This document shows, piece by piece, positions 1 to 52,096 of a stretch of DNA of 52,096 bases; the stretch's first letter is position 1, and each line of letters starts with the position of its first letter. The position numbers and the translations under genes are program-made. Below the pieces are notes generated by a model. That model was not told the origin of the DNA and ran no database searches. It worked only from the letters and a program-made list of their open reading frames with translations. Source of the stretch: an uncultured Clostridia bacterium (GTDB lineage Bacteria > Bacillota > Clostridia > Lachnospirales > Lachnospiraceae); the NCBI GenBank assembly GCA_947167565.1, contig CAMVIN010000003.1, positions 1 to 52,096 of the forward strand, in the 5' to 3' direction.

Positions 1-68
<68 letters not shown>

Positions 69-86
69 TTTCTTTTAAGAAAATGA

Positions 87-159
87 GGGGCATTAGCTCA
101 GGTGGTAGAGCACTTGACTTTTAATCAAGTTGTCCGGGGTTCGAGTCCCCGATGCCTCA
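87..159 (+). tRNA. tRNA-Lys (TTT)
   Basis: GGGGCAT...ATGCCTC acceptor, anticodon loop CTTTTAA, T-arm GGGGTTCGAGTCCCC. Confidence 0.95.
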
Positions 160-289
160 TTAATATGGAAATACCTATTATGGGTATTTCTTTTTTTTTA
201 GATTTTGCAACTTTTTTTAGCCCTGATTCGTTATATAAGTAGAGAAATGTGATATAATGAATTCATGTAAATGTACAAGGGGGTAAATT

Positions 290-2425
290 ATGAGAGGAAA
301 AATAATATTAACGGGAACAGTATTAACATTAGGTCTAACGATGGCAGTGATGACACCGAAACATGTTCAAGCAAAGTCTTCGAAAGTATCTTACACAGTC
401 AAAAATCAGGTAATGACTGTGAAGGGCAAAGGTGCGATGCCAGACAACATGAATTTTGCAAAGAAGAAAAAGACAAAGAATATCAAAAAGCTAATTGTAA
501 AAAAAGGTGTGACATCCATTTCAAAAGGTGCTTTTAAAAATTGTAAGAAGTTAAAGAAAGTAAAGTTATCAACATCAGTAATAAAAATAGCAGAAAATGC
601 TTTTACAGGCACGGCATTGAAAAATGTGACAATTCCAAAGAGTGTAATGTATATGGGAAACAATGCTTTTTCAAATTGTAAGAAATTAAAAAAGGTTTCT
701 GTGTCGGCAGACCTTCAAGTGTATGGGCTGGATGAGTATGAAACGGCTACATTAAATACAACTGTGCTGGATACTCTAAAATTTACAACGTCAATACAGT
801 CTTTTAGTGCGATTACGTATAATCAGTTTCTTACAAAGAATTATGAGGTAAGCAATAAAGATAAGAATTACAGTTCCTATAATGGTGATATTTATTCAAA
901 AGATGGAAAAGAACTGCTTTATGTGTCAGAGAGTAAAACCGATTTCACTCTGAGTGAAACATGTACGACTGTGGATTTATCAGCATTTGTTCACTATATT
1001 GGCGATGATTTTACAAAGTGTTGTAAGAAGATTAAAAAGATTGCTATACCGGGGACTGTGACAAAGGTACTTCCATGTATGGATGAACATGATTTTCCGA
1101 ATACGGAATTTAGTGTGAACAGCAGTAATATGGACAAAGAGAGTGTTAAGAATCTGGTGGATTTTTTTGGCAAGGAAAAGGCAGCGCTGCTCATGCCGGT
1201 AGATGTAAAAGTCTCAGGGGATGTTGTTGTGATTCGGGGTGAGAGTTTTACTATGGAAAATGGTTATCTTGAGGAGATTTCTACAGGTGACTCCTCGACA
1301 GATAATTCTTCCACAGAAATTACGCCAGAAGAGGATACGATTGTCTGGAAGAACCCGGATGAAATTAATTGTACCGATGAAGAATATGTGGGGAATTTCA
1401 AATTTACTTCTGCAAGTGCCGGAAAATGGGTTAAACTTAATATGAAGCAGGATGGTATTTTTATTGTGTGGAGCAATGAGGATATTAATCTTTATGATGA
1501 ACAGAAAAATAAAATTAATTTGCTCCCGGCAGTAAAAAATGGCGATGTTTTATACATTCAAATGCCGGAAAAAATTACAGAAACGTATAAAATCAAAGGA
1601 GCTTATATCCGAAGCATGAATGGTAGTATGATTCAAGTAAATGACGAAAGTCAGTTGATGTGTGCAACCGGAAATAGTCAGTATTTGAAGTTTACTGTGG
1701 AAAAGAAAATGATTGTTGACTGTCGGATTGCTGACTATAAAAATAACGGGTTGGGTAAAATATCTTTTGTCACTCAGAAAAAAAACGGAGGCAAGTGGAA
1801 AAATGTGAGTGCAAAGAGAACTTTGAAAAACGGTAAAAACTGGGATATCTATTCACATTCTGGAGGAACCGGATCATTTGCGAGACATTTTTATATGTCA
1901 CTTGAAAAGGGAACATATCGTTTTAAGATAAATGCGAAAAAAGGCTCTGTCTACGAAGTATATACCGGTCAGTACGATTATGGTTGTCTGGCACCTGAAA
2001 AGTATGGTGCTACGAAAAAGAAAGCAGTAAATCTCTATGATTATGACCATAATATTGATGTCGGAATTTACACAAATCAAGAAGAACTTGATAGCTACCG
2101 AGTTGGGAATTTCTGGTATTCTGGTAGCAGTACACACTGGTATAAACTTACGAAAAATAAGAAAAAAACGGGAAAAATATCAGTTGAAATTGAGGGTGCC
2201 TCTGCGGGAACAGTAAAAATATCAATTTATAAAAAGGGTAAAAACAGAGCACTTAAGACAAAGACAATGAAACCTTCAAAGGTATTGAATAATGAGAAGA
2301 AGTCAGGGGATAAGATAACTTTTAATTATAAAGTAAAGAAAAATGGAATTTACTACATTAAAATTCAAAGGGGTAAAAAGACAACAATTACCCCATATAC
2401 GTGCAGTTTAAGATTCAGTAAATAA
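290..2425 (+). CDS. Secreted BspA-type leucine-rich repeat (LRR_5) surface protein
   Basis: Signal peptide; 'FKNCKKLKKVKLSTSVIKIAENAFTGTALKNVTIPKSVMYMGNNAFSNCKKLKKV' LRR_5 pattern; lysine-rich C-terminus. Confidence 0.85.
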   Translation: MRGKIILTGTVLTLGLTMAVMTPKHVQAKSSKVSYTVKNQVMTVKGKGAMPDNMNFAKKKKTKNIKKLIVKKGVTSISKGAFKNCKKLKKVKLSTSVIKIAENAFTGTALKNVTIPKSVMYMGNNAFSNCKKLKKVSVSADLQVYGLDEYETATLNTTVLDTLKFTTSIQSFSAITYNQFLTKNYEVSNKDKNYSSYNGDIYSKDGKELLYVSESKTDFTLSETCTTVDLSAFVHYIGDDFTKCCKKIKKIAIPGTVTKVLPCMDEHDFPNTEFSVNSSNMDKESVKNLVDFFGKEKAALLMPVDVKVSGDVVVIRGESFTMENGYLEEISTGDSSTDNSSTEITPEEDTIVWKNPDEINCTDEEYVGNFKFTSASAGKWVKLNMKQDGIFIVWSNEDINLYDEQKNKINLLPAVKNGDVLYIQMPEKITETYKIKGAYIRSMNGSMIQVNDESQLMCATGNSQYLKFTVEKKMIVDCRIADYKNNGLGKISFVTQKKNGGKWKNVSAKRTLKNGKNWDIYSHSGGTGSFARHFYMSLEKGTYRFKINAKKGSVYEVYTGQYDYGCLAPEKYGATKKKAVNLYDYDHNIDVGIYTNQEELDSYRVGNFWYSGSSTHWYKLTKNKKKTGKISVEIEGASAGTVKISIYKKGKNRALKTKTMKPSKVLNNEKKSGDKITFNYKVKKNGIYYIKIQRGKKTTITPYTCSLRFSK

Positions 2426-2493
2426 ATGAGAAGTAAGCACAAGAAAACTGAAAGATGACGTGCTTGGATAATCAATTAAATATATGATATTTG

Positions 2494-2534
2494 CACTCGC
2501 AGAACCCAATTGATGTTCTGCGAGTGTATTTTTT
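2494..2534 (+). terminator. Rho-independent terminator
   Basis: CACTCGCAGAAC-n9-GTTCTGCGAGTG followed by TATTTTTTT. Confidence 0.85.
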
Positions 2535-2581
2535 TGACGCAATCAATCAGTATAGGGGAAACTAAAATATTGTATGAAAAA

Positions 2582-2598
2582 TTAACATAGGTTTAACA
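2582..2598 (+). promoter_or_regulatory. PHO-box-like direct repeat TTAACA-N5-TTAACA
   Basis: TTAACATAGGTTTAACA upstream of the PhoB-like gene; TATGATAAAAT -10-like element downstream. Confidence 0.6.
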
Positions 2599-2667
2599 TA
2601 TACAATACCGGAATTATGATAAAATAGGAGATAGGTAAGCAAACAGAAAGCAAAATGAGGAGAGAAA

Positions 2668-3348
2668 ATGATTGCAATTTTAGAAGATGATGCCAATATA
2701 AGAAAAATGCTTTTATATGCGCTAAAAATAGAGGGATTTGATGTGATAGCATTTTCGGAATCAACAGCCTTATACAAAGAGTTAGAAATACTGATGCCAG
2801 AATTATTGCTATTGGATATTATGCTGCCAGGGGATGATGGCTTTACAGTTTTGAGTAAGCTAAGAAAAAATAAAAAAACAGAGAGGATTCCCGTGATTAT
2901 TCTGACGGCAAAAAGTAGTGAAGTTGATAAACTTCAAGGCCTAAATGGTGGAGCGGATGACTATGTTACAAAACCTTTTAGTATTGCAGAATTAAGTGCG
3001 CGTGTAAGAGCGGTGTTAAGACGAAGTAAAGGAGCATATTTACAAAGTATTTATCAAGTTTCATCCATAGAGGTAGATGATAATAAGCATACCGTCAGAG
3101 TAGGAAATCAATTGGTCTTGCTATCCAAAAAAGAGTATGATCTTTTACTTATTCTGATTAAGGCTCAAGGAAATATATGCACGAGAGAACAACTTTTATC
3201 GGAAGTCTGGGGAGAAAACTACGGAGAATCTAGGACATTGGATGTACATATTAGAAAACTCCGACAAAAGCTTCTTTTTGCAGGAGAACTCATAGAAACG
3301 GTAAAAGGAGTTGGCTATCGGCTTAAGGAGGAGTTGGATGAAGCATAG
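2668..3348 (+). CDS. phoB: OmpR/PhoB-family response regulator
   Basis: Receiver domain (LLLDIMLPGDDGF, TAKSSEVDKLQGLNGGADDYVTKPF) plus winged-helix C-terminus; next to histidine kinase and Na/Pi symporter. Confidence 0.85.
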   Translation: MIAILEDDANIRKMLLYALKIEGFDVIAFSESTALYKELEILMPELLLLDIMLPGDDGFTVLSKLRKNKKTERIPVIILTAKSSEVDKLQGLNGGADDYVTKPFSIAELSARVRAVLRRSKGAYLQSIYQVSSIEVDDNKHTVRVGNQLVLLSKKEYDLLLILIKAQGNICTREQLLSEVWGENYGESRTLDVHIRKLRQKLLFAGELIETVKGVGYRLKEELDEA

Positions 3349-4714
3349 AATTTTTCGTGGAATACTTGTAGCAACATTCTTTACAGCAGTTATAGTGACT
3401 GTAGCAATTGCAATTCTTTTTTTTTCATTAATGGAAAATGAAGTTCTACAGGAGTTAGAGGCAGAATCAAGAATGATAGAAACTGGTCTAAATTTTGGAA
3501 ATACGGAGTATCTCAGTAAAGTTTCAGATGATAAACGAAGAATCACATTAATTAGTAGTGATGGAACGGTTCTCTATGATAGTGGAGCGGATGCAGACAC
3601 TTTGGGTAACCATATGAACAGGGAAGAAGTGAAGCAGGCAACATCCCGTGGGAGTGGAAGCAGTATTCGTTTTTCAGAAACGTTGACGGAAAGGACGATA
3701 AATTATGCAAAGCAAATAAAAAATGGCGAGATACTTCGAATTTCTGTCAGTCAAAATTATGTGCTGGCATTTTTGTCGTATCTCATTCTTCCAGCGTGTA
3801 CAATAATAATTGTAGTTGTTCTGCTTTCTGTCATACTATCAACAAAAGTATCGAAAAATATATTGATGCCACTATATAATTTAGATCTGGAACATCCGGA
3901 AGAAACAGAAATTTATGAGGAAATTCTACCACTTACCCAAAAAATTCAGGTTCAAAATAGGGAACTAAAAAGAAAGATTTATGAGGAACTCAGAGAAAAA
4001 CAAAGAAAGCAGAGAGAATTTACCGCTAATATGACGCATGAATTAAAAACACCGTTAACATCCATCTCTGGGTTTGCAGAGCTTTTGATGAAGAGTAATC
4101 TGGATTCTGCTACAGCTAAAGATTTCGCCATGTCTATTTATGAAGAAGCCGCAAGAATGATTTTGCTGGTAGGAGATATTATACGTCTGGCAGAGATGGA
4201 TGAGAGAGAGGAAGATTATAAATTTGAGGAAGTTCCATTATTGAAAATGGCAAAGAAGATACGGGATAGTCTCTCTATTAGTGCGAAAAGAAAGCGGGTG
4301 GTAGTAAATTTAAAAGGGGAAGAGGCTGCTGTTTATGGTGTTAAAAAAATTTTGTATGAAATAGTATATAACCTTATGGACAATGCAATTAAATACAATA
4401 GAGAAATGGGAAAAGTGGATGTCTGTATAGAAAGACGAGAAGAACAAATTACGCTTTCTGTCAGTGATACCGGGATTGGAATTCCGTACGAGGATCAGGA
4501 GCATATTTTTGAAAGATTTTACAGAGTAGATAAGAGTCGTTCAAGAGAGTTAGGGGGCACAGGATTGGGGTTATCGATTGTGCGAGAGGGTGTACTATTA
4601 CATAATGCCAAAATGGAATTGTGTAGCAGAGAGAATGAGGGGACGGAGATTTTGATACATTTTCCGATAATGAAAGTATGTAATTACAAGGAGGAAAACA
4701 ATGAGTATTTATAA
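3338..4714 (+). CDS. phoR: PhoR-like sensor histidine kinase
   Basis: TM + extracytoplasmic region, HisKA 'EFTANMTHELKTPLTSISGFAELL', HATPase 'GGTGLGLSIV'; overlaps RR stop. Confidence 0.85.
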   Translation: MKHRIFRGILVATFFTAVIVTVAIAILFFSLMENEVLQELEAESRMIETGLNFGNTEYLSKVSDDKRRITLISSDGTVLYDSGADADTLGNHMNREEVKQATSRGSGSSIRFSETLTERTINYAKQIKNGEILRISVSQNYVLAFLSYLILPACTIIIVVVLLSVILSTKVSKNILMPLYNLDLEHPEETEIYEEILPLTQKIQVQNRELKRKIYEELREKQRKQREFTANMTHELKTPLTSISGFAELLMKSNLDSATAKDFAMSIYEEAARMILLVGDIIRLAEMDEREEDYKFEEVPLLKMAKKIRDSLSISAKRKRVVVNLKGEEAAVYGVKKILYEIVYNLMDNAIKYNREMGKVDVCIERREEQITLSVSDTGIGIPYEDQEHIFERFYRVDKSRSRELGGTGLGLSIVREGVLLHNAKMELCSRENEGTEILIHFPIMKVCNYKEENNEYL

Positions 4715-6329
4715 TCTGATAGTAGTAATAGGTGGACTTGCTTTCTTTTTATTTGGAATGGACGTGTTATCTTCTGCATTGAAGAAGGTTGCAGGGAACA
4801 GATTAGAGACTACACTGCAAAAAATGACGGATTATCCAATAAAAGGGCTGATATTTGGTGCAATAATTACCATAGCAATGCAATCTTCATCTGCACTTAC
4901 CGTAATGTTGGTAGGACTAGTAAACTCTGGAATTATGTCATTAACGCAGACGGTTGGTGTCATTATGGGTTCTAACATTGGTACAACTCTTACCGCATGG
5001 ATACTTAGCCTTAGCGGAATACAGACAGACAATTTTTTGTTGGCAATGTTAAAACCGGAAAATTTTTCTCCGATTTTAGCACTCATAGGTGTGTGTATGA
5101 TAATGGTTGCCAAGGATCAAAAAAAGAAGGATCTTGGCACCGTAATGGTAGGTTTTGCAGTTCTTATGCATGGAATGGAAATGATGTCAGATGCTCTGTC
5201 ACCACTCGCTGAAGTTCCGCAGTTTGTAAATGTTTTAACAGCGTTTCGAAATCCGTTTTTTGGTGTTATTATAGGTATGCTCTTTACTGCGATTATACAG
5301 TCCTCAGCAGCCTCAGTAGGTGTTTTGCAGGCGCTTAGTATAACAGGACAAATCACTTATGGTGTGGCACTCCCTATTATTATGGGACAAAATATTGGTA
5401 CATGTGTTACCGCACTTCTTTCAACAATCGGAGTGAATAAGAATGCGAAACGTGTTTCGGTGATTCATATTAGTTTTAATTTGTTTGGAACAGTTATTGG
5501 TCTTATAGTTTATTTTATTTTAAATTATATTTTTCAAATAAAAATACTTGATGATGCGATATCTCCGTTTGCGATAGCAGGATTTCATTCTATTTTTAAT
5601 GTGGCAACAACATTGTTATTACTTCCATTCTCAAAACAGCTCGTTTTTATTGCTGAACGTGTGATTAAAGATGGTGAGAAAGAGGAAATTTTTTTGGACA
5701 AGAGATTGATGATGTCACCAGCGGTTGCGGCTGCTGAATGCAGGCGAAAAACAGCAGATATTTTGAGAATATCGACGGATGGATTTACAGGGGCGATATC
5801 TTTGCTGGAACAATATACTGATAAAAAAATTGATGAAGTGAAGAATATGGAACAAAAGGTTGATGATATGATGGAAGCCTGTTATACTTTTCTGATTCAA
5901 CTATCCTCAATAGAATTATCGGATACGGAGGGTGAGATAATTGCGGATTTATTGCATGGAATTGGTGATATGGAAAGAATAAGTGATTATTCATTAAACG
6001 TAATGGCAATTATAAAAAAAATAAATCGTGAGAATTTTAAACATAAGGAGACGTTGCAGGAGTTATTATATCCAATCAATCAGGAAATGATAGAAATGTT
6101 TAATCAGATCAATGAGGTATATGAGAAGAAAAATCTGAATGGGGCAAAAGAGGTTATGATAAAGACAGAAGAACTCGTAACAGCAATTAAAAAATTAAAA
6201 AAAGATGATTTAAAAATGTTACGAAAAGGAAAGGTTGAGGCAGAGGCGAGCGTATATTTATCAGATTATTTAAGTGTTGCCCGACGTGTGACAGAGCATT
6301 GTCAAAACATAGCAGAATCGATACATTGA
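4701..6329 (+). CDS. Na/Pi cotransporter family protein with C-terminal PhoU-like domain
   Basis: Duplicated 'QSSSALTVMLVGLVNSG' / 'QSSAASVGVLQALS' motifs; helical PhoU-like C-terminus. Confidence 0.9.
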   Translation: MSIYNLIVVIGGLAFFLFGMDVLSSALKKVAGNRLETTLQKMTDYPIKGLIFGAIITIAMQSSSALTVMLVGLVNSGIMSLTQTVGVIMGSNIGTTLTAWILSLSGIQTDNFLLAMLKPENFSPILALIGVCMIMVAKDQKKKDLGTVMVGFAVLMHGMEMMSDALSPLAEVPQFVNVLTAFRNPFFGVIIGMLFTAIIQSSAASVGVLQALSITGQITYGVALPIIMGQNIGTCVTALLSTIGVNKNAKRVSVIHISFNLFGTVIGLIVYFILNYIFQIKILDDAISPFAIAGFHSIFNVATTLLLLPFSKQLVFIAERVIKDGEKEEIFLDKRLMMSPAVAAAECRRKTADILRISTDGFTGAISLLEQYTDKKIDEVKNMEQKVDDMMEACYTFLIQLSSIELSDTEGEIIADLLHGIGDMERISDYSLNVMAIIKKINRENFKHKETLQELLYPINQEMIEMFNQINEVYEKKNLNGAKEVMIKTEELVTAIKKLKKDDLKMLRKGKVEAEASVYLSDYLSVARRVTEHCQNIAESIH

Positions 6330-6428
6330 GGCCAGTTTTTTTTTGCAAATTATGTCAAAACATGATACAATATCTCCAAAGAAGGTCATCAAAATCGCAG
6401 ATTTTTGTGTGACAGAACGGAGGCAAGG

Positions 6429-8414
6429 ATGAAAAGTAGCAAAAAGGCAGGTTTTTTATGGCACATTAAAAATATCCTGATTGTTTCGACAATAGGGCTT
6501 ATGCTGGTTATTGTTGCTGCGCTGGTTATTTTTAATTCGATTGACACGTCGTCAACTTTGAATCGTTTTGGCAAAATGATAATTCAGAATGACTCACAGA
6601 ACAATGCCAGGATTATTGATGAATGGCTGACGGAGCAGGGGAATTTTGTGGAGACAATGAAGGTTGCACTGTCGCGCATGGATTATGAAGATACGGAATC
6701 GATTGAGAATTATTTGGAAGAATGCTTAAAGCAGAATCCATCAGCACTGATGTATTATGTGTGTTATGACTATAATGGAGGGGTATTTCCGGCAGACCAC
6801 TCGAAACTGGATTTGGATCCCACAACAAGGGCGTGGTGGACTGATGCGCAGACAGCCGGCAAGCTGATTTATACGGATCCATATCAGGATTTTGCAACCG
6901 GTGGAATGATTGTTTCGGCCTGTTCACCGTACCAGTGTGAGGGGCATACCTGTGCGATTCTTGTGGATATATCACTGGATTCCATGGTTGAAATGGTGAA
7001 TGGAATCAGTACGGAAGAGTATATACAGAGTTTCCTATTGGCATCTGACGGAAGTGTTATCACACATCCAAACAATGATTTTTTGCCAAAGGAAGAAGGA
7101 AATACAATTCTTTCTGATAAAGTTGGTATTGATATCAATAATACGGATGTTCAGACAGTTAGAGACTATGATAATGTAAAAAAATATTTTTCGATGTCAG
7201 ACATTCCGACAACGGGATGGAAACTGGGGATATCAGAAAAGAAGAGCGTCATTACAGGGGAAGTCATGGCTCAGGTTGTAAAGTATTGTATGATAGCTCT
7301 TGCGATAGTAATTATTGCGGCAATATTGCTATCTTTTCTGATTAAAAAACAACTGGGACAGTTGAACCGGATGAGACTTTTTATTAAAGATAAAGTTATC
7401 GGACGCGAAAATGTAAAACTAATGTCGTCTGAGAGTGTAGAAATCGGCTATCTTATTGATGAGTTAGAGAGCCGATTCCTAAATACCATTCGTGAAACTG
7501 CGACGGCATCGGCGGTCATTCGCGATCATATGGAGTCCACGATGTCCCGGGTACAGTCGATGAATGAGAGTATTGAAAATATCAGCAGTGCCATGGAGCA
7601 CACGAGTGATAATACGGAATTACAGTCATCGAATGTGGCAAGTATTTCCCAGATGAGTGGCGAGATTACTACTGCTGTAGACTCTCTGTCTGAGGAGACA
7701 CTGCAGATGGCAGAAAAAGCGCATGATATTATCACGGAGATTGAGCGAACACTTCCGGAGATTATGGAAAATCGGAACCGCGCAATGGAAATAGCGAAGG
7801 TGAGCCGTGATAAGCTTTCCGAAGCAGTGGAGGATACGAAGGTGATTGAACAGATTGCAGACGTGTCCAATACGATTATGAATATCGCAAGCCAGACCAA
7901 TCTTCTGGCGTTAAATGCTTCCATTGAGGCTGCGCGTGCAGGTGAGGCCGGGCAAGGGTTTGCTGTGGTGGCTGATGAGATTAAGAATCTTTCTGCTACG
8001 ACAAGCAGTGAGATTGAAAAGGTTAATAGTTTTACCGGGAAGGTAATGGAAAGTGTTCACAAACTTGCTGCGGAGAGTACAAAAATTCTTGAGTTTCTCG
8101 GTACGGATGTTATGAGAGATTATGAGATGCTCTCAAAGATTGCGGATAATTACAAGAATGATGCCTCTTATTATGCCAATGAGAGCAGTACCATTGGAGC
8201 AAGTGCAGAAGAATTGGCGGCTTCCATCAATAATATCAATCATCTCCTGCAGGAACTGCATACATCTCAGCAGGAGCTCAGTGAGGCTATTTCCGATGTC
8301 AATCGAAATGTACAGAGCATGACAGAGAATTCGGGAAACGCCACAAGAGAAGTTGGAGATGTGATGAATCGTGTTGAGAGTCTTCAGGGTACGGTGGGAA
8401 CATTTCATATATAA
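6429..8414 (+). CDS. Methyl-accepting chemotaxis protein with Cache sensor domain
   Basis: Two TM, Cache-like periplasmic region (GWWxDA-type), MCP signalling core '[37 protein letters not shown]'. Confidence 0.92.
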
Positions 8415-8423
8415 TAACTGAGA

Positions 8424-8801
8424 ATGGAGATTTATATGGGACAAATAACAGAGAAAGCAAAGTTAAATCATAGGAGTGGTCATATGTGTTCTTCTGCTGT
8501 TTTGTGCGCATTTGCAGACAAGGCAGGATTGACACAGGAGGAAGCTGTGGAGATGGCAAGACCATTTGCCGGAGGACGTGGTATTCGCTGTGGAGCGGTG
8601 CTGGCAGCTGAAAAGGTACTGGAACACATTTTTGATGAGGCGACTGCAGCAAAGAAAAAAGAAGAGTTAGAGAGGCGGTTTACCGAGATGAATCAGTCAG
8701 TTATCTGTGCGGAACTAAAAGGAAGAACAGGTGGCAAAGTACTCCGCTCCTGTCCGGGCTGTGTGGAAGATGCCGCAACAATTTTAGAGGAGATGGTATG
8801 A
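8424..8801 (+). CDS. C_GCAxxG_C_C family (putative redox) protein
   Basis: Cys spacing: MCSSAVLCAF ... GGRGIRCGAVLAAEKVL ... SCPGCVEDAA. Confidence 0.75.
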   Translation: MEIYMGQITEKAKLNHRSGHMCSSAVLCAFADKAGLTQEEAVEMARPFAGGRGIRCGAVLAAEKVLEHIFDEATAAKKKEELERRFTEMNQSVICAELKGRTGGKVLRSCPGCVEDAATILEEMV

Positions 8802-9517
8802 GAATGATTACAAAAATAAAAAAGCAATGTGCACTGTTTCTTACTTTAGTCATAATTGCGACGATGGGATTTTTTTCCACTGATTCAGATGCCAGTGCAA
8901 AAAGGGTAAAGCTGAATAAAAAGGCAGTTACGTTAAAGGTTGGTCAAAGCGTAAAATTAAAAATTAAAAACACAAAGAGAAAGGTAAAGTGGTCTTCTAA
9001 CAAAAAGAAGGTCGCTACAGTTACCTCCAAGGGGAAAGTTAAAGCAAAGAAAAAAGGAACTGCGAAAATCTGTGCTAAGGTTGCAGGAAAGAAACTGATT
9101 TGTAAGGTTAAAGTGAAAGCGGTATCCACGAAATCCTCAACTCAGACGCCTGCTGCAACGGATATACCTGTTGCAACGGAACCGACACCAACGGAGATTC
9201 CGGTTGATACAAAGAAACCGGAACAGACTTCAGACACTCAGATTCCGGGTGTTACATATAATTTCCGCTATCCTTCTTATCTTGCAGAACATTTTGAGAA
9301 ACATGGTGCAGAAGTGGGGGCAGCTACAGAGGAGGAATATTTACTCAAGGCAAATGAAGTGATTTCAAATCCTGATGCATTACATAAATTAGAGGCAGAG
9401 GATAGTGATCATGTATACTATATTGAGAGTACAAATGAAATTGTATTTTTGTCGCAGGATGGTTATATTAGAACCTACTTTATCTGTAGTGGAATTGATT
9501 ATTTTAATAAACAGTAA
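8798..9517 (+). CDS. Secreted protein with one bacterial Ig-like (Big_2) domain and Thr/Pro linker
   Basis: Signal peptide; 'VTLKVGQSVKLKIKNTKRKVKWSSNKKKVATVTSKGKVKAKKKGTAKICAKVAGKKLICKVKV'. Confidence 0.75.
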   Translation: MRMITKIKKQCALFLTLVIIATMGFFSTDSDASAKRVKLNKKAVTLKVGQSVKLKIKNTKRKVKWSSNKKKVATVTSKGKVKAKKKGTAKICAKVAGKKLICKVKVKAVSTKSSTQTPAATDIPVATEPTPTEIPVDTKKPEQTSDTQIPGVTYNFRYPSYLAEHFEKHGAEVGAATEEEYLLKANEVISNPDALHKLEAEDSDHVYYIESTNEIVFLSQDGYIRTYFICSGIDYFNKQ

Positions 9518-9530
9518 AATGTTTTCGGAA

Positions 9531-9560
9531 AAAAGAGATGACACCATCTCTTTTTTTTAA
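9531..9560 (+). terminator. Rho-independent terminator
   Basis: AAAAAGAGATG-ACAC-CATCTCTTTTTTTT. Confidence 0.8.
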
Positions 9561-9617
9561 AACTTTTTTTACACGATTTTCGTATATAATAATGAATGGA
9601 AAGGAAGTGAGGAAGCT

Positions 9618-10193
9618 GTGCAGTCGGATAACCAGTTAATCCGTAAAATACTGAGACACCGCCTGAGGAAAAATCAGGGAAGAGAGGCAGCAGATGAACT
9701 CACCAGGCGGTATTACAAGGAACTCTATGCCTATGTGTTCCGGCAGACCGGTAGCCGTGAACTGGCAATGGACCTCACTCAGGAGATTTTCATTCAGATC
9801 TTGCAAAAACTTGATGCGTACAACGAGAAAAAGGCAGGTTTTCGTACTTGGGCGTATCGGATTGCTTCGAACAGGATTACGGATTATTACCGAAGCCTGA
9901 CGCATAGGATGGCGATGCTTGTGGAGCCGCTGCCCGTGGAAGATGACGAGGTCATCAGTTATGAGGGCGTTGATATAGAGAAGATTATTATTCAGCGGGA
10001 ACTCATCTGTCAGGTCATGTCGGTTGTGGCACAGTATCCTTCCCAATGGGTACAGATTTTCCAGAAGAAATGTTTTGAGGAAATGACTTTTGCACAAATT
10101 GCGGAGAGTATGGAGTTGTCTGTGAATACGGTCAAGACAAGATTTTATCATATGGTAAAAAAAATTCGGCAGGAGGTGGAATATGATGGATAG
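9618..10193 (+). CDS. ECF-type RNA polymerase sigma factor
   Basis: Sigma70 r2 'YVFRQTGSRELAMDLTQEIFIQILQKLDAYNEKKAGFRTWAYRIASNRITDYYR' and r4 'EMTFAQIAESMELSVNTVKTRFYHMVKKIRQ'; GTG start. Confidence 0.9.
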   Translation: MQSDNQLIRKILRHRLRKNQGREAADELTRRYYKELYAYVFRQTGSRELAMDLTQEIFIQILQKLDAYNEKKAGFRTWAYRIASNRITDYYRSLTHRMAMLVEPLPVEDDEVISYEGVDIEKIIIQRELICQVMSVVAQYPSQWVQIFQKKCFEEMTFAQIAESMELSVNTVKTRFYHMVKKIRQEVEYDG

Positions 10194-10959
10194 ACAGAGG
10201 ATTCATACAATGGAGGTCGAGTATCCGACAGAGTTTGAGATAAGGTCGGAGAGAGAAAAAATTCTCGATGCAGCGCTGCCGAAGGAGCAGAGCATTTGGA
10301 AGAGTTACAAAAGAATTTACACCGGACCGGGAATCCGAAACATCTTTTATCACAACGGGATTGTGTGGTTGATTACAGTATTTGTGTATATATCCCTGTG
10401 TGGCGGATGTCTTATGTTGAGCAGTGAGGAGATGGAAGCTTCGGTGGCTTCGATGCTCGCATTTCCGTTCTGTTTTTTGTTGCACTCCTTTTTGTCGTGC
10501 TGGCTGGATGAACAGGAGGGAGTGGCGGAACTGAAGAAGTCCATGTATTTTTCTCTCCCGTATATGGCGGGACTTAGGATGTTTTACACCAGTATTGCCA
10601 TTATGCTGTGTAATATTTTTGCCATTAGTCTTTTGTATCCGGCTCTCTCTGTAGAGAGAGATGAAATGTTAAAATTGTGGAGAATTGCTGCGCTCGGAAC
10701 AACAAGTATGTTTCTTTTTGCAACGGTGGCGGTCCGGTTGTATCACAAATATTCTAAGAGCCGGTATTTTGTTCTTCTGATGGGTGTGTGGTGTGTGTTT
10801 GCCTGTCTTTTGATTCGAAAAAATACAGTATTTGCACAGGTTTTGCTTGAAAATATTCCGCTTGCCATTCATGGAATTGTGGCGGTGGTCAGTTTCTTTT
10901 TGTTTATTGTTTATCTCGGAAAGGTGGAAAAGAAATATGCTTACGCTTTCACACGTTAG
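10183..10959 (+). CDS. Membrane protein of ECF/ABC cluster (function unknown)
   Basis: Multiple hydrophobic segments; overlaps sigma factor gene end. Confidence 0.6.
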   Translation: MMDRQRIHTMEVEYPTEFEIRSEREKILDAALPKEQSIWKSYKRIYTGPGIRNIFYHNGIVWLITVFVYISLCGGCLMLSSEEMEASVASMLAFPFCFLLHSFLSCWLDEQEGVAELKKSMYFSLPYMAGLRMFYTSIAIMLCNIFAISLLYPALSVERDEMLKLWRIAALGTTSMFLFATVAVRLYHKYSKSRYFVLLMGVWCVFACLLIRKNTVFAQVLLENIPLAIHGIVAVVSFFLFIVYLGKVEKKYAYAFTR

Positions 10960-11845
10960 TAAAAAATATGGAAATTTTTCTGCTGTCGAGGATATCAGTT
11001 TTGAACTCGGCAATGGATTATACGGAATGTTGGCGCCGAACGGGGCGGGAAAGACGACTATCATGAAAATGATTACGACACTTCTTTTTCCCACGCAGGG
11101 TGAAATTTTGTATGACGGAATGGAAATTCTGGGGATGGGGGAGTCCTATCGGGAGCTGCTTGGCTATCTGCCACAGCAGTTCGGTTATTACAAAAATAAT
11201 TCGCCGAGGCAGTATCTGGATTATCTCGGTGCGCTGAAAGGGATGTCCAGAGAGGAGACGAAAAAAAAGATAGATGAGTTATTGGATATGGTCGGGCTTG
11301 CGGATGTCGCGGACAAAAAAATGAAAAAGTTTTCAGGAGGCATGATTCAGCGGGTGGGAATTGCCCAGGCTGTACTCAATGATCCGAAAATCCTGATTCT
11401 GGATGAGCCGACGGCGGGACTGGACCCAAAAGAGAGAGTGCGCTTTCGCAACATTATCTCAGCGCTCTCAAAGGACAGAATTGTGATTTTATCCACGCAT
11501 ATTGTGTCGGATATTGAGTCGATTGCCAACCAGGTCATTATGCTCAAGGATAAGCACCTGTATCAAATGGATTCAGTCGATAACATCTGTCGCGAACTGG
11601 AGGGAAAAATATTTGAATGCCCGATAAAAGAAGCAGAATATGGGGAATTTGAAAAAAATTATCTCGTGCTGTCAGCTCGTCAGGAGAGGGGATTTTTACA
11701 GGTGCGCTATTATGATGAAAATACCCGTCCGGAAAATATGAAATATGACAACGAAACAAAAACTTCCTGCGCGCCGAATCTGGAAGATGTTTTTCTGGTG
11801 GCGTATCGGGAAGAGGAGAGCGAGAAGAGAGAGGGGTGGATGTGA
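10937..11845 (+). CDS. ABC transporter ATP-binding protein
   Basis: Walker A 'GMLAPNGAGKTTIMKM', signature 'FSGGMIQRVGIAQAVL', Walker B 'ILILDEPTAGLDP'. Confidence 0.95.
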   Translation: MLTLSHVSKKYGNFSAVEDISFELGNGLYGMLAPNGAGKTTIMKMITTLLFPTQGEILYDGMEILGMGESYRELLGYLPQQFGYYKNNSPRQYLDYLGALKGMSREETKKKIDELLDMVGLADVADKKMKKFSGGMIQRVGIAQAVLNDPKILILDEPTAGLDPKERVRFRNIISALSKDRIVILSTHIVSDIESIANQVIMLKDKHLYQMDSVDNICRELEGKIFECPIKEAEYGEFEKNYLVLSARQERGFLQVRYYDENTRPENMKYDNETKTSCAPNLEDVFLVAYREEESEKREGWM

Positions 11846-13056
11846 TGAGAGTGATTTGGAAGCAGTGCAGGGAAATTTTAGATGTGCGTATACTATTGAT
11901 TCTCGCACTGTTTACACTGTTATTTTTTCAGTTGTTTCTACAGATTCTTTATCCGAAAAACGGGAAAATTTTCGGTGGATGGGCAAATTATCCGTATGCG
12001 ATTGAACTGATGAAAGAATTCGGGACGACAATTCAGGTCTCTGACTGGTCGAAACTTGATGCAAAGGAGGAGGAATTAAAGAAGGAGTACGCAGAAATTA
12101 TTTCTGCCAGCGAGAAATGCAGGGCAGCGGGAATTACGACATATGATGAGATGATGGAGTATGAGGACAAGTACATCAATACCTATATAGAAACCGATGG
12201 GGAGATGCCGGAGGAAGAGAGAGCACTTGGTGATGAGATTACAGATATCATGTATGAACAGGCATGGGAACTGACCTATAAACTGGAATATCTGGAGGAC
12301 CTTAACACGTGTAAAGGCAGTGAATTTGGAATGAGTAAAGAGGAAATTGAGCAGGTGATGTCAGACTGGGACATAAATTCTGCATGGGTAAAAAAAGAAT
12401 ATGAAGATAGACTTTCCAGGAACTACACTTCTTTTATGGTGATATATGTTTTTGATATTTTGTGGGAAGATATGCCAAAAATGGGGATTCTTTTGTCAGT
12501 CAGTTTTTTTGTTCTCATTCTTTATTATCAGATTAGAGAGAGATTGAGAGGAACCATTTATTTATGGGCCACCACGCGCACCGGAAGAAAAGTGTTCGGA
12601 AGACAATTTGCGGCGTGTATGTTGTCCTGCGCTGTTGTCGGCATCTTGCAGATGATTGCCTATTTTGCATTTTTTCTGAAAAAGGGACTCGGACCGCTTT
12701 TGGCTTGTCTATGTGAACCATTCAACGGACCGTATCTTTGGTGTGACCAAATTTCCTATGGATTGTTTTTTCTGATTTACGCAGTTTTTGTTTTCCTGTT
12801 CACGCTGATGTCTGCCGGGATTGCTTACCTGATCGGGAGGGTGGCAGCTAATTATATTGTGGGAATTGCCATATCGATTCCTGTGATACTTGGAATCGCG
12901 CTGCTCGCTTTTCGGCTTTTCGGGGAGTTTTTGCAGGTGGATACTGCGATAGGGCTGCCGTACTGGGAACTTCCGTGCGTGGTGGTATGTGTAGGGATTA
13001 TGGCTGCCGTAGTCGTGTGGCGACTGAGGAGAGATAAAAAGATTGATTTTGCGTGA
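11845..13056 (+). CDS. ABC transporter permease-like membrane protein
   Basis: N-terminal TM, long extracytoplasmic region, C-terminal multi-TM block; follows ATPase. Confidence 0.65.
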   Translation: MRVIWKQCREILDVRILLILALFTLLFFQLFLQILYPKNGKIFGGWANYPYAIELMKEFGTTIQVSDWSKLDAKEEELKKEYAEIISASEKCRAAGITTYDEMMEYEDKYINTYIETDGEMPEEERALGDEITDIMYEQAWELTYKLEYLEDLNTCKGSEFGMSKEEIEQVMSDWDINSAWVKKEYEDRLSRNYTSFMVIYVFDILWEDMPKMGILLSVSFFVLILYYQIRERLRGTIYLWATTRTGRKVFGRQFAACMLSCAVVGILQMIAYFAFFLKKGLGPLLACLCEPFNGPYLWCDQISYGLFFLIYAVFVFLFTLMSAGIAYLIGRVAANYIVGIAISIPVILGIALLAFRLFGEFLQVDTAIGLPYWELPCVVVCVGIMAAVVVWRLRRDKKIDFA

Positions 13057-13073
13057 GAGGAGGAATCCGACAA

Positions 13074-14111
13074 ATGAAGCGCATTGCGAAAATAGAGGCG
13101 TTGAAGATAATAAAAAGTCCGGTTATGTGGACACTGTTGATTAGTTTTCTTGCGTTTAACATTTTGACAATGGGCAGTGATTTCAGAGATGATTATGTCA
13201 TGGAGACCGGTGAGTCCGGTGACGCGTATGATGGGCTGGACATGGAACAGGTTTTCGAGACAAAAAAGGCTGTTTCACCTGCTCATTTGACAGGGAGTTA
13301 TGAACAATTTGTCCACCGCAATTATGAAAAACTTCAGGCGAGGGTGGAGGAAATACGGCGTACCGGAGAGGGGAATGCGCCCTTTTATCCGGGGGAGAAG
13401 TATCATGTTTTCAGTAATTTGTTTGGGAGTACGGGGAAAAAACTTTTGCTGGAATCGGCGGCTTTTCTTATGCTGAGTCTCCTGCTTTTGATGGATTATG
13501 AGAGGATGAGAAAAACGAGGGAAATTGTGTTGATTTCCCTCACGGGAAAGCGGGTGATGAGGACAAAGATTTGCGTGGGCGCGCTCACAGGACTGCTATT
13601 TTGCGCAGTGTTGATGGCAGGCACATATCTGTTTTTCTTTTGGAAAGTGCCCCTTGCCGGACTGTGGGATGTCCCGGTCTCATCAGCCGTGTTATCAGAG
13701 ACAATGGGAATGGCGAGTTTTCCGTTTGTCACATTTTTTAGAATTTCGCTGGGACAGTATTTTCTTCTCTCGCTTGCTGTTATGTTCGGTATGCTGCTCT
13801 CAGTTGCCGGACTGTGTGTTGCATTGCAATTATTTATTCAAAATTGTTATCTTTCATTTTTGACACAGAGTCTTCTCTATGTGGGACTCCTGGCGGTTAC
13901 AGGCATGAGGGCGGCAAATTTCATAGCTGTGGCAAAAACATTTTTGAATCCGGTTACGCTCTGGGTCAATTGCGGACTCTGGTTCATAGAAAATGATTTT
14001 GTGATGTCTTTTGCGGGAAGCGAATTTTTGAGTGTAATTGGCACCGGAATTGTTGTTGTCCTGTTGATTGTGGCGGGGAGTATCCGGTATCGGAGGATGG
14101 AGGTGCGGTGA
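13074..14111 (+). CDS. ABC transporter permease-like membrane protein
   Basis: Same architecture as preceding gene (TM, extracytoplasmic loop, multi-TM). Confidence 0.6.
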   Translation: MKRIAKIEALKIIKSPVMWTLLISFLAFNILTMGSDFRDDYVMETGESGDAYDGLDMEQVFETKKAVSPAHLTGSYEQFVHRNYEKLQARVEEIRRTGEGNAPFYPGEKYHVFSNLFGSTGKKLLLESAAFLMLSLLLLMDYERMRKTREIVLISLTGKRVMRTKICVGALTGLLFCAVLMAGTYLFFFWKVPLAGLWDVPVSSAVLSETMGMASFPFVTFFRISLGQYFLLSLAVMFGMLLSVAGLCVALQLFIQNCYLSFLTQSLLYVGLLAVTGMRAANFIAVAKTFLNPVTLWVNCGLWFIENDFVMSFAGSEFLSVIGTGIVVVLLIVAGSIRYRRMEVR

Positions 14112-14541
14112 TAGGGTCTACTTTTGTTGGTACGGTCAATCTGTTTTTCACATATGCTTTTTTTAATATCAGAAAGTTTTTTGATGGACTGTGTGATGTA
14201 TCATCCCAAAAGCCGATAGCAGAAAAGCAAGAAAATTCTTGGGACGCTCATGTTTCTGTGATATACTATCACTTATAGCATCAGATATTTTTAAAACTTG
14301 TCGTTTTGGGGAATTGATGTTATAATTTTATACCGATATGGATTGAAACACTTGGATGCGTTGTGAAACAGGCAGTGTGTCTTTTTGATAAATAATGTCA
14401 GGGGACTGATCTTATGGTATGTAGGCATTTTGGTATCCTTTGTTCCGGTGCTGATAGATGTTTTTGCATATATGGGAAAGCATGATGCATTAGGACATGA
14501 TTATTGTGTTGTTCACCGCTGCAGCTTAAGGAGGTAGAAAA

Positions 14542-14829
14542 ATGATTTTATATTTTATAGGTGCATTGCTTGTGGTTTTCCTGCTTGTAGCAGCATTACC
14601 TTTCTTACAGTGGTGGATTGTAGGAAAGTCGGGAAAAGAAATAGTCGAGTATAGCTTTCCGTCTGAACTGATTGACCACAAGCCGAACAATCTGGATGGG
14701 GAGACATCTGGACAGGGACGTATGGCAATGCAGAACAGGGGATCGGTGCGTATGGCACAGGGGCATGTCCTGACGGAAAAAGATTTAGAGGAGAAGAAGG
14801 CGGAAGTGTATTCTGTTCCCCTTCCGTAA
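14542..14829 (+). CDS. Hypothetical small single-TM protein
   Basis: Strong RBS (TTAAGGAGGTAGAAAA) and N-terminal TM helix; no family recognised. Confidence 0.4.
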   Translation: MILYFIGALLVVFLLVAALPFLQWWIVGKSGKEIVEYSFPSELIDHKPNNLDGETSGQGRMAMQNRGSVRMAQGHVLTEKDLEEKKAEVYSVPLP

Positions 14830-14834
14830 ATATT

Positions 14835-15107
14835 ATGAAATTAGAACATTATTGGGAAGATATATGCAGAATCCATCTGCTTACGAAACATTATTTGCTT
14901 TTGGCAGAAGATATTGAAAACAGATATTCCCGGTATAAAGAATTAAAGACATTTTTATTAGATCTTCCAGGGCAGATCGCAGAGCAGAGAGAGAGGAAAG
15001 ATGTAGGCAGCGATCTGTTAGAAGAAGTGGATCGGTATGTGGATATACTCGACCGTCTGATACAGTATTGCAGGGAACTGTCGCTGGCAATGGAAGTCAC
15101 GGGATAG
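14835..15107 (+). CDS. Hypothetical small helical protein
   Basis: Directly follows 14542..14829; charged, helical; no family recognised. Confidence 0.35.
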   Translation: MKLEHYWEDICRIHLLTKHYLLLAEDIENRYSRYKELKTFLLDLPGQIAEQRERKDVGSDLLEEVDRYVDILDRLIQYCRELSLAMEVTG

Positions 15108-15368
15108 AATAGGTTGTTTTTCGTGCATCAGTAAATTAGGACATCCGGCAGGGGATGCGGTAGGGATACTGTATTCTTTGACGGATGTTTTTGGTTTTCT
15201 GTTCATTGTGCAAGGCTTACGGAAAATGCATATTTTTTCATTTTCCATAAGGCTTAAGATAGGAAAGGACTGGAAGAACGCACGATTGTTTCGCGGCTCG
15301 CTGGCTCTGTGGACCATTTACATGATCCCGCCGGTGCTTATCCTGGCAGTCAATCTGGTGGGACTGTT

Positions 15369-15625
15369 TGGCAGGAGGCGGAGAATGCAAAATTAAAGGT
15401 GGATATATTGATGGCACAGATCAAGCCCCACTTCATATATAATAGTCTGACGGCAATCCGCTCCTATCTGGATGAACCGGAAAAGGCGGAGGAAGTCCTT
15501 GACCACTTTGCAGGGTTCTTGCGGGGAAGTATCGACATGCTGGAAGAAACCGGCTGTATCCGTGCCGCCCGTGAATTTGAGACGGTGGAGAACGCCGTCC
15601 GTCATGGAATCCGGGAAAGCGGGAC
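15369..15625 (+). pseudogene. LytS/YesM-type sensor histidine kinase fragment with internal deletion
   Basis: 'LKVDILMAQIKPHFIYNSLTAIRSYL' His_kinase motif, then 'AAREFETV' joined directly to 'ENAVRHGI' N-box. Confidence 0.75.
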
Positions 15626-15774
15626 CGGAAAGGGGACGGTACCGGGGAACAGGAACAGCACAGGGCACACATCGGACTGTCCAACTTGAAAAAACGCCTT
15701 CTGCTGATATGCGGCGGATGGCTTGAAATCCCGGACAAACAGGGGAAAGAGACCGCTGTGCAGGGAGCAGGAAT

Positions 15775-16422
15775 TTGATACTGAATGATGCAATAACCGC
15801 AGCAGAAACCCTGTATAACAGCATCACGGACAACGATGATTATACAGATATTGCAAGCACACTCAAAACTAAGATTGACGCTGCACAGGCAGTAGCTGAT
15901 AACGATGACGCAGACCAGGATACTGTTGACGAAGCCACTACAGCACTTAACACTGCTCTGACAGAGGTAGCGGCTATAAAGACTGTTATTGATGAGATAA
16001 AGAATCTTCCGGGTTCTGATGAAGTCAATCCAAGTGATTCAAATCAAAAAGCTGCAATCAATAAGGCATCTGAAGATTTTGATGCCTATAAAGATACTAA
16101 GAAAACTGATGTAGAGACTATGAAAGATGCAGGTGATACTACTGAAGCAAATGCTCTTATCACAGCTGCTAAAGACGAAATAGATGGCGTATCTTTTGAT
16201 CCAAGCAAAACGTTAGATGAAAATAAGGCTGTTATTGATGACATCATTAAGCAACTGACAACAGACCTTTCAAATCAGAGAGCGGCTGATGCGGTAAGTG
16301 CAAAGATTAATGCACTTCCTCCGGCAAGTGATGTAACCACAAATGATAAGGTTGCTATAAATGAGGCAAGAGATGCATATGATGATCTTACAGCAAAAAA
16401 ATATTATGCTGCTTTTGAATAA
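15775..16422 (+). pseudogene. Fragment of a repetitive surface protein (FIVAR-like helical modules)
   Basis: 'TLKTKIDAAQAVADNDDADQDTVDEATTALNTALTEV' and repeated 'V..KI..LP....V...DKVAINEARDAYDDL' modules; no signal peptide or anchor. Confidence 0.6.
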
Positions 16423-16640
16423 TCAATTATTGAAATCTCCTGCATTAACTGTTTTGCTGCATTTACCAGCTTTTCAAGCCGAAGTGCGACTTCATTTGTA
16501 TAGAATTTCTCCCCGCATTGTTCACATTCTTCACATGGCACATTTTTAATCACAATCACACAACCTTTGTAATCCACTACATGTGTAGTAAATGTCTGAA
16601 TCGTTGTTTCACATTTGCAATACATACACATATTTATCAC
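16404..16640 (-). CDS. YgiT-type zinc-finger antitoxin
   Basis: CxxC...CxxC ('CMYCKCET', 'CEECEQCGEKFYTNEVALRLEKLV'); overlaps upstream DUF4258 gene by 4 nt. Confidence 0.8.
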   Translation of the reverse strand: MINMCMYCKCETTIQTFTTHVVDYKGCVIVIKNVPCEECEQCGEKFYTNEVALRLEKLVNAAKQLMQEISIIDYSKAA

Positions 16641-16945
16641 TTCCTCCTCGTTTTTAAATCTTCCATAAACTTATCTGTATTCGGATAATAAGCCGTTATA
16701 ATATATAAATATGTTCGATCTGTTCCCACCACTACATGTATTACCTTTTCACTGGTATTATATCCAAAAACCAGACAACTAGGATTAGGAAAATCATCCG
16801 GATAATCTTCAATGATTTCTCCTGATTGTATACACTTTCCCACATCCTCTATGTCGATGTCTCTTTCTTGCATCCTCTCCAAACAGTGTGCAGACCACTT
16901 TATTTGAGAATTAAAATATAGTTTTTTAATAAAATCTAAATCCAT
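16637..16945 (-). CDS. DUF4258-family putative toxin
   Basis: 'WSAHCLERMQERDIDIEDVGKCIQSGEIIEDYPDDFPNPSCLVFGY' typical DUF4258 core. Confidence 0.8.
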   Translation of the reverse strand: MDLDFIKKLYFNSQIKWSAHCLERMQERDIDIEDVGKCIQSGEIIEDYPDDFPNPSCLVFGYNTSEKVIHVVVGTDRTYLYIITAYYPNTDKFMEDLKTRRK

Positions 16946-17089
16946 AGTTTTTCTCCTTTAGTACTATTATACATAATTCTAAGAAAATGAAAAGAATTTT
17001 TTATAAATAATTCTCCGATGTTTCGCCAATTAAGGCGCTTATGCGCTTTTTCGTCTGCTTACGCAGCCGATTTTGCTCATTAATAGGTG

Positions 17090-17158
17090 GGTTGCTCATG
17101 GAATATACGAATTAAAATTCAATAAATCATATTTTAGTTCGTATATTCCATGGCAACC
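17090..17158. repeat. Long imperfect palindrome (~28-bp arms, 12-nt loop)
   Basis: GGTTGC(T)CATGGAATATACGAATTAAAAT ... ATTTTAGTTCGTATATTCCATGGCAACC. Confidence 0.85.
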
Positions 17159-17189
17159 GCACAGGTGGAAAAAATTTAGCGAAAACCCC

Positions 17190-17226
17190 GAAAAATACCG
17201 ATTGAAAACTCTGAAAAATACCGATT
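17190..17226. repeat. Two direct copies of GAAAAATACCGATT, 23-nt period
   Basis: Copies at 17190-17203 and 17213-17226. Confidence 0.85.
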
Positions 17227-17292
17227 ACGTATTGATATTATTCAAAAAAAGGGTATACTAAGCCATAAGAATTAATGATTGTAGGTGACAGC

Positions 17293-17615
17293 ATGGGATT
17301 AGTAGACCAATCATATAGAGAACGGGTGATAGATGAGAAAATTTCAAAATTATTGAAAACATTTGGTGCCGTCTGTGTAGAGTGACCTAAATGGTGCGGA
17401 AAGACCTGGACTTCTCTGAATCAGGCGGAGAGCGTTTCTTATATAGCAGATCCGGCGAATAGTTTTCAAAACAGACGCATGGCACAGATTAGCCCTGAAC
17501 TCGTGCTGGAGGGGGAGTATCCCCGCCTGATTGATGAATGGCAGGAGGTGCCGGAAGAATAGCGAGAATCCGGATGGGGTTTTTGTCGCTCCAATAACAG
17601 CATTGAGGGATTAAG
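17293..17615 (+). pseudogene. AAA_14/DUF4143-type ATPase remnant
   Basis: 'YRERVIDEKISKLLKTFGAVCVE*PKWCGKTWTSLNQAESVSYIADPAN...ELVLEGEYPRLIDEWQEVPEE' then C-terminal-like 'DGVFVAPITALRD*'; TGA in Walker A and missing middle. Confidence 0.75.
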
Positions 17616-17660
17616 AGAAATAATCTCAATATGGAGGGGAAAGATTTGTTATTTTAAAAC

Positions 17661-18620
17661 CTACAGAAGATTCTTTTGGTTTGCAAGGCGCTTTTTCAAG
17701 AGGCGCAAAAAATGTTTGTTTCCGATGACCTGAATAGTCGGGCCAAAGGAGAGGATTTCAATCAACAGTTCCCTTTCATTCCCTTTGTTATAGTAAATTT
17801 CGCACTGGTAGGTTGTGTTGTTGATTTGGGCAGTTTTCTTTTTGTAATTGGCAAACTGGAGCATCGCCCGCTCCAGCGTATTTCGCTCGTTTTTTATCAG
17901 AATTGTCACCGGCTCACTGTTGTATCCGTTCGTGATGTAAGTGTCAATGTCCGGCCGCTCTGCCGCGTACTTCCCTGTCTCCTCAAGTCTGGAGATGCGT
18001 GAGAGGTTAATTGTAAAATAATTGTTCGGATTTTTCCCGTGCACTCCCAGAGCGAGTACGCGAAAACAGTCATTTTTGATGGAATATTCCAGTTTGCACG
18101 GAAGATACCAGTGATGTACTCGCCTGTTCCGGGGGGACTCGAATTCAATATTGAGATATTGTCCGGTCTTGATGGCGGACAATATTTTTTGGAAGTGGGA
18201 GCGGTATGTATCGTCTGTATAGTCGTCCCCATCTGTGAACTGATCAAAAATATAAAAGTCGTTTTGCGAAAAAAGCGGTTCTATGTCGCAAAGCACCCGA
18301 CTCAGTTCTGTCAGTTGTTCCTCCGAAAAAAATAACTGAATCCGCACATCGGATAGAATGGCCTTGAGCCACCGCTTTTGCAGGAGGGACAGCACAAAGG
18401 GAGGTTTGTCATCCAGTGTGGACAGATACAGTTCCCCGTCCTTTTTAAAAAATGTCCACTCTCCGTCGGTTATTTTAGGCAAAAGATAGAGAACTGTTTC
18501 CTGAAAGCCCGAGGCGGTGACTGTCGTTTCGAGTTCTGGCCGGGAAAAGCCCCCATTTTTGTTTAAGAGGTCGTGCATAATATTGTAGTAACAGTTGTAG
18601 AGTTCTGAATAGAGCTGCAT
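17661..18620 (-). CDS. WYL domain-containing protein
   Basis: 'KTGQYLNIEFESPRNRRVHHWYLPCKLEYSIKNDCFRVLAL' WYL-like core. Confidence 0.7.
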   Translation of the reverse strand: MQLYSELYNCYYNIMHDLLNKNGGFSRPELETTVTASGFQETVLYLLPKITDGEWTFFKKDGELYLSTLDDKPPFVLSLLQKRWLKAILSDVRIQLFFSEEQLTELSRVLCDIEPLFSQNDFYIFDQFTDGDDYTDDTYRSHFQKILSAIKTGQYLNIEFESPRNRRVHHWYLPCKLEYSIKNDCFRVLALGVHGKNPNNYFTINLSRISRLEETGKYAAERPDIDTYITNGYNSEPVTILIKNERNTLERAMLQFANYKKKTAQINNTTYQCEIYYNKGNERELLIEILSFGPTIQVIGNKHFLRLLKKRLANQKNLL

Positions 18621-18656
18621 AAATTTTCTCCTTGAATTTCTCTGTAGAAAGTGTTT

Positions 18657-20042
18657 TCACTCGTTGGTCTCATAAATCTGATAGAGTGCGTTGATGTCAT
18701 CAAAAAAATGTCTGCGGAGCAGGTGGTTTTCTGTCCCTGGGTTTTGACTGCTATCCAGCTGATAAAAGCGTAGGTCAACAATTCGTCCGATAAAAGTGCG
18801 AAGCCATGGAAACATCTCCTGAGCATCCTGGACAATTGTTTCAAAGAGGAAAGTGTTTTCCCGGAGCTTTGTCATGGTTCCACCCTTGCCCTCTCTCGCA
18901 AGGCGCGTGAGAATAAATTGCTCGGATTGTTCCTGAATATTTAGTGTCAGAACGACTTTTGTTCTCGAGCCGGAGAAGGAGACCCCCCAGATGTAGGGGA
19001 GATTGCGGGCGAGTTTTTCTTCCATTTCCGAAAATGACGAGGTAGCGGTCTCTATCTGCTCCCACTCCTGTTTGCTCCTGTCGCGGCTTGTCAATTCCTT
19101 TACCGATTTAATCTGGTCGAGCCGTACGCAGCGGAAATGATACTTGATTTTATTTGTATTGAACGAATTATTTGTGATTCGGTAAATACAGATGTACCGT
19201 CTGCCGGTGCGTGCGCTGACAAAAATGCGCAGGGGAATCCCACAGAGGGTGAGACTGTCATTTGGTCGGCGACTGCTCTGAATTTCCATTTTGACGTAGC
19301 GGTGATTTTTTTGGGCCAGGAGAAGAGCGTAGGTAATTTCCTCTTCCAGCGTAAATGCCGGAAATCCGTGTTTGACGCGAAAACTCTCGTTTTTGTGGCT
19401 GATTTTGTCTAATATTGTGTTTCCCACATAGCCAAAAGGTGCGCTAAGCTGCATAAAAGAAATGACATCGCTCAGTGGTTCCCGGAGAGATTTGTCACCT
19501 GTATCTGTATGGTCTGCGGTATTTTCGCACAGTTCCTCCCAGGTCAGACCGAGACTGTACAACAGAGACTTTCCGGATTTTGTTGTCGCCAGAATTCCCT
19601 CTTTGACATATTCATTGCACTTGCGCCGGACGAGCTGGGTGTCTACTGCCATCTCATAGTCCTGCGATAAAATTTCCGCGAGTTCACTGGCAGAATAACT
19701 CTGTTTTCTCAGTATATCCAATAAATAAAAATGAAGAAGAATATCATTGTCGGTAAAACTTTTTGTCTTCCATACGGAAAAAAGGGGATTTGTGTTCAGG
19801 AGGTTGCTGTCCAGCTGCAGGGAAATGCTTTTTACCCTGCTTTTTGTGTCCTGCTCGGATAAAGCTTCCTCCACGTAGTCACCGAGCCAGCTCTCGATGC
19901 GTCTGCGCTCGTTGTCGTAGGTGCGGGCACTTTTTCTGTCCGAGGTAAAATCCTGCCGGCTCTTAAAACCGTACACAAAGAAGTCGCGCACGTAGTCTCG
20001 ACACTTGTTAAAATTTTTGATTAATTCCTGAAATTCTGACAT
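18657..20042 (-). CDS. WYL domain-containing transcriptional regulator-like protein
   Basis: N-terminal helical/wHTH region, 'KNHRYVKMEIQSSRRPNDSLTLCGIPLRIFVSARTGRRYICIY' WYL-type core; start chosen at MSEFQELIKNF. Confidence 0.75.
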   Translation of the reverse strand: MSEFQELIKNFNKCRDYVRDFFVYGFKSRQDFTSDRKSARTYDNERRRIESWLGDYVEEALSEQDTKSRVKSISLQLDSNLLNTNPLFSVWKTKSFTDNDILLHFYLLDILRKQSYSASELAEILSQDYEMAVDTQLVRRKCNEYVKEGILATTKSGKSLLYSLGLTWEELCENTADHTDTGDKSLREPLSDVISFMQLSAPFGYVGNTILDKISHKNESFRVKHGFPAFTLEEEITYALLLAQKNHRYVKMEIQSSRRPNDSLTLCGIPLRIFVSARTGRRYICIYRITNNSFNTNKIKYHFRCVRLDQIKSVKELTSRDRSKQEWEQIETATSSFSEMEEKLARNLPYIWGVSFSGSRTKVVLTLNIQEQSEQFILTRLAREGKGGTMTKLRENTFLFETIVQDAQEMFPWLRTFIGRIVDLRFYQLDSSQNPGTENHLLRRHFFDDINALYQIYETNE

Positions 20043-20126
20043 GACGCACCCTTTCGCAACTTTTTTGAAATGATAAAATTTTCCTTCCCTGTTATGATAA
20101 TACCACAAAGAAAAGAGGTGGTAAAG

Positions 20127-21359
20127 ATGTTTGTACATTACAATGAGAACATGAAATTTCCGGTAAAAGTTTGGCTTTCCGGGCACAGTGACGTGGAGGA
20201 GAGCTGTCTGGAACAGGCAGAGCACCTGGCCAATCTGCCGTTTATTCACAAGTGGGTGTGCCTGATGCCGGATACCCATACGGGCAAGGGAATGCCGATT
20301 GGTGGTGTGATAGCGACGAAAGGAGTTATCATTCCGAACGCTGTGGGAGTTGACATTGGCTGCGGGATGAATTTTATTGACACGAATATTAAATTAGAAG
20401 AGATAAAGGATGTTCAGACCGGCAACGGAACGGTTGTTCAGGCGATTGTCGGGGGATTTATGAGAAATATTCCGGTCAACACCGCGCGTCACAGCAAACC
20501 GCAGAAAAGTCCTGTGCTGGACCGCGCCAAGGAGGAAATGGACAAATATGAGAAAAACGCAGATCTAATTCCTTTGATCGAAGACGGCTATTTTCAGGTC
20601 GGAACGCTCGGCGGTGGCAATCATTTTGTGGAACTGCAGGTGGATGAAGAGGGGTATCTCGGCATTATGATTCATTCGGGAAGCCGTCATCTGGGAAAGG
20701 AGATTTGTGATTATTTTCACAATGTGGCAAGGGAACTCAACAACCACTATTTCAGTCAGGTTCCGGAGGAGTGGAGACTTGCTTTTCTCCCGGTTGATAC
20801 GGCGGAGGGGAAGCAGTACATCAACTGGATGCAGCTCGCCATGGATTACGCATTCGAGAACCGAGCGGTGATGATGGAAGCGGCGTGTTCGGTCGTGCGG
20901 GAGGTAATCGAGAAAAACACATCTCTGGCGGTGGAATTCGGAGCGCAGGTCAATTGTCATCACAATTATGCGGCACTGGAAAATCATTTTGGGGAAAATG
21001 TCTGGGTACACAGAAAGGGGGCAAACCGCGCGCGAGTGGGTGACCTTGCAGTAATTCCGGGTGCCATGGGCTCGTATAGCTATGTTGTTGAGGGAAAGGG
21101 AAATGTGGACAGCTTTTGTTCCTCTTCCCACGGCGCAGGCCGCGCATATTCCAGGAGTGGTGCTATGGCGGCGTTCACGACGGAACAGGTCATGGTGGAT
21201 TTGAAAAAACAGGGTGTCGTGCTCGGCAAGGCGAAGAAAAAAGATGTCGCGGAGGAGTGCCGTTTTGCGTACAAAGATATCGACTTTGTGATGGAGAATC
21301 AAAAGGAACTTGTCACACCGATTCGAAAGCTGAAGACAGTGGGAGTGTTAAAAGGGTAA
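20127..21359 (+). CDS. rtcB: RtcB family RNA-splicing ligase
   Basis: 'LMPDTHTGKGMPIGGVIATKGVIIPNAVGVDIGCGM', 'GGGNHFVELQ', 'NCHHNYA', 'VIPGAMGSYSYVVEGKG', 'SSSHGAGRAYSRSGA'. Confidence 0.95.
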   Translation: MFVHYNENMKFPVKVWLSGHSDVEESCLEQAEHLANLPFIHKWVCLMPDTHTGKGMPIGGVIATKGVIIPNAVGVDIGCGMNFIDTNIKLEEIKDVQTGNGTVVQAIVGGFMRNIPVNTARHSKPQKSPVLDRAKEEMDKYEKNADLIPLIEDGYFQVGTLGGGNHFVELQVDEEGYLGIMIHSGSRHLGKEICDYFHNVARELNNHYFSQVPEEWRLAFLPVDTAEGKQYINWMQLAMDYAFENRAVMMEAACSVVREVIEKNTSLAVEFGAQVNCHHNYAALENHFGENVWVHRKGANRARVGDLAVIPGAMGSYSYVVEGKGNVDSFCSSSHGAGRAYSRSGAMAAFTTEQVMVDLKKQGVVLGKAKKKDVAEECRFAYKDIDFVMENQKELVTPIRKLKTVGVLKG

Positions 21360-21469
21360 AAAATAAAATTTAAATTATATTTTGTTTATATTTTCTTTGC
21401 CTGTATAGAGGAAAGGTGGTATAATGTCAGAAAAGATACTTTTTTGTAGAAAAAGCAAGGAAGAAACGG

Positions 21470-23406
21470 ATGAAAAGTACAAAAGTAAGTTTTTTCTGGC
21501 ACATCAAGAACGTGATTTTGTCGTCAGTGATAGGACTCATGTTACTCATTGTTGTCGTTCTGGTTACCATCAATTCAGTAGAGACTTCTTCCAACACGAA
21601 CTATTATGGAAAAGTCCTGGTTGAAAAGGACTCCCAGAACAATGCGAAGATTATTGATGAGTGGCTGACAGAGCAGGGGAGTCTTGTCGAGATGATGAAG
21701 ACATCACTGGCTAAAATGGATTATGAGGACACAGCGACGATTGAGAATTATCTGGAGGAATGCCTAAAGTCTAATTCTTCAGCACTTATGTATTATGTCT
21801 GCTACGATTATGACGGCGGTGTATTTCCGGCGGATCACTCCAAGCTTGACCTTGACCCGACGACGAGGGGATGGTGGATCGATGCACAGGCGGCATGATT
21901 GTATCGGCATGTTCGCCGTATGAGTGCGAGGGACATACCTGTGCGGTTCTGGCAGACATTTCCCTGGATTCTCTGGTTGAGATGGTTGAGGGAATCAGCA
22001 CAGAGGAGTATATTGAGAGTTTCCTTCTGGCAGAGGATGGAAGCGTAATTATTCATCCGAACAGCGATTTTCTTCCTAAGGAAGAGGGGAATACGATTCT
22101 TGCCGACAAGGTTTCCATGGATATCAATAAGACCGGTGTTCAGATGATTAAGGATTATGATGGGGCAGAGAAACTGCTGGCTATCTCCGATATTCCGACA
22201 ACCTCGAGGAAACTGGGCATTTCGGAAAAGAAGAGCGTGATAACCTCGGAAGTAGTCGGCGTCATTGTGAAGAATTCGGTTATTGCCCTGATTATTATAG
22301 TAGTGGCAGTTATTCTCATCTACTTGCTGATACGGCAGCAGTTGGGAGAGCTGAACCGGATGAGACTGTTCATCAAGGACAAAGTAATCGGTCGTGAAAA
22401 TGTCAAGCTGATGTCCTCCGAGAGTGTGGAAATTGGATATCTCATTGATGAGCTGGAGAGCAGATTCCTGGATACGATTCGTGAGACGGCGAGAGAGTCC
22501 TCTGTCATTTATGGCGATATGGAATCCACATTGAACCGTGTTCAGTCAATGAACGACAGCATTGAAAATATCAGCAGCGCCATTGAGCACACCAGCGGAA
22601 ACACGGAACTGCAGTCCACGAATGTGGCAAGTATTTCCCAGATGAGCGGGGAGATTACCACTGCGGTGGATTCCCTGTCTGAGGAGACCTTGCAGATGGC
22701 AGAAAAAGCGCATGATATTATTACAGAGATTGAGAAGACGCTCCCTGAAATTATGGAAAACAGGAATCGCGCTCTTGAGATTGCAAAAGTGAGCCAGGAT
22801 AAGCTCTCTGATGCGGTGGAGGATACAAAGGTTATTGAGCAGATTGCGGATGTGTCCAGCACGATTATGAATATTGCGAGTCAGACCAATCTTCTGGCGT
22901 TGAATGCCTCTATTGAGGCTACCCGCGCCGGTGAGGCGGGACAGGGCTTTGCGGTTGTTGCCGACAAGATCAAGAATCTCTCCGCCACGACGAGCAGTGA
23001 GATTGAAAAGGTCAACAGCTTTACCGGTAAGGTTATGGAGAGTGTTCACAGACTTGCCGATGAGAGCAAGCGGATTCTGGAATTTCTCGGCACGGATGTC
23101 ATGAGAGATTATGAGATGTTGGCGCGGATTGCGGAGGACTACAAGAATGACGCATCCTTTTATGCCAATGAGAGCGGTACGATTGGTGCGAGCGCTGAGG
23201 AATTGGCGGCTTCGATTAACAACATCAATCATCTTCTGCAGGAACTTCACGCATCACAGCAGGAACTCAGCGACGCGATTTCCGATGTGAGCAGAAATGT
23301 GCAGAATATGTCGGAAAATTCCGGAAATACCACAAAAGAAGTCGGAGATGTCCTGGAGCGTGTAGAGACGCTGCAGAATACAGTGGGAACATTCCATCTG
23401 GATTGA
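21470..23406 (+). pseudogene. Cache-type methyl-accepting chemotaxis protein disrupted by a ~49-nt deletion
   Basis: Two overlapping ORFs (21470..21898, 21871..23406), collinear with the intact MCP at 6429..8414 but lacking the segment encoding '[14 protein letters not shown]'. Confidence 0.85.
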
Positions 23407-23432
23407 TGGAACATTTACTATAGGAAGGATTG

Positions 23433-24290
23433 TCACGCCTCATCTCTTGTCAGCGTGACAATCACAACTTCCGGCCTGTCATTGAAACGCACAGGAATGA
23501 CACTGTTTCCAATTCCCCGGCTGACAACCATATGTGTGCCATTCTCTCTGTAGAGTCCGGCATCATATTTTGGAAATAATCCCTGGTTTGGGGCGATTAG
23601 ACCGCCGATAAAGGGAAGCCGGAACTGACCGCCGTGGGCGTGTCCGCTCAGAACGAGGTCAATATTTTTTTCAACATAACTGTCAAAGAATTCAGGGCGA
23701 TGTGATAACAAAATCATATAATCGTCCTGATTTTTCGTCTCCGGCAACTGGGTTTCAAATGAATATTCATCATAGCCTGAAAAATCCGGATCATCAACCC
23801 CCATCATCTGAATGTCAGAATCATTTTTTTCCAGAGAAATGATTTGATCATGGAGAATGGTAACACCGGCAGATGTCATCTTTTCTTCCAGCATACCGTA
23901 CTGGGTGCGTGCCCATGCCTCGTGATTTCCTGTGACATAGTAGCAGGGAGCAATGGTCACTGCCTGTTCGACAAACGTGTAGGCAATGTCGATGTCTGTC
24001 CGGTTGGAATCAATCAGGTCTCCTGTTATGACAATGATATCCGGCTGTTCTTCCTGCAAAATTGAAATCAGCCGGGAATTATTTTTCCCGAACTCAGCGT
24101 TGTGCAGGTCTGAAATCTGCGCAATTTTGTAGCCGCTAAATTTCCGGGGCAGCCGAGGACTTTTAATTTCAAAGTGGTCTGTTTCTATTGTAATATTGCC
24201 CCAGATGATCCATGCGATAAAGAGAACAATAAGTGAGAGAATAATGTTCCGAAATATTTTTTTGCGTTGTTTGAGGTTTTCTTTTGCCAT
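23433..24290 (-). CDS. Membrane-anchored metallophosphoesterase (YkuE/YaeI-like)
   Basis: TM then 'AQISDLHNAEFG', 'ITGDLIDSN', 'YYVTGNHEAW', 'LSHRPEFFD', 'VLSGHAHGGQFRLPF'. Confidence 0.92.
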   Translation of the reverse strand: MAKENLKQRKKIFRNIILSLIVLFIAWIIWGNITIETDHFEIKSPRLPRKFSGYKIAQISDLHNAEFGKNNSRLISILQEEQPDIIVITGDLIDSNRTDIDIAYTFVEQAVTIAPCYYVTGNHEAWARTQYGMLEEKMTSAGVTILHDQIISLEKNDSDIQMMGVDDPDFSGYDEYSFETQLPETKNQDDYMILLSHRPEFFDSYVEKNIDLVLSGHAHGGQFRLPFIGGLIAPNQGLFPKYDAGLYRENGTHMVVSRGIGNSVIPVRFNDRPEVVIVTLTRDEA

Positions 24291-24512
24291 AATCGGTCTC
24301 CATTCGAGTGTAAATAAATTAATGTTGTTTAAAAAGTATATCATAGGTAAGATTGGAAGGCAATTTGATTTGTAAATACTATACTTTGTGCAGTGTTTTA
24401 AATACTTTGTAGGGGCGCCTGTGGAACTTTTTTCTTTGTTGTGCTATCCTATAAATATAGGGTTAAAACAATGCCTATAAAAACAGATTATACGAGGGAG
24501 GAATAAAAGAGT

Positions 24513-25211
24513 ATCGCTGCCGTCCACGCTTAAGAAAATTGGTTCTTGCTGTTTTCGGGAAACCGGATTGAAAAAGATTGTAATTCCGAAAAGCGTCAAG
24601 ATAATCGGCTGGGAAGCACTCAGTTATTGCAAACATTTAAAGTCTGTCACCATGCCGGGAAATTTTAAATATGTGGAGCACAATGAAAATTACAAGGACA
24701 GAATCAACACTAACTCACAGACGACAATAACATTTAGCACGAATTTAAATTATCGGTGCATACAGCACCTGTGCGCAGACAAATTTGTTGTAAAAAAGGG
24801 AGACTCTAAGTTTAAGTCAATCGATGGCGTTATTTACACAAAAAACGGAAAAGAAATCGTGCGCGTGCCAAGTGGATGTAAGTCTTCAAAGGTGGAATTT
24901 TGGACTCCTTTGTGCAGGCAGGTGCCAGCAGCTATATTTTCTCTGAAAAGAATAAAAAGAATGAATACAAAACGGAGTTTACCCTTTACTATCCAAAGGT
25001 AGCAGAAGCCTCCGGCTATCAGATAAAGTTTTATTCTGACAAAAAGGCAAAAAAATGTTTGAAGACGATGACGACAGAGAACTATAGTCTGGATGGACAG
25101 TATATAAAACTTGTCACCAAAAAACCGGTGAAATCGTTGAAAATCCGGGCTTATGAGAGCGTGGACGGGAAAACGGTGTACGGAAGATGGTCGAATATTG
25201 AGAAGATTTAA
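24513..25211 (+). pseudogene. BspA-type LRR surface protein remnant, 5'-truncated and frameshifted
   Basis: 'SLPSTLKKIGSCCFRETGLKKIVIPKSVKIIGWEALSYCKHLKSVTMP' without start/signal peptide; C-terminal Fn3-like part in another frame (24900..25211). Confidence 0.75.
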
Positions 25212-25217
25212 AGTTGC

Positions 25218-25246
25218 AGAGGGATTTGTCATTGACAAATCCCTCT
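25218..25246 (+). terminator. 13-bp perfect stem-loop, probable terminator
   Basis: AGAGGGATTTGTC-ATT-GACAAATCCCTCT; weak T-tract. Confidence 0.6.
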
Positions 25247-25306
25247 ATGTAATTGAAAGGGGAAGTGCTGTGTGATATAATGCCTCTAATTTATCAGAAC
25301 GGAGGT

Positions 25307-28300
25307 ATGTTTATGAACTATAAAGTTAAAATCTGCGCATCTATTATGATTGTGTCTCTTATCCTAAATACAGTTGAATACAGAACTGCGAAATCGGTAA
25401 CTTATGTAGGTACGGGAAGCAGTATTGTGGAGACCAAAAAAACATGGGCTTCATTTTCAAAACCTACATATTATGTACAGCGCGGGAAAACTGTAAAATT
25501 AAAACTTAACAACGCGACATCAAAGGTAACATGGAGCAGTAAGAACAAAAAGATTGCCACGGTAAAGGGAGGAAAAGTAAAGGGGAAAAAGATTGGCTCT
25601 ACAGTGATTACCGCTAAGCACAGTGGGAGAAAGATTACATGCAAGATTGTTGTAATGGCGAAAAAATATAAACTGTCCGGTTCTAACATTACATTGATGA
25701 AAGGGAAAACAAAAAAGATTTCTCTGAAAAAGTTATCCAAAAAGAAAGCGAAAAAAATAAAATGGACATCCGCGGACAAATCTGTTGCCACTGTAAAAAA
25801 GGGCAAGATCAGAGCGAAAAAACCGGGAATTACGTCGATAACTGCCACATATGAAAAACGGCAGTACAAGTGCACTGTTTTTGTTGACAAAAATCCAGGG
25901 AAAACTGTCAAGTTAAAATTAAAGAAAAAGAAAAAAAGTCAGGTTACAATAAAGGCCGGCAAGACAATGACAGTTGGAAATATAAAGAAAACCGGTTATA
26001 AAGTGACAATACCGGCGGGGACGCTCAGTGCGGGCACAAAGGTAAGTGTAAAGTCAGATGGAAAAGGAATTGACATTAAGGCAAATGGCAAAGACGGAAT
26101 CCGGCTTGACAACAGTGTTACAGTCACTCTTGCTCTCAGTGGAAAGGTAAGTAAATCAGGCACACCATATTATATGGCTGTTCTCAAAAAGAATAAAAAG
26201 ACATATTATATTGAGCCGAATCATGCCATGTTGAGAAAGGGGTATTTGCAGTTTAAAACGGATCATTTCAGTGAGTACAGTCTGGTTAAAGCCTCGAAGA
26301 AGGGGTTAAAGCAGATTATAAAAAATAAGGCATACTATGCTGCCGCTTATAAATTCACGGCGGACAAACTGGATGATTATGCAGGGAAAACAACGGAATA
26401 CTCCATAAAAATGATGGATAAATTTCTTGATAAAGTCGCTGATAAGATCATGAAATCAGGTTCGAGGGACAATGACACACTAAAAAAGTATTTTAAAAAC
26501 AGTTGTTTTAAGGATCCTGAGTTTTTTACAATTTTGAGAGGCGTTGCTTCCGGTGATAATAAGACTACAGCAACAGGTTTGGCAGATATTCTGGTAAAAC
26601 ATGCCGGTCTTGCCACAGGAAAAGCATATAAAATGATACGGTCAGGTGTGTTTGTCGTGCCAGATGCGGTGAAATACTGGTACAGCGGAAATACCAAAAT
26701 GGCGGCAAAGACAGTTGTGGATGCTGTTTCCGGTGAATTGGCCGTGATATCAGGGGTCCAATTTGCAAATTCGATTGCTGTATCAGCGAGAGAGTCTCTC
26801 GCCACTTATCAGATGAATCAGGCTGTCCAGGGACTTCTTGGAACAGAGGAAGGCCGTGCGGCAGGGTATAAGGGTGACGTTGATATTACAAAGGACGAGG
26901 AGTGGCAGGAATTTAGGGACTATCAGATGAAAGGCGCATACAGGAATTATATTAATGACAAAATTGAAAAATGGCGCCAGATGAAGCAGACAGGGGGAGA
27001 TTTGACGGAGGAAGAACGGGCGTATGAGGGGGCACTGGATTATCGGTCAGACAAGTATTCAAGCAGTAATTTTTATAATAATCCTGAACTTGAGGCGGAG
27101 AGAAACCAGATTAAGCAGGAGTTCGACAGTGAATTGCGGGCGTACCTTTTAAAGAGAGTGGCTGCAGAAAAACTGATAAAAGAAGAGGCCGACAGAATTG
27201 AAGAGCAGACATATGCCTACATTAATGCGGGACTTTTTGACGATTTTGACGGAATTGATATGGATGAAAAGAATATGAACCGGCTCAATGAACTAAATGC
27301 GATAAAAGAGGACATTGAAGTTATGTTTGACGGTTCATCTCCTGCAGTCTTAGAGGGATATACCGGCAAGATCGCTGACAGTGTGAATGCAAGAAGATAT
27401 GCTGATTTTGTAAAAATGTGGCTCGATGCTGCAAAAAAAGCAAAAGATAATACACATAGTGTGGGGAAAAAGACGGTCGAAGATTATCTGGCAAAGAAAT
27501 ATGGGGTTGGTATTTACATCTTTCCTATTTCAAGAACACTTAAAATAAATGTAGGACAGAGTGAACAGATTTTTGTTTTGAAAGGACTGAATGAAGAGAA
27601 CATTTTATCAAAGTGTAAGATAAGTGTGTTTAACAGTGAAGTAGTGAAAGTTGACCAGTATGGATATGTATATGCACTGAGTGACGGGGAGGGCGACATC
27701 AAAATAAAATATGGTGAGGTAAGTCATATCATTCATGTTGTCTGTGGTGAGGGAGAGTTAGAACTGACACCGTCGGAAAAGACAATACATACCGGTGAAT
27801 CCTTTCAACTTAATTTTTCAGGAAAATGGCCGGCTGAATTTTCATCCAGCAAGCCTAAGACTGCATCTGTGACATCAACAGGAAAAGTCACCGGAGTGGG
27901 CGGCGGCAAGGCGAATATTATTGCAACCTATCATAACAGGAAGTATGTGTGCAAAGTCACGGTCAAAGTAAAGACCGGTCTCAACAAGACTTCCCTTTCA
28001 CTGAGAGTTGGCGACAAGTCGATTCTGTATTTAAAAGGTGCAGCGGAGAGCAAGGTCACCTGGGGAATCAAACACGGTGAAAAGACAGGAATTGTCAAGG
28101 TAAATAACCACGGAAGAGTCACTGCGTTGAAGAAAGGAAAGACGGTGGTTGTCGCATCATATAAGGGAAAAGCGTACAAGTGCAAGGTCGTGGTAAAAGA
28201 AAAGGAAAAGAAGAAGGAAGTCATAGATTTTAGCGGAAAATATAAGGGAAAGGTTACCATATATACATATGTGGACTTGACAATAGCGGGAACAAAGGAT

Positions 28301-28576
28301 AGTGCCAAGACAGAGAATTCTTATACATCCGAAACAAAATCATATGATGTCATAGTTGACGTGAGCAGTAATTATTATGTAACAGTCACCTGCTCCAATG
28401 AAGTTTTTGGAACAAAGAGTCTGCAATGCGCGTTAAACGGGGACAAAATGGCATACAACAGTGGAAATGACAAGATTACCTGTGATGGCGAAGTATTTTA
28501 TTGGACGAGGTATTTACCTTCGAGCAGCCCTTATAAAGGAGAAGACTTTACCATAAGTGCTGTAAAGGTGAAATAA
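25307..28576 (+). CDS. Large secreted protein with N- and C-terminal Ig-like (Big_2) repeats and a helical central region
   Basis: Signal peptide; repeated 'KVTWSSKNKKIATVKGGKVKGKKIGSTVITAKHSGRKITCKIVV' modules. Confidence 0.8.
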   Translation: MFMNYKVKICASIMIVSLILNTVEYRTAKSVTYVGTGSSIVETKKTWASFSKPTYYVQRGKTVKLKLNNATSKVTWSSKNKKIATVKGGKVKGKKIGSTVITAKHSGRKITCKIVVMAKKYKLSGSNITLMKGKTKKISLKKLSKKKAKKIKWTSADKSVATVKKGKIRAKKPGITSITATYEKRQYKCTVFVDKNPGKTVKLKLKKKKKSQVTIKAGKTMTVGNIKKTGYKVTIPAGTLSAGTKVSVKSDGKGIDIKANGKDGIRLDNSVTVTLALSGKVSKSGTPYYMAVLKKNKKTYYIEPNHAMLRKGYLQFKTDHFSEYSLVKASKKGLKQIIKNKAYYAAAYKFTADKLDDYAGKTTEYSIKMMDKFLDKVADKIMKSGSRDNDTLKKYFKNSCFKDPEFFTILRGVASGDNKTTATGLADILVKHAGLATGKAYKMIRSGVFVVPDAVKYWYSGNTKMAAKTVVDAVSGELAVISGVQFANSIAVSARESLATYQMNQAVQGLLGTEEGRAAGYKGDVDITKDEEWQEFRDYQMKGAYRNYINDKIEKWRQMKQTGGDLTEEERAYEGALDYRSDKYSSSNFYNNPELEAERNQIKQEFDSELRAYLLKRVAAEKLIKEEADRIEEQTYAYINAGLFDDFDGIDMDEKNMNRLNELNAIKEDIEVMFDGSSPAVLEGYTGKIADSVNARRYADFVKMWLDAAKKAKDNTHSVGKKTVEDYLAKKYGVGIYIFPISRTLKINVGQSEQIFVLKGLNEENILSKCKISVFNSEVVKVDQYGYVYALSDGEGDIKIKYGEVSHIIHVVCGEGELELTPSEKTIHTGESFQLNFSGKWPAEFSSSKPKTASVTSTGKVTGVGGGKANIIATYHNRKYVCKVTVKVKTGLNKTSLSLRVGDKSILYLKGAAESKVTWGIKHGEKTGIVKVNNHGRVTALKKGKTVVVASYKGKAYKCKVVVKEKEKKKEVIDFSGKYKGKVTIYTYVDLTIAGTKDSAKTENSYTSETKSYDVIVDVSSNYYVTVTCSNEVFGTKSLQCALNGDKMAYNSGNDKITCDGEVFYWTRYLPSSSPYKGEDFTISAVKVK

Positions 28577-28600
28577 ATTATACTCAAAAGGAGGTTCATT

Positions 28601-30536
28601 ATGAGAAAACAATTATTTAAGAGAATCGTGACATGGTCGCTATGTCTGGCTGTGGGCGCGGGATTGCTTGCGGGTTCGCAGGCAGAAAAGGTACAGGCAA
28701 AAGAAAAGCATTTTTGCTACATTGGGTTAGAGTGTGAGAATCCGCCGGCGAACTTTCCGGAAGACGGGTACATCTACCGCTACAGTGCATGGGAGGAATG
28801 AAATCAGTCACTCCTATGCGGGAATGTCCTATAATGCTTCGACAAATACACTGACACTCAACAATGTCAACACGCCGGATATCGGATTGGTATTTGACGG
28901 CATGGGAAAAGAGTCCTTTGATTCGGATATCAAGGTTGTGTTAGTGGGTAAAAATTCTATAAGATCTATCTACAGTGGTCATGGAGGATTTTCTGTTGAG
29001 GGCTCGGGAAGTCTCACAATCAATGAGTCAAAAAAAGCACAGGGGAGCGCGGTGTCTGTCTCTGGGATGTCGTCTTCTGAAGACTCAGAACGTGCGGTTA
29101 TGCACATTGGAAAGGATGCAACTGTTACCATCTATAAAGCAACCAGTGAGCAGGAAGATGCCACTCCTTCTTGTATTTCATTTGATTATATTGACAAAGA
29201 GAAAGACAAAATAAGCGATTATCTCATCTACGACGGACAGGTGACCCCGGAACTCAAGGTTGAGACTGTTGAGACGTGGCCGGCATATATTGGAACGGTT
29301 TCTCTCAATGACAGCTTGTGCGTCAAGACAGATTATTCGACTGACCGGCTGTACAATGACAAGGAAAACAGCAATTTTATCCGTCTGCTGGTAGAGGGAA
29401 AAGTAGAGGACTCCAATGAGACATACAGCTGGGTTGAAAAACACAATGGGTACTGGTTTGTGAGTAGAAATGCCTTTTATGATACCGGAATTAACGGCTC
29501 CTATTCGGGTTCTCTCCCGTCTGATTTAAAGACCGGGGATAACAAGATTACGGCATATGTTACAGCTAATTCCACGAAGGCGTCAAATCTCGATCGATAT
29601 GAAAATTATGTTGTGTACACAAAAGGTGGCAAATACTATGCGATTGCGCCAAAATGTATGCTGGTAGATGAACTCGTCGAGACAGATGTAGACAGCACGG
29701 TTTATTGTATAGGTGAAATTAAGCACAGTGAACCGGTATTTTACTTTGATTTTGAGAATGAGACTAATGCGGAGTATAAGGTAAATCCTTATGATACCTG
29801 GCTGATGGATACCTACAGTGAAGTCAGCGGAGTTTCCACATGGGAAGAGGCTGCAAAGTATATGACAGATAATGGATACACGAAATATACCAAGCAGTTA
29901 TCCCCTGCATCTTATGCATTTGAAGTTGTGAACGATAAGATTACGTTTTCACCTAAAGAAGAATCAAAATCAGAATCAAAGCAAACTTCTTCTTCGACGA
30001 ATACGACAACGACAAATAATAATTCAACAAGCAAGACTCCTAAGACAGGGGAGACGACAAAAGATTCCTCCGGCGCAGTTTACACTGTCACGTCATCGAG
30101 CAGCAAGGCGGTAGAGGTTGCCTATAAAGCTTCTTCGAAAGCGTCAAAAAAGGTTACAATACCGGCGACAGTCAAAATCAATGGTGTAAGAGCAACAGTC
30201 ACCTCTATTTCGGACGGTGCATTTTCCGGCAACAAAAAAATAACAGAGGTTGTTCTGCCGAAGAAAGTTAAAAAAATAGGTAAAAAAGCGTTTAGAAATT
30301 GTCCGAAATTAAAGAAAATAACACTTTCCAAGAATTTAAAATCCATTGGAACCCAGGCATTTTCGGGTGATACAGGATTAAAGAAAATAATAGTAAAAAG
30401 TACGGGCATCAAATCTGTCGGGAAAAAAGCATTTAAGAAAGTTCCGAAGAGTGCCACAATACAGGTTCCGAAAAAAATGAAGAAAAAGTACACAAAATTA
30501 TTTAAAAAAGCCGGTTTCAAGGGGAAAGTAAAATAA
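28601..30536 (+). pseudogene. BspA-type LRR surface protein interrupted by a frameshift near 28.8 kb
   Basis: Signal peptide ORF 28601..28801 ends '...YRYSAWEE*'; continues in another frame 'NEISHSYAGMSYNASTNTLTLNNV...' to LRR_5 C-terminus. Confidence 0.75.
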
Positions 30537-30541
30537 TAACT

Positions 30542-30587
30542 AAAAACAGAGCGGCGGATTTCTAAAATCTGCTGCTCTGTTTTTATC
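30542..30587. terminator. Bidirectional terminator between convergent genes
   Basis: AAAACAGAGCGGCGGATTT-n-AAATCTGCTGCTCTGTTTTT. Confidence 0.8.
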
Positions 30588-30608
30588 AGAAGTAAAAATT
30601 TCAGAGAC

Positions 30609-31832
30609 TTATTTGAGGAGTACTCTTCGGAAATTTTTCTTTCCTCTCTTCAGGACAATACCTTCACCATCGAAAGTTTCTTTGCTGAAAGTCGCGCGGG
30701 CATCTGTTACCTTTTCACCGTCAATGCTGACACCGCCCTGTTGTACGGCGCGACGCGCTTCGGAGTTGGAAGGAACAAGTCCGGTCTTTGAGAGGAGGTT
30801 CAAAATACCAATCTGTCCGTCCTCAAAATCGTCATCGCTCAGTTCTGCCGTAGGCATGTTTGCGGCATTTCCACCTGCAAAAAGTGCTTTTGCGGATTCC
30901 TGAGCCTTCTTTGCCTCTTCCTCGCCGTGAACAAGATTTGTCAATTCGTAAGCAAGGATTTCCTTTGCCTTGTTTAATTCGCTTCCCTGCCAGCTCTCCA
31001 TTGTCTCAATCTCTTCAAGAGGAAGGAAGGTAAGCATCTTTAGGCATTTAATGACATCAGCGTCATCAACATTTCTCCAATACTGGTAGAAATCAAATGG
31101 TGACGTTTTTTCCGGATCAAGCCATACAGCACCTTTTTGTGTCTTGCCCATTTTTTTGCCTTCTGAATTGAGAAGGAGATTGATGGTCATGGCGTAAGCG
31201 TCTTTGCCGAGTTTGCGGCGAATTAATTCTGTACCACCAAGCATGTTACTCCATTGGTCATCCCCGCCGAACTGAAGGTTACATCCATATTTCTCAAAGA
31301 GAGCCATAAAGTCATAACTCTGCATAATCATGTAGTTGAACTCCAGAAAGCTCAGTCCCTTTTCCATACGCTGCTTGTAGCATTCTGCTGTCAGCATGCG
31401 GTTTACACTAAAATGAGCACCCACATCCCGGAGGAGTTCAATATAGTTTAGTTTCATGAGCCAGTCCGCATTATTTACCATGAGAGCTTTTCCCTCTGAG
31501 AAGTCAATAAAGCGGCTCATCTGCTTTTTGAAACAGTCACAGTTGTGCTGAATTGTCTCCTCTGTCATCATCTGGCGCATATCGGTACGACCGGATGGGT
31601 CGCCAATCATAGCAGTTCCTCCACCAATCAAGGCAATTGGCTTGTTACCAGCCATCTGAAGTCTCTTCATCAGACACAGTGCCATAAAGTGCCCCACATG
31701 AAGACTGTCTGCTGTCGGGTCAAAACCAATGTAAAAAGTTGCCTTTCCTGTGTTAATCAGTTCTTTGATTTCTTCTTCATCTGTTACTTGCGCAATAAGT
31801 CCACGCGCTACTAATTCATCATATACTGTCAT
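30609..31832 (-). CDS. tyrS: Tyrosine--tRNA ligase
   Basis: '[50 protein letters not shown]', '[13 protein letters not shown]' (KMSKS-like), C-terminal S4 domain. Confidence 0.97.
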
Positions 31833-31894
31833 CCGTATTCTGCTCCTTTCATGAAAGTGGGAAATTGATATTGCGGCAATATTTTAGCCGCAGC

Positions 31895-32225
31895 CTTTTA
31901 GGGTTAGGACAGAAAAAACTTCCGTCCCTTTTTAAAGGACGGAAGTCTGTTATGCTCCGTGTTACCACCTTTATTCACAGACAACTCACATTGCCTGCCT
32001 CAGTCACTACGTTCACAAAAGTGAATGATAGTGTTGCAGAGTAACGCCTGCCCACGGCACAACCTAATGGATTGAGAGTATATAAACCTCCATCTTTCGG
32101 AAGTGCAGCTCCGAGAAGTATTCACAAAAAAATTCCCCTGCGCCTCTCAGCCACCGGCAACTCTCTGTTGGTTATCCCTTTTTGCTACTTGGTCTCTTCC
32201 TTGCTTTTAGAATACTTTTATTATA
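31895..32225 (-). promoter_or_regulatory. T-box riboswitch upstream of tyrS
   Basis: Minus strand AAAGGTGGTAACACGGAGCATAACAGAC T-box element followed by TTCCGTCCTTTAAAAAGGGACGGAAG terminator hairpin; upstream stem I region. Confidence 0.92.
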
Positions 32226-32420
32226 GGGAGAAAGAGGGGAAATGTCAACTGATTTTTCTGCGGTGTTTGTGTCAAGTAAACGGTGGCGCTTTAAATCTAT
32301 TAAAATGTTAACTTTTCACGTCTGAACGGCAGGTATAGCCGTCTGAACAACAGTTGACATCACTCTGCAATGCTGATAGGCTTAATAGGTAGAGAAAATG
32401 TTTATCAGGAGGGGTTATTT

Positions 32421-33395
32421 ATGGGGAAAGTCGATACTTATACAACAGAATATATGTCGCAGCCGGAGGTATTTGCAGACATTTTTAATTATTATCTATA
32501 TAATGGAAAGGAAAAGATTCATCCGGAGAACCTGCAGGATATGGATACGCGGCAGTTTGCCCTTCTTCACGGGAAGGGTAAGGGGAGTGCTCCTGTTCAG
32601 CGAATAAGAGATAATGTAAAATGCGTGGTGGCAAAGAGTGATGAGAGGGCAGAATATATGATTTTGTCTGTGGAAAATCAATTAAATGTTCATTATGCAA
32701 TGCCGGTACGAGAGATGATACAGGACGCCCTGCAGTATGACAGTCAGGTAAAAGTGATTTCTAAAAAACACAGAAATCACCTCAAAGAAGGCTCAGAGTA
32801 CTTGTCAGGTTTTGCAAAAGATGATAAGATAAATCCAGTGATATCATTGGTTATTCTGTGGAATGGTGATGAATGGGATGGGCCGAGAACTCTGCATGAT
32901 ATGCTGAAAGTAAAAGATGAAAAACTGTTAACATATGTTCCAAATTACAAGTTGAATATTATAGAGCCACAATCAATTCGAGACGATGATTTTGATAAAT
33001 TTCATTCCAAGATGAAGCAGGTACTAAAGTATATTAAGTATTCAAAAGATAAGACTGCTTTAAAGAAAGTGATAGAAGAAGATGAATTATATCGTACAAT
33101 GGATAGAAAGACGGCAGAATTAATTAATGTGGTAACAAATTCAAAATTTGAATTCCAAGAGGAAGGAGAAGTGATAGATATGTGTCAGGCGATGCGGGAA
33201 ATAGAGGAGGATGCCAGGCAGGAAGGCATACAGGAAGGTGAAGCGAGAGGTGAAGCGAGAGGTGAAGCGAGAGGTGAAGCAAGGATGGCTTTACTTATGA
33301 AAAAACTGATAGAGGCAGAGAGAATCGACGATATAGAGAAGGCAGCCATTGATGAGAAAGTACGTGCAGAATTGTATAAAGAATTTTATTTATAA
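32421..33395 (+). CDS. Rpn-family recombination-promoting nuclease/putative transposase
   Basis: 'EVFADIFNYYLYNGKEKI...', 'ILSVENQLNVHYAMPVREMIQDALQY' PD-(D/E)XK-like core, 'ISLVILWNGDEWDGPRTLHDML'; C-terminal GEAR repeats. Confidence 0.8.
   Translation: MGKVDTYTTEYMSQPEVFADIFNYYLYNGKEKIHPENLQDMDTRQFALLHGKGKGSAPVQRIRDNVKCVVAKSDERAEYMILSVENQLNVHYAMPVREMIQDALQYDSQVKVISKKHRNHLKEGSEYLSGFAKDDKINPVISLVILWNGDEWDGPRTLHDMLKVKDEKLLTYVPNYKLNIIEPQSIRDDDFDKFHSKMKQVLKYIKYSKDKTALKKVIEEDELYRTMDRKTAELINVVTNSKFEFQEEGEVIDMCQAMREIEEDARQEGIQEGEARGEARGEARGEARMALLMKKLIEAERIDDIEKAAIDEKVRAELYKEFYL
33238..33285 (+). repeat. In-frame ~12-bp tandem repeat (GGTGAAGCGAGA), four copies
   Basis: GGTGAAGCGAGAGGTGAAGCGAGAGGTGAAGCGAGAGGTGAAGCAAGG encoding (GEAR)4. 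Confidence 0.9.
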
Positions 33396-33408
33396 AACGG
33401 AGGACAAC

Positions 33409-35433
33409 ATGAATTTATTGGATGGAAAGAGAATTACGCTTGGAGTGTGCTATTATCCGGAACACTGGCAGGAGAGCGAGTGGGAGAGTGACTTGCGCAG
33501 AATGCTCGACAATGGTATTGAGACTGTGCGGATTGCCGAGTTTGCCTGGAGTCTCATTGAGGCAGAGGAAAATGTCTTTGACTACTCCTTTTTTGACAGG
33601 TTTCTTGAAGTGGCAGAGCGAGTGGGGATGCAGGTGATTTTTTGCACACCTACGGCGACGCCGCCGGCGTGGCTCACGAAGAAATATCCGGAAGTTTTGA
33701 ATACAACGATGGAGAGAGTGCCGTTTGAACACGGTTTTCGCCGGCACTACAATTACAATTCTCCCAAATATCAGGAGTTGACCAGACGCATTGTTGAGAA
33801 GTCTGCGTCTCATTATGCGAAGCATCCGGCGATTATCGGGTGGCAGATTGACAACGAATTTAACTGTGAGGTTGCGGAGTTCTATTCGGAAAGTGATACA
33901 CTTGCGTTTCGTGAATTTTTAAAGAAAAAATACGGGACGTTACAAGAACTCAATCAGGCGTGGGGAACGATTTTCTGGAATCAGACATATACGGCTTGGG
34001 ATGAAGTTGACGTGCCAAGAATGACTCCGACAAACAGAGTGAATCCGCACCGCAAACTGGATTATTATCGCTTTGTATCGGATAGTGTGTGCCGGTATGC
34101 AAAATTACAGAGTGATATTCTGCGCAAATACATCAAGCCGGGGGATTTTATTACCACGAATGGAATCTTTGGTAATCTTGACTCACATCGAATGACGGAG
34201 GAGAGTCTTGACTTTATTACTTACGACTCTTATCCGAATTTTTCGTACTGTCTTGGGTTGTATGTAGAGGATGATCCGACAAAAGATCGCAACTGGAGCA
34301 AACATTTGTCAGAAGTCCGTTCGATTTCGCAGAACTTTGGCATTATGGAGCAGCAGTCCGGTGCGAACGGCAGCATGGAGATGATGGCACCGGTGCCAAA
34401 ACCGGGACAGATGACACTATGGACAATGCAGAGTATCGCACATGGAGCGGATTTTGTCAGTTATTTTCGGTGGCGGACAGCAACGATGGGAACAGAGATG
34501 TATTGGCATGGAATACTGGATTATTCGGGCAGAGATAACCGCAGGCTGCAAGAGGTGAAATCTATTTATCATAAATTGCAGAAGATGGATGGCATTGCCG
34601 GGACAACGTATGTGGCGAAAGTAGCTGTGATAAGAGATTACGATAATATTTGGAACGAACAGGCAGATGTTTGGCAGAAAAATCTCAACCAGGCGAGCAT
34701 ATGGGGATTGTATCAGGCATGCCAGCACACGCATACGCCGTATGACTACATTTATCTGGATCATTGCGAGGAAACGGATTTGTCCAAATATGATGTGATC
34801 TTTTATCCACATGGTGCAATTATGACGGATGAGAGAGCGGGAATATTAGAGGGCTATGTTCAGGACGGCGGAACGCTTATATTTGGCTGCCGTACTTCAT
34901 ACAAAGACCTCAATGGAATTTGCGTGACAGACAAATTACCGGCGAAGATTTCTGAATGGACCGGTGTGGACATTCCGGAGTATACGACGGTCTCTCCGGA
35001 GGAGGGGGCTGTGAGAGCCACCTGGGGGGATTCAGAACTGAAAACAACCTTGTTTAACGACCAGTTAACCCCTCTCGGAGTGGCTGAAGTTGTAGCGGAG
35101 TATGAGGAAGGATATTATAAGGGGGCAGGAGCGCTTATTCGTCATGAATACGGACTTGGTAAAACATATTATTATGGTTCTGTCTTTACGGCAGATGTGG
35201 CCCAGGTCTTTCTTGAAAAGCTTGGTGTGTCAGAGCCATACGCAGAGATAGTGCGGGCACCAAAAGATGTTGAGATTGCAGTTCGTGGAGAGAAGTATCT
35301 GTTTGTCCTGAATTTTTCAAAAGAAGAACAAACCCTATGCCTGAATCGTGAGGTAAAAAATATCTGTACCGGACATCGGGAGAGCGGACACCGCAGGTTG
35401 AAAGCATATGAGACACGAGTATATGAGATTTAA
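33409..35433 (+). CDS. Glycoside hydrolase family 42 beta-galactosidase
   Basis: 'LGVCYYPEHWQESEWESDLRRMLDNGIETVRIAEFAWS', 'IIGWQIDNEFNC', 'DFITYDSYPNF', 'GIMEQQSGA', 'SYFRWRTATMGTEMYWHGILDYSG'. Confidence 0.95.
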   Translation: MNLLDGKRITLGVCYYPEHWQESEWESDLRRMLDNGIETVRIAEFAWSLIEAEENVFDYSFFDRFLEVAERVGMQVIFCTPTATPPAWLTKKYPEVLNTTMERVPFEHGFRRHYNYNSPKYQELTRRIVEKSASHYAKHPAIIGWQIDNEFNCEVAEFYSESDTLAFREFLKKKYGTLQELNQAWGTIFWNQTYTAWDEVDVPRMTPTNRVNPHRKLDYYRFVSDSVCRYAKLQSDILRKYIKPGDFITTNGIFGNLDSHRMTEESLDFITYDSYPNFSYCLGLYVEDDPTKDRNWSKHLSEVRSISQNFGIMEQQSGANGSMEMMAPVPKPGQMTLWTMQSIAHGADFVSYFRWRTATMGTEMYWHGILDYSGRDNRRLQEVKSIYHKLQKMDGIAGTTYVAKVAVIRDYDNIWNEQADVWQKNLNQASIWGLYQACQHTHTPYDYIYLDHCEETDLSKYDVIFYPHGAIMTDERAGILEGYVQDGGTLIFGCRTSYKDLNGICVTDKLPAKISEWTGVDIPEYTTVSPEEGAVRATWGDSELKTTLFNDQLTPLGVAEVVAEYEEGYYKGAGALIRHEYGLGKTYYYGSVFTADVAQVFLEKLGVSEPYAEIVRAPKDVEIAVRGEKYLFVLNFSKEEQTLCLNREVKNICTGHRESGHRRLKAYETRVYEI

Positions 35434-35437
35434 ATAA

Positions 35438-35480
35438 AAAAGCGCATATTTATGAGTTAGTCCCATAAATATGCGCTTTT
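35438..35480. terminator. Bidirectional terminator
   Basis: AAAAGCGCATATTTATG-AGTTAGTCC-CATAAATATGCGCTTTT. Confidence 0.88.
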
Positions 35481-35482
35481 GA

Positions 35483-35698
35483 TCAATCAGAATTTGACCA
35501 AGTATGATACTGCTCAAGCAATTCCATAATGGTTTCTTTTAGAACTGTTTTATTGTAAAAGTTGTCCTCGACATCACTGTTGGTGAAATTTTTCTGCTTT
35601 TTCATTGTTATGTCCACTTTTGAGGCAATAGCGTCGTCTACCATATTTCCCTTGGATTCAATAAACTGTTTGAATGTGTAAAACTCTTTCATTGGCAA
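35483..35698 (-). CDS. Hypothetical small protein (71 aa)
   Basis: ORF with RBS (AGGAGGACTTGCC) upstream; abuts terminator. Confidence 0.5.
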   Translation of the reverse strand: MPMKEFYTFKQFIESKGNMVDDAIASKVDITMKKQKNFTNSDVEDNFYNKTVLKETIMELLEQYHTWSNSD

Positions 35699-35769
35699 GT
35701 CCTCCTGTTTTCCTGTGAGAATGATATGTTATTATTATACCAACATTTTGAAATTAAGGAAAGCACTTT

Positions 35770-36732
35770 TTAATTATTGTGATGGGACACCAGTATTTCC
35801 CTTACAATTCGGTTGTACTCCGAAAGTTTTTTTGTCTTTTTTATTTTTTTAAAACACCCCTCGCTGTCAGGGACGGACATTTTCAAATGCGACCAGAGTT
35901 CTTTCATTTTGAATAGAACAGGGGTCTCGCCGGAAAAGTTTTCTGTGTATCGCTGTTGTAGTTCTGTTACGAAATGATACAGTGTGTCAAAATAATCCGG
36001 TGAACCGGGGAAATTGTCCGATTTCTGCGCAGAGGAATCACTGTTGCGAATAAAACCCGGACGCATGAGAAATCCGCGGCCAATCATGATAGATTTTAAA
36101 TCCGGAAACTCCTTTTTTAATTTTTCAACATCCGTTAGAGAACAAATATCCCCATTATAGCAGAGCGGATTTTTGCTGTGCTGCGCGGCATAAGAAAAAA
36201 TTTCTCTGTGAACCGGCGCCCGATATAAATCCTCTCTTGTGCGAGGGTGCAGAATTAATTCCTTGATGGGATATTGATTATAAATGTCCAGCAGGCGATA
36301 AAATTCATCTTCCTCATAATATCCAATTCGGGATTTGACGGAAATCGCAATGGGAGAGTGTGCAAATACGGTGTCAAAAAAGCGGTCAAGATCATCGGGG
36401 TTACGCAAGAAACCTGCGCCACGGTTTTTGGCGGTGACAGTTCCAGACGGACAGCCGAGATTTAAATTTACTTCATCGTAGCCCATCTCTTCCATATGTC
36501 TGGCAGCCTGACAAAATGCATCTGCCTGGTTGGTCATGATCTGAGGGACCAGTTGATAGCCCGGATTATTTTCCGGCGCAATATCCCATTTTTCTTTTTT
36601 CTTCATATAGCCGCCGTCCCTCATTGTGACAAAAGGTGCATAATAGCGGTCAATGCCGCCAAAATACTTCTCATAGGTCTGGCGGAATAAATAGCCTGTA
36701 ATCCCTTCTAATGGAGCAAAATATATGTTCAT
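35770..36732 (-). CDS. dus: tRNA-dihydrouridine synthase family protein
   Basis: 'APLEGITGYLFRQTY', 'NLNLGCPSGTVTAKNRGAGFL', 'VKSRIGY', 'LILHPRTREDLY', 'YNGDICS', 'IMIGRGFLMRPG'. Confidence 0.9.
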   Translation of the reverse strand: MNIYFAPLEGITGYLFRQTYEKYFGGIDRYYAPFVTMRDGGYMKKKEKWDIAPENNPGYQLVPQIMTNQADAFCQAARHMEEMGYDEVNLNLGCPSGTVTAKNRGAGFLRNPDDLDRFFDTVFAHSPIAISVKSRIGYYEEDEFYRLLDIYNQYPIKELILHPRTREDLYRAPVHREIFSYAAQHSKNPLCYNGDICSLTDVEKLKKEFPDLKSIMIGRGFLMRPGFIRNSDSSAQKSDNFPGSPDYFDTLYHFVTELQQRYTENFSGETPVLFKMKELWSHLKMSVPDSEGCFKKIKKTKKLSEYNRIVREILVSHHNN

Positions 36733-36817
36733 AATCGTTCTCTTTTCTCTGTAGCGTTACTGTCAGAATAACATGCTCCTCTTTTTGCTGTCAAGGAGAA
36801 AGTTAGACAGATGGTAT

Positions 36818-36943
36818 TGATGTCAAGAGAAGACAAAGATAAAGAAAGAGCAATCAGATTCGGAAAAACTTAAATGCGATAGCATTTGCCGTTTTATCCG
36901 GATTGATTGCTCTCTCTTTATCTTGTAGAGTCACTTGACATTA
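36818..36943. repeat. ~125-bp imperfect palindrome
   Basis: TGATGTCAAG..AGATAAAGAAAGAGCAATCAGATTCGGAAAAAC ... GTTTTATCCGGATTGATTGCTCTCTCTTTATCT..CTTGACATTA with inner AAATGC-GATA-GCATTT. Confidence 0.8.
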
Positions 36944-39010
36944 GTACCCGACTTTTTCCCCGTTCTTTTTCATATATCCACTGATTCTTCCGGCTTTGTA
37001 ATCTGCTTTCTTTCTGGAAAGTGGAACTGCCGGATCAGTCGGATCATAACTTACACCGTTGATTTTGATGGTTTTATTTTTTCCGAGTGGTCCCGGTTTT
37101 GAAGATTTTCCTTTTACAATCTTAATTGTAGAACCGGCCGAAGCATAATCATAAATCCATTTAGCATCAGCTACTGTCATTCGGATACAACCCGCAGATG
37201 CTGGTGAGCCGAGGCGATTGTAATTGTAGGAACTCAGTGCATAGTGTGATTGTGAACCTACGGCAATTGAGTGGAAGTATACATTCCCGACAATGTGGGA
37301 GGCCCAACGGGCATATACGGTACTTCCATCCGGTTCATACATCGGCTTCAAAGAGTATTTTACACCGACGGAATATGTTCCGATTGGAGTATAGGATGAA
37401 CTGGTATTCAATCCGCCTGTCCCTGCAACTGTAGACACATCGCGACCAACAGAAACGGTACAGGTCTTAACCGGAATATCGTATTTTTTTGTATCTTCAT
37501 CGTACATATACACAGTAACAACACAAGCGGCGCGGTTAATTTCAATGTAGAATTTATTTGTGTTGGAACTGCTGCTCTTCTTCAATTTCAATACTTTTGT
37601 CAAATCTTTCTGCTTAACATTGTTGACATAGTAGAATTTATATTTTTTGCCGTTGTATTTCTCATAATACCATCCGGTTTTTCCCATATCTTTTTTGCGA
37701 AGGGTATAGGTCTGGGAATTCAACAATACTTTTGTTCCCCAATTTGTATAGGCATATGCTTTGACTTTAAAACTTCCTGTCTGGGCATTTTTCAAAGTAA
37801 GTTTGTATTTAGAGGAGCTTTTGGTTGCCTTATAAACTCCAATCTTCTTCTTCTTTGAACTTGTCTTGTAAATGGCAAACGTAATTTTTTTAATGTTGCC
37901 GGGTACATAAGCACCTGTCAGCTTATAAAAACATTTTGCGTTCTTTTTCTTCGTGACAGAAAGTGTACCTTTTTGCACACGCTCATCTGCAGTAAGAACA
38001 GTGTCCAGCGTTTTGTTTGAGCCATTTACATCGGTAATTACAGTCTTTACCGTGTACTGCTCTAAAGAATATTTCAGTTTTTTCAAATAAATCGTTGAAT
38101 AATAAAATGTTTTTGCGGTATCTTTAATTTTAGCTGTTGCTGTGTATACTTTGGAACCTTTACTGTTATAAATGTTGAATTTAACACTTGCTACATTAAA
38201 TGGATTATAAAAATCTTTTAAGCGAATCCGAAATGCTTTTTTCTTTTCTAATGTGTTCGTTTTAATAACCTTCAACAAGCCATATGTCGGATTTACTTCA
38301 TATGTTGTAGAGGCCAAAGTTTTGTTCAAAGAAGAATTCTTTGTGTTTGTGAGAAGAAGTTTTGCATTCCACGTGCCGTACTGGACACCGCCCTGAGATA
38401 CATTGAATGACCAAACCAAGCCGGAACCGGTAACATTTGTTTTGGCACCGATTGTTTTGGCTGCGGACTCTGTGGAACTGCTTGGCCAGGCAATAACAGA
38501 CACCTGATTGCCCTCGCCGGGAACAAGTACTTCTCCGGCTGTCTCAGTGGAACTCATCTTCAGACTTCTCTTGGCGTCAGATTTTTTCCCGGTAATCGAG
38601 AATGCAATCTTATCCGTGTGAATGGAAAAATCACATGTGCCGACATTGACAGAGGTAGTTCCTACCATGACAGTAACCGTAAGTTTTTCGTATGTGTTAT
38701 TTACATCGGCAAGAGAAAAGGTACCATTATAAGTACCGTCAACACAGTTTTCTTCGGTTAATTCAATGCCCTGTGATAAGAGAAGGGTATTTTTATCGCC
38801 GGTTACATATAGTGTAATCGTGTTTGTCTGAGTAATGTCCAAACCTTTTATCGTATAACTGCACTGTCCGGCTGAGCGATCTGTTGTCAAACTTGCAGTA
38901 TAAGATGGTGTGGTATCTTCTGGTGTTTCAGCGCCGGCATAGTTGCTGACGAGAAGCGGCATAACAAGAACCGCAAGAAAAAGAAGAATGGATTTGGTAA
39001 TTGTTTTCAT
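36941..39010 (-). CDS. Secreted L,D-transpeptidase (YkuD) with N-terminal repeat domains
   Basis: Signal peptide; 'FYIEINRAACVVTVYMYD...YTPIGTYSVG...YFHSIAVGS...LGSPASAGCIRMTVADAKWIYD' catalytic motif. Confidence 0.92.
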   Translation of the reverse strand: MKTITKSILLFLAVLVMPLLVSNYAGAETPEDTTPSYTASLTTDRSAGQCSYTIKGLDITQTNTITLYVTGDKNTLLLSQGIELTEENCVDGTYNGTFSLADVNNTYEKLTVTVMVGTTSVNVGTCDFSIHTDKIAFSITGKKSDAKRSLKMSSTETAGEVLVPGEGNQVSVIAWPSSSTESAAKTIGAKTNVTGSGLVWSFNVSQGGVQYGTWNAKLLLTNTKNSSLNKTLASTTYEVNPTYGLLKVIKTNTLEKKKAFRIRLKDFYNPFNVASVKFNIYNSKGSKVYTATAKIKDTAKTFYYSTIYLKKLKYSLEQYTVKTVITDVNGSNKTLDTVLTADERVQKGTLSVTKKKNAKCFYKLTGAYVPGNIKKITFAIYKTSSKKKKIGVYKATKSSSKYKLTLKNAQTGSFKVKAYAYTNWGTKVLLNSQTYTLRKKDMGKTGWYYEKYNGKKYKFYYVNNVKQKDLTKVLKLKKSSSSNTNKFYIEINRAACVVTVYMYDEDTKKYDIPVKTCTVSVGRDVSTVAGTGGLNTSSSYTPIGTYSVGVKYSLKPMYEPDGSTVYARWASHIVGNVYFHSIAVGSQSHYALSSYNYNRLGSPASAGCIRMTVADAKWIYDYASAGSTIKIVKGKSSKPGPLGKNKTIKINGVSYDPTDPAVPLSRKKADYKAGRISGYMKKNGEKVGY

Positions 39011-39034
39011 AAAAAACCTCCTTATTTTATTAAA

Positions 39035-39106
39035 TACTCCCGGCGGGAATCGAACCCACAACTGCCCCTTAGGAGGGGGCTGTTATATCCATTTAACTAC
39101 GAGAGC
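39035..39106 (-). tRNA. tRNA-Arg (CCT)
   Basis: Minus strand GCTCTCGTAGTTAAATGGATATAACAGCCCCCTCCTAAGGGGCAGTTGTGGGTTCGATTCCCGCCGGGAGT; anticodon loop CTCCTAA. Confidence 0.92.
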
Positions 39107-39153
39107 AGATTGCCACAAAACTGTGGCTAATTCGTGTCGGATTTGTAAACACG

Positions 39154-40332
39154 TTATAAATATTTTTTAAGAGTTTCCACTTTATCAAGTTTCTCCCAAG
39201 GCAAATCCAAATCAGAACGTCCAAAGTGACCGTAGGCTGCTGTCTGCTTATAAATCGGACGGCGAAGGTCAAGCATCTGGATAATTCCAGCCGGACGAAG
39301 ATCAAAATTGTCCTGAATAATATCAACCAGTTTTTCCTCCGGTAATTTGCCGGTGCCAAATGTGTCAATGCGAACAGAGGTCGGTGTCGCTACACCAATG
39401 GCATAAGAAATCTGAATCTCTGCCTTGTCACAAAGGCCGGCAGCGACAATGTTCTTTGCCACATAGCGTGCTGCGTAAGCTGCCGAGCGGTCAACTTTTG
39501 TCGGATCTTTTCCGGAAAAAGCGCCGCCGCCGTGACGTGCCCATCCACCGTATGTATCGACAATAATTTTGCGTCCGGTAAGACCACTGTCTCCATTTGG
39601 ACCACCGATAACAAAGCGTCCTGTCGGATTGATGTAAATCTTTGTGTCTTCATCGATCAAATCGGTAGGAAGCACAACATCAATGACATGCTCACGGATG
39701 TCCTTCTGAATCTGTTCCCAGGTAATATCTTCACTGTGCTGGGAAGATATTACAACGGCATCCAGACGAAGTGGTTTGCCGTCGGCATCATATTCAACAG
39801 TAACCTGTGATTTACCATCCGGACGAAGATACGGCAATGTGCCATCTTTGCGAACTTTGGTTAATTGTCTTGTCAGTTTGTGAGCAAGATAAATCGGATA
39901 TGGCATATAGTCTTCGGTTTCATTGGTGGCATATCCAAACATCATACCTTGATCACCGGCACCGATTGCATCAATCTCAGAATCGGTAAGTTTTGTCTCC
40001 AGTGAGTGGTCAACACCCATAGCGATATCTGCTGACTGTTTATCCATAGCGACTGTCACACCGCAGAGATTTCCATCAAATCCCTTTTCGGAAGAGTCGT
40101 ATCCGATGTTACAGATCGTTTCACGAACAAGTTTTTGTATATCAACCTGTGCATTGGAGGTAATCTCCCCCATAACAAGAACAAGACCGGTTGTAATGGC
40201 TGTTTCACAGGCAACGCGGCTCATCGGATCCTGCTCTAACATAGCATCAAGCACGGAATCTGAAATCTGATCACAAATTTTATCCGGATGACCCTCGGTG
40301 ACAGATTCAGATGTAAATAGTATTGCACCCAT
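39154..40332 (-). CDS. metK: S-adenosylmethionine synthetase
   Basis: '[26 protein letters not shown]', '[12 protein letters not shown]', '[47 protein letters not shown]'. Confidence 0.98.
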
Positions 40333-40515
40333 ATATATTCTCCTTTGTTTTAATTTCCTGTACTAATATCCTATTCTACTATATGAAATTTCAATCGTCA
40401 AGCACTGATGAGTACAAAAACTTGACAAAAAAAACGAAAGAAAATAGAAAAAAGGTATATATTTTGTCAATAGTGTGTTATAATATTGTGGAATCTATGG
40501 TCAGGAGATGGTTTT

Positions 40516-41217
40516 GTGCCAAAGGATGATATTTTTGTCAGGGAAATGCTCGGGAATGTTATGCATGACCTGAAAACGCCGCTGACTGCTGTCAGAGGAT
40601 ATGCGCAAGGAATTCTTGACGGCGTGGCGAATACGCCGGAGCGTTTAAATAAGTATGCGGTTACGATACGCAATAAAGCTGAAGATATGTCTAATTTAGT
40701 GGATGATATTTCCTTTTTTTCCAGAATTTATCAACAAGACGATAATTATGATTTTCAGCTTGTGAATGTTTGTGAATACATGAGTGAGTGCATTAGCGGT
40801 AGATCTTTGGACTTGGAGACGAGAAAGATTAGTCTTCTCTATCAGTTTCAAGCGAAACCGGATTCTATGTTCCGGATTGATTCGGAACGGCTAAAGAGAG
40901 TTATTTACAATATTATAGATAACTCATCAAAGTACATTCATACAGAGATAGGGATTTTGTATGTTCAAGTCAGTGAAACGGATGAAAAGATTATCATCCG
41001 AATTTCGGATAATGGTCAGGGGATAGAAAAAAAGGAGCTGTCTAAGATTTTTGAGAGATTTTACCGGACTGACCGCTCCCGGAATTCGACGACAGGTGGA
41101 AGTGGTATTGGTCTGTCAGTAGCCAAAAAGATCATAGAGGATCACAATGGGAGTATATGGGCGGACAGTGAAATTGGTGAGGGGACAACGATTTCGCTGG
41201 AGCTTCCTAAAAGCTGA
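40516..41217 (+). CDS. Short soluble histidine kinase (no TM sensor)
   Basis: HisKA 'MLGNVMHDLKTPLTAVRGYAQGILDG', HATPase 'DNGQGIEKKELSKIFERFYRTDRSRNSTTGGSGIGLSVAKKI'; GTG start after AGGAG RBS. Confidence 0.8.
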   Translation: MPKDDIFVREMLGNVMHDLKTPLTAVRGYAQGILDGVANTPERLNKYAVTIRNKAEDMSNLVDDISFFSRIYQQDDNYDFQLVNVCEYMSECISGRSLDLETRKISLLYQFQAKPDSMFRIDSERLKRVIYNIIDNSSKYIHTEIGILYVQVSETDEKIIIRISDNGQGIEKKELSKIFERFYRTDRSRNSTTGGSGIGLSVAKKIIEDHNGSIWADSEIGEGTTISLELPKS

Positions 41218-41268
41218 ATAGTTACATATTATTACGGTATTACAAAATTAAACAAAAGGAGGGATAGT

Positions 41269-41970
41269 GTGAGAAAGGTACTGATAATAGAGGATGAACT
41301 TCCTATTGCAGAACTGGAAAAAGATTATTTAGAGTTGAGTGATTTTGATGTCACGATTGAAACAGATGGCATAGAAGGGGAAAAAAAGGCCATGACCGGT
41401 GAGTACGATATTTTGATTCTGGATGTTATGCTTCCCGGTAAGGATGGGTTTGAGATTTGCAGTAATTTTAGGGAAAAATATCTGACACCTGTTATTATGG
41501 TGTCGGCCAAAAAAGAAGATGGGGATAAGATTCATGCACTGGGGCTTGGCATAGATGATTATATGACAAAGCCATTTAGCCCGGGTGAACTTGTGGCGCG
41601 GGTGAAAGCACATTTAGGGCGATATGATACGCTGCTGGAGCAGGGTGGCCAGAAGAAGAAAGATGATGGAAACCTGATTGTAGTGAAAGATTTGAATATT
41701 GATCGAGCTGCCCGCCGGGTTACTGTTCGTGGCGAAGAGAAAATATTTACCAATAAAGAATTTGACTTGTTGTATTTTTTTGCTACGCATCCGAATCGTG
41801 TATTTTCAAGAAAGGAATTATTTGAAAAAATCTGGGGATTCACGCAGGGTGACATGGCGACGGTGACGGTTCATATTCGAAAGATTCGGGAGAAAATCGA
41901 GTTGGATACATCGAAGCCGGAATATATTGAGACAGTGTACAGTTCCGGCTATCGGTTCAATGCAAAATAA
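41269..41970 (+). CDS. OmpR-family response regulator
   Basis: 'ILILDVMLPGKDGFEI', 'VSAKKEDGDKIHALGLGIDDYMTKPFSPGELVARVKAHL', wHTH C-terminus. Confidence 0.93.
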   Translation: MRKVLIIEDELPIAELEKDYLELSDFDVTIETDGIEGEKKAMTGEYDILILDVMLPGKDGFEICSNFREKYLTPVIMVSAKKEDGDKIHALGLGIDDYMTKPFSPGELVARVKAHLGRYDTLLEQGGQKKKDDGNLIVVKDLNIDRAARRVTVRGEEKIFTNKEFDLLYFFATHPNRVFSRKELFEKIWGFTQGDMATVTVHIRKIREKIELDTSKPEYIETVYSSGYRFNAK

Positions 41971-42030
41971 TTTGGGGTTATAAGACAGTTCCTTTTTTCA
42001 CATACTGCTGCGAATAATTTTAAAATTTCA

Positions 42031-42080
42031 GAAAATAATAATATGGCGGATCATTTATGGTTCGCCATATTACTATTTTC
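42031..42080 (+). terminator. 18-bp stem-loop (terminator or 5' leader element)
   Basis: GAAAATAATAATATGGCG ... CGCCATATTACTATTTTC, one mismatch. Confidence 0.55.
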
Positions 42081-42095
42081 GGGGAGGGAACGGCA

Positions 42096-43106
42096 ATGAA
42101 TACAAGGTATTTAACATTGTTTTTCACAGCTCTTGCCCTTTTTTTTGTGTTTCGTTTTATGTTGCCGCTCATCCTCCCTTTTGTGCTGGCCTATTTTTTT
42201 GCCAAGAGTCTATCGCCGGTCATTCGATTTTTGACCGAAAAATTGTGTTGGCACAGGCGGTTCAGTTCTATTATGCTTGTGTTTCTCACAGTTACCGTTT
42301 TGACGGGATTTCTATTTTTTATAGGGAGTACGGTTATTCGTCAGACAATTCTTCTTTTGCAGAAAATTCCTGTATATGGCCAGATGTTAGATCAAAGTTT
42401 AAATAGTCTCTGCGGCCGCTGTGACAAAATTATGGAATTTGTGGACGGAACAAGTTACCATTATATGGAAAATCAAATTTCAAAATTATATGCGGACATT
42501 GGAAATCATATTTTGCCAAGAATTTCAAATTGCGCTGTTTTAATTTTTCGTCAAATGGCAAAATTGGCAAGTGGAATTTTTATTTTTTTTCTTTCTGCTA
42601 TGCTGATTTTGCTGGATGATGCGTTTCCGGCGCTGCACAGAAAACTGCGCCCCTTTGTTATTCGGCTGAGAAGTGCAGGGCTCGCTTATATGAAAGCCCA
42701 GTGCATTATCATTTTTTTGATTGCAGTTATTTTGAGTGTGGGGCTCTATCTGATGAAAAATGAGTATGCCCTCTTGTTTGGTATTGGAATTGCGGTATTT
42801 GATGCATTTCCGATTATGGGAAGCGGAATTATTCTTGTGCCATGGGCAATCGCAAAAGTTTTCTGCGGTGATTTTTATGGGGCGGCAATATTGGCGACAC
42901 TTTTTGCCATCACAACCTGTGTTCGCGAAATTATTGAGCCCAGAATATTTGGTAAAGAATTGGGAATGAAGCCGCTCTATGTGCTTATTTCAGTATATGT
43001 CGGGATAAAATTATTTGGCTTTGGGGGAATTTTACTCGGACCAATTGCATTGACTGTCTTAAAGGTAGTGGACGACCTGACGAAAAAGGCAGCGTCAGGC
43101 GCTTAG
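42096..43106 (+). CDS. AI-2E/YtvI-type membrane protein (sporulation-associated)
   Basis: 'LILPFVLAYFFAKSLSPVIRFL', 'LFGIGIAVFDAFPIMGSGIILVPWA', 'GFGGILLGPIALTVLKVVDDL'. Confidence 0.85.
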   Translation: MNTRYLTLFFTALALFFVFRFMLPLILPFVLAYFFAKSLSPVIRFLTEKLCWHRRFSSIMLVFLTVTVLTGFLFFIGSTVIRQTILLLQKIPVYGQMLDQSLNSLCGRCDKIMEFVDGTSYHYMENQISKLYADIGNHILPRISNCAVLIFRQMAKLASGIFIFFLSAMLILLDDAFPALHRKLRPFVIRLRSAGLAYMKAQCIIIFLIAVILSVGLYLMKNEYALLFGIGIAVFDAFPIMGSGIILVPWAIAKVFCGDFYGAAILATLFAITTCVREIIEPRIFGKELGMKPLYVLISVYVGIKLFGFGGILLGPIALTVLKVVDDLTKKAASGA

Positions 43107-43127
43107 CGGAAATTCCCTGAAAAGAGT

Positions 43128-43553
43128 TTATTTATGAATCCACTGGCTCATGCCGGAACCGTGGTTGCCAAACGGGCGCTTGTGAAAGCCAAGTTTTTCG
43201 TAAAAAGGCTCTTTGTTCATTGCGGACATGAGATTGACCATGATTGTCTCGTCTCCCTCAACCTGTTCTTTCAGCCAGGCAAGGACATTTTCGATGAGTT
43301 TTCGCCCGAGCCCCTGTGACTGATGGGAAGGGCGAACAATGACATCACAGATGAAATAGACGTAGCCGCCATCTCCGACAACGCGAGCCATGCCAATCGG
43401 GCGATCTCCCTCCATTGCAACAATGAGATAGAGTGCGTTGGCGAGCGCAACTTTGGCCCGGTTTGGACGAATGGTAATAAAATCAACGCTTGCACGAAGA
43501 TCATTGTAGTTTTCTATTGTTATTTCATGAGTAAATGTGATATTTGGCAGCAT
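43128..43553 (-). CDS. GNAT family N-acetyltransferase
   Basis: 'PIGMARVVGDGGYVYFICDVIVRPSHQSQGLGRKLIENVLAWL...FYEKLGFHKRPFG'. Confidence 0.92.
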   Translation of the reverse strand: MLPNITFTHEITIENYNDLRASVDFITIRPNRAKVALANALYLIVAMEGDRPIGMARVVGDGGYVYFICDVIVRPSHQSQGLGRKLIENVLAWLKEQVEGDETIMVNLMSAMNKEPFYEKLGFHKRPFGNHGSGMSQWIHK

Positions 43554-43576
43554 AGTTAACCTTTCAGAATATTTCA

Positions 43577-43622
43577 GCATCCCGCATTCGTAGTCGCTTC
43601 ACGACTCCTCATGTGGATGCTG
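43577..43622. repeat. Structured inverted repeat (hairpin within hairpin)
   Basis: CAGCATCC ... AGTCG-CTTCA-CGACT ... GGATGCTG. Confidence 0.7.
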
Positions 43623-43627
43623 GATTT

Positions 43628-43804
43628 TTATACAAATTTATTTGTTGTCTCGTCATAATGATAATCGATAGAAGCGAGTGTCTCCCGAAGAGATTCCTCG
43701 TCAATTTCGCAGTCAGAGCAGAGCTCCTCCAAAGTTGCAAAGTGATCTCTCAATTTTGTATTCACATAGCTTAACAAAATAATGGGGTCCTGCGGTATAT
43801 CCAA
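43628..43804 (-). CDS. DUF4250-family small protein (58 aa, TTG start; absent from ORF track)
   Basis: Translation LDIPQDPIILLSYVNTKLRDHFATLEELCSDCEIDEESLRETLASIDYHYDETTNKFV; RBS ACGGAGGTG. Confidence 0.75.
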   Translation of the reverse strand: MDIPQDPIILLSYVNTKLRDHFATLEELCSDCEIDEESLRETLASIDYHYDETTNKFV

Positions 43805-43902
43805 TGTAAAAACACCTCCGTATGTAATAAAGTTACACTTATTTTACATAGAAAGGGGTTTTTTTGTCAACCCTTATTATATAAGGCGGCGAAAAATGCC
43901 CG

Positions 43903-45357
43903 ATGGAGGGAATGCAAATGCTTGAGAGCAAAACGGAGTTTTCAAAGGATTTTTATAAAAATAAACAGCGGATTGATGAACTTTTTCATATAGACAAAAG
44001 TTTCGATCTGATGTACCGGGTGGTGACAATTGGTGGCAAAATGGCTTGTTTTTACATTATTGATGGCTTCTGTAAAGATGAAGTTATGGAGAAGATATTA
44101 GAATTTTTGTATCAGATTCCGGCGGTAGAAATGCCGGATACAGCACATGATTTTATGAAGGAAAAACTGCCCTATGGCGAAATTGATTTGATTTCCACGG
44201 AAAATGATTTGGTTCAAAGGGTGCTGTCCGGTGTCCCGGTACTCATGATTGACGGGTATGATGAAATTATGGCAATGGATTTTCGCTCTTATCCGGCGCG
44301 AAGTGTGGACGAGCCGGTAAAAGATAAGGTGATGAAGGGCTCGCGTGATGGTTTTGTGGAGACGGTTGTGTATAATACCGCATTGATTCGGCGCCGGATC
44401 CGTTCGACAGAGCTGGTGATGGAGATGCACACCGTGGGGAAAAATTCCAGAACCGATGTGGTCATTGCCTACATGAATAACCGGGTGGAGAAAGAAATGC
44501 TGCAGGAAATCCGGGAGCGCGTTGACAAAATTCAAGTAGATGCTCTTACTATGAACCACCAGAGTCTGGCAGAAAGTCTTTTTCAGCACAAGTGGTACAA
44601 TCCTTTTCCTAAATTTAAATTTACAGAGAGACCGGACACGACGGCGGCGAGCATTTTGGAGGGAAGTATTGCGATTCTGGTGGACAACTCCCCGGCTGCC
44701 ATGATTCTTCCTACCTCTGTATTTGACATTGTGGAAGATGCCGATGATTATTATTTTCCCCCAATTACAGGAACGTATCTGCGGATATCGCGTATGATAA
44801 TTAATTTTCTCGCTGTTGTGTTGACTCCGCTGTTTCTTCTATTATTAAAGAACCCGGGCTGGATACCGCCCTCGCTGGAATTCATCCAGTTATCAGAGCC
44901 GGCTCATGTTCCGGTTTTTCTTCAGATGTTGATTTTGGAATTTGCCATAGACGGATTAAAGCTGGCGTCACTCAACACACCGAATATGCTCAGTGTCCCG
45001 CTCAGTGTTGTGGCAGGTATTGTGTTTGGCGACTATACGGTTACTTCCGGCTGGTTTAATGCAGAAATCATGTTGTATATGGCGTTTGTTGCGGTCGCCA
45101 ACTACTCGCAGGTCAGCATGGAGCTTGGTTATGCGCTGAAATTTATGCGGCTCATCACGATTTGCCTGACAGCGGCGTTTAATCTCTGGGGGTTTATCGG
45201 AGGTCTGGCATTTACTGTCTTTTGCATTGTCGCCAACCGTTCTATTGGCGGAAAGAGTTATATTTATCCGGTTATTCCATTTAATCCGCGCCAATTTTTA
45301 CAGCGATTCTGCCGCGTCAGTCTGCCGAATGCCGAGAAAATCAGAAAGAACTCGTAA
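43903..45357 (+). CDS. GerA/SpoVAF-type spore germination protein
   Basis: 'RIDELFHIDKSFDLMYR', 'TAASILEGSIAILVDNSPAAMILPTSVFDIVEDADDYYFPPITGTYLRISRMI', 'NTPNMLSVPLSVVAGIVFGDYTV'. Confidence 0.88.
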   Translation: MEGMQMLESKTEFSKDFYKNKQRIDELFHIDKSFDLMYRVVTIGGKMACFYIIDGFCKDEVMEKILEFLYQIPAVEMPDTAHDFMKEKLPYGEIDLISTENDLVQRVLSGVPVLMIDGYDEIMAMDFRSYPARSVDEPVKDKVMKGSRDGFVETVVYNTALIRRRIRSTELVMEMHTVGKNSRTDVVIAYMNNRVEKEMLQEIRERVDKIQVDALTMNHQSLAESLFQHKWYNPFPKFKFTERPDTTAASILEGSIAILVDNSPAAMILPTSVFDIVEDADDYYFPPITGTYLRISRMIINFLAVVLTPLFLLLLKNPGWIPPSLEFIQLSEPAHVPVFLQMLILEFAIDGLKLASLNTPNMLSVPLSVVAGIVFGDYTVTSGWFNAEIMLYMAFVAVANYSQVSMELGYALKFMRLITICLTAAFNLWGFIGGLAFTVFCIVANRSIGGKSYIYPVIPFNPRQFLQRFCRVSLPNAEKIRKNS

Positions 45358-45483
45358 ACTTTTTGCTGCCGTTTCACAATTCCATCACAATTAGAGAGTG
45401 ATTTTCGGTTGATTTTCGTTTTTTAATCGTGTATAATGACCGTATTGACAACAAAATCTATAAAGAAAAGAGGTAAATGTAAG

Positions 45484-47097
45484 ATGGCAGCAGTTGATTT
45501 GAGTAAATATGGCATTACTGGAACTACAGAAATCGTTTACAACCCTTCCTATGAAACTTTGTTTGAAGAAGAGACAAAAGCCGGTCTTGAGGGCTATGAC
45601 AAAGGACAGGTGAGTGAACTTGGCGCAGTTAACGTTATGACAGGTGTTTATACAGGTCGTTCCCCTAAGGATAAGTTCATCGTTATGGATGAGAATTCTA
45701 AGGACACGGTTTGGTGGACAAGTGATGAGTATAAGAATGACAACCATGTAGCTTCTCAGGAAGCATGGGAAGCTGTTAAGGAGATTGCCAAGAAAGAGCT
45801 CTCTGACAAGAAGCTTTATGTTGTAGATGCTTTCTGCGGTGCAAATAAAGATACGAGAATGGCAGTTCGCTTCATTATGGAAGTGGCATGGCAGGCTCAT
45901 TTCGTAGAGAATATGTTTATTAAGCCAACAGAGGATGAATTGAAAGACTTCGAGCCGGATTTCGTTGTTTACAATGCTTCTAAGGCTAAGGTTGAGAATT
46001 ATAAAGAGTTAGGTCTCAATTCTGAGACAGCAGTTGTGTTCAATATTACAAGCCGCGAGCAGGTTATCATCAATACATGGTACGGCGGTGAGATGAAGAA
46101 GGGTATGTTCTCCATGATGAACTACTATCTGCCTCTTAAGGGTATCGCTTCCATGCACTGCTCCGCAAATACTGACATGGATGGAAAGAACACAGCTATT
46201 TTCTTCGGTCTTTCCGGAACAGGTAAGACAACTCTTTCTACAGACCCGAAACGTCTCCTCATCGGTGATGACGAGCACGGCTGGGATGACAACGGTGTGT
46301 TCAACTTCGAGGGCGGCTGTTATGCAAAAGTTATTGACCTTGACAAAGATTCTGAGCCGGATATCTACAATGCGATTCGCCGTGACGCACTCCTTGAGAA
46401 CGTTACTCTCGATGAGAGCGGCAAGATTGATTTCAAAGATAAATCCGTGACAGAGAATACTCGTGTATCTTATCCGATTGATCATATTGAGAATATTGTA
46501 CAGAAGGTAAATAAGATTTCTGCAGGTCCGGCAGCAAACAACGTAATCTTCCTTTCTGCAGATGCGTTTGGTGTGCTTCCGCCGGTATCGATTCTGACTC
46601 CGGAGCAGACAAAGTACTATTTCCTTTCCGGATTTACCGCAAAACTTGCCGGTACAGAGCGCGGAATCACTGAGCCTACTCCTACATTCTCCGCTTGCTT
46701 TGGTCAGGCATTCTTAGAGCTTCATCCGACCAAGTATGCAGAAGAGCTCGTTAAGAGAATGGAGAAGAGCGGTGCAAAGGCTTATCTTGTAAATACAGGC
46801 TGGAACGGAACTGGAAAACGTATCTCCATCAAGGATACTCGCGGTATTATCGACGCAATCCTGAATGGTGATGTAAATAAGGCTCCGACAAAGACAATTC
46901 CTTACTTCAACTTTGAAGTTCCGACAGAGCTTCCGGGCGTTGACACCGGTATTCTGGATCCTCGCGATACATATGCGAACGCTTCCGAGTGGGAAGAGAA
47001 GGCAAAGGATCTGGCAGAGCGCTTCATCAAGAACTTTGCTAAGTATGAGGGTAACGAGGCAGGTAAGGCACTTGTTTCTGCAGGTCCTCAGATGTAA
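45484..47097 (+). CDS. pckA: Phosphoenolpyruvate carboxykinase (ATP)
   Basis: '[14 protein letters not shown]', '[43 protein letters not shown]', '[27 protein letters not shown]'. Confidence 0.98.
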
Positions 47098-47125
47098 TTG
47101 TGATTGAATATAATATGATGTAAAG

Positions 47126-47164
47126 TTCCGCCCGGTCAGTGTGAGTGCACTGGTTGGGCGGGAT
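47126..47164 (+). terminator. Terminator-like hairpin after pckA
   Basis: CCGCCCGGTCAGTG-TGAGTG-CACTGGTTGGGCGG. Confidence 0.65.
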
Positions 47165-47248
47165 TCGTATTATATATAAAAGCTACGAGAAACAAAGCAG
47201 GTTACGAAGTGATTGTGTAGTTATATAGTATATGAGGGAGAAAGTGTG

Positions 47249-47610
47249 ATGGAAGAAGATACGCCTACGCTTTTATCTTTTGATGTTATTGACTTATCAA
47301 GGAATATCAGTTTAGATTTGCGTGAGATGATTCAGAAAGAGGGGGTAGTTCTTTATGAAGAAGTTTGATAATTTTGTTTCCAACCTGTCTGTTCTCGAGG
47401 TGGCAGATAGTCAGGATTTGACAAGATATCTGGTTGTCCATGCTGGATCAGCGCAATGATATGACTCATATCTATGATGGTGATGCGGCAAAACGGCTGG
47501 TGCAAAAGATTTTAGAGAGCTATATTCCGGTGTTTCAGAAAATGAAAAAGAGTGTGCTTGAAATATATGGAGAGCAGTTGGAGAAGATGGCGTGGAATGG
47601 GGAAAAATGA
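47249..47610 (+). pseudogene. Remnant of MNT nucleotidyltransferase / HEPN (HI0074-like) gene pair
   Basis: MNT C-terminal-like tail 'FDVIDLSRNISLDLREMIQKEGVVLYEEV*' overlapping 'MKKFDNFVSNLSVLEVADS'; out-of-frame HEPN C-terminus 'MLDQRNDMTHIYDGDAAKRLVQKILESYIPVFQKMKKS' with RX4H. Confidence 0.65.
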
Positions 47611-48067
47611 AACGAATCAGGACACTCTGGCTGCATCCGGGAGAAATCCAAAGAAGATAACTGATTTGCAGTGGCATATCCTGGCGACGGCTTATGTGCA
47701 TCTGATATTTGAAATTGTAAGGCATGACATGGCAAAAGAAGAGGCTATGCAGCACATGAGATTTGTAAGCACTCTGTTATACCCCGGCTGGAAGGAAATC
47801 TTCGGGCTGGGAATGATCCTTTTGCTTTTGATCATTCAGGACGCTGTAGCATGGCATGTGATTCCGATCATAGTAATAGCAGTCATGGCAGAGGCAGTAC
47901 GAGCGAACTTTAAGTACAACTGGATGGGACATGTGATTTATGTTGTAAAAGATCTGGATTCTGTTGGAATAAATGGAACCTATATGAAGAATCTCAGGAG
48001 AGTGGATACAAAGGGCAGGGATTTGAGATATAAGTGCTTACCCATGACTACAACATGCCGTTTCTGA
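47597..48067 (+). CDS. Hypothetical membrane protein, possibly degraded
   Basis: ORF with one or two TM segments (GMILLLLIIQDAVAWHVIPIIVIAVMA); no family recognised. Confidence 0.35.
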   Translation: MGKNETNQDTLAASGRNPKKITDLQWHILATAYVHLIFEIVRHDMAKEEAMQHMRFVSTLLYPGWKEIFGLGMILLLLIIQDAVAWHVIPIIVIAVMAEAVRANFKYNWMGHVIYVVKDLDSVGINGTYMKNLRRVDTKGRDLRYKCLPMTTTCRF

Positions 48068-48331
48068 TGAGTTATTTTAACATCGATCCGAAGCCTGAGA
48101 ATTTTGTGCATGGGAATGGGATAAAAGGCATCTCAAAGGTAATCTACAGAACCAAAAAATATAATCTATTTCTAAAATTTTTTTCTGTAAAACATGATAC
48201 TTTTTACTCCTTACTCATGCAGGAGACAAAATATCATGTTTTGTTAACAATATATTGACATCTATTTCTGGTCATAGTATACTATGGATTGTGTTTTTTT
48301 GCTGATAAATCAGGTACATTGGAGGCTTCAT

Positions 48332-48541
48332 TTGACATACAGTTATAATCGTTTGTGGAAACTTTTGATAGACAGGAAAATGACAAAAACCGAGATGCGT
48401 ATAGCTGCGGGGATCAGCACAAATATTCTTGCGAAAATGGGTAAGGATGAGCCTGTGGCAATGGAAAGTTTAGCAAAAGTGTGCGTCGCTCTTGGCTGTA
48501 CATTGGACGACATAGTGGAAATAAGCGGTGACAATCCGTAA
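48332..48541 (+). CDS. XRE/HTH_26-type transcriptional regulator (TTG start)
   Basis: 'LTYSYNRLWKLLIDRKMTKTEMRIAAGISTNILAKMGKDEPVAMESLAKVCVALGCTLDDIVEI'; GGAGG RBS at 48321. Confidence 0.88.
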   Translation: MTYSYNRLWKLLIDRKMTKTEMRIAAGISTNILAKMGKDEPVAMESLAKVCVALGCTLDDIVEISGDNP

Positions 48542-48569
48542 AAGACAGATGTTACGAGGAGAATATGGA

Positions 48570-49616
48570 ATGAATGAGATTCTTGATTCTGGGGATCATG
48601 TGATCTCTGCTGCGGTAGTTGAGATTGGAGAGATTCTTGAACAGTCGCGAAAGGCTGTTGCGGTTCAGGTGAATCAGGCACTTGTGGCTGCTTATTGGAA
48701 GATAGGCGAGATTATCGTCAGATATGAACAGAATGAACAGCTCAGGGCGGTATATGGCGAAAAGACCCTGAAAACGCTTTCAAAGGCTCTTACAAATGAG
48801 TTTGGGAGGGGCTTTTCCCAGTCGAATGTATATAACATGAGGCAGTTATATATCTGCTATCCAAAATTCCAGACAGTGTCTGGAAAATTGTCATGGTCTC
48901 ATTATTGCGAACTTCTGTCCATCTCAGACGATGACAGAAGGATGTTTTATGAGAAGGAATGTATCAATTCATCATGGTCAGTACGGGAGTTAAAACGGCA
49001 GATAGACAGTTCACTTTTTGAACGTCTGCTGCTATCAAAGGGTGATGCAAATAAAGAGACTGTTCTGGAAATGGCATCAAGAGGTGTTGATTACACCAAG
49101 CCGGAAGTTATGATCAAGGATCCGTATGTTTTTGAGTTTCTCGGAATTCCGGAAGACAAGCCGATGCTGGAAAACGATTTAGAAAAAGCCCTAGTACGCA
49201 GCATTGAAGATTTTATGCTTGAACTTGGGACTGGATTTATGTTCGTTGGTACACAGCAACGGGTGACGATTAACAATACGCACTATTACGTGGATATGGT
49301 TTTTTATAACAAGCTGTTTCATGCGTATTTGCTTATAGAATTGAAATCAAAGAAGATGACCCCTGAAGCCGCCGGACAGATCAATATGTACCTGAACTAT
49401 TATGCGGCAGAAGTGAATGAACCAGGCGATAATCCGCCTGTAGGGCTTATATTGTGTACGGATAAGGATGACCTGGCAGTGGAGTATGCGCTTGGCGGGT
49501 TGTCAAACCAAATATTCGCATCCACCTATGTGCTCCACATGCCGGATAAAGAGCAGCTGATAGCACAAGTGGAAGCGGTACTTGATGACTGGCATGTAAA
49601 TGAAAGCAGGGTATGA
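48570..49616 (+). CDS. DUF1016/YhcG-type PDDEXK nuclease domain protein
   Basis: 'VNQALVAAYWKIGEIIVRYEQ', 'EFGRGFSQSNVYNMRQLY', 'LSWSHYCELLSI', 'YYVDMVFYNKLFHAYLLIELKSKKMTPEAAGQINMYLNYY'. Confidence 0.92.
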   Translation: MNEILDSGDHVISAAVVEIGEILEQSRKAVAVQVNQALVAAYWKIGEIIVRYEQNEQLRAVYGEKTLKTLSKALTNEFGRGFSQSNVYNMRQLYICYPKFQTVSGKLSWSHYCELLSISDDDRRMFYEKECINSSWSVRELKRQIDSSLFERLLLSKGDANKETVLEMASRGVDYTKPEVMIKDPYVFEFLGIPEDKPMLENDLEKALVRSIEDFMLELGTGFMFVGTQQRVTINNTHYYVDMVFYNKLFHAYLLIELKSKKMTPEAAGQINMYLNYYAAEVNEPGDNPPVGLILCTDKDDLAVEYALGGLSNQIFASTYVLHMPDKEQLIAQVEAVLDDWHVNESRV

Positions 49617-49773
49617 GAAGATACTTGAATGAGCGATGAAAAATGCAGAAATGCTATAAAATGCAAAGGGCTATCTCTTTATCATGTATGCTAATACGTG
49701 TTGACGAACAGGTAAATTCAATTCATTATTGATAATTAAGAGGTGGTGAGCTTTTTATGGTTCGAGGTAGAAG

Positions 49774-51090
49774 ATGGATAATTTGATGCAATACCAATTA
49801 GATTTCATGTTGATACTGATAGGGATTTTCAGTAGTTTGTTGTTTTATCTTTTTTTTACAAAGGCGATACCCGGCGGGCTTCATCGTTCTTTAATTTTGA
49901 TGGCGTCGTGTTCTCTTTTATTACTCATAGCGGATAGAGAGTCATACATATTCAGAGGGAACACGAGTGTATTAGGGTTTTGGATGGTAAGAATAAGCAA
50001 CTTTCTCGTCTTTTTTATGTCTCTTTTACTTATTTATTCCTTTAACTCTTTTCTCGTCAATTTATATAAAGATAAAAAGAAAGAAATGCCAATGGGATTA
50101 AAGATTTCGAAGATTGTCATTCTGCTTGGAATTTTCCTGTTGATTATATCTCAGTTTACGGGATTATATTACACATTTGACAGTCAGAACAGATATCAGA
50201 GATCTGATAAATTCTTTTTTATTTGCTATATAGTTCCGCTGGGAGCACTTGTTATACAATTGTTTGTTATTATAAAAAACCGAAAACTGATAAGCAGAAG
50301 ATTGGAAATAGTTCTCCTGTTATTTACAATACTTCCGATGGTTGCCTCTGTAGCGCAAGCAAAATTGTATGGTTTATCTCTTACAAATATTTCAATTGCA
50401 TGGATGACAGTGATGCTCTATCTGTTCGCATTGTTTGAAGTAAATGAAAAGGCGGAGCGAGCCAGAAACTTAGAGATTGAATATTTAGAAAAAGAACAGG
50501 AGCAATTGAAGAATTTCTTAAAGCATACAGCACTTTCATTGGCAACTGCTATAGATGCAAAAGATACTTACACTAACGGACACTCTTCAAGGGTGGCAGA
50601 GTATTCAAGGATGATAGCAGCCAGACTTGGATATTCAAAATCAAAACAGGACGAAATATATATGATGGGCCTATTGCATGATGTTGGTAAGATAGGTGTG
50701 CCGGACGAAGTGATTAATAAAACAACCAAGCTTAGTGATGAAGAATTCGATTTAATCAAGAAACACCCGATAATCGGTTATCAAATACTCAGTAAAATTA
50801 CAGAGAATCCCAAGCTTGCCATAGGTGCAAGGTGTCATCATGAGCGCTTCGGTGGAGGTGGATATCCTGACGGTATAGCCGGAAACGAAATACCAGAGGA
50901 AGCAAGAATTATTGCTGTTGCAGACAGTTATGATGCGATGACTTCCAATCGCAGTTATCGAAAGTATATGCCGCAGGATGCGGTACGCTCAGAAATTGAG
51001 AAAAACATTGGTACGCAGTTTGATCCGGATGCTGCCAGATGTATGCTGTCGATCATTGATAAAGATATAAATTATGAGTTGCACGAGTGA
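49774..51090 (+). CDS. Membrane HD-GYP domain protein (putative c-di-GMP phosphodiesterase)
   Basis: Multi-TM N-terminus; 'HSSRVAEYSRMIA', 'LLHDVGKIGVPDEVINK', 'HPIIGYQIL', 'HHERFGGGGYPDGIAGNEIPEEARIIAVADSYDAMTSNRSYR'. Confidence 0.93.
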   Translation: MDNLMQYQLDFMLILIGIFSSLLFYLFFTKAIPGGLHRSLILMASCSLLLLIADRESYIFRGNTSVLGFWMVRISNFLVFFMSLLLIYSFNSFLVNLYKDKKKEMPMGLKISKIVILLGIFLLIISQFTGLYYTFDSQNRYQRSDKFFFICYIVPLGALVIQLFVIIKNRKLISRRLEIVLLLFTILPMVASVAQAKLYGLSLTNISIAWMTVMLYLFALFEVNEKAERARNLEIEYLEKEQEQLKNFLKHTALSLATAIDAKDTYTNGHSSRVAEYSRMIAARLGYSKSKQDEIYMMGLLHDVGKIGVPDEVINKTTKLSDEEFDLIKKHPIIGYQILSKITENPKLAIGARCHHERFGGGGYPDGIAGNEIPEEARIIAVADSYDAMTSNRSYRKYMPQDAVRSEIEKNIGTQFDPDAARCMLSIIDKDINYELHE

Positions 51091-51457
51091 TATAATGGAA
51101 ATGAAAGCGGGTTATAGGAATAAGAGCAATGAGCAGCATAAGTAAAAAGGAAGAAATTAACCTTTTTGTGGAGAGAATGGCGAGGATAAGGGTTTAAGTT
51201 CTCCGGAGATATGCACATTCGACAGCGCAGAGGATTACAGTAGGAAGATATAGTCAGGTGGTGAATCATCCATCCAATAATGCTGATTCAGCTGTTGCCT
51301 CTGATGCATTAAGGCTTAAGGAAATTCGTAATGTTAAGGTCTAATTGACTTAAAATCCTCGTAGGAAGATTTTATGGCAGAGAGCTGTTCGGGGGAGCAA
51401 TCGGCTTTTCTCTCCATCGGATTGCCTGATCTCATCTGCACAGGAGCGGTTCAGGAG

Positions 51458-51775
51458 CTTCTCCTGCGGATATGCTGATAGGGGTGAAATGTTTCTTCCA
51501 CATAGGCATCATCCTCATGACGATTGTAATGGAAGGTAACAAAGTCGCCATTGTATTTATCAATACGTGAGGTAGCAATGACAGGCCGACCGAGATAGCG
51601 CCCAATGTATTTGGTGACGATTTTGGCTTCCATTTCATGTGCGGAAGGCATTGCGAAGGCAGGTGTAGTTAAAATGCTTTACATTGCGCCAGAAACCGTC
51701 ATCACTGTAGCCCCCCTTCAGAGATGAGACAATGAATGTGAGGGTTCCATTTAAGATCTCTGCCGAAGGCACTTT
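51458..51775 (-). pseudogene. IS91-family (Y2/HUH) transposase remnant, frameshifted
   Basis: 'AFGRDLKWNPHIHCLISEGG' / 'GYSDDGFWRNVKHFNYTCLRNAFRT' / 'MEAKIVTKYIGRYLGRPVIATSRIDKYNGDFVTFHYNRHEDD' in three frames. Confidence 0.85.
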
Positions 51776-51898
51776 TTTATAGGTGGTGATGTAATGTCGA
51801 GGAAACCGAAAAGACCGTGCAGATTATTGGGTCACGCGTGCAAAATCGCGAAATTGAAGACGGGGGGTCATCGTTACTTTATAGAGTTCCGAGGCCTA

Positions 51899-51944
51899 AA
51901 ATCTTTACTTTTGACGCCTATTGTGATAAAATAAGTAAAGATTT
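51899..51944. promoter_or_regulatory. 12-bp perfect inverted repeat (operator-like) upstream of XRE gene
   Basis: AAATCTTTACTT-n22-AAGTAAAGATTT surrounding TAAAAT -10-like element. Confidence 0.6.
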
Positions 51945-51961
51945 GAGGGGGGGGTGAGCCA

Positions 51962-52096
51962 ATGATTTCATATGAGGGTCTGGAAAGATCACTTAAAGAT
52001 AAGGGCATCGGGAAGACTGAGTTGTCAACACAACTTGGCCTATCTACCAGAACCATAGCGAAGATAGGGAAAGGCGAAAAGCTTTCCAAGCGCAGT
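51962..52096 (+). CDS. XRE/HTH_26-type regulator, truncated by window end
   Basis: 'MISYEGLERSLKDKGIGKTELSTQLGLSTRTIAKIGKGEKLSKRS'; G-rich RBS upstream. Confidence 0.8.
   Translation, partial: MISYEGLERSLKDKGIGKTELSTQLGLSTRTIAKIGKGEKLSKRS

What the first reader, a model, noticed from the sequence alone, without database searches (positions are those of the whole stretch)
17661..21359. Two WYL-domain genes divergent from rtcB: candidate RNA-repair/stress-sensing module
Two adjacent, non-identical WYL-like proteins (319 and ~461 aa) share an ~85-bp divergent intergenic region with an intact RtcB RNA ligase. WYL domains are commonly ligand-sensing regulators and RtcB seals broken RNA; the layout suggests WYL proteins that control ligation in response to RNA damage. 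It sits between decayed accessory DNA and a chemoreceptor pseudogene. No archease, RtcA or sigma54-type RtcR is seen here, so it would differ from the enterobacterial Rtc system.
Basis: partly seen in the sequence, partly recalled or inferred. Interest (0 to 1): 0.6.

Follow-up and report, generated by a model that had tools for sequence, protein, structure and literature searches.

The report
WYL regulator pair for RNA repair
In many clostridia, two partner regulatory proteins sit beside genes that mend broken RNA and share one highly conserved DNA switch with them, which suggests a dedicated RNA-damage control system unrelated to the one known from E. coli; the binding itself has not been tested.

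Summary
In detail: two adjacent WYL-type genes (17661-18620 and 18657-20042, minus strand) diverge from the genome's only rtcB (20127-21359, plus strand) across 84 bp.

The arrangement is conserved. Of 34 genomes of the order with a strong WYL-B match, 26 have RtcB within 8 kb (0.2 expected). Most others have the pair beside a Band-7 gene, or have the repair genes elsewhere. Fusions WYL-B::WYL-A and WYL-A::RtcB exist.

New here: a near-invariant, asymmetric promoter box, TTCGCAACTTTTTTnnnnTGA, points into RtcB, DUF2828-DUF7788 (Ro60-like) or Band-7/tRNA-like-RNA genes in almost every locus, whatever the gene order. A -10 element follows at exactly 19 nt in 40 of 41 boxes. Among 80 genomes tested, exact boxes occur only where the WYL pair is present, also before unlinked repair genes. 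In the window the box is 20053-20073, unique in the genome.

The closest solved structure is PafBC, a heterodimeric WYL activator. Best reading: a PafBC-like heterodimer activates an RNA-repair regulon, here apparently rtcB alone, when it senses a damage-derived nucleic acid. Linkage and promoter are shown; binding, activation and ligand are inferred. One key review (Burroughs and Aravind 2016) could not be read.

The parts
17661..18620 (-). WYL-A, 319 aa: wHTH-like N-terminus, WYL, WCX; proposed second subunit of the regulator
   Evidence: ORF; PADLOC WYL E 1e-8; family alignment A2; fold
18657..20042 (-). WYL-B, 461 aa: conserved basic N-terminus, wHTH, WYL, WCX; proposed first subunit
   Evidence: ORF; alignment A1; profile hit to PafB/PafC structures E 0.009; fold
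20053..20073 (+). conserved regulatory box TTCGCAACTTTTTTGAAATGA, proposed binding site of the WYL-A:WYL-B dimer
   Evidence: conserved in nearly all loci; unique in own genome at up to 3 mismatches; only in WYL-positive genomes when exact
20070..20075 (+). weak -35-like hexamer ATGATA overlapping the 3' end of the box, 17 nt before the -10
20093..20098 (+). -10 element TATGAT of the rtcB promoter, 19 nt after the box; preceded by TG
   Evidence: TANNNT at this exact spacing in 40/41 boxes; scanner hit
20114..20121 (+). Shine-Dalgarno AGAGGTGG of rtcB
   Evidence: sequence
20097..20125 (-). candidate promoter of the WYL genes (TTTACC-17-TATTAT), overlapping the rtcB -10; weak evidence
   Evidence: consensus scan only
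20127..21359 (+). RtcB RNA ligase, 410 aa, sole copy found in the genome
   Evidence: Pfam RtcB 2.4e-111; PDB RtcB hits

Best explanation
WYL-B and WYL-A form one heterodimeric, PafBC-like transcription factor dedicated to RNA repair. It binds the asymmetric box TTCGCAACTTTTTTGAAATGA (20053-20073), directly upstream of and overlapping the poor -35 of the rtcB promoter, and there helps sigma-A RNA polymerase start transcription. Its WYL/WCX domains sense a nucleic acid produced by RNA damage, most plausibly RNA fragments or broken tRNA, so that RtcB is made when there are 3'-phosphate or 2',3'-cyclic-phosphate ends to seal. In relatives the same factor also controls a Ro60-like DUF2828-DUF7788 protein and a tRNA-like RNA with a Band-7 protein. 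Shown: gene linkage, the box, its fixed spacing to the -10, its restriction to genomes with the pair, and gene fusions. Inferred: binding, activation rather than repression, and the ligand.
For: Linkage: 26 of 34 genomes with strong WYL-B have RtcB within 8 kb, 0.2 expected; DUF2828-DUF7788 or Band-7 also adjacent in many loci, also in other classes. Box: points into the repair gene in nearly every locus whatever the gene order; -10 at exactly 19 nt in 40/41, none at 18 or 20, background 3.6%. Specificity: exact boxes in 22 of 40 WYL-positive and 0 of 40 WYL-negative genomes; RtcB and DUF2828 genes of WYL-negative genomes and other RtcB paralogues lack it. Trans tests: repair operons on contigs other than the WYL pair's carry it in G171, G195, G043, and a variant in G182. 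Heterodimer: the two ORFs lie side by side in all loci examined, natural B::A fusion of 890 aa. Physical link to RtcB: WYL-A::RtcB fusion of 756 aa. Fold: PafBC fusion 6sj9 is the top PDB match over 765 columns, E 2.7e-17, then DriD. PafBC is a heterodimeric activator that works with the housekeeping sigma and is triggered by ssDNA (PMC11804915).
Against: No binding or expression data exist. A site overlapping the -35 could also be a repressor site. Eight WYL-positive genomes lack RtcB nearby, though in six of them a box stands before other linked or unlinked genes; one is on a very short contig and one (G333, a distant relative) shows no link. Two boxes precede genes with no proven RNA-repair role (an HD-domain gene in G421, a GNAT region in G424). 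The AF2 model has moderate confidence (pLDDT 71) and low global TM-scores because domain placement differs. Known WYL ligands are ssDNA, not RNA.
Confidence: 0.72

Rival explanations
1. The WYL pair represses rtcB: it occupies the box over the -35 and is released by a ligand, as thought for CapW and BrxR at their defence operons.
For: The box overlaps the -35-like hexamer. CapW and BrxR, WYL regulators of defence systems, are among the fold matches.
Against: The register of box and -10 is fixed to the base over about 40 divergent promoters and the -35 stays poor, as expected for an activator touching sigma, less so for a repressor. The site is asymmetric. The best fold match, PafBC, is an activator.
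Confidence: 0.17
2. The box is read by another factor, such as an alternative sigma or an unlinked regulator, and the WYL pair is merely a co-regulated neighbour.
For: Box and -10 behave as one promoter unit; some loci carry a second box in front of WYL-B itself (L041, L043, L044).
Against: The box tracks the presence of the pair genome by genome and is absent before the same kinds of repair genes where the pair is absent. The -10 is an ordinary TATAAT. The pair has the architecture of a DNA-binding regulator.
Confidence: 0.09
3. The WYL proteins act on RtcB itself, as RNA-binding partners of the ligase rather than (only) as transcription factors.
For: A WYL-A::RtcB fusion exists in one genome; WYL and WCX folds resemble RNA-binding folds (PMC6789036); RtcA and RtcB bind RtcR directly in E. 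coli (PMC9650030).
Against: Does not explain the promoter box or its presence before unlinked genes that do not encode RtcB. Both subunits have wHTH-like N-termini in the model. It may be an added layer, not an alternative.
Confidence: 0.1
4. Chance adjacency with no functional link.
For: Only some species of the genus carry the module, and it sits between degraded genes in the window.
Against: Conserved linkage and box at odds far beyond chance.
Confidence: 0.01

Closest known systems
PafBC, heterodimeric WYL activator of the mycobacterial DNA-damage response (also naturally fused, e.g. Arthrobacter 6SJ9)
   Same: Two adjacent genes for paralogous wHTH-WYL-WCX proteins, natural fusions, non-palindromic promoter motif, housekeeping sigma; top fold match
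   Different: Sequence similarity is marginal (E 0.009); target is RNA repair, not DNA repair; box lies at about -52 to -32 (inferred from the -10) and has an unrelated sequence; PafBC uses a -26 motif
RtcR-controlled rtcBA / rsr-yrl-rtcBA RNA-repair operon of enterobacteria
   Same: Divergently encoded dedicated activator beside RtcB, with Ro60-type protein and tRNA-like RNA in some species (PMC7790460, PMC9650030)
   Different: RtcR is a CARF-AAA+ sigma-54 activator; here a WYL pair and a sigma-A-type promoter, and no RtcA
DriD, Caulobacter WYL activator sensing ssDNA
   Same: wHTH-WYL-WCX fold; works with RNA polymerase at promoters
   Different: Single-gene WYL activator with DNA-damage targets
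CapW / BrxR WYL regulators of CBASS and BREX
   Same: WYL regulator encoded beside the system it controls
   Different: Regulators of phage defence, one gene each
Band-7 / Ro60-type RNA-repair systems with tRNA-like RNAs (Burroughs and Aravind 2016, recalled from memory, not readable here)
   Same: Gene content of many relatives: RtcB, Band-7, Ro60-like protein, tRNA-like RNA
   Different: I could not check whether WYL regulators or the box were noted there

Membership tests
RtcB RNA ligase | PF01139 match over the whole domain | tested here: met
   E 2.4e-111, residues 33-413 of the 413-aa reading
RtcB RNA ligase | catalytic Cys/His motifs (GCG, GNHF, HSGSR, SSHGAGR) | tested here: met
   motifs starting at residues 74, 159, 183 and 333; aligned with Thermus TTHA1785
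RtcB RNA ligase | ligase activity | not testable with these tools
   needs an enzyme assay
WYL-domain transcription regulators | Pfam WYL (PF13280) above cut-off | tested here: not met
   no hit for WYL-A or WYL-B; divergent relatives hit WYL at 0.003 (L068) and WCX at 1.3e-5 (L101)
WYL-domain transcription regulators | wHTH-WYL-WCX fold | tested here: met
   PADLOC WYL 1e-8 for WYL-A; Foldseek PafBC 2.7e-17, DriD 1e-7; model of moderate confidence
PafBC | two paralogous WYL subunits in tandem, sometimes fused | tested here: met
PafBC | heterodimer formation | not testable with these tools
   supported by a fusion only
PafBC | close sequence homology and RecA-NDp motif / DNA-repair regulon | tested here: not met
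   marginal sequence similarity; different box; targets are RNA-repair genes. Works like PafBC, not filed as PafBC
Rtc system with RtcR | RtcR (CARF-AAA+, sigma-54 promoter) | tested here: not met
   linked regulator is a WYL pair; promoter has a TATAAT-type -10
Rtc system with RtcR | RtcA cyclase | tested here: not met
   no PF01137 in own genome or ten relatives

The most novel reading that the evidence does not exclude
A previously undescribed, widespread RNA-damage response of Gram-positive anaerobes: a heterodimeric WYL activator that senses broken RNA directly, rather than ssDNA, and through one promoter box switches on an RNA-repair regulon (RtcB, Ro60-like protein, Band-7 protein, tRNA-like RNA), the functional counterpart of RtcR.
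Probability: 0.4. Interest if true: 0.85.

Novelty: new variant of a known kind. Interest (0 to 1): 0.72.

Why it matters
What triggers bacterial RtcB, and what it repairs, is an open question outside the RtcR bacteria. The box plus the two genes gives a concrete, testable regulon: the DNA site, the promoter and the protein pair are all named, so ligand screens and induction tests can be run directly. If the WYL domains bind RNA ends, it would be a WYL factor sensing RNA damage, a role suggested for the fold but shown so far, in what I read, only for ssDNA.

Tried and rejected
A scan of the genome-species collection with WYL-B alone found only three loci; whole-genome searches with an alignment were needed. 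The first mixed alignment for structure prediction put WYL-B rows on WYL-A; replaced by nine B-A read-through rows. Phage link: the box has no match in viral contigs and no WYL-B relative was confirmed there. Rfam found no family for the tRNA-like RNA in L022/L023. ARAGORN at a lenient threshold gave noise only. Automatic -10 picking placed some -10s elsewhere; counting at fixed spacing corrected this. Chance adjacency and a phage-borne module were rejected.

Full report
Observation. WYL-A is 17661-18620(-), 319 aa. WYL-B is 18657-20042(-), 461 aa. RtcB starts at ATG 20127, since relatives begin MFV and a Shine-Dalgarno lies at 20114-20121, and ends at 21359. RtcB is intact and is the only one found in the genome. 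No RtcA or archease was found in this genome or ten relatives. WYL-A and WYL-B are too divergent for the Pfam WYL model, but WYL-A matches a PADLOC WYL model and a profile of WYL-B finds PafB/PafC structures at E 0.009.

Conserved neighbourhood. Relatives of WYL-B were searched in 61 genomes, then in 392 genomes of the order. RtcB was searched in the same 392. Of 34 genomes with a strong WYL-B match, 30 have an RtcB and 26 have it within 8 kb, against 0.2 expected. Fetching the regions showed WYL-B and WYL-A together, next to RtcB of two different families, a DUF2828-DUF7788 protein (Ro60-like by my reading of its architecture; it does not match PF05731) or a Band-7 protein. The pair also occurs with the box and Band-7 or DUF2828 in other parts of the phylum. 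In a tree of WYL-B the RtcB type follows the clades with few switches, and the window's copy groups with L002-L004 rather than with its own genus, which suggests transfer between species.

The box. Intergenic regions that are otherwise unalike share TTCGCAACTTTTTTGAAATGA. In the window it is at 20053-20073 and has no second match in the 3.08-Mb genome at up to three mismatches. In the other loci the same element, with GAAATGA, TTAATGA, TCCGTGA or TCCATGA at the 3' end, stands in front of the repair gene and points into it, whether the WYL pair is divergent or lies on the same strand. Of 41 boxes, 40 have TANNNT exactly 19 nt after the box, none at 18 or 20; background is 3.6%. The unit is therefore TTCGCAACTTTTTT - N3 - weak -35 (RTGATA) - 17 nt - TATAAT. 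In the window: -35-like ATGATA 20070-20075, -10 TATGAT 20093-20098.

Specificity and trans tests. In 80 genomes, exact boxes occur in 22 of 40 with the WYL pair and 0 of 40 without; with one mismatch allowed, 31 against 3. Independent predictions held: where the pair and the repair genes lie on different contigs, the repair genes carry the box (G171 and G195 rtcB-DUF2828; G043 non-coding region plus DUF2828; G182 rtcB has a variant). Paralogous RtcB genes and RtcB-DUF2828 operons of genomes without the pair lack it. In L002 a second box precedes an Rfam tRNA-like hit and the DUF2828 gene. In several loci the box precedes an RNA with a tRNA-type T-arm followed by Band-7.

Protein anatomy. WYL-B and WYL-A overlap or lie a few bases apart in the loci examined and are fused in G131 (890 aa). 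In G428 WYL-A is fused to RtcB (756 aa). AlphaFold on a B-A read-through (TGA as W, nine paired rows; pLDDT 71, pTM 0.68) gave a wHTH-WYL-WCX order twice. Foldseek's best solved match is the natural PafBC fusion 6sj9 (E 2.7e-17, 765 columns), followed by DriD, BrxR and CapW. Global TM-scores are low, so the domain arrangement in the model should not be trusted.

Mechanism. By analogy to PafBC, which is a heterodimer, binds a non-palindromic motif, works with the housekeeping sigma and is triggered by ssDNA in its WYL domains (PMC6789036, PMC11804915), the most likely working is activation at the box upon sensing a damage-derived nucleic acid. The invariant spacing and the weak -35 favour activation over repression. 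RNA as ligand is inference from the targets. RtcR of Salmonella senses tRNA fragments with cyclic phosphates and E. coli RtcR binds RtcA and RtcB directly (PMC7790460, PMC9650030), so the WYL-A::RtcB fusion hints at a similar direct contact.

Known or new. Searches of the open library found no paper linking WYL regulators with RtcB operons. Burroughs and Aravind 2016, which surveyed RNA-repair operons, is not held, so the neighbourhood may have been noted; the promoter box and its regulon test appear new within what I could read.

Noticed in passing
L022, L023 (G219, G205), L036, L088: tRNA-like RNA with a T-arm (GGGGTTCGAATCCCC type) between the box and a Band-7 gene; no Rfam family found in L022/L023.
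   Followed up: partly
L101:5111-7381 (G428): WYL-A fused in frame to an RtcB, 756 aa, with WYL-B as the upstream gene.
   Followed up: partly
L068:7306-9978 (G131): Natural WYL-B::WYL-A fusion of 890 aa without a repair gene of the searched kinds nearby.
   Followed up: partly
L096:1501-2244 (G421): Box in front of a stand-alone HD-domain gene in a genome without detected RtcB; could be an RNA-end phosphodiesterase (guess).
   Followed up: no
L093:1501 (G424:C15:26807): Exact box, with -10, in front of small ORFs and a GNAT-like acetyltransferase, away from the WYL locus.
   Followed up: no
L003:1-785: An Uma2-like gene lies between the box and WYL-B in a MAG contig.
   Followed up: no
window 21470-23406: Chemoreceptor-like gene split over two overlapping frames (21470-21898 and 21871-23406): frameshift, real or from assembly.
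   Followed up: no
window 16637-16945: DUF4258 protein (E 6e-28), of a kind often found in toxin-antitoxin pairs (from memory), about 0.7 kb from WYL-A.
   Followed up: no
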